Shown here: positions 1-48,635 of the stretch, piece after piece
How positions within the stretch are numbered: the stretch's first letter is position 1
Layout: each line of letters opens with the position of its first letter
From: a virus
Strand: one strand, 5' to 3'
Length of the DNA stretch: 48,635 nt
IMG/VR virus record: IMGVR_UViG_3300025132_000060
Coordinates: 1 to 48,635 of that record
Notes under the pieces: generated by a model
Databases searched by the model: none
Told to the model about the DNA's origin: nothing
The model's input: only the letters and a program-made list of their open reading frames with translations
Made by a program: the position numbers and the translations under genes

Positions 1-3000
1 CGCCAACAAAAACATTGTCAATTCCCGTGGTGACTGACTTACCCGCAGAATCGCCAACCGCCGTATTGTAAGCATTTGTCGCTGTAGTGAAGTTTTGGCT
101 TTCAAGCGCCGAACTTCCTATGGCTACAGAGAATTTTCCAGCCACATCTGTCGTAAGAGAAGATCTACCAACCGCAACATTATCCACCCCAATAGTCAAA
201 GCATCACCCGTATTGCCGCCTATGAGGGTGTTGAGGGTTCCCGAAGTTAGCGCAGCCCCAGCACTGTCTCCAACTACAGTGTTCAAATCTCCTGTCAAAG
301 CGGCCATGCCTGTGCCTTGACCGATTAAGATGTTTTGAGATCCTGTGGTTACTCCACCACCACCATTTGCTCCGATGGCTATGTTGTAAGATCCAGTTGT
401 GATTGCGTCACCAGCTAGGCCACCCAAAATGGTGTTCTGGACTCCCGTGGTGATGTCGTTACCCGCATGATAGCCAACGGCGACATTGTAGCCATTAGTT
501 GCTGTGGTGAAATTTTGAGTGAATAAAGCTCCAGCGCCGATAGCTACTGACCTGCTTCCTAAAGTATCTGAAGTTAACGAAGAAATACCTACTGCCACGT
601 TCTCATCAGCATCAGTCAAGGCGTCACCTGCAAGACCTCCAATGAGAGTGTTCTGAACTCCCGTGGTGACTGAACTACCTGCGGCAAAGCCTAGTGCGCT
701 ATTGTAAGAATTAGTAGCTGTAGTGAAATTTTGAGATTCTAAAGCACTTACGCCTACAGCTGTTGAACGACTGCCTAAAGTATCTGCACCTAATGCCGCT
801 ACCCCCACCGCCACATTAAAATCAGAATCTGTTAGGGCATCCCCAGCGTTACCGCCGATTAAGGTGTTACTTTGCCCCGTGGTGACTGACGCACCTGCGG
901 CGTAACCTATGCCAACATTGTAGCTGTCTGTGCTGGTAGTAAAGTTTTGTGCAGTTAGCGCACCGCGCCCAATTGCTACATTCCTATCGCCCAAGGTATC
1001 TGAAGATAATGTTGAATATCCAACCGCAACATTAGAATTACCACTTGTAAGCGCATCTCCCGATAAACCGCCAATAAGAGTATTCGTTGCCCCCGTGGTG
1101 ACTGATGCACCTGCGTTAGAACCTACCGCCACGTTATAAACATCAGTAGCTGTAGTAAAGTTTTGAACTTTGAGAGCGTTTCTACCGACAGCTACAGAAT
1201 GGCTACCCAACGTATCAGCAGACAAAGCGATGTACCCCATCGCAGTATTAGCATCGCCAGACGTAAGTGCATCTCCTGCTAACGCTCCAATAAGAGTGGT
1301 CTGAATTCCCGTAGTTACTGATAAACCAGCTTGATATCCAACCGCTGTATTAAAAGCGTCACTCCCAGCGTTGAGTGTCTTGAGAGATTGATAACCAACA
1401 GCTACGTTGTCGCCATGAGCATCTTCAGTAGATAGAGCCTCAAAACCTACCGCAGTGTTGCCATCACCCGTAGTCAAAGCCGTACCCGCTTCATCGCCCA
1501 CTAGCACGTTGTAGTTGCCGCCAGAGGTGATGCTGTTACCTGCGTTGACACCTGCGCGGAAGTTGGAGGTGCCAGAGGTTGATGAGACTAGATCGCCTGA
1601 GTAAGTGACCGAGTTGTTAAAACTAGCCGCACCATCTGATCTCGCAAGCCTCAAAACTTCCGTATCAGTACCCGAAACTTCACGTTTAATGACCAAATCG
1701 CCATTTGTAGAACTGTCAAAAAACTTAAAGCCGAAAGAGTTGTTTGGACCAATTTTTAATGCAGGTACGGAGTCTGAGTTACCGACAATATCCAAAACGG
1801 CTTCTGGGGCCGTTATGCCGACGCCCACGTTATTTGATGAATCAAGCACAATGCCGACGCCTGTGCCACCACCCGCCGCTATGCCAAGAAAATCTCCTGA
1901 TCCTGCACGCAGTTGAACCCCAACATCACCAGTTGCGGCACTATCCTCCAACTTGATGTCTAAGGTTCTACTGCCTTTTGCTAAACTTAGGTTGCCGCCA
2001 AACGTAGCTCCAGCGTTGAACGCAGCCGCACCCGCATCTGACATATCAAGGGTTAGGGCTGTTATTCCAGAGCCACCATCAACACCTTGAAAAATTAAGT
2101 CTTGGTTGTTGATAATTGATTTAACAACAAAATCTGAGCTTGAGTTTTTCAGTTGTCCAAACTGAGTACCCCCATCCAGAAGGTTTATATCGCCCCCGTC
2201 CGCATCAAGGATGATGTTACCCGCTACATCCAGTGTGAGGTTTCCAGAAGACAGATCAATCTCTGTGCCATCAATCGTGATGTTGTCTATGGAGATACCA
2301 GCATCAGCTGTAACCGCTCCGGTCACACCCAGAGTGCCACCCAAGGTAGCGTTACCGCTGACATCAATGGTTCCGTTTACATCAATAGCGGTAGCAGTCA
2401 GATCAATTTCATCAGTTGCACCGAGCGACAAAACCGTAGCACTTGAGCCTTGAATGAACTGGCTCGCGTCATTGAACATCAACTTGTTGGTGCTGTTCAG
2501 CGTTAAACCAGATCCATCTGTGTGCGTGAGCGTAGTGTCGCCATCTGCACCGAAGGTGATGACTGCGCTGTCAGAAGAAAACACAAGGTCATCGCCGATT
2601 GTCAGGTCATCGTCAATGAACAGATCAGGAATAGACAGGTCTTGAAAGGCATCAACCATCGCACCGCCACTTCCCGCCCCATCCGAATAGATGGCTTTGG
2701 TCTGGCCATTGGGGATGGTGATATTCGCTCCCGAACCTTGGCTAACGATTATACTCTGTGAGCCGCTTGTTGCATTTTCTATAAGCCAGAGCTTGCTGAC
2801 CGTATTCGGGCCAATAGTAATCGTACAGGTTGAATCTAAAGTGCCAGTGTACTTGAGGAAAATACTGCGCCCAGCGTCAGTAGAACCATCAGCAATAGTA
2901 GTAGTGTGCGTGTCTGCATTTGTGGTAATTGCCTCTGTGCCAAAAGAAAATGCTTCAGCAATCAACTCAAGGTTTGTGTTAGTGGTTGTGCCCCACGTTC

Positions 3001-3058
3001 CTGAGCCTTCCCCGGTGGCGAGTTCTGTGAGCCTCAGATCGTTTACGAATGTTGCCAT
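1..3058 (-). CDS. Tail fibre / adhesin with YadA-head-like repeats (3' end missing)
   Basis: The gene starts at 3058 after a GAGGAAG ribosome binding site and stays open to base 1, giving at least 1019 codons; the C-terminus lies outside the window. The N-terminal 140 residues look like the virion-attachment head of marine phage fibres (start MATFVNDLRLTELATGEGSG). A Gly/Asp/Thr-rich beta region follows. From about base 1500 to the left edge the protein is made of repeats with elements such as NTLIGGLAGDALT, NVAVGYSTL and YNVAVG, resembling the left-handed beta-roll of YadA/Hep_Hag heads. The DNA word CCCGTGGTGA or a close variant recurs at 444, 660, 876, 1092 and 1308, so these repeats are exactly 216 nt (72 codons). 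Likely role: trimeric receptor-binding fibre. The exact receptor and any C-terminal trimerisation or S74 domain are not visible. Confidence 0.85.
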   Translation of the reverse strand, partial: MATFVNDLRLTELATGEGSGTWGTTTNTNLELIAEAFSFGTEAITTNADTHTTTIADGSTDAGRSIFLKYTGTLDSTCTITIGPNTVSKLWLIENATSGSQSIIVSQGSGANITIPNGQTKAIYSDGAGSGGAMVDAFQDLSIPDLFIDDDLTIGDDLVFSSDSAVITFGADGDTTLTHTDGSGLTLNSTNKLMFNDASQFIQGSSATVLSLGATDEIDLTATAIDVNGTIDVSGNATLGGTLGVTGAVTADAGISIDNITIDGTEIDLSSGNLTLDVAGNIILDADGGDINLLDGGTQFGQLKNSSSDFVVKSIINNQDLIFQGVDGGSGITALTLDMSDAGAAAFNAGATFGGNLSLAKGSRTLDIKLEDSAATGDVGVQLRAGSGDFLGIAAGGGTGVGIVLDSSNNVGVGITAPEAVLDIVGNSDSVPALKIGPNNSFGFKFFDSSTNGDLVIKREVSGTDTEVLRLARSDGAASFNNSVTYSGDLVSSTSGTSNFRAGVNAGNSITSGGNYNVLVGDEAGTALTTGDGNTAVGFEALSTEDAHGDNVAVGYQSLKTLNAGSDAFNTAVGYQAGLSVTTGIQTTLIGALAGDALTSGDANTAMGYIALSADTLGSHSVAVGRNALKVQNFTTATDVYNVAVGSNAGASVTTGATNTLIGGLSGDALTSGNSNVAVGYSTLSSDTLGDRNVAIGRGALTAQNFTTSTDSYNVGIGYAAGASVTTGQSNTLIGGNAGDALTDSDFNVAVGVAALGADTLGSRSTAVGVSALESQNFTTATNSYNSALGFAAGSSVTTGVQNTLIGGLAGDALTDADENVAVGISSLTSDTLGSRSVAIGAGALFTQNFTTATNGYNVAVGYHAGNDITTGVQNTILGGLAGDAITTGSYNIAIGANGGGGVTTGSQNILIGQGTGMAALTGDLNTVVGDSAGAALTSGTLNTLIGGNTGDALTIGVDNVAVGRSSLTTDVAGKFSVAIGSSALESQNFTTATNAYNTAVGDSAGKSVTTGIDNVFVG

Positions 3059-3073
3059 GTTGCTTCCTCGACG

Positions 3074-3979
3074 CTATGCCGCTTCAATATCTGTATACCC
3101 CGGCGTCTGACTTGTGCTGATGGTCGAGAAACCGGGTGTCTGACTGTCATCGACGTTACTATAGTTTGGAGTCTGGGATGTGTCTATCTCTGCCCAGACA
3201 AGAACATCCGCCAAGGCAGAGGTAATTTGCTGACCTGTGACCTGAACAATCGACCCTGCGACAGTAGTCGGCGACCCAACGCCAGACGTAATCCCTTGCC
3301 CGTCTGCCGTCACACTGCCGGCAGCGTTGACCGTCAAAGCGCCTACGGCAGAGGTCGCTCCCTGACCTGTAACCGAGACATTTGCAGCGGCGGCAGTGGT
3401 GGGTGACCCAACTCCAGCGGACACGCCACTGATAACGGGCACGTCGATGATCGCTGCAGCGACAATCTGTATGCTGCCGACGCCGGCAGTTGCCCCTTGA
3501 CCAGTGGGTGTGATGTTTGCCTTCGCAACAACGGTGGACGCGCCCACGCCGGCAGTAATCGCCTGACCCGTTGGACTGACGTTTGCTTTCGCTTGAGTGG
3601 TGACAGCGCCGACTGCACTGGTGGCCCCTTGACCTGTGGGACTGACATTCGCAGCAGCGGTCGTTGTGGGTGCGCCGACTCCAGCGGTAGCGGCCTGACC
3701 CGTAGGCGTGACGTTCGCCTTGCCGGTTACCGTCAACGCAGTGCTCAGACCAGACGTGATCGCAAGCCCAGTGACAGTGACGGTCGCTCCTGCGGCTACT
3801 GTCGGTGCGCCTACTCCAGCAGTGGCCGCTTGACCTGTGGGGGTAAAATTAGCTTTGCCCGTAACAGAAAGAGAGCCAACGCCAGAGCTGGCCGCTTGAC
3901 CAGTAGGCTCGACGGGCAGGACTTCGTTCCAAGCGCCTTCGCCCCAAGTGCCTCTGCCCCATCCGTTAATATTTGCCAT
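3074..3979 (-). CDS. Repeat-rich virion/tail protein with PTGQ modules
   Basis: This 301-residue protein starts MANINGWGRGTWGEGAWNEV and then carries about ten units of roughly 22 residues built around PTGQ-(A/G)-A-T-(A/S)-G-V-G. It ends in three short SQTPxY(S/T) repeats. It is Gly/Ala/Thr/Val-rich, has no membrane segment and is probably an extended beta structure. It sits 15 nt upstream of the tail-fibre gene in the same direction, so the two are probably cotranscribed. One identical module ends the small tail protein at 28625-28936, which supports a tail-tip or fibre-associated role. No enzymatic motif is seen. Function beyond virion decoration is inference. Confidence 0.75.
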   Translation of the reverse strand: MANINGWGRGTWGEGAWNEVLPVEPTGQAASSGVGSLSVTGKANFTPTGQAATAGVGAPTVAAGATVTVTGLAITSGLSTALTVTGKANVTPTGQAATAGVGAPTTTAAANVSPTGQGATSAVGAVTTQAKANVSPTGQAITAGVGASTVVAKANITPTGQGATAGVGSIQIVAAAIIDVPVISGVSAGVGSPTTAAAANVSVTGQGATSAVGALTVNAAGSVTADGQGITSGVGSPTTVAGSIVQVTGQQITSALADVLVWAEIDTSQTPNYSNVDDSQTPGFSTISTSQTPGYTDIEAA

Positions 3980-4067
3980 AGCGACCTACTGGTTATGACT
4001 CTTGTCTTGCTGCTGCTTTACCCATTCCGCGTGTTCTTTTTCACTTTGAACGGGCTGCTGAGCCTGC

Positions 4068-4211
4068 TTAGCCACCGAGTTCCGTTTCTGCTTCTTTGAG
4101 CATAGCCACGCTTCGGGTCATGATCTCTCGCACGCTATCGGTCAGAAAATCAGTGGCCAACGAAGCCTCAAGCACGCGGATCGTTTCTTGTATGTTTTCA
4201 ATCGCTGTCAT
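4068..4211 (-). CDS. Small unknown protein (47 aa)
   Basis: An ATG at 4211 is preceded by GGAGGCCAAC, the same leader used by the recombinase gene at 5034, and the frame ends with TAA at 4068-4070. The product (MTAIENIQETIRVLEASLAT at the N-terminus) is predicted to be helical and mildly acidic, with no recognisable family. It lies between the serine recombinase and the tail-protein genes in the same direction. The shared leader is the main evidence that it is translated. About 88 nt between its stop and the next gene hold no convincing gene. Confidence 0.55.
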   Translation of the reverse strand: MTAIENIQETIRVLEASLATDFLTDSVREIMTRSVAMLKEAETELGG

Positions 4212-4245
4212 GTTGGCCTCCTAATGGAAGCCTTCATGATAATAA

Positions 4246-5034
4246 TTAAGCCGCGTCAGGGATACCCTGAACTTTACGCGCTAAAATCTTTTGAATCTTA
4301 TGGTACTTCAGCTCCACACCGTGAAAAGAGTGCAGCTCGCTGGCGATGGCTTTTGCACGTTTGCCTCGATCTGCGAGTGCATAAATAATTTTGAGAACCT
4401 TCTGTTCCTCTTCAATCGGCACGAGCTTCTTGCGCGTTTTGTTCCCGTGCTGCTCCTCTTCGACTTTGTAGCCATAGGGAGGAGTGCCGCCGATAAAGTA
4501 ACCGCGACCAGCCCAATCGATCTTGCCCTCTGCAAAACGGTCCTTGATGGTCGCGTGCTCAATCTCTGCGACCGCTGACAAAACCATCAGCATGATCTTA
4601 TTGGCCATGTCATTCATGTCGAAACGGTTTCGCAGACCCTTGCCATCTTTGGCCTTGGGGTAACAAATCGGCACATCACCAAACTGCTCACAGAAGAAAA
4701 GCGTTACGCCGGCATCTTCGAGGTGAGGGATCGTGTTAAGAAGATCGTTGGCGGTACGAGACAGTCGGTCCAGTCGGGTGCAGATCACCACGTCATATTC
4801 ATCGATGGCGTCAGTCAATTCTTTGGAGCCGGTTCGTTCTAATATCGGGCGGGTGCCGCTCACACCGTCATCAATAAAGAACTCGTCAACCTCGCGGTTG
4901 TACTTCTCCTGCACAAACGAACTGATCGCATCCTGCTGCTGGCGGAGCGAAACCCCTGATCTAACTTGTTCTTGCGTAGACACGCGAACATACCCGTAGA
5001 TGTTCCTGATTTGCTTTACTGGTCTAATTGTCAT
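4246..5034 (-). CDS. Serine recombinase (resolvase/invertase family)
   Basis: This 262-residue protein belongs to the serine recombinases, which cut and rejoin DNA through a phosphoserine link. The catalytic domain starts at YGYVRVST with the nucleophile at Ser19, and the active-site helix RLDRLSR is at about 87-93. A motif of the large-recombinase second domain (GRGYFIGGTPPYGYK) is at about 177-190, followed by a short C-terminal DNA-binding segment. It is much shorter than a large serine integrase (450 or more residues) and lacks the zinc ribbon. The ATG at 5034 was preferred to an upstream start because it has a strong GGAGG site. It could be a phage integrase-like enzyme, a resolvase, or an invertase acting on nearby tail-fibre DNA; no att or inverted site was identified. 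Confidence 0.9.
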   Translation of the reverse strand: MTIRPVKQIRNIYGYVRVSTQEQVRSGVSLRQQQDAISSFVQEKYNREVDEFFIDDGVSGTRPILERTGSKELTDAIDEYDVVICTRLDRLSRTANDLLNTIPHLEDAGVTLFFCEQFGDVPICYPKAKDGKGLRNRFDMNDMANKIMLMVLSAVAEIEHATIKDRFAEGKIDWAGRGYFIGGTPPYGYKVEEEQHGNKTRKKLVPIEEEQKVLKIIYALADRGKRAKAIASELHSFHGVELKYHKIQKILARKVQGIPDAA

Positions 5035-5088
5035 GTTGGCCTCCGTTAAAAACTTGATTGTACGGCATACACAACTGTTTAACAATAG

Positions 5089-5116
5089 TTGCAATCATCT
5101 GTACATCTGTTATACT
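5089..5116 (+). promoter_or_regulatory. Sigma70-like promoter of the accessory/tas operon
   Basis: TTGCAA (5089-5094), a 16-nt spacer and TATACT (5111-5116) lie 31 nt before the first ATG of the rightward operon and diverge from the recombinase gene. A short inverted pair CAACT/AGTTG (about 5072-5091) overlaps the -35 region and could be an operator. No other comparable promoter was noticed between here and 8282, so it may drive tas and the array together. Assigned from consensus match only. Confidence 0.55.
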
Positions 5117-5147
5117 AGTCGCACGTTTCAACAAAAAGGAGAACGTG

Positions 5148-5351
5148 ATGAGAGATGTATCGCAAATCAAAAACCCAACAACGCGCAAGGTCAAGAACCG
5201 AGGCTTTACGCCTATCGCGTATCATAACGGTGACGGTGTTTACAACGGCTGGATCTACAAAGAGACGCCCAAGTTCACCTTCGCCCGATTCCCCGGCCTT
5301 GGCCGCAAGAAGCTAGAAAAGTCTGAGCTTCGTTATGTGAGGTACTTGTAA
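5148..5351 (+). CDS. Small basic unknown protein (67 aa)
   Basis: The start at 5148 is chosen because AAGGAGAA lies just upstream; an upstream in-frame start at 5058 would overlap the promoter. The product is rich in Lys/Arg (for example KNPTTRKVKNRG, GLGRKKLEKSELRYVRYL) with no known domain, possibly nucleic-acid binding. Its stop overlaps the start of the metallopeptidase gene (TAATG), so it is the first gene of the rightward operon that carries tas and the guide array. Function unknown. Confidence 0.7.
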   Translation: MRDVSQIKNPTTRKVKNRGFTPIAYHNGDGVYNGWIYKETPKFTFARFPGLGRKKLEKSELRYVRYL

Positions 5352-5881
5352 TGACCATACGTTCCAAGCGTGGCCCCAACGTCAAACCCGACGAGCACAA
5401 GCTCGTCGTGAAGTTTGCTAAACAATGCCTGCGGGAAATCTGTAAGAAGCAGCACGAGATCGAGTATCGCGGCAAGCCTGTCGTGTACGCTGAAGCTCTG
5501 AAGCGACTGCACGTCCGCACCAAGTATCGCAGCCAACGTTGTTACGGCAGCGCGAGCGGTATCGATATCGATGTGCGGTATCTGAGAAAACCTAAGCGCA
5601 TTGGCATCAGTCGCCCAGAGCCTTGGTACCTCCTGCACGAATACGACTCGTTTGCAAACGATCCGGTCATTGGCGAGTTCGAGACGACCGACAAAGAGCT
5701 GGTCTTGCTCGCGGTCGTAGCGCACGAGGTTGCGCACCATATTCAAATGTTGTACGGGCCGCAAACTCGATACCTCAAAAAGACCTACCGCAAAGCACAT
5801 GGCGATGCGTTCAAAACAATATATCGTGAGCTACGGCGCACGCTAGTCAATCCCTATATCCAAAACCAACAAGCCGCGTAA
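5351..5881 (+). CDS. SprT-like zinc metallopeptidase domain protein
   Basis: This 176-residue protein carries a zinc-binding HEXXH motif (AVVAHEVAHHIQ, residues about 121-132) and a plausible third ligand in RKAHGDAF (His150). That layout fits SprT-like or minigluzincin-type metallopeptidases. The N-terminal half is basic and may bind nucleic acid. Translation is coupled to the previous gene through TAATG, and the tas-like gene starts 13 nt after its stop. The substrate is unknown. The tight spacing to the Nop-domain gene makes it a candidate partner or simply an operon neighbour; the sequence alone cannot decide. Confidence 0.75.
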   Translation: MTIRSKRGPNVKPDEHKLVVKFAKQCLREICKKQHEIEYRGKPVVYAEALKRLHVRTKYRSQRCYGSASGIDIDVRYLRKPKRIGISRPEPWYLLHEYDSFANDPVIGEFETTDKELVLLAVVAHEVAHHIQMLYGPQTRYLKKTYRKAHGDAFKTIYRELRRTLVNPYIQNQQAA

Positions 5882-5894
5882 GCGGCAAGGAGAA

Positions 5895-6761
5895 ATGATG
5901 AGCAATTCACAACAACAAATGTTAAAGGCAGCGGTCAACGGGTTCTATTCTATGCAGAAGACCCGCATCCGCGTGGGCAACAACATCGTTGCCAACTTCA
6001 AGATCAAAATCGGTCAGGAGCCGAGTCAGTCAGAGGACACGCTCGACGCCGACGCAAAACTCTTGTTAGCCAACCTGCGGGTGAGCTACAAGAAAATTAC
6101 CGATGGCGTTACCAGCATGACTCCCAGACGGTTCAAGCAGGACGGTCTGATCAGCGAGTACAGCGAGTTCTCTCTGGTGCAGCAGTACGTCGATCTGTAT
6201 GCGGCTGAAAAATCAGCGTTCAGACAAATCGAATATTCGATAAATAACTTTCCGATTTACCGCACGTTCTTGGAAGGCGTGACTGGGGTAGGGCCGACCA
6301 TGGCCGCGGTCATTATCTCAGGCTTTGATATTCACAAAGCGGAGTATCCAAGCTCACTGCACAAATATGCAGGACTCGATGTGGTCAGCGGTAAAGGTCG
6401 GTCGCGGGTCAAAGAGCATCTGGTGGACTCGACGTATATCGATGCGGACGGAAACGAACAAACCAAGAAAGGTATTTCGTTCAACCCGTTTCTGAAAACC
6501 AAACTAATCGGCGTGTTGGGATCGTCCTTTGTCAAAACCAAAGGGCCATACCGCGACATATACGACAACTATAAGCACCGCATCACGCACATGCCGGCAC
6601 ACTCTGAAAAGAGCAAGGCGCACCTTAATAACATGGCAATCCGCTACACCGTCAAACGATTCCTAACGGATTTGTATGTCGCATGGCGTAAGCTTGAAGG
6701 GTTGCCGGTTGCTGACGAATACTCCAAGGGTAAGCTTGGGATCAATCACAAGGTTGCTTGA
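5895..6761 (+). CDS. tasA-like: TasA-like Nop/IS110-C-terminal-domain protein, nuclease-less
   Basis: This 288-residue protein has the C-terminal fold shared by IS110-family transposases (Transposase_20) and Tas/Nop guide-RNA-binding proteins. It shows a helix-hairpin-helix FLEGVTGVGPTMAAVIISG at about 125-143, the conserved HKYAGLD at about 156-162, and a basic helical C-terminus with AIRYTVKRFLTDLYVAW at about 248-264. The N-terminal region is charged and helical and lacks the DEDD/RuvC motifs of IS110 transposases; no HNH motif is seen. By itself it would be annotated as a transposase. The 36-nt dual-repeat array that starts inside its stop codon indicates a TIGR-associated (Tas) protein instead, of the nuclease-free TasA type. 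The expected role is binding tigRNAs and RNA-guided DNA binding without cutting. AAGGAG precedes two adjacent ATGs (5895 and 5898); either could be used. Confidence 0.9.
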   Translation: MMSNSQQQMLKAAVNGFYSMQKTRIRVGNNIVANFKIKIGQEPSQSEDTLDADAKLLLANLRVSYKKITDGVTSMTPRRFKQDGLISEYSEFSLVQQYVDLYAAEKSAFRQIEYSINNFPIYRTFLEGVTGVGPTMAAVIISGFDIHKAEYPSSLHKYAGLDVVSGKGRSRVKEHLVDSTYIDADGNEQTKKGISFNPFLKTKLIGVLGSSFVKTKGPYRDIYDNYKHRITHMPAHSEKSKAHLNNMAIRYTVKRFLTDLYVAWRKLEGLPVADEYSKGKLGINHKVA

Positions 6762-13215: not shown

Positions 13216-15351
13216 TAAAGATTCGTACTCAATGTCGTAAATCTTCTTCCCGTGTGACTTTCTCGGCTTAATTCCACGCTCCTGCAGGATGCGACTCGCC
13301 TCTTTGTAGTCCGCCATTCTCGGTGATTTCACCCCCAAGTCGCTCAAAAGTTTTGCCATTTGCACGGGTTTGGTGTTCAGCCCGTCGAAGTTCACTTGCT
13401 GCAGCAACAGGTCTTCCACCGCACTTTGAGTGCGCGACATCTCGTTACTGACCTGCAGGCGCTCTCGCTCTTCGCTGGTGAGAAACCATGTCTGCTCGCC
13501 TCGATACACCCCGTGCAAGACCTCTGCCCAGAGCTGCTGCATATCGATCCCGTGTTGAAAATTTATGTTGTTGACATGCACGATCCAGAATCGCCTGTTG
13601 CCTGTTGGGTCCACCAGTATTTCGCGTTCGTTAACTGAGCCATAGAACGCTGTACGTCGCTGATAACGTGAGAAGGTGCGACCGTAGGGTAAGCGCAGCT
13701 CATCTTTGGATTTAGTCAGGAACGCTTTGAGCTGGTCGATGTCGGCCTTTTTGAACGTGCTGCCCAGTTCCCCCAGCTCTACAATCCAGTGGCTCACACA
13801 ATGCTTCACACTGTCCTTATCGCTGGGGTTCAGTGTTGCGCCTTCGAGCAGCCAGTCTCTGTTCGGCGCTAAAGACTTCATCCACTGGGTTTTACCCAAG
13901 GCTTGGCGACCGATGAAGATCAGTACACCCTCTAGGTTTGCGCCTTCAGGTAGGCAGGCGACCGCTGCGCACCCCGCCAGCCATTTGCGCATCAGCATCT
14001 CTTTGAGTGCGTTGTCTTCAGCGTCTATCGTATCGAGTAGCGCCTGTATGCGCGGCGTACCGTCCCAAACGTAGCTCTCGATCCAGTCTTTGACCGGGTT
14101 GTGTTCTCGTGCGAGCAGGGGGAGATTGGTCCTCATGCGGTCGTGGGGCACCATGTCGAGTATGCAGCGGTTCTCGATCTCTGCGAGCACCGCGTCCTCC
14201 TGCAGATCGTTGATGAACGACATCTCTGGGATATCTATTTCCATCTCTTTCTTGATCACATTGTAAGCAACGTCGATTTCGTTTTTCTGCAGGACCGCCT
14301 CGTAATTCTCTTTGGTCTGCATCACTCGCCCTGAGCTGTTGCGCGTGTAGTCCACACTGACCGCCTGCTCGCGAAAGTCTTTGTTGACGACCTCACCCTC
14401 GATAACCACATCGTTAAAGTCTTGGCCTGTCTCACCGGGTACGATGACCTCAGCGTTGCCACCGCGCAGCTTGACCTCGTTTGCGCCCTTCTCTGCAGCC
14501 TTCTGGCCCGTTTCGTTCTTGTCGTTGTCCGCAATAAAGACGTGGGTTGCGTCGGGATACCACTCCGCAAAAATTTTGGGCACATCGATCATGCCGTTAG
14601 CGTCCCCTGTAATGACCACTGGCTCTTCTTTGTTGTGATGCTCAAACCAGCTCGCGCCTGTTGCGTAGCCTTCAACGTAGTTGATGCGAGTCGGCTCTTG
14701 CAGCAGGTCCGCACCGATCAGCGCGTAGGTGCCTTTACGCTTGGCCCCTTTATGCCACCACTTTTGTTCGCCGGGTTGTGCAGGGATGTAGGATAGGGTG
14801 ACGATCTGCTTCGTTTCATCCCTGTAAGGCAGGATCAGATAGCCCTCGAAGTCTGGGCCTGTGGATAACTTCAGCCCATGGTTGGGCACTTGTTTGCGTT
14901 GTAAGTATGGATGGTCATCGACTTCTGCAGCGTGCTTCCATATCTGCCTACACTCTCTCGCCTTTTCTTTGTGCTGCTCAGCGAGCACTGCCAAGTACTC
15001 TGCACGAGCCTGCTCAATCAGTTCGCGCTCTCGTTGGCGCTCTTCCTCTGTGAGATCCTCACGCCCGTCAGGCGACCATCGAGCGAGAGGACGATCACCT
15101 TCTCGCCAGTCAAAGCACAAGCCCAGAGGGCTTTCTTGATGCAGGAACAGCAGATACCACCCCTTGTCCTTGCGCTGTCGGCCACCGTAGGCGCTCCACG
15201 CTTTGCCCCTGCCGTGCTCGACCAGCCCTTCTTTTGGGTCAAACTCCATGTTGTGGTCTGCAAGGAAATCGATGAAACTTTCGCGCAAATTGCCCGACAG
15301 CGGTCGAGACATATCTTTGCTCGATCCGCTTCTTATCTTTTTTAAGCTCAT
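13177..15351 (-). CDS. Toprim-VirE primase-helicase
   Basis: This protein of about 724 residues combines a Toprim primase core (RINYVEGYATG at about 222-232; FIADNDKN at about 272-279) with a VirE/superfamily-3-like ATPase (Walker A GRQALGKT at about 481-488; Walker-B-like HWIVELGEL near 521-529; DPTGNRRFW near 581). It resembles phage and plasmid D5/VirE-type primase-helicases that unwind DNA and prime replication. No N-terminal zinc finger is evident; the first 60 residues contain a WSAYGGRQRKDKGW region. ATG 15351 is used; an internal ATG at 15312 is possible as neither has a strong ribosome binding site. It is divergent from the SSB-like gene, which fits a replication module. Confidence 0.85.
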   Translation of the reverse strand: MSLKKIRSGSSKDMSRPLSGNLRESFIDFLADHNMEFDPKEGLVEHGRGKAWSAYGGRQRKDKGWYLLFLHQESPLGLCFDWREGDRPLARWSPDGREDLTEEERQRERELIEQARAEYLAVLAEQHKEKARECRQIWKHAAEVDDHPYLQRKQVPNHGLKLSTGPDFEGYLILPYRDETKQIVTLSYIPAQPGEQKWWHKGAKRKGTYALIGADLLQEPTRINYVEGYATGASWFEHHNKEEPVVITGDANGMIDVPKIFAEWYPDATHVFIADNDKNETGQKAAEKGANEVKLRGGNAEVIVPGETGQDFNDVVIEGEVVNKDFREQAVSVDYTRNSSGRVMQTKENYEAVLQKNEIDVAYNVIKKEMEIDIPEMSFINDLQEDAVLAEIENRCILDMVPHDRMRTNLPLLAREHNPVKDWIESYVWDGTPRIQALLDTIDAEDNALKEMLMRKWLAGCAAVACLPEGANLEGVLIFIGRQALGKTQWMKSLAPNRDWLLEGATLNPSDKDSVKHCVSHWIVELGELGSTFKKADIDQLKAFLTKSKDELRLPYGRTFSRYQRRTAFYGSVNEREILVDPTGNRRFWIVHVNNINFQHGIDMQQLWAEVLHGVYRGEQTWFLTSEERERLQVSNEMSRTQSAVEDLLLQQVNFDGLNTKPVQMAKLLSDLGVKSPRMADYKEASRILQERGIKPRKSHGKKIYDIEYESLDTPTSPHYTPDF

Positions 15352-15364
15352 CAACTTTTCCCGC

Positions 15365-15394
15365 TTGCGAAATTACAAAGGTTTGCAATATACT
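15365..15394 (+). promoter_or_regulatory. Promoter of SSB/exonuclease operon
   Basis: TTGCGA (15365-15370), an 18-nt spacer and TATACT (15389-15394) lie 35 nt upstream of ATG 15430, in the gap shared with the divergent primase gene. The TATACT -10 is identical to that of the tas-operon promoter. An overlapping alternative (TTGCAA 15383, TATAAA near 15404) has a short 15-nt spacer. Confidence 0.5.
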
Positions 15395-15429
15395 CCAAAC
15401 CGTTATAAACGAGCAATAGGAAAAAAGCG

Positions 15430-16137
15430 ATGGCGATACTTGCAAGCGACACCGGCGGCGGTGATTACGAATATGTGCCTGTGCCTACGGGTATGCATGA
15501 TGCAATTTGTTATAAACTTGTGGATGCAGGTACAAACTGGAATGAATTTCAGGGTGCAAAAGAAAAGCAACACTCGATCTTTATCTGGTGGGAGCTGCCC
15601 AAGACGCGCACTGAGGACGACCGCCCAATGTCTGTGTTCAAAGAGTACCGGCTCAGTTTGCATGAACAAGCAAGCTTACGCAGAGATTTGCAAGCGTGGC
15701 GAAACGACGAATTTACCCCCGCAGAGCTGGCAAGCTTCGATTTGACGAAGATTGTAGGAGTGTCCTGCAAAATAAGTGTGGGACGCACATCTGGCGGTAA
15801 AGACAAGGTTACGGGTGTGTATTGTGCGGACGGCGGACCGAAAAAGGTCCAGACCGAAAACGAGCAAACGATCTTTGATCTTGAGGACTACATCGATGAG
15901 TTTATCGGCAAGTCGAGCGAGAAAAGCAAAAAGGCGTGTGACATTTTTGAGGATCTACCCGTTTTTGTGAAATGGAAAATTGCAGGGTGTGACGAGCCAA
16001 ACAAAGAGCAAGTTGAGCCATGCTTTGAGATGCAGGCTGCGATAACTAAATCGGCAAGTAAACCTACAGCGGTTGCAAAAGCGGCACCTGCAGCTCAGGT
16101 GATCGAAGATGACTTTGAAGAAGACATACCGTTCTAA
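15430..16137 (+). CDS. Single-stranded DNA-binding-like protein
   Basis: This 235-residue protein has a beta-rich N-terminal region (MHDAICYKLVDAG, SIFIWWELPKTR) compatible with an OB fold, and a long Ala/Lys linker (about 195-222). It ends in an acidic DDFEEDIPF tail, the hallmark that lets SSB proteins recruit partner enzymes. It is the first gene of a replication/recombination operon and overlaps the start of the DUF3310 gene. AGGAAAAAAGCG precedes the start. It would protect ssDNA during replication and recombination. Confidence 0.7.
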   Translation: MAILASDTGGGDYEYVPVPTGMHDAICYKLVDAGTNWNEFQGAKEKQHSIFIWWELPKTRTEDDRPMSVFKEYRLSLHEQASLRRDLQAWRNDEFTPAELASFDLTKIVGVSCKISVGRTSGGKDKVTGVYCADGGPKKVQTENEQTIFDLEDYIDEFIGKSSEKSKKACDIFEDLPVFVKWKIAGCDEPNKEQVEPCFEMQAAITKSASKPTAVAKAAPAAQVIEDDFEEDIPF

Positions 16138-16397
16138 TGGCTAAGCGAGGTAGACCGCGCAAAAACCCAGACATGGTAAACAGCCCGGCACATTACAAGT
16201 CGGGCGATGTCGAGTGCATCGATGCCATGGTGAGTGCGTTTGGCAAGAAGCGGGTACAGGAGTACGCTGAGATTGCAGCGTTTAAATATGTTTGGAGACA
16301 AGGGAAAAAAGATGATGCTAATGAAGATAAAAAGAAGGGTATTTGGTATCTCAGGTACTCGCGAGGCGATGATCCTCGAAAAGATCAACAGGGATGA
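16137..16397 (+). CDS. DUF3310 (SaV-like) protein
   Basis: This 86-residue protein contains the DUF3310 pattern: NSPAHYKSGDVECIDAM (about 15-31), EIAAFKYVWRQGKKDD (about 45-60) and KKGIWYLRYSR. Members of this family are common in phages as nucleotide-kinase-linked or stand-alone proteins of unknown role. The N-terminus MAKRGRPRKNPD is an AT-hook-like sequence nearly identical to that of the small terminase. Its start overlaps the SSB-like stop (TAATGG), so it is translationally coupled. Confidence 0.75.
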   Translation: MAKRGRPRKNPDMVNSPAHYKSGDVECIDAMVSAFGKKRVQEYAEIAAFKYVWRQGKKDDANEDKKKGIWYLRYSRGDDPRKDQQG

Positions 16398-16494
16398 AGG
16401 GATTGCTTGGCTAAGCGTCCCACGGTTCACAAGCTGGGCGATGATTTCAGTCTTCGTAGTTGGCTTCCTTGCTGGGGTTGTCGCTGGTTTGTGA
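16369..16494 (+). CDS. Possible 41-aa single-pass membrane protein
   Basis: An ATG at 16369, inside the end of the DUF3310 gene in another frame, opens a 41-residue frame. It ends in a clear transmembrane helix (WAMISVFVVGFLAGVVAGL). A weak GAGG lies 2 nt before the ATG. The membrane helix and tight overlap favour a real gene, but there is no homology evidence. The 77 nt after it hold no gene. Confidence 0.35.
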   Translation: MILEKINRDEGIAWLSVPRFTSWAMISVFVVGFLAGVVAGL

Positions 16495-16571
16495 TTAGTC
16501 AGGGTCTTCATCACGCCCTCCAGCGCGTTCCCGTCCGCGTGACTAAAAGGCGGGACTAATTTGGAGAAGTT

Positions 16572-16760
16572 ATGGAACTAGTAAAGCCAAAAAAAAGCTT
16601 TGACCTAGAGGTGCTGATTACCTCGGTCAAGTACATCAAAGTGGAGGCCGACTCAATCGAGGAGGCAAGAGAAAAGGCAATGGCTGAGACCCGTAAGCAT
16701 TTCGGGCCAGATTTTAGGGGCGTCGATATCGTTGAAGCGCCAAGCCAAGATGGAGTTTAA
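16572..16760 (+). CDS. Small unknown protein (62 aa)
   Basis: ATG 16572 follows GGAGAAG. The product has a beta-strand plus helix look (FDLEVLITSVKYIKVEADSI, EEAREKAMAETRKHF), similar in style to small ferredoxin-like DpnD/PcfM-type domains, though that is a loose resemblance. It overlaps the exonuclease gene start by 11 nt and sits in the recombination operon. Function unknown. Confidence 0.6.
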   Translation: MELVKPKKSFDLEVLITSVKYIKVEADSIEEAREKAMAETRKHFGPDFRGVDIVEAPSQDGV

Positions 16761-17523
16761 GCCGGGGATCTACGAGGATCTCGATTATCCTACTTATGCC
16801 AGCATACCTGCATGGCGCTCACACGACCTGACTACGCTGATCAAGTGTCCATACACATGGAAGCACCAGCGTGAAATCAAAGAGTCGCCCGCGCTTTTAG
16901 AGGGGCGCGTGCAGCACACTGTGTTTTTGGAGCACCACAAGTTCTTTGACGAGTTCGCTATTGAGCCGCCAGTTGACCGCCGCACCAAAGCTGGTAAAGC
17001 GGAGTATGCGGAATGGCTGGAGGACTTAGGCGACCGTACACCCTGCAAGCAGGATATGTACGACGTTTGCATGGAACGCAGGGCGGTAGTGTCCGATTAC
17101 ATTCCTACGGACGATCATCGAGTCGAGCTGACGCTGGTGTTTAACTGGTGCGGTCAGCCGTGTAAAGCCAAGCTTGACTGGTACACAGGCACCGACGTAT
17201 GGGATCTCAAGACGTGTCGAGACGCTTCACCCCGCGGCTTCAGAGTCGCAATCAATCAATTCAAGTATTACCAGCAGGCTGCTTTTTATCTCGCTGCGTG
17301 CGATTTTGTGGGCTTGCCGGCAGAGAAGTTTTACTTCTTGGCGCAGGAGAAGATGCACCCGTATCCCTTTGGCGTGTACACGCTGAGCGACGAGGCCATC
17401 CAGTATGGCCATGCTCGTAATGAGCAGGCACTGGCGTTGGGTATGGATGCGCGCGGTCGTAATGATCTCAAACCGTATGGGCTTCAAGAACCTGTGGAGT
17501 TTACCGCTGATGAACTTTATTGA
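16750..17523 (+). CDS. PD-(D/E)XK exonuclease (RecE/Cas4-like)
   Basis: This protein of about 257 residues matches phage RecE-type nucleases (DUF3799-like). It has GRVQHTVFLEHH (His56), KAKLDWYTGTDVWDLKT with Asp143, Asp152 and Lys154, and the conserved NQFKYYQQAAFY helix at about 169-180. These enzymes digest dsDNA ends 5' to 3' to make ssDNA for recombination, in keeping with the SSB-like gene upstream. ATG 16750 is preferred; an in-frame TTG at 16732 is possible. It overlaps both neighbours, so the operon is compact. No recombinase annealing protein (RecT/Bet) is seen next to it. Confidence 0.8.
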   Translation: MEFKPGIYEDLDYPTYASIPAWRSHDLTTLIKCPYTWKHQREIKESPALLEGRVQHTVFLEHHKFFDEFAIEPPVDRRTKAGKAEYAEWLEDLGDRTPCKQDMYDVCMERRAVVSDYIPTDDHRVELTLVFNWCGQPCKAKLDWYTGTDVWDLKTCRDASPRGFRVAINQFKYYQQAAFYLAACDFVGLPAEKFYFLAQEKMHPYPFGVYTLSDEAIQYGHARNEQALALGMDARGRNDLKPYGLQEPVEFTADELY

Positions 17524-17704
17524 GCAGGAGCAGCAGTGGGCGGAAGAGATCAAGCTTACGTCTGCGCGCATGGCTTGGCGTAAACGCCGACAGCCTGTGC
17601 CGTCAGGTAAATACTCTTGGGCGATATGGTGGGAAAAGAAGTATGGGGAACCGCTCAATGATTACGCTGAGCGGATGAAAGGACAGAAAAACAAAAAGGG
17701 TTGA
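17510..17704 (+). CDS. Small basic unknown protein (64 aa)
   Basis: ATG 17510 lies within the end of the exonuclease gene (14-nt overlap). The product has a Trp/Arg/Lys-rich core (ARMAWRKRRQPVPSGKYSW, IWWEKKYGEP) and a basic C-terminus, suggesting nucleic-acid binding. It is the last gene of the rightward replication operon and is followed by a terminator. No family recognised. Confidence 0.55.
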   Translation: MNFIEQEQQWAEEIKLTSARMAWRKRRQPVPSGKYSWAIWWEKKYGEPLNDYAERMKGQKNKKG

Positions 17705-17739
17705 CTCTTATTATTCTGTCCTTCTGTCCTCATTTTTTT
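17680..17739 (+). terminator. Rho-independent-like terminator with duplicated 3' stem arm
   Basis: AGGACAGAA (17680-17688, inside the last codons of the upstream gene) can pair with TTCTGTCCT at 17714-17722 or with a second copy at 17722-17730. A run of seven T (17733-17739) follows the second copy. It sits between convergent genes and ends the SSB-exonuclease operon. The long loop makes it unusual. Confidence 0.6.
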
Positions 17740-18025
17740 ACAGATCGTCTATCGATTTCACGTCGAGCCAAACTACCCACTCGCCCTCCATCGCTTCATC
17801 CCACATAATTGAAGTGCGCAATGATTCGTTGTTAGCACGGTAGTGCTCAGCAATGATCTTGGCGTTGAGGTACTGTTGTCCACACCAAACCAGCATACCG
17901 CCCTCTGTCGGGCAGATTTCATCACCGCTGACATCGAAGCGCCGCCATTGTTCATGGTAAAAACTTTCTTGAGCCGTATGCCAAAGATAGTTGATTTCAC
18001 GTTTCTTAAAGTGCAGTTCCATCAT
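17738..18025 (-). CDS. Small unknown protein of the leftward accessory cassette
   Basis: This 95-residue protein starts at a double ATG (18025/18022) after AAGGAGAAG, the leader used throughout this cassette. It is Trp-rich (YLWHTAQESFYHEQWRRFDV, GEWVVWLDV) with a GGMLVWCGQQYLNAK segment that suggests a compact alpha/beta domain. No family recognised. It is the last gene of the cassette, ending beside the terminator. Confidence 0.6.
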   Translation of the reverse strand: MMELHFKKREINYLWHTAQESFYHEQWRRFDVSGDEICPTEGGMLVWCGQQYLNAKIIAEHYRANNESLRTSIMWDEAMEGEWVVWLDVKSIDDL

Positions 18026-18041
18026 CTTCTCCTTGGGCCGC

Positions 18042-18281
18042 TTACGCGGCCTCTATTGTTTTGGCGAGGTTGCCCTTCTGGGTATAAATTAAAACTCGCT
18101 TACCTCGAGCTGGACCACACGCAGTATCAAATGCGTAAATCATTGCGTCTTCAACGGCGTGTTTCTTCAAGTCGCTATGGCCTAACCATTCCCAAGAATC
18201 TCGCTCAACGTTGTCGCCCGTAATTTCCCAATATCGGTACTCGCGATTCCAAGTTACTTCGATGTCGTTCCAGATTTTCAT
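18042..18281 (-). CDS. Small unknown protein (79 aa)
   Basis: ATG 18281 is chosen because GGAGAAGATGAAGTA lies immediately upstream, a variant of the cassette leader; longer starts would read through the promoter-like repeat. The product (MKIWNDIEVTWNREYRYWEI at the N-terminus) ends with GKRVLIYTQKGNLAKTIEAA. It is probably alpha/beta and its function is unknown. The 105 nt upstream carry the 26-bp repeated regulatory element. Confidence 0.6.
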   Translation of the reverse strand: MKIWNDIEVTWNREYRYWEITGDNVERDSWEWLGHSDLKKHAVEDAMIYAFDTACGPARGKRVLIYTQKGNLAKTIEAA

Positions 18282-18350
18282 TACTTCATCTTCTCCGTTC
18301 TTGCCGAGCACCATTACCCGACAAGGAAAGTATCTCAAAAATAACCCTTG

Positions 18351-18376
18351 GTGTCTACAACTAGTTGCAACTATTT
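18351..18376 (-). promoter_or_regulatory. 26-bp repeated regulatory element, copy 1
   Basis: This 26-bp sequence is identical to 19742-19767. It contains the perfect palindrome CAACTAGTTG followed by CAACTA, and lies between a gene end (18387) and the next leftward start (18281). On the minus strand, TTGCAA and TAGACA are spaced 17 nt apart, a possible weak promoter. A transcription-factor operator or promoter is the most likely role. Confidence 0.5.
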
Positions 18377-18386
18377 GCAAACAGGC

Positions 18387-18776
18387 TTAGCTTCCGAGTG
18401 CGAATTGAATAGTACGCACGACTTCACGTTCACCTTTTTCGTTGAACACCTTGGTAGTCTTTTTGCCAAACAAGACTCCCTCAATGAAGTAATGCCAATC
18501 GCCAGTTTTGTTCAAGAACTCGGCTACAGCTTCTTTCGATGATTGAATGTCAACCTTACCGTTCCAAACTAGAACCTTAGTTTTGAGGCTTATGCGACGA
18601 TTGCTGTTGTAGTTTCTTTGGTTTACTTCGTAGATACCGTCTGGTATTTGGTCAATCCAACCGCTGTCATCTGATCCCACTTCATTGGTTTCTACCCAGT
18701 CATCAACATTGTCACTGTTAGTGTCTGAGTAAATAGACCAAACCACATCGTCAGCTTTGTATTCGTAAGTCATCAT
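18387..18776 (-). CDS. Unknown protein, paralogue A of a duplicated pair
   Basis: The gene starts at a double ATG (18776/18773) after AAGGAGAAG; about 130 residues. Its sequence aligns end to end with the protein at 19308-19679: both have WSIYSDT near the N-terminus, IPDGIY in the middle, then KVDIQS or RVDIQS, KEAVAEFLNKTGD, HYFIE and a C-terminal F(A/S)LGS. The protein is acidic in its N-terminal half, with no known fold. The gene pair and their matching upstream elements indicate a tandem duplication. Function unknown, probably a host-interaction or early protein. Confidence 0.7.
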   Translation of the reverse strand: MMTYEYKADDVVWSIYSDTNSDNVDDWVETNEVGSDDSGWIDQIPDGIYEVNQRNYNSNRRISLKTKVLVWNGKVDIQSSKEAVAEFLNKTGDWHYFIEGVLFGKKTTKVFNEKGEREVVRTIQFALGS

Positions 18777-18783
18777 CTTCTCC

Positions 18784-19086
18784 TTATTCACAGTCAACCA
18801 AAGCCCAAGTGCTTCGCGCTTGCCACTTGTTTTCAAAAACGCCTCGACCGAGTAACTCAAATTTGGCAGAGGTAAACTCCTCATGCAGAGGTGCGCGCGC
18901 CTTCATGTGGTTTTTGCACTGAGTCGGATCGTTTTCGATAACCTCTAAGGCGCAAGCCAACTCCCATTCCAACTGTAGTCGCAAGTATTTTGCTATAGCG
19001 TTGAAATCACCGGAGTATACTTCTCGTTCCTCACCCTCCGTCTCGCCGTGGGTACAAACCAGTTTGTAATCAGTATCACTCATCAT
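18784..19086 (-). CDS. Small acidic unknown protein (100 aa)
   Basis: The start at 19086 (double ATG, GAAG upstream) overlaps the end of the preceding gene (stop 19076-19078). The product is acidic and probably helical (GDFNAIAKYLRLQLEWELACALEVIEND, FELLGRGVFENKWQAR). No family recognised. It lies between the two paralogous genes of this cassette, so the duplicated unit may include it as an insertion. Confidence 0.55.
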   Translation of the reverse strand: MMSDTDYKLVCTHGETEGEEREVYSGDFNAIAKYLRLQLEWELACALEVIENDPTQCKNHMKARAPLHEEFTSAKFELLGRGVFENKWQARSTWALVDCE

Positions 19087-19291
19087 CTTCGTCCTCTAGC
19101 AGTAAAGAAACGCCCGGTCCTGAGCTATCGGTATTGGCGTGAACGTCTAAGACATTAGCTGGGCAAATAGAGTCGTCGTACTCTGACGAAACCCAAACCG
19201 TCAATCGATCTCTTACAATATTGAGTAAGCTGCCCAAATCCTCGTCGGTCAACTCATCTGCAAAGGCTTCTAGTGTTGCTTTTTTCATCAT
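19076..19291 (-). CDS. Small very acidic unknown protein (71 aa)
   Basis: The start at 19291 follows GGAGAAG and two ATG codons, the cassette leader. The protein has a helical start (LEAFADELTDEDLGSLLNIVRD) and an acidic C-terminal LLLEDEDDE tail. It resembles DNA-mimic-like small phage proteins only in its charge. Its stop overlaps the next start. Function unknown. Confidence 0.55.
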   Translation of the reverse strand: MMKKATLEAFADELTDEDLGSLLNIVRDRLTVWVSSEYDDSICPANVLDVHANTDSSGPGVSLLLEDEDDE

Positions 19292-19307
19292 CTTCTCCTT
19301 TTATACT

Positions 19308-19679
19308 TTAGCTGCCGAGACTGAACTCAACAGTCTTTCTCTTCGGATTGAAATGGACCTTTTCAATGAAATAGTGGCAGTCGCCTGTCTTGTTGAGAAA
19401 CTCGGCCACTGCTTCTTTGCAGGACTGAATATCCACTCTACCATCAACAACTGAGACTTTTGTTTTGAGGCGCGCCAACACGTTGAAGCCTAAACGCAAG
19501 CTGGTATGGCCATCGACCTGACCGACCATGTAAATGCCGTCTGGGATTGCTTCAATCCAAGTTCGCCCATCCTGTACAAAATCAACCTTGTTTTCTTTGA
19601 TCCAGTCGTCGTATTCGCCAGAGGTGTCGCTGTAGATTGACCACTTAATATTCTCTGCTTTCCATTGCTTTTCCATCAT
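19308..19679 (-). CDS. Unknown protein, paralogue B of a duplicated pair
   Basis: The gene starts at a double ATG at 19679 after GGAGAAG; 123 residues. It is the clear paralogue of 18387-18776, sharing WSIYSDT, IPDGIY, KTKV, VDIQS, KEAVAEFLNKTGD, HYFIE and the LGS end. It differs by an extra GQVDGHTSLRLGFN segment and a shorter C-terminus. Upstream lie a GGGAGG/CCTCCC hairpin and the second copy of the 26-bp element. Function unknown. Confidence 0.7.
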   Translation of the reverse strand: MMEKQWKAENIKWSIYSDTSGEYDDWIKENKVDFVQDGRTWIEAIPDGIYMVGQVDGHTSLRLGFNVLARLKTKVSVVDGRVDIQSCKEAVAEFLNKTGDCHYFIEKVHFNPKRKTVEFSLGS

Positions 19680-19693
19680 CTTCTCCGTTAGTG

Positions 19694-19710
19694 GGGAGGG
19701 TCATCCTCCC
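19694..19710 (-). promoter_or_regulatory. Leader hairpin before paralogue B
   Basis: GGGAGG and CCTCCC form a perfect 6-bp GC-rich stem with a 5-nt loop about 10 nt before the GGAGAAG ribosome binding site of the gene starting at 19679. It could stabilise the mRNA or act as an attenuator. No U-run follows, so it is not a simple terminator. Confidence 0.4.
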
Positions 19711-19741
19711 GACACAGATATAATGCCAAAAAGTGACCCCC

Positions 19742-19767
19742 GTGTCTACAACTAGTTGCAACTATTT
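19742..19767 (-). promoter_or_regulatory. 26-bp repeated regulatory element, copy 2
   Basis: This is an exact copy of 18351-18376, again located upstream of a leftward small gene and just past the end of the next gene upstream (19777). It contains palindrome CAACTAGTTG. The flanks differ (TTTATAAC here, TTTGCAAAC in copy 1), so conservation ends sharply, as expected for a bound site or a recent duplication edge. Confidence 0.5.
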
Positions 19768-19776
19768 ATAACTTTT

Positions 19777-20493
19777 TTACTGGGACCAAAGCTCCATGTT
19801 CTCAACGATTCTTTGCTGATCGTAGAGCCAGAACACAAGCAGGTAGCGGTCGCCTGACTCGACAGGCAGTCCTCGATGCAGGTTGGTAAAGCTGGGAAAG
19901 ATCAGCGCGTGCCCAGTCGGCAGAGGGTTCAGCACGCCATAGTTGTGGAACTCAGTGCCGCCGCCTTTGTAATCGTTGGTGTTGAGCGGCACAACGACTG
20001 AGATATCGGACGAGTGATCGTGATGCCAAGCGCCCTGCTTTTTGTCTTTGATGTTGTAGTTGGCAATCTGGATCGACGCAATATCCGCACAATTGCGCTG
20101 ATACAAGGCCCAGAATATCGGGTTGAGGACGTTTTGCACGACAAACCACATAGACCTATAGAGTTCTGGCACATGCTCCCTCAGCACAATCTCAGGGATC
20201 TGGCGCAGCACATCCTCTTGATCATTCGGCTCGAACGGTATTTCTTGCTTCATGTGGTCGATCTCTTCGACCAGCATCTTGCAGAACTGCCGGCGAAACA
20301 GCGGCACCTTGAACACCCCATCAAAGCTTTTTTTAACGTGGTCCATTACCGGCAGGCGGCGCAAATCCTCACGTCCCTGCTGCGCGCGGTATCTGGCAAT
20401 CTCAGGCAGTGTCTCTTGCACCGACGTGTACAACGGCTGATTGATCATCCAATGACTCTGCATCGAGAGCATATAATTTTTGAGCTGATACAT
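19777..20493 (-). CDS. 2-oxoglutarate/Fe(II)-dependent oxygenase (P4H-like)
   Basis: This 238-residue protein has the full iron and 2OG site of the PKHD/prolyl-4-hydroxylase-like family: WHHD with His157 and Asp159, a distal His206 (TNLHRGLP) and Arg216 (GDRYLLVFWL) ten residues later. GGGTEFH and GHALIFPS form the usual strands. Such enzymes hydroxylate proteins, nucleic acids or small molecules; they are common in marine phages but their targets are mostly unknown. ATG 20493 is used because the longer form would need a TTG start inside the divergent promoter. It is the first gene of the leftward accessory cassette. Confidence 0.85.
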   Translation of the reverse strand: MYQLKNYMLSMQSHWMINQPLYTSVQETLPEIARYRAQQGREDLRRLPVMDHVKKSFDGVFKVPLFRRQFCKMLVEEIDHMKQEIPFEPNDQEDVLRQIPEIVLREHVPELYRSMWFVVQNVLNPIFWALYQRNCADIASIQIANYNIKDKKQGAWHHDHSSDISVVVPLNTNDYKGGGTEFHNYGVLNPLPTGHALIFPSFTNLHRGLPVESGDRYLLVFWLYDQQRIVENMELWSQ

Positions 20494-20497
20494 AGAG

Positions 20498-20526
20498 TTG
20501 CTAACGTTTGCAAACAAGCATACAAT
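20498..20526 (+). promoter_or_regulatory. Promoter of the 20555 gene pair
   Basis: TTGCTA (20498-20503), a 17-nt spacer and TACAAT (20521-20526) lie 29 nt upstream of ATG 20555, in the divergent gap with the oxygenase gene. The -35 and spacer carry the GTTGC-N4-RTTTGCAA motif (20497-20513) also found at 12131 and 18364, a possible regulator site. Confidence 0.55.
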
Positions 20527-20554
20527 TTAACACAAATCAGCAGAGATTTGACCC

Positions 20555-20755
20555 ATGGAACAAACAGAAATATCGCCTAAGACGAATACACAAGGCCGTA
20601 GTCCTCGACGCAACCTAGCGGTTGACGATGAGACGTTTCAGGTGCTTGAGAGTATTTGCGAGGAGCGTGGCTGGACTAAGATTGAGGCGCTTAAACGTCT
20701 GATCAACAAGGAAAACAAACTGATTATTGATGAAAGCTCGCGCAGCAGACCATGA
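20555..20755 (+). CDS. Small DNA-binding-like protein (possible ribbon-helix-helix)
   Basis: This 66-residue basic protein has RSPRRNLAVDDETFQVLESI then EERGWTKIEALKRLINKEN, a strand-helix-turn-helix pattern typical of ribbon-helix-helix regulators (Arc/MetJ/CopG type). It would bind operator DNA as a dimer. It follows a good promoter that contains the GTTGC-N4-RTTTGCAA motif, so autoregulation is plausible. Its stop overlaps the next ATG. Assignment is by pattern only. Confidence 0.6.
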   Translation: MEQTEISPKTNTQGRSPRRNLAVDDETFQVLESICEERGWTKIEALKRLINKENKLIIDESSRSRP

Positions 20756-20997
20756 AACTATTTAAGAAAGAGGCGTCAGTGCCTCAAACCTACCGCCCAG
20801 TACTCGAAGCGACTGAGGTGCTGGAGTTGTTCGCCCGTATGACTTTGCACCAGCAGGCAGCTCTTATGCGCCTCATGAGCCGCAATCTCATGATTGAGAT
20901 CGATGGCGAGGTGAATATGGGCTATGACTTCGACTACAACGTTGCCGGCGCGATGATCGTCGCCACCCCTGCCATCCCCGAACCTGAGATCATTTAG
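20752..20997 (+). CDS. Small unknown protein (81 aa)
   Basis: ATG 20752 overlaps the stop of the ribbon-helix-helix-like gene. The product is helical in the centre (ATEVLELFARMTLHQQAALMRLMSRNLM) and mildly acidic at the C-terminus. No domain is recognised. Its 3' end overlaps by 4 nt the convergent late gene at 20994. Coupling suggests it works with the DNA-binding-like protein. Confidence 0.6.
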   Translation: MKLFKKEASVPQTYRPVLEATEVLELFARMTLHQQAALMRLMSRNLMIEIDGEVNMGYDFDYNVAGAMIVATPAIPEPEII

Positions 20998-23540
20998 ACC
21001 AGACCCGCTATCCCCGACCTGCGTGCAGCGATTTCTCTGTCAGCCGCACGAGGCAGCACTGTCGGTCCAAGCAAAGACGGATCACCCATCGGCGCTGCGG
21101 GGGTGATAGGAAGATCCTCGAAGATTGGCATGTCGATGGAGGATTGGGGGTTTTGCAAATCCTGTATTTGCTTGATGCGTTCCTCCAGCGCCTGCATATC
21201 TGCATCTGGAGTATCAGCACGATCACCCACGTCAGGAAACATTTGTTGTGCAGCCTCTGCTTGATCTTCTTCATCCTCACGCAATACTGGACGCACAGCC
21301 GCTCGCGTTACATCTTCGGCGGTGAGATTTCCTAAAATTAAATTCCTGCTTTCTTCTGGCAAAAGAGGCGTCCGCATTTCGGTAATCTTGCCTCTGATCA
21401 TGTCAGTTACCATGGCTTTTTGTTTACGCTTCGTTAATTGTTCTGCGCCCTCTTCAAGCGCCGCTCGACCCAACCGAGCCTCCGGTGTTAGGCCAAATTG
21501 CGGGACAGAATGTAATCCGAGCGATTGTAAGAACCCTTGCACCACATAACCAGTTGCGCTCGCATTTTTGCGAAGCTCGGCAGCTAATGTTGGCAACACG
21601 TCGTCTTTGAGGTCTTTCACCTTTTTGATTTCATCGGCGGTGAACAAACGTTCGATGATGTCTTTTTGATTGGAAAATACTTGATCGAAGTTTTTAGCAA
21701 TAGATAGTCTTGTGATGTTTCCACCCGTGCCGGCAAAGGCGCGAGTCATTACACCATCGCGTAATAAACCTTTAACTCTGGCAAACTCGTCTTCAGGCAA
21801 AATTCGTTGTAGCTCGTCAATTAACGCACCCATGTGCTTTCTTGGGGTCAACAAATTCTTGCCAAACAAAAGACTTATCACTTCGTTTGTGTCGTAACCA
21901 TCCTGAGACAAGGTAAGCAAACCTTTTTGGACCGCTTTTTGTGCATCTGGCAGTTTTCGCAATGCTGGAATCACTTGGCCGCCTGACAGGGAGTTGTATT
22001 CGCTGTAAAGCTTGTTAGCGGCGCGCATATCATCAATAAATTTAGGATCGCCACCAACCAAACCAGCAGTGATGCTTTCGTCAATACCCTCATCCAACTG
22101 AGTTTTCAACCCGGTCAAAATTCTTTTGTCGTCGCCTGTAGCTTTGCTGATCTTAAAACCCAAGTTATCGCGAAACCGAGTAAGTTGATCTATCGTTTGA
22201 TCTTCAAAAACCTTGCGAGTTTTTGCTTGGCGGTTGATGCGTTTCAAAAGGTCAAAAACAGGCTTCAAAGCGTCGTCTTGTGTCAGAATCGACGGGTAAA
22301 TCCCCTCTGTGACCGTGACGTAATCCATCATCTTCTGGGTGATGTTTGCAATAGACTCAGGACCGAATGTAGGTTTCGTCTCTTCAGCGACCTCTTTGAG
22401 CGCGTTGTAAATTAATTGTGCCTCTTGTTCTTTGCTGGTGGCTAAATCTGAAACCCTTTTTTGTATTTGCTCTGCAGCAGCTCTAGGGATCTCATAGTAA
22501 TTTTCCGCAACCACGCCAACCCCAAGCTCGTTCTGCAAATCCTTTGCAGCGTCTTCTATCATTTGCATTTGATCACGATCAAAATTTTTCAAAGTTTCTT
22601 GAGCGCTCGTGTCCGCGTTGCCGAAACGTATCAAATCTTCCGTCGCGAGTTGAGGCGTGAAATCCTTTACTCGCGGGTCTTGAATGGGGCTATATTTTTG
22701 GCCAACTGTTAGCGGGAACCGCGACTGGTTTATAATTTCTGGCGTGATACGAGGGAATGGAGAGTATTCTTTCGCGCGTCGTGCTAGATTTTTTGTAACA
22801 TCGCCGCCTTTCTCAACGGCAGCACCAACTGTCTTGCCAGTGACTTTAAGCACTTTAGGTAGTGTCACATCTATCAATACGTCTTGAGCAGCAAGAGCGC
22901 CTATTTCTCCTGCAGTTTCTCCTAACGTTTGATCTCTAGCAGCCACAGTTCTCGGCGTTATGATGGTTTCGCCAACCTTTGAAACTGCCTCAGTGGCCGG
23001 ATAAGCGAGAGCGCCTCGACCGGCAGTGCCTGCCAGTGTTTTAGCTCCGCCTACAAAACGGCTGGCCGGAATATACTTAGATACCTCCCCCAAAAATGTG
23101 GAAAAATCGGTCTCGCTGAAACCGGGTTTGTTGACGTAATAGGGGATATCGTTCCACATAATAATTGGCAGACCGAACTTGTCGACAAACGCCCCGCCCC
23201 ATTTTTTATCGTCGCGGAAAGCGTTTTGGAAAATCTCTGTTTTGCCTAAATCGTCGCTTGTCAACATGGCCTTGACGTTTGGCAGCACCCTGCGGAAAAA
23301 AGAGGGAACGTCGGCACTCGGCATATCTGTAATTTCGGGCAAATTAGGATATTCGATGGGAGCATCCCGACCGCTTACAGCAGCGAATACCTTGCCGGGA
23401 TAAGAAATTACACCTTGGAACGAATCAGAAACACTTTCGTGCAGACCTGTTTCCAAACTCTCTTCAACGTTACTTGGTAACGGTGCTTGCTTGTCGTCGG
23501 GCTGATAGGGAGAAAAATCATCTGGCAATGGAATCGGCAT
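20994..23540 (-). CDS. Large internal/ejected virion protein
   Basis: This 848-residue protein is largely helical, with Ala/Gly-rich stretches (RFVGGAKTLAGTAGRGALAY, about 165-185) and long charged helices (EQEAQLIYNALKEVAEETK, LFTADEIKKVKDLKDDVL). No catalytic motif is recognised. It is the last gene of the leftward late block, after other putative internal proteins. The position and composition fit podovirus ejection proteins that form a channel through the cell envelope. This role is inference. Confidence 0.65.
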   Translation of the reverse strand: MPIPLPDDFSPYQPDDKQAPLPSNVEESLETGLHESVSDSFQGVISYPGKVFAAVSGRDAPIEYPNLPEITDMPSADVPSFFRRVLPNVKAMLTSDDLGKTEIFQNAFRDDKKWGGAFVDKFGLPIIMWNDIPYYVNKPGFSETDFSTFLGEVSKYIPASRFVGGAKTLAGTAGRGALAYPATEAVSKVGETIITPRTVAARDQTLGETAGEIGALAAQDVLIDVTLPKVLKVTGKTVGAAVEKGGDVTKNLARRAKEYSPFPRITPEIINQSRFPLTVGQKYSPIQDPRVKDFTPQLATEDLIRFGNADTSAQETLKNFDRDQMQMIEDAAKDLQNELGVGVVAENYYEIPRAAAEQIQKRVSDLATSKEQEAQLIYNALKEVAEETKPTFGPESIANITQKMMDYVTVTEGIYPSILTQDDALKPVFDLLKRINRQAKTRKVFEDQTIDQLTRFRDNLGFKISKATGDDKRILTGLKTQLDEGIDESITAGLVGGDPKFIDDMRAANKLYSEYNSLSGGQVIPALRKLPDAQKAVQKGLLTLSQDGYDTNEVISLLFGKNLLTPRKHMGALIDELQRILPEDEFARVKGLLRDGVMTRAFAGTGGNITRLSIAKNFDQVFSNQKDIIERLFTADEIKKVKDLKDDVLPTLAAELRKNASATGYVVQGFLQSLGLHSVPQFGLTPEARLGRAALEEGAEQLTKRKQKAMVTDMIRGKITEMRTPLLPEESRNLILGNLTAEDVTRAAVRPVLREDEEDQAEAAQQMFPDVGDRADTPDADMQALEERIKQIQDLQNPQSSIDMPIFEDLPITPAAPMGDPSLLGPTVLPRAADREIAARRSGIAGLV

Positions 23541-23542
23541 AA

Positions 23543-25078
23543 TTAAAAATCCATCCCTTTGATTATGTAAACGTCGGTGATCGGCTGGCCGTTTTTGTCC
23601 ACATACAAGGGGTCAAGCGGGTTGTTTTTGATAACCGCACCGCGAGGCAGCGCGTCCGTCCATGCTCTGAGAGCATCCTCATCGTTTGTGTCACCAGTAT
23701 AAATTTCAAAAAGGTTGGTATCGACCTCTTTCATGGCCTCTGTTATCTCTGTAGGGCTTCTAACAGAATCGTCGTACAACAAACTTTGGAGTATTTCTAA
23801 TTGGCGCTCTTGAATGTCAGCTCTTTGCACGAGCATATAAGCTGCCAAATAGTTCGATTTTGTCGTTTTTTCCGCTGATAACAGGCCAGCAAGCATGGCT
23901 TTGAACTCCATGTCGGATGTTGACCCTGACCCAGCGACCCTTAGTGTGGGAGCCAGTCGCATTGCGATTGAAAGTATAACTTCCAAATCCTCCATTCCCT
24001 CGACTTCTACGCCGAAAGCATCTGCTAAGGTGAATTTGAGATTCGCTATGCGTCCCTTGAACGGACCAGTCTCTGCCTTACCGTCTAAGAGTAAGGCCAA
24101 CGCCATTTTCAGATCAGGTACGACACTAGATCGTAACTGACGCAAATTTTGCGCCTCTTCTACCAAAGTTTTTTCAGAAGCTTCTCGATACCCTGCCATC
24201 GGCACTTCGCCATAATCCTTGTTAGGCTTGGCCACGACCGTGATTGGATTTCCCATGGCGTCGTTAAGTACACTGAAATCTGTGTACGATTGGTTCACGA
24301 TAAAAGATTTGCCTATGAGGTTTTCATCTGTCGTAGAAAATTTATCGACGATTCTTTGGAACTCGGCAGGATTCGATTTTTCCAGCTCTGGGGCCACTAA
24401 GCGAAATTGCTGCAACGCATCTTCTGGACTCATATAAGTCGCCTGACCGAAATCGGTCACAGGCGTCAATTCTTGACCCTCGCGTTCTTCTTCAACGTCT
24501 TGCAAGAACATCGGCAGCTCGAACTGAGTCAGAAAAACTGTGGCACCAAATGGGATTTTTTCATTACGAACCGTAATCCCGTCGGGGTTTTTCACAACAT
24601 ACTGGCGGAACTTCGCCTCACCTATTTTTTTGGCTCTCGCTTTTCGGTACTCAAACAACAGAGCTGCAGACTTGTCCTCATCGGTTTTTGCCAGCTCAAA
24701 TGCTTTTAAGGCAATTGCACGATCTTCCTGCTCTTGTTGGCGTCTTTTTTTTCTTTCATTCTCACTGAATTGTGCCAAACCAAGTCCGAGCGACCGAAAC
24801 GCGCCAGCTCTTGGATCAGCAGTCAACATTGCTTGACCCACTGTGCTTGCAAGGTCGTAAAACTTCTGCTGGCCAGTGCGTGCGTCTTGTCTGCCAAGGG
24901 CTTTTAACAAATCGCTATATTCTGTAATTTTTTCTTGAGTCGGCATGCCAAACAACGTAAACGAATCTGTCGTGTCTGTTGGCATCGTAGTCGCGTCCTC
25001 AAACGGATCAACATTATTGATGCCGCCGGGTGCAAAACCTTTTATCTGCTCTTCCATTTGCGCTCTCGATATGGCCAT
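23543..25078 (-). CDS. Virion-associated protein (511 aa)
   Basis: The protein starts MAISRAQMEEQIKGFAPGGIN and contains charged helical segments (LAQFSENERKKRRQQEQEDRAIALKAFELAKTDEDK, in two pieces of the same helix) and a C-terminal alpha/beta part. No enzyme motif recognised. Its start overlaps the stop of the preceding late gene and it ends 2 nt before the next, so it belongs to the same late transcript. It is likely an internal or tail-associated structural protein. Confidence 0.6.
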   Translation of the reverse strand: MAISRAQMEEQIKGFAPGGINNVDPFEDATTMPTDTTDSFTLFGMPTQEKITEYSDLLKALGRQDARTGQQKFYDLASTVGQAMLTADPRAGAFRSLGLGLAQFSENERKKRRQQEQEDRAIALKAFELAKTDEDKSAALLFEYRKARAKKIGEAKFRQYVVKNPDGITVRNEKIPFGATVFLTQFELPMFLQDVEEEREGQELTPVTDFGQATYMSPEDALQQFRLVAPELEKSNPAEFQRIVDKFSTTDENLIGKSFIVNQSYTDFSVLNDAMGNPITVVAKPNKDYGEVPMAGYREASEKTLVEEAQNLRQLRSSVVPDLKMALALLLDGKAETGPFKGRIANLKFTLADAFGVEVEGMEDLEVILSIAMRLAPTLRVAGSGSTSDMEFKAMLAGLLSAEKTTKSNYLAAYMLVQRADIQERQLEILQSLLYDDSVRSPTEITEAMKEVDTNLFEIYTGDTNDEDALRAWTDALPRGAVIKNNPLDPLYVDKNGQPITDVYIIKGMDF

Positions 25079-26913
25079 CAGACGGCTTTCTGAGGTTGTC
25101 CGTAGAAGTTACCCAAGGCACCTAGTGTGGATAAACCTGTGCCCAAACCAGCCTGTAATGCGCTAGGCGGCGGTGTGAAGGTAGTTTGCGTCTGGCTGAA
25201 CCCAGAGGGTGCCATTTGTACAAACGGCATCAACGCTTGATATTGCGCCAGTGGCGCTTGTTGTGCCTGCAGTAATCCTGCTCTTTGAGCATCAAGCTCA
25301 CGCTGCCTTTGCTGCTGTTGTTGAGCACCAACCCCAGTGAGCTGCGCTACATCTGCAGCAGTCGCTTGTTGCGCCTGTGTGCCCAGTCCTGTCAAGAAGC
25401 CACCGAAGCCCTGTCTGGCTTGTTGAAGCGTCTGACCTGCTGCAGCCTGTTGTTGTCCTATTTGACCGAGTTGAGCCGCTTGTTGGCCTGCAATACCCAT
25501 CGCCTGCTGCCCTGCCTGTGCTCGTGCGCCCGCGGCCTGCTGACCTAACGCACCAAGCTGTTGACCCAGACCAGTGCCGGCTTGGAATCTTTGTTGTGCT
25601 TGCTGACCTAGTTGACCGGCAAGTTGTTGTTGAGCGCCTAGCCCCGCTTGTGCTGTCTGACCCATTTGTTGACCCAGTGCCTGCTGGCTGGCCAATTGTT
25701 GTTGCGCGGTCTGTTGAATCAGGTTGCCGAATGCAGATCCTGCACCGAGTTTTTGTTGAGCCGCTTGAGATAGCTGGCCTGATAATCCTGTGCGCGCGCC
25801 ATACCGTTGACCGCCTAGTGACGCCAAGCCGGACGCTGCAGATCGTGCGGCTTGTCGCGCTCGCTCGTCTTCGCTAATAGCTGTTTGTTGCGCTCTCTGA
25901 AAGCCTGCAGAGCGTAATGCGCCGACTTCTTTCGCCAACCCACGCCCTAGTGCTTCTGCTCTCTCAGCGGCTGTGAGGCGCGCTCTGGAGCCAAAAGCAG
26001 ACTCGCCACCTGTTTGTATGTCCCTTGCTCTTTGAGCGATGTCAGACTGTGCCAACCCTTTGAGCGCGTCTTCGATGCTTTGCTGTACGACTTGCTCTTC
26101 AAATGGGTCAAAATACTTCGACGTTGCGTCGCCGATATCAAGCTCGCCTGTCGTGCCGCGCAATAGCCGTTCAGACTCACGCAAACCCTGTGAAAGCTCT
26201 TCGGCCCCGATAGCACCGATACCCACCGCGTCTGTAATATCACGCCCAAACTCGTCGTAAACTCTTCGACCTTGTTGGCGTGCGCGCGCAAGATCCATGC
26301 CAAACTGGCCTGCAGCCTCACGTCCGACGCGCTCCTGCTCACCGAGCTGTTGAGCGAAACGACCCACGGCACCCGTCTGGAACCCAGCTAGGTCAGATAA
26401 ATCACCCCGTAGTCGTTCCTCTGCGGTCAGTGCTCTGCCTCGTGCTTGCTCGACGCCGGTCAGTGCATCCAGCAAGCCTCGGTCGCGCTGATCAAGTGCA
26501 AAGCGCGCACCCGATTGGATTTCTTGCAACGCTCGCGCTTGTGCTAACGCTTGGTCCGTGAGGCCACCTTCGAGCGCGCCTATGCCTGCCCTTGCCTCTC
26601 GTGCAGCCTCTTGAATAAACGGTTGCTGTACCCCTACCGCTTGTCGCGCGAGTTGTGCTGCTCGAATCTGATCCGGTGTGAGACCGGCAATCTCTTGTGG
26701 TATGACGAGCGGACGGCCTTGATCGTCAAAGAACACACGCTCTGCAGCTCTGAACGCGCCCGGTATGAACCCGCCTTCCCCTGCCAATCCGAACAATAGT
26801 TGTTGCGTGATTGGATCAAGCTGACGGTCGGAGCGTTGAATAGACTCAACGAACGGTAACTCTGGAGACCCAGTGACGGCCTGATTAGGTGTTTCGGTGG
26901 TCGCTTGTACCAT
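25078..26913 (-). CDS. Gln/Ala-rich helical virion protein (611 aa)
   Basis: The N-terminal half is a charged helical region with repeated AREARAG/RARQ patterns. The C-terminal 250 residues are extremely Gln/Ala/Gly-rich (for example GQQMGQTAQAGLGAQQQLAG, about 420-440), resembling a long fibrous coiled coil or low-complexity internal virion protein. It has no signal peptide. It lies between two other large virion genes in the late block. Role probably in DNA ejection or tail structure; no homologue named. Confidence 0.65.
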   Translation of the reverse strand: MVQATTETPNQAVTGSPELPFVESIQRSDRQLDPITQQLLFGLAGEGGFIPGAFRAAERVFFDDQGRPLVIPQEIAGLTPDQIRAAQLARQAVGVQQPFIQEAAREARAGIGALEGGLTDQALAQARALQEIQSGARFALDQRDRGLLDALTGVEQARGRALTAEERLRGDLSDLAGFQTGAVGRFAQQLGEQERVGREAAGQFGMDLARARQQGRRVYDEFGRDITDAVGIGAIGAEELSQGLRESERLLRGTTGELDIGDATSKYFDPFEEQVVQQSIEDALKGLAQSDIAQRARDIQTGGESAFGSRARLTAAERAEALGRGLAKEVGALRSAGFQRAQQTAISEDERARQAARSAASGLASLGGQRYGARTGLSGQLSQAAQQKLGAGSAFGNLIQQTAQQQLASQQALGQQMGQTAQAGLGAQQQLAGQLGQQAQQRFQAGTGLGQQLGALGQQAAGARAQAGQQAMGIAGQQAAQLGQIGQQQAAAGQTLQQARQGFGGFLTGLGTQAQQATAADVAQLTGVGAQQQQQRQRELDAQRAGLLQAQQAPLAQYQALMPFVQMAPSGFSQTQTTFTPPPSALQAGLGTGLSTLGALGNFYGQPQKAV

Positions 26914-26915
26914 GG

Positions 26916-28628
26916 TTATGTCCTCGCGCCTGCGAAATCACTGAACAGGTCCATCATGTCGTACATGAGAGCGGTTCCTCGATCACGATCCTCGTCTTTG
27001 TTTGGTGTCAACGTGATAATTCCGCCATCGCCTTTGGCCATGTCAAAAGCACCTGCGCCTCTGACTGCACGACCTGTCATCACAAACTCACCATCCGAGA
27101 GCATCGCTGGCACTTCGTCTGATGTTTCAGTGCCCGGTCCGTTGATGTCGCCGTTCATGCGCTCAAAGTCTTCCATGGCTACGTTTCCGCCCTCTGCGTA
27201 GCGCATCGGCATGACCATTCCGCCATTCATCATGACCGCTGGTTTGACTTGAGGCACTTGGTTCAGACGGTCTCCAGACGTATATCGTATGTCGTCGTCT
27301 CGAACCCTTCTATCCATTATCGGCAGCGGCTTTAAATCCATTATCGGGAGCGGCTTTCTATCCGTTATTGGGAGTGGCTCTCTTCTGGGTGTAGGTCTCC
27401 CCCCGCTGAGCTGGGGCAGAGTCCCCGCCGGTAGCAGGCCAAACTCGACGGGGGAAGGCCGCTCTTTACCCATTCTTCTGGCAATCTCTGCCTCGATGTT
27501 GTATCGGCCAGCGGCATCCATTTGCGTCAGGGGTGTAAGAGGAACGCCTTTTCTGTTCTTGGCTTCGTCAAAAGCGAGCTTTCCTAGGAGGGCCGCTATC
27601 CCTGCCCCGCCAAGACCGATTCCGCCGCCTTCGCCGCCACCTATGTTTTTCAATGAGCCGAGTAAGCCTTTTCCGCTCAGATCAACCCCAAGTTTGTCAT
27701 CCAGAAAAGCCATCAAAGGATTTCGGTCTGCGTCTTTGCTTCCGTACAAGCTCGGGTCGTAACCCATCTGCGCGAGATCGGCTTCTGACAACCCATATTG
27801 TTCTAGTGCGTTTGGCTGCAAAGGGCTTCCAGTGAACAAACTGCCGATTCCACTGCCGATTTTTTTTGCTCCGCTGAGCAAGTTACCAAAGAACGTGCCG
27901 CCTGTACTTGCACCTGTGCTCGCGCCGGTTCCAGCAGCACCAGCTAAACTACCAATACCGCTCAACAATTTACTCGCACCGAAACCGCCGGCTGCGCCAG
28001 CTAGAGCGCCTTTCAATCCTTTACCGCTCGCCAAACCGCCGACGCCGCCAATGAGTGCGGCTGTTGCACCACCTGTAAACGGGGCGGCGATAATGCCTGC
28101 ATAAGGCGCTACTTTCTTCACAACCTTCTTGAAAAACTTACCGACCTTTTTCAGAAAGAACTCTTCCAGACCTGTGTTGGCGTTGAGTGAGGCGATGCCC
28201 ATACCAACGACATACCGCTCTGGGTCAAGGTCCAGTTCGTTGAATCTACTCTCTACCGTTGCTTCAAACTGTGGGTCGTCAAACATCTCAGCCGGTAGGA
28301 CAACCTCACCGGGTGTAAGGTGGGCGAGCACCGAGTCACCGCCACGCCCTTGGGCTGCAAGCTCTGCGGCCAAATCCGCCATCGGCGCTTGAGCTGCTGT
28401 TGCAGTTTTCTCCGCCAAAGCTTTGGCTATGTTCGCTTCTTCGGGGGACTCAGCGGTGTCAGCCGCCATCATGAATTCGTTGATCGCAGCACTCGCTAGT
28501 TCTGCGTCTGGGTTGGGAGCCATCATTTCAGGCATGGCGTCGACTTCGCCACCGGCCTGCATACCCATCGGCGGCATAGGATCGTCGCCCATGAGGTTTT
28601 GGATTCTCTGTTGTAGCATCTGGTTCAT
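26916..28628 (-). CDS. Virion protein with LTPGEVVLP and DGEFVM motifs
   Basis: This 570-residue protein contains HLTPGEVVLPAEM (about 103-115) and, near the C-terminus, MLSDGEFVMTGRAVRGAG. These motifs recur in marine phage tail or virion proteins. A membrane-active-looking glycine-rich centre (APYAGIIAAPFTGGATAALI, about 174-193) suggests an ejected or membrane-penetrating protein. Three 8-residue repeats (K/E-PLPI-M/T-D) lie at about 416-440. Its start overlaps the preceding stop. Likely an internal/ejection or tail protein. Confidence 0.65.
   Translation of the reverse strand: MNQMLQQRIQNLMGDDPMPPMGMQAGGEVDAMPEMMAPNPDAELASAAINEFMMAADTAESPEEANIAKALAEKTATAAQAPMADLAAELAAQGRGGDSVLAHLTPGEVVLPAEMFDDPQFEATVESRFNELDLDPERYVVGMGIASLNANTGLEEFFLKKVGKFFKKVVKKVAPYAGIIAAPFTGGATAALIGGVGGLASGKGLKGALAGAAGGFGASKLLSGIGSLAGAAGTGASTGASTGGTFFGNLLSGAKKIGSGIGSLFTGSPLQPNALEQYGLSEADLAQMGYDPSLYGSKDADRNPLMAFLDDKLGVDLSGKGLLGSLKNIGGGEGGGIGLGGAGIAALLGKLAFDEAKNRKGVPLTPLTQMDAAGRYNIEAEIARRMGKERPSPVEFGLLPAGTLPQLSGGRPTPRREPLPITDRKPLPIMDLKPLPIMDRRVRDDDIRYTSGDRLNQVPQVKPAVMMNGGMVMPMRYAEGGNVAMEDFERMNGDINGPGTETSDEVPAMLSDGEFVMTGRAVRGAGAFDMAKGDGGIITLTPNKDEDRDRGTALMYDMMDLFSDFAGART
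27313..27384 (-). repeat. Three 24-nt tandem repeats inside a virion gene
   Basis: Units at 27313-27336, 27337-27360 and 27361-27384 each begin TCC(A/G)TTAT(C/T)GG on the plus strand and encode the 8-residue motif x-x-PLPI-x-D. They are in frame, so copy number could change without breaking the gene. Confidence 0.8.
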
Positions 28629-28936
28629 GATATCGTCACCGTTACTGCACCTACCGCGCTCGTAATTGCTTGGCCTGTTGGATACGTCTGATGGCTATAC
28701 AGGTCGCGGAACTGTGTACCATCGAAGGCTTGATGAATCCCATTCGTAGTATTAAAGATAATGGCCCCAGTGGCAAACTGTAGTTCACTGATTTCAGTCG
28801 CATTAAAGTGGGGTGAAATGTTGATATCGACCGCTGAAAGGTTCAATTCCAACACCCGAATCATGCGGTTGAACACATCCGACGACACCGTTTCGCCCTG
28901 CGATAACGGCAATCGCGTTTGAAGAATCTTGCTCAC
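28625..28936 (-). CDS. Small tail protein ending in a PTGQ module
   Basis: This 103-residue protein has an N-terminal part typical of small marine phage tail proteins (FNRMIRVLELNLSAVDI) and the segment FATGAIIFNTTNGIHQAFDG, which occurs in phage baseplate/fibre-linked beta proteins. It ends with PTGQAITSAVGAVTV, one copy of the repeat that builds the protein at 3074-3979. It overlaps both neighbours by 4 nt. Role in the tail is likely, exact position unknown. Confidence 0.65.
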   Translation of the reverse strand: MSKILQTRLPLSQGETVSSDVFNRMIRVLELNLSAVDINISPHFNATEISELQFATGAIIFNTTNGIHQAFDGTQFRDLYSHQTYPTGQAITSAVGAVTVTIS

Positions 28937-30831
28937 CCACGTCGCCCACTGGGTTGAATGTCGATCCTAGTAGAGCCAAGTCTCCATTTGTATCCAAGTT
29001 GATTGTCAGCCGTGTTGTCATCGTCGGACTCAAAACGAAAAACAACTTGTCGGGCACGGCTACGCACGTTGCTAAACGTGCTTGTTGGAGTGACCTGAGT
29101 AGTCGAGTCTGTCGTCAGTGACTGACCGGGGAAGTCTCGACGCTTCAACACGATATTCATAGCTGGTGTATTAGTGGAGCCAGTGTCCTGCACAAATTTC
29201 ATGTCAGGGATAATCTGTTTCACAAAGCTAAACGCTTCTCCTGAGCTGATGTCGAGGTCGCCTGACTCGATGAACACACCGGACATTGCTGAGTCGTTAT
29301 CGTTATACCCTTGCTCGTGCTCAAACACACAGTTGGAGCTTGACGTTTTTGCCGTTGCCAAAGGCTGGTCCTCGATGCCGGCGTCTAGCCATGCGTATCG
29401 AATCAAGCTGCCAATCGACCAGTGGTTCTCCTCGTAATTGTAAATAACGTAACGAGAGACCTCGCCTGTCGCGTCCTCAATGCTTGGGTAAAAGAACCAC
29501 ACCTCGCCATATTCTGAGTTCACACCCATGTGGCACTTGAACGCTTGACCAAGGTCTAGGTCGTTGAAAACATACTCTTGCACTTGACAGGGCAACTTTT
29601 GCACTGATCCGTTGTAGAAATAGAAACCAGTTTTGCTGGCAAAATACACGCCGTTTGGTGCGTTCGCTGCGGCCTTTGGCCCAATCAACCCAGCCCCTTC
29701 GTTGACTAGGTTGATAGCAAACGTGAGCGGCGGACCAATGAAGTTCATAGAGTAGAGAGACGTGTCAGTCCAAATCAGAATCTCTTGTCTGCTCTTGATG
29801 CCGCCAACGATGAACGACCCGCTCGACAATCGGACAGAGCCGGCGCTGTTTGTGGCAGTGGGCAAGAAATCTAGCTCGTTTTCTGAGTCGCTGAACACGA
29901 CCAACATCGGATCAACTGTGCCAGTGCGAGAGCCGCTTGATAAGGGATCTGCGCCTAAGACGATCAAGTGCCGGTCAGTTTCAGACGTAATGACCTGCAG
30001 ACCAACTGTCGGTACGCCTGTCGCACCGCTTATACCAGAAAGCTCAACCGCTCTAGTGCTTGTGCCGTTGTTTTCTAGCCATCGGTATATGCCTGCACCC
30101 CGCACATTGATAATCAGGTTTTCTCCAAAATTATCGTGCGTCCACAGACGTAATTGGTTTACTGCGCTGATCGCAGACGCAGAGCCAAAGCCACCCGAAC
30201 CCCAAGTACCGAGACCCCAGCCTGCAGAAGAAACGTAAGTGTCGAGACCGACGTTGATTTGATATGTGCCAACAACGCTGCTGCCACCGTTTCCGCTGTC
30301 GCTGCTGTTAGCTGTCACGGTTGCGCCGCTAGTGTCTTTAGCGGTAATCGTGTAAGCGTTTGCCGTGGTAACTAGGTCAATTTGGTATTCTTGGTTCAAA
30401 ACGTCAGCGGTCACGTTTCCGCCGAGCGTCGCAGCCCCGCTAAAAGTTACGAAATCACCGCTCACTGCACCGTGGCTGGTGTCGGCGACTGTAATTGTGC
30501 TGCTACCGTCTGTGGCGCTGAAGGTTACATCGCCAGCACTTGTCGTAGACCGAATCGGCGTCACATCGTTGTACGCAAACCCTTCTTCGATGTAATACTT
30601 GAACGTCGTCCCTACACCAAGGAAACGAGTGCCGCCCAACGAAATCCATGAGTGCAGAGCACGGCCTGTGCCAAGGTAAGTATTTGAGCCGAGCTTCAGC
30701 CAGCCGCCAACTTTTTCGACACGACCTTTACGGAACCGAACAAGGTTTGCGTCTACCCAGCCGCCTTTTGCGCTGTAGTCCGTCGATTCCTTGTTGACTC
30801 CCGGCTGAAACTCAAGGGTTTGCAGCGCCAC
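28933..30831 (-). CDS. Tail hub/stabilisation protein (P22 gp10-like)
   Basis: This 632-residue beta-rich protein starts MALQTLEFQPGVNKESTDYS and contains W(V/I)DANLVRFRKGRVEKVGGW (about 26-45), the signature of podovirus gp10-like tail proteins that attach fibres below the neck. Further sections include repeated blade-like segments (NFGENLIINVRGAGIYRW, GVYFASKTGFYFYNGS). No enzymatic motif. It follows the neck genes in the late operon, as in P22-like phages. Assignment is by pattern and order. Confidence 0.8.
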   Translation of the reverse strand: MALQTLEFQPGVNKESTDYSAKGGWVDANLVRFRKGRVEKVGGWLKLGSNTYLGTGRALHSWISLGGTRFLGVGTTFKYYIEEGFAYNDVTPIRSTTSAGDVTFSATDGSSTITVADTSHGAVSGDFVTFSGAATLGGNVTADVLNQEYQIDLVTTANAYTITAKDTSGATVTANSSDSGNGGSSVVGTYQINVGLDTYVSSAGWGLGTWGSGGFGSASAISAVNQLRLWTHDNFGENLIINVRGAGIYRWLENNGTSTRAVELSGISGATGVPTVGLQVITSETDRHLIVLGADPLSSGSRTGTVDPMLVVFSDSENELDFLPTATNSAGSVRLSSGSFIVGGIKSRQEILIWTDTSLYSMNFIGPPLTFAINLVNEGAGLIGPKAAANAPNGVYFASKTGFYFYNGSVQKLPCQVQEYVFNDLDLGQAFKCHMGVNSEYGEVWFFYPSIEDATGEVSRYVIYNYEENHWSIGSLIRYAWLDAGIEDQPLATAKTSSSNCVFEHEQGYNDNDSAMSGVFIESGDLDISSGEAFSFVKQIIPDMKFVQDTGSTNTPAMNIVLKRRDFPGQSLTTDSTTQVTPTSTFSNVRSRARQVVFRFESDDDNTADNQLGYKWRLGSTRIDIQPSGRRG

Positions 30832-30837
30832 GGGTTA

Positions 30838-31266
30838 TCAAGCCAGTCGGATGATTGCGCCGGTCGCAGTCGGACTTGGGAACACGACAGTAAAATCGCC
30901 AGCCGTACTCGTCTTATCCCCGCCAAAATCTATCACCGCGCAAGCCTTATCAGACTGTGTGTCGTTATAGATCATACATCCGCGCGCCGTAACTGTTGCG
31001 TTAGAGAATGTCAAATCGGAGAAGTCACACACCGCCGTGGTTCCAGAGGTCGTTGGTGTCACTGAAGTTAAGGTCGAACCACCAGACGTATAATTCGTCC
31101 CGCTGGATTGGCCTGTGGTTGTGAACGCAGTGGTGCTTGCGCCCAAAGTTGCCGAGCTGGTGTAAAGCGCCAACTTAAATGAGTTGCCAGAAGTCGCTGT
31201 GAAATTATGGGTTCCAACCAAAAGCTCTTGCTTGAAGCTGGTAGGAATTGCAGAACTGATAGCCAT
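30838..31266 (-). CDS. Small beta-rich tail protein (142 aa)
   Basis: The product begins MAISSAIPTSFKQELLVGTH and is rich in Thr/Ser/Gly, with strands such as FKLALYTSSATLG and CDFSDLTFSNATVTARG. This type is frequent beside gp10-like genes in marine phages and is thought to be a structural tail protein. It ends 6 nt before the gp10-like start. No catalytic residues. Confidence 0.7.
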   Translation of the reverse strand: MAISSAIPTSFKQELLVGTHNFTATSGNSFKLALYTSSATLGASTTAFTTTGQSSGTNYTSGGSTLTSVTPTTSGTTAVCDFSDLTFSNATVTARGCMIYNDTQSDKACAVIDFGGDKTSTAGDFTVVFPSPTATGAIIRLA

Positions 31267-31267
31267 G

Positions 31268-31558
31268 TCAAAGCTCCCTAATTATTTTCGCCATCTCCTC
31301 ATGGCCTTGACCTGCAAGCATTCCTTGCAAAGTCACCCGGTCAGAGGCGATAGCACTCTTCATCCCTAGCAATATTAGAGTATAAACTTGGTTTCTGAAA
31401 GCCTCGGCCTGCTGTCGAATATGCGGGTCTGCCTCTGAGGATATGCCTACAATCTTCTTGGTTGTCTCAGTCGCCCAGAACTCTGCATCATGGCCACGGT
31501 TATCGGTCGTGGACACCATGACTTGGCCAAGTTGAAATCCTATTTGGTCGTCCATCAT
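31268..31558 (-). CDS. Small helical unknown protein (96 aa)
   Basis: The product (MMDDQIGFQLGQVMVSTTDN at the N-terminus) is mostly helical (HIRQQAEAFRNQVYTLILLGMKSAIASDR) with no signal peptide and no recognised family. AAAGGATGATGG precedes the start. It lies between the Rossmann-like gene and the tail protein gene, probably a structural or assembly factor. Confidence 0.6.
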   Translation of the reverse strand: MMDDQIGFQLGQVMVSTTDNRGHDAEFWATETTKKIVGISSEADPHIRQQAEAFRNQVYTLILLGMKSAIASDRVTLQGMLAGQGHEEMAKIIREL

Positions 31559-32277
31559 CCTTTGTACGGCTCCGGTGCTCGTGGGATTTCGACCGTTTCA
31601 AGGTTGTGTTTTTTGACCATGGACGCCAGTTCTGATCGGTCGCATATAACCCACTCACCTTGCGGATCTGGCATAGCTATCTTGGGATTTGCAAGGCGAT
31701 GGTATCCGTATAGGCGCTCCTCTAACCCGACATTCTGATCGAGCAGTGAGGATCGAGGGCTTACGCCGACCGTGATTTGGCTGGATATACACTTGCAAAT
31801 CCAGAACTCCAAGCACGCCCTACCCGCTTCGGCAAAATGTAGATTGTGCTTATAGCTGAAGTCCATGCCGAATAGGTCTATGTGTCCGACCTCGTTCCAA
31901 AGCGCGAACGCCAAGGCATACGCAGTCGTGTTGTTCATATAAGCACAGCGTTGGTCTTTGATGACCTCTTCGAGCGGATACTCGACCAGTGCCGGCACCC
32001 GCTCATCAAGCTCACAGGTATAGATCGGTTTTGTGTAGTTTGGTAACACACGACGCATCACTTCGGTTTGATTGCCGGCATCCTCTGTGTCGAGAAAACG
32101 GCTTACGGGATCGAGCATGAATACACGGTCTAGCTCGAAAACAGATAAAGCAGAGTTGATGCCCCAGACCTCATCCCACTGTTTGCTATTTTCGACGCCG
32201 ATAACGTAGTCAATCTGAGAGGCTCCCAGACCGATTATTGCTATTTTTTTGCCTTTGAGTTCTGCAATTTTTTCCAT
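31555..32277 (-). CDS. Rossmann-like DUF115/MptE-type protein
   Basis: This 240-residue protein begins with a Rossmann strand-turn (KKIAIIGLGASQIDYV, about 9-24), then WDEVWGINSALSVFELDRVFMLDP (about 34-57) and GHIDLFGMDFSYK. The pattern resembles DUF115/MptE-like proteins that bind nucleotides or modify glycans. In phages such genes sit beside neck and tail genes and have no proven function. ATG 32277 overlaps the preceding stop. Alternative: a nucleotide-sugar-binding protein. Confidence 0.65.
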   Translation of the reverse strand: MEKIAELKGKKIAIIGLGASQIDYVIGVENSKQWDEVWGINSALSVFELDRVFMLDPVSRFLDTEDAGNQTEVMRRVLPNYTKPIYTCELDERVPALVEYPLEEVIKDQRCAYMNNTTAYALAFALWNEVGHIDLFGMDFSYKHNLHFAEAGRACLEFWICKCISSQITVGVSPRSSLLDQNVGLEERLYGYHRLANPKIAMPDPQGEWVICDRSELASMVKKHNLETVEIPRAPEPYKG

Positions 32278-32927
32278 CAAGTCACACCAGTACGCAAAAG
32301 ATCATATCGATACTCGTCTCTGGTTCCTCGGCCTTCGCTCAGATTCTTCATCCGAGAAATGCCTTCTTTGAAACGAGCCTCGAAGTTACCAATCACGTCA
32401 GGTGCTTCTTTCAGAAAAATAGCGGCTTCTACTAGCGTGCCGTACAACAGCGGATCAGGATGCTCAGTGCTCAACAGAGTTGTGCCTGAGTCTGCTCCGG
32501 CAGTAAGCGAAGTCGGTTTCGCTAAATAGTGCAGCTCAACTGTGTATCCACTATCTGGGATCGGACTCAACTCAAACGCTGAATCGTCAAACTGCGAATA
32601 GTATTTTGGAAACGCCGTTGTTGTGGTCGTAGGGCTGTATTGCTTGATGAACGACGGGTGCTTGAAATCTAGGTAATGGTATTTGTTGTTGCCGTCAATA
32701 ACCGCCAACGAGAAAGGCGCAAAAAAATCAGTCGGTGTTGCCAAAAACCGATTATTGTTACTCACTGTGCCTTGAACGTTTCTTCGCTGCTCTGGTAGCT
32801 GGACCATCTTAAAGATCCGGTCCTCAGATTCCGTAATAAACGTGTTCAGGTTGTTGTTAAACGTCGTCTCGTTGACCTGCAAGTAATCCTGCACCGTCGA
32901 TTTCAATGTTGCCAAAGTGAAGCTCAT
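32277..32927 (-). CDS. Neck adaptor protein (SU10-adaptor-like)
   Basis: This 216-residue protein begins MSFTLATLKSTVQDYLQVNE and continues with FITESEDRIFKMVQLPEQRRN (about 30-50), then ATPTDFFAPFSLAVI. It matches the adaptor proteins that attach to the portal and form the upper neck in marine podoviruses (SU10-type). A pair of adaptor-like genes (here and 33250) precedes the gp10-like tail protein. Assignment by sequence style and order. Confidence 0.65.
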   Translation of the reverse strand: MSFTLATLKSTVQDYLQVNETTFNNNLNTFITESEDRIFKMVQLPEQRRNVQGTVSNNNRFLATPTDFFAPFSLAVIDGNNKYHYLDFKHPSFIKQYSPTTTTTAFPKYYSQFDDSAFELSPIPDSGYTVELHYLAKPTSLTAGADSGTTLLSTEHPDPLLYGTLVEAAIFLKEAPDVIGNFEARFKEGISRMKNLSEGRGTRDEYRYDLLRTGVT

Positions 32928-33247
32928 GACGTGGTTACCTCCACGGTTCCAACACTAGCAGTGATTGCAAATGTTTGCAAAGTTGTACCTAATTTACCAT
33001 CACCTACGTTTGTGTACACGGCAAAAACAGTGCCGTCTTCGCCATCACTGGATGGATCGGGTCGAGCCTCTTTCAACGCCTGTGGGTCAATCGGGGTTGG
33101 CTTTTTCATCAACTGCGGATGCTTCGGTGACCACTGGTCAGGACCGACTAACAGACCATTCCAAGTCTTTTTCATGTCCTTCAAGCGATATCGAAAGCCT
33201 GTGATGTCACAGATCCCATACGCGCGCTTGTTGCTTGCAAAAGCCAT
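32924..33247 (-). CDS. Small conserved neck/tail-associated protein (107 aa)
   Basis: The protein has a compact N-terminal motif (CDITGFRYRLKDMKKTWNGLLVGPDQWSPKHPQ, in pieces at about 13-44) seen in many marine phage structural blocks. A Gly/Thr-rich beta part follows, ending TASVGTVEVTT. It lies between the two adaptor-like genes, overlapping the next by 4 nt. The Cys at position 13 is not part of a zinc pair. Function unknown. Confidence 0.6.
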   Translation of the reverse strand: MAFASNKRAYGICDITGFRYRLKDMKKTWNGLLVGPDQWSPKHPQLMKKPTPIDPQALKEARPDPSSDGEDGTVFAVYTNVGDGKLGTTLQTFAITASVGTVEVTTS

Positions 33248-33249
33248 GA

Positions 33250-33945
33250 CTACGCGATGTTGTAGTTGCGTAGATCAGGCGCGACTCTAAAACTCGCACG
33301 TTCTTCGTCTTGCGAAAGCGCGCGAGTGAACTCTTCCTCGTACATCGCTTTCAGCATTTGCACCTTTTCTGGCGCTCGCTTGAGGGCCATGTAGTAGGCC
33401 AATCCCGCTGCTAAACAAGGGAAAAACCGGAATGGCACTTCGAGAGTGTTGGCACCAACATCTGCGTCATCCATGCGGCTCAGCACGTTTAGGTGCAATA
33501 CATACGCACTGTTTTTGTCAGGCGCTGGCCAAACTGTTACAGAAGGTGACAGTTTTTTCTGTATCAAAAATTGGTTGGGCTTGCCGGTTGTGCTTTTCGT
33601 AGAAACATGGGCGTATTCGGCTCTGGACATCCGACTCAACGGAATGTCAGTAACCTGACCGCCTAACGTCTCTCGAACAAACACATCGAGCACGTCAATT
33701 GTCGCAGTGGGATTGGTTGAGTCAATTGTGTACTCGGTCGTGTCTTTTACCATAGTGATGGTCTTTTGGTTGACCGTCCATTGATTCAAGCCACGGTTTG
33801 ACCATTCTGCGAGCATTAAATTCAGCGAGCGCGTGGCGCTTTTCAGATCGTAACCTGTGCGAAGCTCTAAACCACACCGCTCAAATGCCTCTTCGACATA
33901 GTCCGCGACATCTAATTCAAAATCTTTACTTCCGCTTACCGCCAC
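33250..33945 (-). CDS. Head completion / neck protein (P22 gp4-like)
   Basis: This 231-residue protein (GTG start at 33945) contains GYDLKSATRSLNLMLAEWSNRGLNQW (in part at about 31-55), the P22 gp4-type helical signature of the ring that docks under the portal. Beta segments follow (IPLSRMSRAEYAHVSTKS) and a C-terminal FPCLAAGLAYYMALKRAPEK helix. It would form the head-tail connector. It overlaps the upstream gene by 20 nt. Confidence 0.8.
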   Translation of the reverse strand: MAVSGSKDFELDVADYVEEAFERCGLELRTGYDLKSATRSLNLMLAEWSNRGLNQWTVNQKTITMVKDTTEYTIDSTNPTATIDVLDVFVRETLGGQVTDIPLSRMSRAEYAHVSTKSTTGKPNQFLIQKKLSPSVTVWPAPDKNSAYVLHLNVLSRMDDADVGANTLEVPFRFFPCLAAGLAYYMALKRAPEKVQMLKAMYEEEFTRALSQDEERASFRVAPDLRNYNIA

Positions 33946-34624
33946 TTTTCGTCTCCGCGTATAAGTTGTCGAAAACCTGATTCACGTCCAGAGTGTAGTC
34001 TAAATCGGATTTGCTGTAATGAATATGCTGACTCGGCTTGAAGTCAGGAGCGCCCTCTCCTGCCTCGAACCAAGCGGGGTGTGTCACTCGCACCCGATTA
34101 TTTGGAAGGGCAACGATATTGCCTGTCCACGGCCCGGCGTCAAGCAATTCTAAAACATGGCTTTGCTTGTGCTGAGCCGGATCGTCTGCTATTTCGTTTT
34201 CAGCATAATCGACAGTGAAATAGTATTTGGCAGGGTAAAACTCGCCGTCTATCTTGGCTAACCAAGGACACGGTGTAGCACGATCCAAAACGTATACCGC
34301 GTGATTGTGACTAGAGCAATCCCAAGGCTGACAAGCCCAGACAGGCATAGGCTCTGGCCACTCGTCAAATGGCGTATCGCCGACTAGAGCGGTAATCGGC
34401 ATCCTAGCCCACATCGCGCCACCTAACACGTTAGGCTCATCGTCGTCGTCGTAGGTTTCTGCGCCTGTAAAAATCACCTGAAAACTTAGACATCTCGTCG
34501 GCATCGTGGTAACAGCAATAACCATGGCGTGAACAAAATCGCCGTGGTATTTCTCGTGATTGTGCGTGTACTCCTTTCTCACCCACGCCTTAAAGTGTGG
34601 GATGTTACTTTGGAGGTACGCCAC
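33926..34624 (-). CDS. Conserved phage protein (232 aa), unknown role
   Basis: The GTG start at 34624 follows a purine-rich leader. The protein is Trp/Pro/His-rich (TPFDEWPEPMPVWACQPWDC, about 113-132) with a conserved-looking CSSHNHAVYVLDRATPCPW segment that could bind metal. It sits between the low-complexity protein genes and the gp4-like gene, overlapping the latter by 20 nt. It could be a head-associated enzyme or decoration; no catalytic family is named. Confidence 0.55.
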   Translation of the reverse strand: MAYLQSNIPHFKAWVRKEYTHNHEKYHGDFVHAMVIAVTTMPTRCLSFQVIFTGAETYDDDDEPNVLGGAMWARMPITALVGDTPFDEWPEPMPVWACQPWDCSSHNHAVYVLDRATPCPWLAKIDGEFYPAKYYFTVDYAENEIADDPAQHKQSHVLELLDAGPWTGNIVALPNNRVRVTHPAWFEAGEGAPDFKPSQHIHYSKSDLDYTLDVNQVFDNLYAETKSGGKRK

Positions 34625-34626
34625 CC

Positions 34627-34917
34627 CTATCGACCGTACAACCCGCTATTTTTGTTTGACGGCTTCCTCATCCCGCCTTTGGCTGCACCTTTTGCCTTCG
34701 TAGCTCCGCCTTTTGCGTAGCTTTTCGTTTTCATCGTGCCGCCTTTCTTAGCTGTGCCGCCATTCTTCATCCCGCCGGGCTTCTCCATGGCTTTTTTGCC
34801 GCCCATCATTCCGCCTTTGGTGCGCATAGCACCGCCGCGCATCATCGCCTTGGCCTTCATCGCGCCACCTTTTGTCATTCCTTTAGCTTTCATGCCTTTT
34901 GGCTTATGTCCTGCCAT
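34627..34917 (-). CDS. Lys/Gly/Met low-complexity virion-associated protein
   Basis: ATG 34917 follows AGGAGGAACCAAC and is preferred to an upstream in-frame start. The 96-residue product is built almost entirely of MK, KGG and KAK units (for example KGGAMKAKAMMRGGAMRTKG) and is strongly basic, like DNA-condensing or scaffold-binding tails. It ends NKNSGLYGR. It is one of three adjacent small basic genes. The role is probably nucleic-acid or capsid-interior binding, inferred from charge. Confidence 0.65.
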   Translation of the reverse strand: MAGHKPKGMKAKGMTKGGAMKAKAMMRGGAMRTKGGMMGGKKAMEKPGGMKNGGTAKKGGTMKTKSYAKGGATKAKGAAKGGMRKPSNKNSGLYGR

Positions 34918-34928
34918 GTTGGTTCCTC

Positions 34929-35288
34929 CTAAGATCGTGGTACTCGTGTTTGTTTCTGCTTGGATGGCATGATCGCACCGCAACCACGCGCTTGTATAGA
35001 GATAGCTCCGCCTCTTGCAGCGAAGGTTTTGACGTTCGTAGGCTTGCCACCTACGCCCTGTTTCTTGGACCGCTTGCGAGTGACTGCCGACTTGATTTCG
35101 CCTTTTGACATCCTCGCGGCAGTCGCTGCTGGTACACACTTAGGGTATTTTCGTTTACGGTCTTTTTCTAACTTCGATCTTCCACATTTCTCGAAGCCAC
35201 CGCCTTTTTTCGGCGCACCAATATCGACCCAGTTACCCTTGCTGCCTTTGCCGAACCACTCGGTCAAACCGCCTTTTGGCTTAGCCAC
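34929..35288 (-). CDS. DUF5872-like basic protein
   Basis: GTG 35288 overlaps the stop of the preceding gene (CGTGGCTAA), so the product starts MAKPKGGLTEWFGKGSKGNW (119 residues), the DUF5872 pattern, with NWVDIGAPKKGGGFEKCGRS. It has conserved Cys/Lys/Arg clusters (KCGRSKLEKDRKRKYPKC) and a C-terminal tail IQARGCGAIMPSKQKQTRVPR shared with the neighbour at 35281-35754. It is basic and small. Probably a virion or DNA-associated protein. Confidence 0.7.
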   Translation of the reverse strand: MAKPKGGLTEWFGKGSKGNWVDIGAPKKGGGFEKCGRSKLEKDRKRKYPKCVPAATAARMSKGEIKSAVTRKRSKKQGVGGKPTNVKTFAARGGAISIQARGCGAIMPSKQKQTRVPRS

Positions 35289-35754
35289 GGGGCACTCTCG
35301 TCTTCTTTTGTTTGCTGGGCAAAACGCGACCAAATCCTCTGGCTTGTATCATCACTGATCCGCCGCCACTCATTTTTTTTGCCATGCTTTTCGCTATCGC
35401 AGTGCCGCGAGCACGCTCATACTTGCTCAAACGACCGTCTTTGTTCAGATCGCTTTTTTCGGGATCAAGCGTGACTTCGCCGCCAGCAGCGCCTTTGTAT
35501 TTTCCGCCCATTCGCTTGTATTCTTGCACCATCCAACCATTTGCATAAGCGGATGGATATACGTCAAATTTAGCTTTGGCTTTAGCTTTTGCCTTACGGT
35601 ACAAAGAGGGGTTTGCTACGTTTTTCGGCACATCGCCGGCAGACCCGCCTTTTTTCATTTGGATAGACTCAAGCGTCTTTGCTTGCTTGGCGTGCGTATT
35701 GCTGGCCTTTTTCAAAGCTTTCGCCACTTTTTTAATTTTTTCTTTTGCCATCAC
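35281..35754 (-). CDS. Basic protein with EF-hand-like loop and shared C-terminal tail
   Basis: This 157-residue protein has a Lys-rich helical N-terminus and a calcium-loop-like DLNKDGRLSKYE (about 102-113). It ends with IQARGFGRVLPSKQKKTRVPR, nearly the same as the tail of the next gene. It contains an AAGGEV motif of the genome's GG-V type. The arrangement suggests a structural or internal head protein binding calcium. No enzymatic family. Confidence 0.65.
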   Translation of the reverse strand: MMAKEKIKKVAKALKKASNTHAKQAKTLESIQMKKGGSAGDVPKNVANPSLYRKAKAKAKAKFDVYPSAYANGWMVQEYKRMGGKYKGAAGGEVTLDPEKSDLNKDGRLSKYERARGTAIAKSMAKKMSGGGSVMIQARGFGRVLPSKQKKTRVPRG

Positions 35755-37421
35755 CTCATTCTCATGTTGGGGAACCGTAAAGACATCGGGTCGAACAGAT
35801 TTTGTTGTGGAATGCCAGCGATACCCTCCACCGCTGGTGGGACGGCTGGCGCTGGTGTCGTTGCAGCGATTTGTGGCGGCGGTGCAACAGCAACTGGTGG
35901 AGCCGCCACAGGCGCGACAGGTCTCGTGCCGCCTCTGCCTTGGTAATTGTCGGCAAAATCGATTTGGTCTTGCACACTACCGCCCGCTATAAGGCCAGTT
36001 TGGTCAGCCATACCGTCCGACACATTTACACCCGTGCTCCCGCCAGTGTATGGCACTCCGCCAGCGCCGACACCCGCTGAAACATTTGGGGCAACCGTAG
36101 GTGCAGTGGGCATCTGACCCATAATTTCGTCAGTGATTTGTTTTCTCAAAGCCTCAACGTCAATCTGCTGTGGTATTTGACCCTGCAAAGTCTCGATTTG
36201 CTGCGAGATCGGATCGACTGCGGCTTGAATGTCTGTGGCCCGTTGTTGCTGTATGGAAGCCGGATCAAGCTGGGCTGCTTGCAGTGCTTGCACTCTTTCT
36301 TGCAAACCTTCTCGCTGTCTTTGTCCTGTCTGCAACGCCTCTTCGACCAAGCGGCCAGTCGCCTGATAGTCACCTCTCAAGCTTTCTAAATCTTCAGCGG
36401 TAGCTCGACCCTGCAAAGCGGCTTCCAAATCTTGTTGTGTGACGCCTGCCGCCTCAAGTGCCGCAATCTGTTGAGCCAGCTCCGCTCGCTCTGTTGTGGC
36501 CGTTTGTACAAAATCTTGGCTTTGACTGGTGATGTCGTCGATACGGCTTTGTATTTCGTCTAGCGGTAGAGCGCCGACCTGATCTTTCAGCGAGCCAATT
36601 TGGCTCTCCAACTGCGAGACCAACTGTTCACGCTCTCCCCGCAACAGCTCAGTTTGTGCTGCGGTTTCAGTCTGTACCGATTCGCCAACTGCGCTCAAGT
36701 CATTGTTGAGGGAGTCAATACGTTGCTGCAAAAGATCGGCACTAGCTTTCTGGTCGTCTGACAGCGTTGCCTGTTGCTCTGCGAGGTCTGCTCTGATCTC
36801 AGACTGTATTGTTCCGAGATCATCGTTTAAGCCTGAGATGCGGGTTGTGAGATCGCCAATGATCGACCCTTGGCGGTCCTCAAGATCACCAATCGCAGCG
36901 GTTTGCGCCTCAGCGACCTGTTGTTGTGACGCTGCCAGCTCTTCCTTAGCTGTGTCGATATTCTGTTGAAGCTGATCGACCACAGTCTGTTGCTGGGCGC
37001 GAATGTCTGCACGCTCCTGCAGCCCTTGCTCGCGCAAAGCCTCAGACTCTGTGGCGATTGACTCTTTTACGCCAGCTAGACGATCTTCTAGTGCCTTTAC
37101 AACGCGAGATCGTTCTGCCGTTTCTGCCTCTTGAGCGGTCGACGTTTCTGCCTGCAAAGCTTCGCGCAAAGACTGCAAAGCAGACTCTCTTTGTTCTTGC
37201 TGAGCGGTTTCTTGCTCTTGGAGTAGCTGCCTGAAATTAGCGGCTTGGTTTTGTGCAGCGTCGTCTGCAAAATCCAAAGTCCGCAAAGTAGGCGTCGTGG
37301 GCGTTGGACCTGCGCCTCGGTCAAAAACTGGACGATTCAGCAGAAAATCTTGTAGCCCAGCAAAAGGGGATGCTTGACTTGCGTACTCTGCTGCTGCTCT
37401 GTCTAGTTCTGATTCAGCCAT
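35751..37421 (-). CDS. Long coiled-coil virion protein (556 aa)
   Basis: Residues about 60-445 form an almost continuous coiled coil of Gln/Glu/Leu/Ala heptads (for example QLLQEQETAQQEQRESALQS). The N-terminal segment is extended and Thr/Pro-rich, and the C-terminus is a Pro/Ala-rich stretch ending LRFPNMRMR. Such proteins are rods or whiskers of the neck or tail in phages. It precedes the small basic genes and follows the DUF6321-like gene. Exact role unknown. Confidence 0.7.
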   Translation of the reverse strand: MAESELDRAAAEYASQASPFAGLQDFLLNRPVFDRGAGPTPTTPTLRTLDFADDAAQNQAANFRQLLQEQETAQQEQRESALQSLREALQAETSTAQEAETAERSRVVKALEDRLAGVKESIATESEALREQGLQERADIRAQQQTVVDQLQQNIDTAKEELAASQQQVAEAQTAAIGDLEDRQGSIIGDLTTRISGLNDDLGTIQSEIRADLAEQQATLSDDQKASADLLQQRIDSLNNDLSAVGESVQTETAAQTELLRGEREQLVSQLESQIGSLKDQVGALPLDEIQSRIDDITSQSQDFVQTATTERAELAQQIAALEAAGVTQQDLEAALQGRATAEDLESLRGDYQATGRLVEEALQTGQRQREGLQERVQALQAAQLDPASIQQQRATDIQAAVDPISQQIETLQGQIPQQIDVEALRKQITDEIMGQMPTAPTVAPNVSAGVGAGGVPYTGGSTGVNVSDGMADQTGLIAGGSVQDQIDFADNYQGRGGTRPVAPVAAPPVAVAPPPQIAATTPAPAVPPAVEGIAGIPQQNLFDPMSLRFPNMRMR

Positions 37422-37426
37422 TTACA

Positions 37427-37720
37427 TCACCAGTTTTTACACGACCAATACGATGCCGCAAAAACGTCTTTTTTCTTTTCTACCGCATCGCAATTGTGGC
37501 GAGCGCGAAAAGATTTGCGTCGATCTGGTTGGTCTTTTTTGATTGACATTTTGGGGTCGCCATAACGCACAATTTTGACTTGATCGCCTTTTTTTGCCAA
37601 CACAGCAAATTTTTTGTTTTTGCCCGGCGTTCGTTTTTGTTGGTTGTAAGCGGGGAACGACTCACCTCGGTAAATGAGTCGTCCCGATTTTGTGCGTTTC
37701 ACGTCAGAAGTATCAGCCAT
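37427..37720 (-). CDS. DUF6321-like small conserved phage protein
   Basis: This 97-residue basic protein has the conserved C-terminal pattern YGDPKMSIKKDQPDRRKSFR, ARHNCDA and ASYWSCKNW, resembling DUF6321 proteins of marine phages. Two conserved Cys and a His could form a metal-binding knuckle, but that is a guess. It overlaps the next gene by 8 nt and precedes the coiled-coil gene. Function unknown. Confidence 0.65.
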   Translation of the reverse strand: MADTSDVKRTKSGRLIYRGESFPAYNQQKRTPGKNKKFAVLAKKGDQVKIVRYGDPKMSIKKDQPDRRKSFRARHNCDAVEKKKDVFAASYWSCKNW

Positions 37721-38117
37721 AAGACTTTATCAGTTCTAAAATGATCATATATGTGTCACCGCTTGAGTGGCCGACCGTCGTGAAATCCAGATCACCCGTT
37801 TTACCGCTGCCGGAGTTATTGGGTATGCCAGAAAAATCACCGTAGTCGTGATAACCGTTCGAGTCCTCACTCAGCCCGATTGCCAACACGTTACTGGTCG
37901 CGTCAAACTCAATTTTGACGGACATGCCCGTACACTGCCACCAAATACGATTGATTTGGACGCCAGAGCAGGCAACTCCGCGCGCGTTGCTATTCAAGGC
38001 AGACACGTCAACCTTTTTTACTGCCGATTCACCTGTACCGTCGCTGGCGTTGGTGAACTTCAAGACAGCGATTCGCTCGCCGTCTTGAATAGTTTGGCTC
38101 GTTACAGCATCAGCCAT
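37713..38117 (-). CDS. Conserved beta-rich virion protein (134 aa)
   Basis: The protein begins MADAVTSQTIQDGERIAVLK and carries NRIWWQCTGMSVKIEFDATSN (about 56-76). It has no catalytic motif. This small protein is typical of marine phage head-neck regions and might decorate the capsid or form part of the neck. It follows the LamG-like gene in the same direction, with 10 nt between. Confidence 0.6.
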   Translation of the reverse strand: MADAVTSQTIQDGERIAVLKFTNASDGTGESAVKKVDVSALNSNARGVACSGVQINRIWWQCTGMSVKIEFDATSNVLAIGLSEDSNGYHDYGDFSGIPNNSGSGKTGDLDFTTVGHSSGDTYMIILELIKSYG

Positions 38118-38127
38118 AATTCACCCC

Positions 38128-38838
38128 CTATAATTCAGTTGAGGCGGTGCGCTCTTTCATCGCAGTGATGTAGTCAACGGTCATGACCTTCGCCGCTGCT
38201 GCGCCATTCTGAATGCCAAAGCTCACAGTCAGGTCTTCGTCGTCCGGCGCGTTAGTCGAAACAACAGTGCCGACCTCTGCATTGTTCTGAAAGACATGGA
38301 ACAACTGATCTTTTGGATCAAATACGAAGCCAACGGTCATGAACGTGTCATCAGCCATGACTGTAGGCAAGTTCAAAGTCGATTGCGTGCCGTCCTTCTC
38401 CACGATGAACTGCAAAGTCGTGCTGCCATCAGTCAATAAAAAGAAAACGCCATCGCTTACGTCTAGCGGAGACGTGTCGGTGATTTGCAAGCCAATCACT
38501 ACATCACTGGCATCAGCGTCTGAAGTCTTGAATCTGGCGTTGAACGCGAGTTGCTTACCTGACTCGAATTTGAAGCCTTCTTTGACAAGCTGCAGGAAGT
38601 CGTTATCGTTATCCGCATCGTCGTTTGTGATGACCAAAAGTCCACCATCTCCGTCACCCAACGCCTCAGAAGCGTTGCCAGATCCACCCTCTGTTGTGGT
38701 GATTGTCCAGTCGCTTGCCAAATAAGTGTCAAAGTCGTTGTGGTAAACGTGATATTTGGATGGGGCAGGCATCTTGAGTTTGCCCAGCGTGCTGCTGCCA
38801 GCTACGTTGGTCACCCCACTAGTGAAATGAGTTGTCAT
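38128..38838 (-). CDS. LamG/concanavalin-like fold virion protein
   Basis: This 236-residue protein has a beta-sandwich look (HNDFDTYLASDWTITTTEGG, VIGLQITDTSPLDVSDGVFF, VGFVFDPKDQLFHVFQNNAEV), typical of LamG-like jelly-roll domains that decorate capsids or bind carbohydrates. AAGGAGAAC precedes the start. It is separated from the major capsid gene by a strong terminator and an inverted repeat, so it probably has its own promoter. Confidence 0.65.
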   Translation of the reverse strand: MTTHFTSGVTNVAGSSTLGKLKMPAPSKYHVYHNDFDTYLASDWTITTTEGGSGNASEALGDGDGGLLVITNDDADNDNDFLQLVKEGFKFESGKQLAFNARFKTSDADASDVVIGLQITDTSPLDVSDGVFFLLTDGSTTLQFIVEKDGTQSTLNLPTVMADDTFMTVGFVFDPKDQLFHVFQNNAEVGTVVSTNAPDDEDLTVSFGIQNGAAAAKVMTVDYITAMKERTASTEL

Positions 38839-38860
38839 AACAGTTCTCCTTGTTGAACCA

Positions 38861-38881
38861 GTAATCAGCCTATCTGATTAC
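38861..38881. promoter_or_regulatory. 8-bp perfect inverted repeat before the LamG-like gene
   Basis: GTAATCAG (38861-38868) and CTGATTAC (38874-38881) are separated by 5 nt, 23 nt upstream of the gene starting at 38838 and just after the terminator. It could be an operator or an RNA hairpin in the leader. Confidence 0.5.
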
Positions 38882-38917
38882 CATTTGACTCTTTCAGTTT
38901 AGGTTAATCGCAGGCAC

Positions 38918-38947
38918 AAAAAAAGGGGGCATAAAGCCCCCTTTTTC
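38918..38947 (-). terminator. Strong terminator after the major capsid gene
   Basis: An 11-bp stem (AAAAAGGGGGC at 38920-38930 with GCCCCCTTTTT at 38936-38946) with a 5-nt loop is flanked by T-runs on both sides. It therefore works in both directions, with seven U in the leftward transcript. It lies between the capsid gene (38959) and the LamG-like gene and would boost relative capsid-mRNA output. Confidence 0.9.
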
Positions 38948-38958
38948 TTGCTTGGTGT

Positions 38959-39876
38959 CTACGCGCCTTGTGAGCCGTAGATGCCTCGCCAGTCCGAAAA
39001 CCCGAAGCTGTAACGCTCACGAGCCTTGTATCGGATGTTGCCAGTCGTGAAGTCCGGCTCCATGCTGGTTTCCATGGCGGTGCGTTGGAACATCTTGAGA
39101 CCTTCACCAGCATCGGTGACGGTTGTCAAAATGAAGAACGCATCAGGATCAGTCAGATAATGATTGACCGTGTAGCCGCCGGGCAGTACGCCAGTGTTGC
39201 GGATCGCGTTGATGTCGTTATCAGCAGTACCAGAACGCAAAGTCGAGTTCAGGATACGGTCTGCAACGAATACCAACTGGGGCGGTACGACAAGCTTAGT
39301 CGCTTGTACCGAGATGGTCAGACCCTTGTCGTCGGTGAACGTGCTGATGTCAATCAGTGCGTCTTCCAAAGACGTTTCATTAAGGTCAGCCATCGTGGTT
39401 GCGCGGTTGGCCGCTGTGCCACCACCCGCAAGCGGGTGTGCTGTGTTGATCAACGATACCCCGTCACCGCCAGTAAACGAGCTGCTGAAAGCGTTGTTGA
39501 GTACGTCTGCACCTTTGACCTCTTTAGTGTTAGCCATAGATCGGGCCAAAGCCTTCACATACCGCTTACCTAAGCTGTCGTAAAGGTTATCTTCCACCGC
39601 TTCATCGGTGAGCGCAAACGCCAACGCAATGGTGTCGTGAGTATAACGAGCAGAGAATGACTCTGAAGCGTTGTCAAAGACTACGCCTTGCCCCTCTGTC
39701 TTCACGGGCGCTGAACCGAAACCCGTAATCAGCACCTCTTCCTCGAAGGCGCGCTGAGAGTCTTCCATCGCGAAGATTTCTTCGTACTCGCGGTCGTAAG
39801 AATCGTAACTCATCCCAAACAATGCGTTTAAGCCGGGTTCCAATTCTTTCGCTAATTGTGCGCGTGAAATTGCCAT
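38959..39876 (-). CDS. Major capsid protein
   Basis: This 305-residue protein begins MAISRAQLAKELEPGLNALF and continues YDREYEEIFAMEDSQRAFEE (about 27-46), followed by FVADRILNSTLR and RYSFGFSDWRGIYGSQGA at the C-terminus. It matches HK97-fold major head proteins of marine podoviruses. It would assemble on the scaffold protein encoded upstream. It lies directly after the decoration-like protein gene and before a strong terminator, consistent with very high expression. Confidence 0.85.
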   Translation of the reverse strand: MAISRAQLAKELEPGLNALFGMSYDSYDREYEEIFAMEDSQRAFEEEVLITGFGSAPVKTEGQGVVFDNASESFSARYTHDTIALAFALTDEAVEDNLYDSLGKRYVKALARSMANTKEVKGADVLNNAFSSSFTGGDGVSLINTAHPLAGGGTAANRATTMADLNETSLEDALIDISTFTDDKGLTISVQATKLVVPPQLVFVADRILNSTLRSGTADNDINAIRNTGVLPGGYTVNHYLTDPDAFFILTTVTDAGEGLKMFQRTAMETSMEPDFTTGNIRYKARERYSFGFSDWRGIYGSQGA

Positions 39877-39888
39877 TACCTAGCCTCC

Positions 39889-40476
39889 TTATGCCAAGCC
39901 AGCGCCTTTGACACCCATGATATGGTTCTGAATCACAACCATTACATTGGTGTTGGCACTTGCAACGTCTGAGTTATCGGGATCTTGGCTGATATCAATA
40001 GCCTTGAGCGGCAACGTGGTGGTAGTAGCACCCGTTGTCACGTCCAGCTCTGCATTTGATCTGCCAGAAGCGGTATCGCCCGTGGTGGACTGGTCGACAA
40101 TATCAAAATTCCCGAACAAATCTGCTACGGGGAATGTATCGTCAGCCTGAACCTCAAAAACCACGTCAGGGTCATCGATTACAAAAGCGATGATGTCTGC
40201 AGCGGCGATTGAGCCGGGATAATAATTTTTGAATACTTGCTCACCCGTAGTCGGGTCAGTGTATTGAACTCCATTGAACACCCCAATTACTGGGACAGTC
40301 GATGAGGCAGCAGCTCGTCCTACGACGCCAGCAGTCAACTGCTTTACCAAGTCACCTTGGAAAATTGCACCTGACTGGTTGTTGGCGATTCGATAACGAG
40401 ATTGACCACCACTATATGGAGCGCCACCCATCATTCGGGAGGGCTTCAAACCGAAAGCGGCATCTTTGTTAGCCAT
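39889..40476 (-). CDS. Head decoration/minor capsid protein
   Basis: This 195-residue protein begins MANKDAAFGLKPSRMMGGAP and carries NNQSGAIFQGDLVKQLTAG (about 32-50) and PVIGVFNGVQYTDPTTGE, a pattern of small beta-rich capsid-cement proteins common in marine phages. It lies next to the major capsid gene and upstream of it on the late transcript. Function in head stabilisation is inferred. Confidence 0.7.
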   Translation of the reverse strand: MANKDAAFGLKPSRMMGGAPYSGGQSRYRIANNQSGAIFQGDLVKQLTAGVVGRAAASSTVPVIGVFNGVQYTDPTTGEQVFKNYYPGSIAAADIIAFVIDDPDVVFEVQADDTFPVADLFGNFDIVDQSTTGDTASGRSNAELDVTTGATTTTLPLKAIDISQDPDNSDVASANTNVMVVIQNHIMGVKGAGLA

Positions 40477-40488
40477 TTTTAGGTTCTC

Positions 40489-40968
40489 CTAAGTTTTGCC
40501 AAAAGTTACTCGGCTGTCCCTCTGCGGATCGTACTTAACGTACCGGCTGTCGCCACGAGTTTCGTTAAACATTGTATTGTCCAACGCTTCCTTGGCCTCT
40601 TGCGTTTTGTCCGAATAATATTCGTTACGCTCTTCTACCGTTTCGTTAGGTATCTTCGCGAGCAACAACCCTTCGTTATAAACAACTCCTGCGTGCCTGC
40701 CGTCCCTGTCCATCGTGGGAACGGTGTCCTGCCATTCAGGCGGTAGATCAGTTGCTCTTACAAGCTCCCAACCTTCTCGAACACGACGGCTGACATTTGA
40801 TCTGTCCTCCGTCCCAAGCATCGATTCGCGTATCCACCGATAGGTATAACCCGGCGGAGGAGGCGGCGTATCGAGTTTTCGCACTGGTTGCCATGGTCGT
40901 CGCCGAGCTTCTTTATCGTGCGCTCCGGCCTCACGCGATGAACGAGTGTTTTGTTTACTTTCTGCCAT
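40489..40968 (-). CDS. Head-assembly-associated protein (159 aa)
   Basis: ATG 40968 (AGGAG upstream) overlaps the scaffold stop as TAATG. The product starts MAESKQNTRSSREAGAHDKE and is basic and Arg/Pro-rich in its first third. It contains a YRWIRESMLGTEDRSNVSRRVREGWELV segment and a C-terminal VKYDPQRDSRVTFGK. This type is found between scaffold and capsid genes in marine phages. Function unknown. Confidence 0.65.
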   Translation of the reverse strand: MAESKQNTRSSREAGAHDKEARRRPWQPVRKLDTPPPPPGYTYRWIRESMLGTEDRSNVSRRVREGWELVRATDLPPEWQDTVPTMDRDGRHAGVVYNEGLLLAKIPNETVEERNEYYSDKTQEAKEALDNTMFNETRGDSRYVKYDPQRDSRVTFGKT

Positions 40969-41933
40969 TACGTTGAACTCCTGTTTGCAACTTTTTGCTT
41001 TTCTTTCGCCACCACTTGGAGCCAACGCTCCTCAGTCATGTTATGCGGCTTCAGACCTCGGAGTCTTTCGAGTTCGCTTTTTGTGAACTTAACACCGTCC
41101 GAATTGCCTCGTGTTTGTTGTCGTCCACCAGCGGTGGTCGAAGCAACTCTTTGCACGGGGGGTTGCTTCGTATTTTGTTCGACGTTCTCCGTATCGGCTT
41201 CCTCGCCAACACTTAGATTAGGGTAAACCTTGCGGACTCTCGAATCCAGTGCCTGATAGTAGTCTTCAGAATCTGGTTCATAGCCCTCATTGATCAAGTT
41301 GTAATGCGTGAAATACGCGAATTGAGTAGCCTGCAAATTTTCTTCGTCTGACTGGTCTCCATACCACGGGTTTTTCGAGTGCCAGTCTTTTGCTTCTGGA
41401 GTAGGATCTGGAGCAGCGGCTTGTTGAGATGCTTGCTCTGGTTGATAGGTTTGGTAGTTTTCCTGACCCTGCGACTGAACGGGTTGCTCGGCCGCTTGAC
41501 GAGTCTTGGCAACGCGCAACTTTTCTTTCTGAATCGCGATGTCGTTTTTCAGCGAATCCGCTTTCGACATCAGGTCAGGGTCGCCGGCAGCGACTGCCTT
41601 CCGATAAATGTCATCAACCTGCGCCTCTTTCGATTTAAGCGCCTCTTCTTCCTTTTCTAGCACAGTCGATTGCTGCTGCTGTGCAAGCTGTCGATATTGT
41701 TGGAGTTCTTGATCTTTTTGCAGGGCTAAACGCTCGTACTGCTCTGCGCGCTGTTCCGCTGCACGAGTTTGTGCGTTCAGTTTGTTGATGCGCTTTGAAA
41801 CACCTTTGGTGTAGGTATCTAATTCATCATCGCTACTGACCGAAGCCGACTGCTCCTCTACCGGGTCTTCAGTGACCTCGATCTGTAACTCAGGCTCTGC
41901 CTGTTCTTGGTCTTGGGCTGTATTCTCAATCAT
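40968..41933 (-). CDS. Scaffolding protein
   Basis: This 321-residue acidic, highly helical protein has a coiled-coil first half (RAAEQRAEQYERLALQKDQE, LQQYRQLAQQQQ). The middle is Gln-rich and the C-terminus basic (FTKSELERLRGLKPHNMTEERWLQVVAKEK), as in phage scaffolds whose tail binds the coat protein. It is located between the portal group and the capsid genes. No protease motif is seen. Confidence 0.75.
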   Translation of the reverse strand: MIENTAQDQEQAEPELQIEVTEDPVEEQSASVSSDDELDTYTKGVSKRINKLNAQTRAAEQRAEQYERLALQKDQELQQYRQLAQQQQSTVLEKEEEALKSKEAQVDDIYRKAVAAGDPDLMSKADSLKNDIAIQKEKLRVAKTRQAAEQPVQSQGQENYQTYQPEQASQQAAAPDPTPEAKDWHSKNPWYGDQSDEENLQATQFAYFTHYNLINEGYEPDSEDYYQALDSRVRKVYPNLSVGEEADTENVEQNTKQPPVQRVASTTAGGRQQTRGNSDGVKFTKSELERLRGLKPHNMTEERWLQVVAKEKQKVANRSST

Positions 41934-42349
41934 AAAAAGCTCACAATGTCGTCGGGGTCTTCAATGGTGGCAATCACTTCATCATCATTGATGAGTCGGA
42001 TCTCTTCACCGCCTTCGAGTTTCATTCGGCTTCCTGAGTATCGGCCAATCAGCACCCACTGTTTTTCAGCGCACCACGGCTCTGGCCCATACTTTTCTTT
42101 GTCATTGTAGCAAAGCGGCCCCATTTTTAGGACGTAAGCTACAACAGTTGCTAAGGCTTCTCGGTCTATTGTTTCTTTGGTGAGAGCAATACCGCCTTTA
42201 GATGTCATGCGGCCTTTGTACGGCAACACTAGCATCCTCCAACCGGACGGCTTGGGCATTCGATCCATAATCGACAGATCGATTAATTTGGGATCTAACA
42301 CTCGATCACTCGAATCGACGTATACGCTGCCCAAATTCACTTCGCTCAT
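41930..42349 (-). CDS. GroES-like co-chaperonin
   Basis: This 139-residue protein matches the Cpn10 fold: GWRMLVLPYKG (about 36-46) as the first strand, a mobile-loop region RMTSKGGIALTKETIDREA (about 47-65), a VVAYVLKMG strand, and GSRMKLEGGEEIRLINDDEVIATIED (about 106-131). It would replace or modify host GroES to help GroEL fold phage proteins, as gp31 does in T4. It sits between a small unknown gene and the scaffold gene, overlapping the latter by 4 nt. Confidence 0.85.
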   Translation of the reverse strand: MSEVNLGSVYVDSSDRVLDPKLIDLSIMDRMPKPSGWRMLVLPYKGRMTSKGGIALTKETIDREALATVVAYVLKMGPLCYNDKEKYGPEPWCAEKQWVLIGRYSGSRMKLEGGEEIRLINDDEVIATIEDPDDIVSFL

Positions 42350-42534
42350 ACTTTGTTATCCTTGAAATACTGAGAAACTTCTTGCTGTATCAAGTTTAAC
42401 GCAGTTAGCTCTCCTTGCAACGATCTGTAATGCTCAATATCTTTTAACATACCGTCCATCATCGTTGTTTGAATCAAGCTTTGTCGGTCCTCGATCACTC
42501 GCTTTATTTTTTCTGCAAGTGTTATGTCATCCAT
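42346..42534 (-). CDS. Small helical unknown protein (62 aa)
   Basis: ATG 42534 overlaps the preceding stop (TGATG). The product is an all-helical, possible coiled-coil protein (DDITLAEKIKRVIEDRQSLI, GELTALNLIQQEVSQYFKDN) with no known family. It overlaps the GroES-like start by 4 nt, so it is translated as part of the head operon. Confidence 0.6.
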   Translation of the reverse strand: MDDITLAEKIKRVIEDRQSLIQTTMMDGMLKDIEHYRSLQGELTALNLIQQEVSQYFKDNKV

Positions 42535-42710
42535 CAATCGCGCTCATGGAAGTCAAAACCACGAGTAGCAGCGCCTTGGCCCCGCGCTTTGATCACGCGA
42601 AATGACCCGCCAACGGTGCGTCGTACAAGCTCCGGTGTCGTAGGTGTTGTTTTGATGGTTTTCGTTGGCGAGTCTACCTTTTCGACTCTGCTCATATCTT
42701 TGATGGTCAT
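42534..42710 (-). CDS. Small basic unknown protein (58 aa)
   Basis: ATG 42710 overlaps the end of the preceding gene and the frame ends at TGA 42534-42536, linked to the next start. The product starts MTIKDMSRVEKVDSPTKTIK, is Lys/Arg/Thr-rich in its N-terminal half (TTPTTPELVRRTVGGSFRVIKARG) and ends FDFHERD. It is too short to match a family. The coupling at both ends supports translation. Confidence 0.6.
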   Translation of the reverse strand: MTIKDMSRVEKVDSPTKTIKTTPTTPELVRRTVGGSFRVIKARGQGAATRGFDFHERD

Positions 42711-43009
42711 TTTTTTGTCCTCTTCGTTGTGGCTTTTTTAGCAGGCGTTTTTTTCGCTGCGGTCTTCTTTTTTGGTTTTTCTTCTACCGGCGGCTCTTCC
42801 ACGGGCGCTGGTTCTGGCTCAGCGACCTGCTCAACAGGAGCATCACCTGACAGACGGGCCAGCTTTTCCGCGATGCGCGCGTCAGTCGCAGCTTTTTTTG
42901 CTTGCGCTTCCATCTCTGCAGCCTCCGCTGCGGCTCGCTCGGCAGCACGCTCCAAGCGTTTCATTGCCTTCAACTCTTCTTGTAACTTAATTTTGTAGCT
43001 TGTCGTCAT
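42707..43009 (-). CDS. Small Lys/Ala/Glu-rich protein (100 aa)
   Basis: This protein has a charged helix (LQEELKAMKRLERAAERAAA), a Pro/Glu-rich linker and a histone-like Lys-rich C-terminus (KKTAAKKTPAKKATTKRTKK). It is strongly basic at the end, as in DNA-binding tails. It overlaps the portal stop and the next small gene by 4 nt each. Its role in head assembly or DNA condensation is inferred from charge and position. Confidence 0.65.
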   Translation of the reverse strand: MTTSYKIKLQEELKAMKRLERAAERAAAEAAEMEAQAKKAATDARIAEKLARLSGDAPVEQVAEPEPAPVEEPPVEEKPKKKTAAKKTPAKKATTKRTKK

Positions 43010-45519
43010 CGGCTTCCTCCGAATTTTGTTTGCAACTCAGTCAGCTTGAGATTTGCTTGTTGTTGCAATCTTTGTAAAGCGAGGTCCAATTTATCGTCGG
43101 CAACCTCTTTCGACGTATTTATTCTTTGCTTCGCGATTTCTGCTTCGAGTAGTTTCTCACGTCTTCGCGACTCTTGTTTTTCCTCAAATTGATTCTGCTC
43201 CGCCGCAAGCTCAGCGCCACGCAAATCCAACTCTTGCTGTCGTATCTGTACCAGAGGATCTTCTTCATTGCCTTGACCGATTGAGATAAGCAATTCTTGC
43301 GTTAGTTGCGCCAGTATCGGCGCGGAAAACTGCTCCACAATCATTTGAAGTTCTTGCATAGCCATTTGCGCTTGATCAGGAGGCATTTGACCGCTCTGCA
43401 TAGCTTGGTTGATTTGTTCCATCTGTTGAGTGACTTCTGGTGGCACCTGCTCTTGGGCAAGTTGAGCAGCGAGGAACTGTAAATGCTGCATCATGTGGCC
43501 GATTATCAACCCCTGCAGTTGGGGGTTAGTCTTCACCACATCTGTCAAAAATAATGAGCGGTGTGCGTCAATGTGCGCTTGATGGTTTTGTGCCTCAAAA
43601 GCCATCGCGGGTTGACCCATCATAAACCCATTATTTTCCAGCCCTGCGTCAATCGGCATCGGGGGTGGCGGTTCCTGCGGCGGCTGTAACAATGAATCGA
43701 TGTCGTCTACGCCCAAGGCCGCGTACATGCGCCTGTATGCTTCATAGATACCAGTAGGCCCATGAATTTCTGGGTTCGATTGCACCATCGTTAACAGCTC
43801 TTGTGCCATCGTGATCCGTTGGCTCTGGCTGAAGATGTTGGGGTCTGAGACAGGAATGATGTCTACACGCCCATCAAAGTCTTGGCCCTTAATCTCTTGA
43901 GGACCGCTGCCAGTCTGATAGGGGTAGATTGGCGGCAAGAAGTCCGCAAAGACTTTTGCTAGTAACTGGAACTCCACTCTCTGACTGTAATGCAGTCGTT
44001 TGTGGATAGCCGACATCACTTTTGTACCGCGCTCTAACAGCGCGACAGTGGTGCCTACAGGCATGGCCTGATTCATATCGCCAACGTTCATATCAGCAAT
44101 CGATGCGAAACGTTTGCCGGATTCCACCAGTAACCCAAGCAGGCTCATGAGCACATTGCTTGGCTCTTTGATTGGCAACGGTATGAGGTTTTCTCTGAGT
44201 GAGGCTCCCGTCGTATCAATATCGCGGAACTCGCCCGGTTGCAGTGGATCGTCCTCGTCGCGGATTCTCATACCTCTCGCTTTGAACCCGGCAGGTAGAT
44301 TCGCGAGCGTACCAGCGTCGATAAGCTGCCGTAGGATGCTTGTGCTCGCCTTGGCCAACCCGCCAATCATGTGCGACAAACCCAATCCATAAAAACCCAA
44401 GCCGGGCAAAAATTTATACTGAACAAAGTAATTTATCTTCTGCTTGAGAGGGTCTTGCTCAATGTAGTTTCTGCGGATGGACAAGACCTGCTGGCTTGGC
44501 TCATCTATCGTTACGATGTAAGGCAGCTTCAGACCAGTTGGCTGACCGTCTGGACCTATGTCCTCATATCCCGGTATATCCAATATGGTGTGGACCTCAT
44601 AAACGGTGCGGTCTCTATCTTCCGCATAGCCCGGTGATTGACCCTCAATTTCGTCGATCTCTTCCTCGATCTCATCACGAGAAAGATGGTAAGCACCGCC
44701 TTTCAGCTCAATATCGGCATAAAATCCGCTGAGCTGCTGCTTTCGGATTTCGTTCTTTGACATACTAAGAACGTGCGTCACACGCTCTGCGCTGAACAGG
44801 TCAGTGGCTTCGTAAGGCACCACAAGGTCTTGTGGCTCGATGAACTTACTCATGGCCTTGCTGGCTGCGGTGTCAAAGTAAACCTTCTTGAAAGCACTAC
44901 CAGCCAACGGTAAATAAAACAACAGCATGTCGAGTTCAGGATCGTACTCTTGCATGACGTTCATGATGTAGTAGTTCATGAAGTCTTGAACGCGCTCTGC
45001 TTGCGCTTCGACCTCTGCGTTGCGAGTGCCGACGATTTCAGTTTTTACTGGTCCTTTTGCTGGCAACAGTTCTTTGTAGGCTTGTGCCTGAAATTGTGTG
45101 ACCGCTTCAGCAAGAATCGGATGGATAACGCCAGTTGAGCCTTGAAACGGGTTTGACCGTGACTCGTCAAACTTCATGCCGAGGTATTTCAAACCATCGG
45201 TAAAAGTCTTTTCCCACTCCGACCGAGATTCGATGTCTGCTTTTATCGACGCTAACACGTCCCCGGACAAGCTCGACAATTCGCTTTGATCCAAACGATC
45301 CACAAGGTTTTCGTTGAAGTCACCAACTGGCGCAACACTCATTGGTGCGTCTATTTCGTCATCTACAAGGATTTGCTCTTCCAGCACAAGGATCTGCGCT
45401 GCTTCTCGAATTTGGTCTTCTCGACTAGGATCAGGAATTACCTCAACCTCATTACCCATGGGTATGATGTCTGGATCGTCTGCGGTTCCCGCTTGCTGCT
45501 CTCTTCGCTCAATCGCCAT
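43006..45519 (-). CDS. Portal protein
   Basis: This 837-residue protein contains the marine podovirus portal pattern: DIESRSEWEKTFTDGLKYLGM (about 92-112), ESRSNPFQGSTGVIHPILAEAVTQFQAQAY and LLFYLPLAGSAFKKVYFDT. The Gln/Met-rich C-terminus (QMEQINQAMQSGQMPPDQAQ) would form a helical barrel. It forms the dodecameric ring through which DNA is packaged. It follows the large terminase gene with a 1-nt overlap. Confidence 0.85.
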   Translation of the reverse strand: MAIERREQQAGTADDPDIIPMGNEVEVIPDPSREDQIREAAQILVLEEQILVDDEIDAPMSVAPVGDFNENLVDRLDQSELSSLSGDVLASIKADIESRSEWEKTFTDGLKYLGMKFDESRSNPFQGSTGVIHPILAEAVTQFQAQAYKELLPAKGPVKTEIVGTRNAEVEAQAERVQDFMNYYIMNVMQEYDPELDMLLFYLPLAGSAFKKVYFDTAASKAMSKFIEPQDLVVPYEATDLFSAERVTHVLSMSKNEIRKQQLSGFYADIELKGGAYHLSRDEIEEEIDEIEGQSPGYAEDRDRTVYEVHTILDIPGYEDIGPDGQPTGLKLPYIVTIDEPSQQVLSIRRNYIEQDPLKQKINYFVQYKFLPGLGFYGLGLSHMIGGLAKASTSILRQLIDAGTLANLPAGFKARGMRIRDEDDPLQPGEFRDIDTTGASLRENLIPLPIKEPSNVLMSLLGLLVESGKRFASIADMNVGDMNQAMPVGTTVALLERGTKVMSAIHKRLHYSQRVEFQLLAKVFADFLPPIYPYQTGSGPQEIKGQDFDGRVDIIPVSDPNIFSQSQRITMAQELLTMVQSNPEIHGPTGIYEAYRRMYAALGVDDIDSLLQPPQEPPPPMPIDAGLENNGFMMGQPAMAFEAQNHQAHIDAHRSLFLTDVVKTNPQLQGLIIGHMMQHLQFLAAQLAQEQVPPEVTQQMEQINQAMQSGQMPPDQAQMAMQELQMIVEQFSAPILAQLTQELLISIGQGNEEDPLVQIRQQELDLRGAELAAEQNQFEEKQESRRREKLLEAEIAKQRINTSKEVADDKLDLALQRLQQQANLKLTELQTKFGGSR

Positions 45520-46994
45520 CAGTAATACACCTTCCTGTCACGACGCATCGGAGTAATCTCTTCAATGTAGTCTCCATCCAGTGCGAGGAAACCACCTTGT
45601 CTGAACCGCATCAAAGCCATGGTTGCTGAGTCACAATAGTCATCGTTATCGCCATAAGGAAAACTAGCCATCTCTTCGATGACCTCTTCAGCGAAAATTT
45701 CGTCTGGTGCCCACACCATGCCCGACTCGAAAATCGGAGCAACGCTATTCATCCTTGCAATCTTATCCTGACCTCTGCTTGGTGTATAGGCGGTTACGGG
45801 AATGCCCATTCGACGTAGTTCTTGCGTGAGAGGTGTGCCAGAGGCTTTCGCTTCTATGAGAACGCAATCTGGTTCCCAATATTTATATTCTTCCCAAGCA
45901 AGTTTTTTAAGCTCTGGGAAGTCTAAGCGCATACGTTTCGCGTCCAGCAATATAATTTGTTCTACGTCCATGTACTCAAAAACGGCCCATGTCGTAATTG
46001 CAGAGTAGTCGGCTGTCTCTTTCTTGCTGAACGCGGTGTCGTAGGATTGGATGACGTAACTGTATGCCGGCACATCCTTTTCCCATTTATTCCACCACTC
46101 ACGCTTGACGATTGAACCCTCTTCTGCGGTTGGATTTTGCATCCACTGGGCGTTCCATTTTGAGACTGGGAGTGAGGCTTTGACGCTAAGCAATTCCTCT
46201 TTCTTCCAAAACTCTGGCCAAAGCGGTGTATCTGATTCGGGCATAATCGCTGGAAACTCGATGACATCCCATTGGTCAGCGTGGTCGTCGCCTTGTTTTT
46301 TAAGCACCTTCCCGACCAGATCTTTTGTGCTCCATCGAGTCATTACGATCACGATGATCCCACCCGGTTGTAAACGCTGTCTGGGACCAGACGTATACCA
46401 TTCGTACACCGCGTCCATCGCAGTTGGGCTGAGTGCGTCTTGCTCGGAAACTGGGTCATCAATGATTAATAAGTCCGCACCACGACCCGTAATTGCTCCG
46501 CCTACGCCTGCGGCAAAAAACTCTCCTTGTTTATTGCTGGTCCAGCGACCCGCCGACTTGTTATCGGCTTGGAGCTTTAGATCGGGGAACACTTCGCTGT
46601 ATTGGTCGCTATCGATGAGGTTCCTGATTTTTCTACCAAACGAGGTCGCAAGCTCAGCGGTGTGTGTGGTTTGAATAATTTTCAAATTTCCGCGCAGCCC
46701 CATCATCCACGCAGGGAAGTAAGTAGATGCAAACTCCGACTTTGTGTGTCGCGGCGGCAGGCAGACTATCAGGCGCTTGAGTTTACCCTCAGCAATCTTG
46801 TTGAACTTCTCGCCGATAATCTTGTGATGACGGCCCTCTACAAAGTCAGGCCATTGACTTTTCACAAAAGATATAAAGTCAGCCTGACACTCTTCTTGCT
46901 TTTCGAGCTGGTCATATTTTTTGAGTAAGGCCATCGCCTCTGACCGCTCTTGGTCAGAGAGGATGTCAAAATCTTTGAGGGCTAACTCAGACAT
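45519..46994 (-). CDS. Terminase large subunit
   Basis: This 491-residue protein has an ATPase half with a Walker-A-like LPPRHTKSE (about 79-87), a Walker B LLIIDDP (about 175-181) and a coupling motif VIVMTRWS. The RNase-H-like nuclease half carries Asp in QSYDTAFSKKETADYSA, Glu in VLIEAKASG and Asp in GDNDDYCDSA. It cuts concatemers and drives DNA into the head. It precedes the portal gene. The small subunit is encoded far away at 12264-12800. Confidence 0.9.
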   Translation of the reverse strand: MSELALKDFDILSDQERSEAMALLKKYDQLEKQEECQADFISFVKSQWPDFVEGRHHKIIGEKFNKIAEGKLKRLIVCLPPRHTKSEFASTYFPAWMMGLRGNLKIIQTTHTAELATSFGRKIRNLIDSDQYSEVFPDLKLQADNKSAGRWTSNKQGEFFAAGVGGAITGRGADLLIIDDPVSEQDALSPTAMDAVYEWYTSGPRQRLQPGGIIVIVMTRWSTKDLVGKVLKKQGDDHADQWDVIEFPAIMPESDTPLWPEFWKKEELLSVKASLPVSKWNAQWMQNPTAEEGSIVKREWWNKWEKDVPAYSYVIQSYDTAFSKKETADYSAITTWAVFEYMDVEQIILLDAKRMRLDFPELKKLAWEEYKYWEPDCVLIEAKASGTPLTQELRRMGIPVTAYTPSRGQDKIARMNSVAPIFESGMVWAPDEIFAEEVIEEMASFPYGDNDDYCDSATMALMRFRQGGFLALDGDYIEEITPMRRDRKVYY

Positions 46995-47439
46995 CTTCCC
47001 AAGCTTTTCCTTGGAATAACAAAGCCTCGGCCTCTCTTCGTCTGACTAGTCCATCTAGCACCTGTCCGCCAGCCTTGTTCCAGCGGCGCATTTCGTAGGG
47101 CACTTCATCGAAGTCGCCTTCATTGAGACGCTTTAACATTGTGCTGGTGCGCAGGTTTGTTGGTCCAAGATTAAAAGTCCAAGCTACTAGGGCATCAAAC
47201 TCGCTTTGTTTCAGGTCTTGTTCCACAAGGTCATTGACATAGAACTCAAACTCTTCGAGGTCTTTTTTGAGCATGTCTTCGGCTTGTTGAGCCGTGCAGG
47301 TATCGCCATCGGACACGTCTTTTGTGTGCCCATATCCAATAGTGGGAACGTCTGCTGAACATCGGTATGCCTCCAGTTCACAGCCCTCGAACTTTTTGAT
47401 CAGGGCGACCCCTTCTTCACTTGTCTTCTTCGGCGTCAT
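46987..47439 (-). CDS. Endolysin, GH24 lysozyme (E-C-T type)
   Basis: The 150-residue form starts at 47439 (GGAG upstream). Catalytic residues fit Glu18, Cys27 and Thr33 (FEGCELEAYRCSADVPTIGY), the GH24 lysozyme E-8-C-5-T spacing, and an extra Cys20 sits as in P1 Lyz. An upstream in-frame ATG at 47532 would add a hydrophobic segment (ILVATWLMLSAISASL) compatible with a signal-anchor-release domain. It hydrolyses host peptidoglycan at lysis. It is downstream of the spanin-like genes and overlaps the o-spanin-like gene by 23 nt. Confidence 0.85.
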   Translation of the reverse strand: MTPKKTSEEGVALIKKFEGCELEAYRCSADVPTIGYGHTKDVSDGDTCTAQQAEDMLKKDLEEFEFYVNDLVEQDLKQSEFDALVAWTFNLGPTNLRTSTMLKRLNEGDFDEVPYEMRRWNKAGGQVLDGLVRRREAEALLFQGKAWEDV

Positions 47440-47800
47440 CTGTAGTCTCCAAATTCTTATAGTAGTCAACAATCGATGTAAGCTGGCGGATATAGCGGAT
47501 AACATCAGCCATGTTGCTACTAAGATTTTCATAACCTTTGGTTGTCAATCCATAAAATGCGTTCGTAGGCGCGTTGCCCTGCGCCAAGTCATCCAGATAT
47601 TCTTGCATCGTTTCGGGAGTGAGAACAGTCCATTCCACAGGCAAAGTTGTGATCGCACTGGGCTTAGGCGGGTGATAGACCGGCGCTGGCTTTTCTATAG
47701 TTACAACTTCTACTGGCGTAATTTGGGGCGGAGGCTCCAGAACGCTGCATCCACTAAGAACTAGGATCGGTAATACTTTCCAAATTTGTGAGTACATCAA
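47417..47800 (-). CDS. Lipoprotein, outer-membrane spanin-like (Rz1-like)
   Basis: This 127-residue protein has a lipoprotein signal (LPILVLSGCS, lipobox Cys18) and a Pro-rich stretch (PPPQITPVEVVTIEKPAPVY), characteristic of o-spanin-type proteins. It overlaps the upstream inner-membrane spanin-like gene by 47 nt in another frame, as Rz/Rz1 pairs often do. It would fuse inner and outer membranes at lysis. It is longer than classical Rz1, so another lipoprotein role is possible. Confidence 0.65.
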   Translation of the reverse strand: MMYSQIWKVLPILVLSGCSVLEPPPQITPVEVVTIEKPAPVYHPPKPSAITTLPVEWTVLTPETMQEYLDDLAQGNAPTNAFYGLTTKGYENLSSNMADVIRYIRQLTSIVDYYKNLETTDDAEEDK

Positions 47801-48155
47801 CAGTGCCGCGATTGATTATTTTCTCGATTAGTTTGGGTTTTCGCAAAGACAGCACATCGAGATTGTGCCTCGCGAACTTTTTTCTGATGTCGTCGACCTC
47901 CCTCATCGCCAGTTGATGTTCTTGCGTTAGCTGGTCGATCTTCATCAAAACTGCTTGTTGTTTTTTCTGTTGCTCTTGAATCTCAAGATTTTGGTCTGCG
48001 ATGGTTTTCTCCAACAAAGCTTGGTTGCGGAGCGCCTGCTGAACCTCAGCTTGCAAAGCGTTTTTTTCTGCCTCGGCCTTGTCGTAATACAGTTTGAAGC
48101 TGCCCAAAGCTAACGCAAGAGCGAGTCCTAAACCTGCAGAGATTTGCCACATCAT
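47754..48155 (-). CDS. Inner-membrane spanin-like protein (Rz-like)
   Basis: This 133-residue protein has an N-terminal transmembrane helix (ISAGLGLALALALGSFKLYY) and a long periplasmic coiled coil (KAEAEKNALQAEVQQALRNQ through TQEHQLAMREVDDIRKKFAR), the i-spanin pattern. It sits between the holin-like gene and the lipoprotein gene and overlaps both. It would act with the lipoprotein to disrupt the outer membrane. Confidence 0.7.
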   Translation of the reverse strand: MMWQISAGLGLALALALGSFKLYYDKAEAEKNALQAEVQQALRNQALLEKTIADQNLEIQEQQKKQQAVLMKIDQLTQEHQLAMREVDDIRKKFARHNLDVLSLRKPKLIEKIINRGTVDVLTNLESITDPSS

Positions 48156-48475
48156 CGACTCTTCGCCATGTACGCTGTAGCACCAAAGTATAGACCTACT
48201 ATGCTTGCCTGACTAAGAAATAACATGTCGCTCAAGGAAGCCAAAGTGGACAAGCGAGACTCAGGTATGAAGGGCAAAAGTGGTAATAGAGCGAAAACCA
48301 CCATACTACTAAGACTAACCCAAGCCATTCGGCGTTGACTGTCTGCTTTCTCTTCTCGCAGTTCGATCTCAACAAGCTCTTGATTTCTTGCAAGTTCTTC
48401 ATCGCTTACCGTCCCGTCCCCATCAAGATCGTACTGGGCATAGCGTGATTTAGGTTCTAGTTTCTTAGGACTCAT
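48152..48475 (-). CDS. Holin-like membrane protein with EF-hand
   Basis: ATG 48475 is used (AGGAAAGG upstream). The 107-residue protein has a cytoplasmic EF-hand loop DLDGDGTVSDEE (about 15-26) and two membrane segments (VSLSSMVVFALLPLLPFI; SQASIVGLYFGATAYMA), typical of marine phage holin-associated proteins. It may form or regulate membrane holes and bind calcium. It precedes the spanin-like gene in the lysis block. Confidence 0.65.
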   Translation of the reverse strand: MSPKKLEPKSRYAQYDLDGDGTVSDEELARNQELVEIELREEKADSQRRMAWVSLSSMVVFALLPLLPFIPESRLSTLASLSDMLFLSQASIVGLYFGATAYMAKSR

Positions 48476-48635
48476 TATCCTTTCCTGCGATATACCCTGC
48501 ACAAAGGCTTACAATGCCTATGATGGCGTGCTCAAGCAACCGAATGACAGACTCGTCAGGTGGGCGGCTTTCGGTGATCGCTATGTAAAAATCACCAACC
48601 ACTATCGTCGCAAGCAAGAATATCAGCCCCACAAC
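48465..48635 (-). CDS. Holin-like protein, 5' end missing
   Basis: The frame is open to the right edge and ends at TAA 48465-48467, giving 56 residues with two membrane segments (VVGLIFLLATIVVGDFYIAI; AIIGIVSLCAGYIAG) and a short GKDNES tail. This is a small class II holin layout. It overlaps the next gene by 11 nt. The start codon lies outside the window. Confidence 0.6.
   Translation of the reverse strand, partial: VVGLIFLLATIVVGDFYIAITESRPPDESVIRLLEHAIIGIVSLCAGYIAGKDNES

What the first reader, a model, noticed from the sequence alone, without database searches (positions are those of the whole stretch)
5895..6761. IS110-like C-terminal domain without the DEDD nuclease: not a transposase
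The GVTGVGPTMAAVIIS helix-hairpin-helix and HKYAGLD motif would give a routine transposase label. The N-terminal 120 residues have no DEDD/RuvC signature and no inverted ends are seen around the gene. A binding-only RNA-guided protein is the better reading, and it raises the question of what binding alone does in a phage.
Basis: partly seen in the sequence, partly recalled or inferred. Interest (0 to 1): 0.85.

Follow-up and report, generated by a model that had tools for sequence, protein, structure and literature searches.

The report
TIGR-TasA cassette in marine phage
The gene is not a transposase: it is a small RNA-guided DNA-binding protein (TasA) of the recently described TIGR-Tas systems, sitting directly in front of a 27-unit array of guide RNAs in a marine phage. 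It is a known kind of system whose purpose in phages nobody has yet shown.

Summary
The 288-aa protein (5895-6761, +) scores above the curated cut-off of NCBIfam's TIGR-Tas model (115.4 vs 100 bits) and far below the IS110 model (12.4 vs 140). Its AlphaFold model aligns best to TasH and TasR structures (Z 18-21), starting just after their HNH or RuvC domains.

Directly downstream, from the tasA stop codon, lies a textbook dual-repeat TIGR array: 27 units of 36 nt (edge AGCGAGCCA, 9-nt spacer A, loop AGAAAACCA, 9-nt spacer B). This is TIGR-TasA (Faure et al. 2025).

Additions: 44 IMG/VR relatives, nearly all with arrays; strong purifying selection on tasA; gene and array form an accessory cassette, replaced by a small ORF in siblings; units shared, in different orders, among phages with otherwise unrelated flanks. 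No spacer pair of 565 has a perfect target in 2.9 Mb of phage-family DNA; none of the window's 27 has a self-target with two or fewer mismatches.

Best reading: RNA-guided binding without cleavage of host or rival-element DNA. Biochemistry is inferred from relatives; the target is unknown. New member of a known kind.

The parts
5895..6761 (+). tasA: solo Nop-domain protein, 288 aa, no nuclease domain
   Evidence: NCBIfam NF052498 115.4 bits, cut-off 100; PDB TasR 9mty 5.7e-10 and TasH 21kl 9.7e-6 by phmmer, 2.2e-20 and 2e-13 by profile; fold match to TasH/TasR, Z 18-21; dN/dS about 0.06-0.07
6757..7738 (+). TIGR array: 27 units of 36 nt (edge AGCGAGCCA, spacer A 9 nt, loop AGAAAACCA, spacer B 9 nt); first edge (CTTGAGCCA) overlaps the tasA stop codon; ends in a partial edge at the start of the next ORF
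   Evidence: column conservation (18 repeat columns 21-27 of 27, spacer columns at most 15 of 27); same layout beside relatives
5868..5894 (+). boundary of the accessory slot: end of the SprT-like gene and Shine-Dalgarno (AACAAGCCGCGTAAGCGGCAAGGAGAA), identical in sibling L212, where a different small ORF follows
5351..5881 (+). upstream gene, SprT-like/zinc metallopeptidase-like (HEVAHHIQ motif, weak profile match); neighbour, not conserved with tasA (not detected in L026 or other relatives)
   Evidence: Pfam SprT-like 19.4 bits, cut-off 25.6
7737..7961 (+). downstream small gene (MDNREYETERLKK...), kept in L026, L047 and in siblings without tasA; right edge of the slot
4246..5034 (-). serine recombinase (resolvase N-terminal domain), divergent neighbour; present in siblings without tasA, so not a dedicated partner
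   Evidence: Pfam Resolvase 8.4e-27

Best explanation
5895-7738 is a TIGR-TasA system carried as an accessory cassette by a marine tailed phage. SHOWN by sequence: a solo Nop-domain Tas protein without nuclease; a 27-unit dual-repeat guide array starting at its stop codon; purifying selection on the protein; units shared and reordered between phages; a slot that holds other small genes in siblings. INFERRED from TasR, TasH and FpTasA (PMC12045711): the array is transcribed on the + strand and cut within the edge repeats into 36-nt tigRNAs; a TasA dimer holds one tigRNA by the symmetric AG...CCA (box D/box C) motifs; spacers A and B pair with opposite strands of an 18-bp target, which is unwound and bent but not cut. 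INFERRED, less certain: the bound complex blocks transcription or replication of DNA that is not the phage's own, either host genes that hinder infection or a competing element.
For: Family and fold. Array anatomy. Close association of tasA with 36-nt arrays in IMG/VR relatives and in most of 8 MAG contigs. Purifying selection on TasA. Accessory placement: synteny kept but tasA and array absent, other ORF in the slot, in L212/L214/L233/L239; also absent from L180, L191, L194, L198, L222. Fast turnover: window vs L047 have 94% identical primase but share only 5 exact and 2 near units of 27 and 24; vs L026 (89%) 6 exact and 3 near. Unit 18 (GAAGGACAT/TCCTTACAA) with its odd loop repeat recurs, with at most 2 spacer changes, in 10 loci including contigs that share little or no other detectable sequence with the window. 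This pattern fits guides against changing, outside targets. Two reasons it is probably not self-directed: none of the window's 27 pairs has a site with 2 or fewer mismatches in its own 48.6 kb, and the cassette is dispensable in the family.
Against: No target was found anywhere. Of 565 spacer pairs, none had a perfect A.rc(B) site in 2.9 Mb of TasA-bearing and same-family phage DNA, and one-mismatch counts equal the controls. Scans of 2.9 million viral contigs with four widely shared or window units gave 21, 2, 1 and 0 stretches, which collapse to a few unrelated sites, as chance would give. Host genomes could hardly be tested. Binding, processing and any effect on DNA are not shown for this protein. 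Some widely shared units may be kept for RNA structure rather than targets (in unit 18, spacer A AAGGA and spacer B TCCTT are complementary to each other).
Confidence: 0.65

Rival explanations
1. IS110-family transposase, intact or decayed, with the repeats as an unrelated tandem array.
For: Sub-threshold Transposase_20 match, the reason for routine transposase labels; PHROG 4285 is annotated 'transposase'; real structural kinship of the Nop part with IS621, Z 14.
Against: IS110 model 12.4 bits vs cut-off 140; no DEDD domain, structural alignment starts after it; no ends; strong purifying selection; an array beside the gene in nearly all relatives.
Confidence: 0.02
2. TasA regulates the phage's own genes: tigRNAs bind phage promoters or genes and time expression.
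For: Nuclease-free protein; operon-like placement in the early region, often near DNA-metabolism genes in relatives.
Against: Best self-match of any of the 27 pairs is 3 mismatches, same as shuffled pairings; 565 pairs show no excess in family DNA; no self-match for three MAG arrays on their own contigs; cassette absent from many siblings. The window may lack part of the genome.
Confidence: 0.1
3. TasA is an RNA-guided helper of DNA recombination: it bends target DNA for the adjacent serine recombinase, as suggested for phage integrases in PMC12045711.
For: A serine recombinase gene lies next to the operon in the window and L026.
Against: The recombinase is equally present in siblings without tasA; only 1 of 104 neighbouring proteins from 34 TasA loci matches Resolvase, and that one is from L026.
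Confidence: 0.07
4. TasA guides a separate effector (host or phage nuclease, helicase) to its target.
For: Helicase (ResIII/SNF2-type) and PD-(D/E)XK genes lie near some tasA loci.
Against: No partner is conserved: the commonest neighbour family occurs in 8 of 104 neighbour proteins, and neighbours differ between clades.
Confidence: 0.12
5. The guides act on RNA (snoRNP-like), not DNA.
For: Fold kinship with Nop5/Nop56 box C/D proteins, Z 7-8; spacers are purine-rich, 61-63% A+G.
Against: TasR does not cut RNA and both TasR and TasH act on DNA with opposite-strand pairing (PMC12045711). Same-strand A.B matches show no excess in phage DNA either.
Confidence: 0.06

Closest known systems
TIGR-TasA (FpTIGR of Flavonifractor plautii; Faure et al. 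2025, PMC12045711)
   Same: Solo Nop-domain protein beside a dual-repeat array with 18 nt of spacer (9+9) and 36-nt period; repeats end in CCA; found in phages.
   Different: Longer array (27 units against the usual 5-15); repeats begin with AG, not the UG of TasR arrays; array runs directly into the next gene.
TIGR-TasR (PDB 9mty) and TIGR-TasH (PDB 9w04, 21kl)
   Same: Same Nop domain and array logic; best matches by sequence and fold.
   Different: They carry an N-terminal RuvC or HNH nuclease and cut; this protein starts where those domains end.
IS110/IS621 bridge-RNA recombinases (PDB 8wt9)
   Same: Nop-type C-terminal part, Z about 14.
   Different: No DEDD domain, no element ends, guide array instead of one bridge RNA.
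Box C/D snoRNP Nop5/Nop56
   Same: Same fold of the RNA-binding part, Z 7-8; repeats with box C/D-like motifs.
   Different: No fibrillarin-binding domain; DNA-targeting relatives.
CRISPR arrays
   Same: Repeat-spacer array with rapid turnover of guides.
   Different: Two alternating 9-nt repeats, split 9-nt spacers, no Cas genes seen, no known spacer acquisition.

Membership tests
TIGR-TasA | Nop-domain Tas protein by family model | tested here: met
   NF052498 115.4 bits, cut-off 100, model positions 2-215 of 215; TasR/TasH best PDB matches
TIGR-TasA | No nuclease domain fused to Nop | tested here: met
   No RuvC/HNH/DEDD match; residue 1 aligns to TasH 62, residue 5 to TasR 111
TIGR-TasA | Adjacent array of two alternating 8-12-nt repeats with about 9-nt spacers | tested here: met
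   27 units, 9/9/9/9 nt
TIGR-TasA | Edge and loop repeats share box C/D-like ends | tested here: met
   AGCGAGCCA and AGAAAACCA, both AG...CCA; in a second clade the edge is AACGAGTCA
TIGR-TasA | Processing into 36-nt tigRNAs bound by the protein | not testable with these tools
   Only the 36-nt period is seen
TIGR-TasA | tigRNA-guided binding of duplex DNA | not testable with these tools
   No assay; computed target search found no target
IS110 family transposase | N-terminal DEDD catalytic domain | tested here: not met
IS110 family transposase | Element boundaries around the gene | tested here: not met
   No flanking inverted repeats. The cassette boundary lies at the ribosome-binding site
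CRISPR-Cas | Single repeat type with Cas proteins | tested here: not met
   Two alternating repeats; PADLOC models do not match the three proteins scanned, TasA and two upstream neighbours

The most novel reading that the evidence does not exclude
Marine phages with otherwise unrelated flanking genomes carry and exchange TasA guide cassettes whose units form a shared, fast-changing pool aimed at something other than their own genomes, such as a common host's defence genes or resident elements: a phage-borne, non-cutting, RNA-guided silencing system with CRISPR-like array turnover but no adaptation genes.
Probability: 0.3. Interest if true: 0.75.

Novelty: new member of a known kind. Interest (0 to 1): 0.42.

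Why it matters
The natural role of TasA and the source of TIGR spacers are stated open questions (PMC12045711). This phage family gives a workable comparison: same-backbone phages with and without the cassette, arrays that differ by known units, and a few units (above all unit 18 and unit 15) shared across otherwise unrelated loci. That makes target, host and unit exchange testable. It also flags that such genes are labelled 'transposase' in PHROGs (phrog_4285).

Tried and rejected
Spacer targets: A.rc(B), the arrangement I derived from the 8-nt 3' overhang and 'C-5' rule in PMC12045711, with gaps 0-2; also rc(A).B, A.B, B.A and reversed controls. No excess in 0.5, 1.4 or 2.9 Mb. The apparent exact hits come only from contigs that had been fetched with that very spacer (L050-L070) and collapse to a few unrelated sites. 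Self-avoidance by single spacers: window had 13 hits against 34 for reversed spacers, but against foreign spacers the difference vanished over all loci (110 observed vs 116 expected). Apparent 'chained' spacers (B of one unit = A of the next) in L009/L011/L016 were a half-period phase artefact. Integrase helper and conserved partner gene: not supported. Near-identical phage in INPHARED: none by megablast for 1-24000; TasA itself has only one distant match there. Rfam: no match in 4000-9000. No separate paper on TasA function turned up in three library searches.

Full report
WHAT IS THERE. Pfam gives only a sub-threshold Transposase_20 match and no DEDD, RuvC or HNH domain. NCBIfam places the protein above the curated cut-off of NF052498, TIGR-Tas RNA-guided endonuclease (115.4 vs 100 bits, full model length), and far below the IS110 cut-off. 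The word 'endonuclease' belongs to the model name and is not evidence of a nuclease here. By sequence the only PDB relatives at E<=1 are TasR (9mty) and TasH (21kl).

STRUCTURE. An AlphaFold2 model from 22 homologues has mean pLDDT 78.8 and pTM 0.74, with weak parts at 61-90, 161-180 and the C-terminus. Foldseek and VIA-align rank TasH and TasR first (Z 17.6-20.6), then IS110-type recombinases (Z about 14), then Nop5/Nop56/Prp31 (Z 7-8, which alone would be weak for a helical protein). Residue 1 of the model aligns at residue 62 of TasH, residue 5 at 111 of TasR, and residues 1-3 at 122-124 of IS110-type proteins. The nuclease domain is simply not there, and the N-terminal helices are the Nop coiled coil.

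THE ARRAY. From the tasA stop codon a 36-nt period runs for 27 units to about 7738: edge AGCGAGCCA, 9-nt spacer A, loop AGAAAACCA, 9-nt spacer B. All 18 repeat columns are conserved in 21-27 of 27 units; spacer columns reach at most 15 of 27. This matches the dual-repeat TIGR array of Faure et al. (PMC12045711), read. The finding's interval therefore holds half of a two-part system.

RELATIVES. A scan of IMG/VR with the protein found 44 loci, 50-98% identical in the best segment. Nearly all with enough downstream DNA carry a 36-nt array beside the gene. Eight MAG contigs encode relatives, and TIGR-type units were detected in seven of them. TasA is under purifying selection: dN/dS about 0.03/0.41 against L026 and 0.042/0.74 against L006. 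The window's own phage is a tailed phage whose terminase and capsid are nearest to phages 023Pt_psg01, DSL-LC04 and pelagiphages HTVC027P and HTVC023P, at 56-66% identity. Its host is unknown; 'marine' is inferred from these relatives and from my own knowledge of the sample series of the IMG/VR contigs.

A CASSETTE, NOT A CORE GENE. Only L026 and L047 share the phage backbone with the window. In L006-L025 the detectable DNA similarity is, with a few weak exceptions, tasA and array alone, beginning at or near the start of the gene. In siblings L212, L214, L233 and L239 the order recombinase, (small ORF), SprT-like gene, X, downstream small gene is kept, but X is a small ORF of about 75 aa and not tasA. 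The window and L212 are identical for 27 nt up to the Shine-Dalgarno just before the start codon of X. Several other siblings also lack tasA. The module is thus dispensable cargo in a variable slot, as accessory phage functions are.

GUIDE TURNOVER. Against L047 (primase 94% identical) the window's array shares 5 exact and 2 near units; against L026 (primase 89%), 6 exact and 3 near. Units also occur, in other positions, in loci with otherwise unrelated flanks: unit 15 in L006 and L010; unit 18, with its unusual loop repeat AGCAACCCG, in ten loci counting variants. Whole units therefore move between arrays. This is seen in sequence; how it happens is not.

TARGETS. I took the target to be A followed by rc(B) on one strand, which follows from the 8-nt 3' overhang and the C-5 rule in PMC12045711. 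None of the window's 27 pairs has a self-site with 2 or fewer mismatches, and the distribution equals shuffled pairings. None of 565 pairs has a perfect site in 2.9 Mb of TasA loci and same-family phage DNA, and one-mismatch counts (14 hits, 7 distinct pairs) match controls. Four units were scanned against all viral contigs; the hits collapse to a few unrelated sites, about what chance gives. Three MAG arrays show no self-site on their own contigs. Self-regulation through near-perfect sites is therefore unlikely for the DNA seen, and close sibling phages are not an obvious target. Host DNA remains largely untested.

MECHANISM. Shown: gene, array, absence of nuclease, selection, cassette nature, unit sharing. 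Inferred from FpTasA, TasR and TasH: 36-nt tigRNAs, dimer, opposite-strand pairing, unwinding and bending without cutting. Inferred with moderate confidence: a roadblock on DNA that is not the phage's own. Faure et al. propose the same range of roles and state that TasA function is less apparent, so this is a new member of a known kind with useful comparative material.

Noticed in passing
L049:10025-11221: This TasA relative is 399 aa, with extra stretches inside the conserved protein, one of about 70 residues containing DHIEPISGN, reminiscent of an HNH motif. Possibly an insertion worth a look.
   Followed up: no
window 7370-7405 (unit 18) and same unit in 9 other loci: Spacers A (GAAGGACAT) and B (TCCTTACAA) are complementary to each other (AAGGA/TCCTT) and the loop repeat is atypical. 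Its wide sharing could reflect an RNA hairpin in the array rather than a target.
   Followed up: partly
all arrays: The last base of both spacers is almost never C (2-4%, against about 15% overall) and is usually A or G, so position 9 next to the AG box seems not to be free.
   Followed up: partly
L016:1465-1760 (also L018, L019): The array is interrupted by a non-repeat stretch of about 300 nt holding a small ORF, then resumes in the same repeat pattern.
   Followed up: no
window 4206-4221 and 5029-5044: A perfect 16-nt direct repeat TGTCATGTTGGCCTCC around the serine recombinase gene; read on the minus strand it is a Shine-Dalgarno plus ATG, so probably a repeated start-site sequence, not an att site.
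   Followed up: partly
window 3074-3979 and 1-3100, minus strand: Tail-fibre-like protein made of repeats (VTGQAATSGVG...), which differs strongly between close relatives (54% vs 89% for the primase in L026).
   Followed up: no
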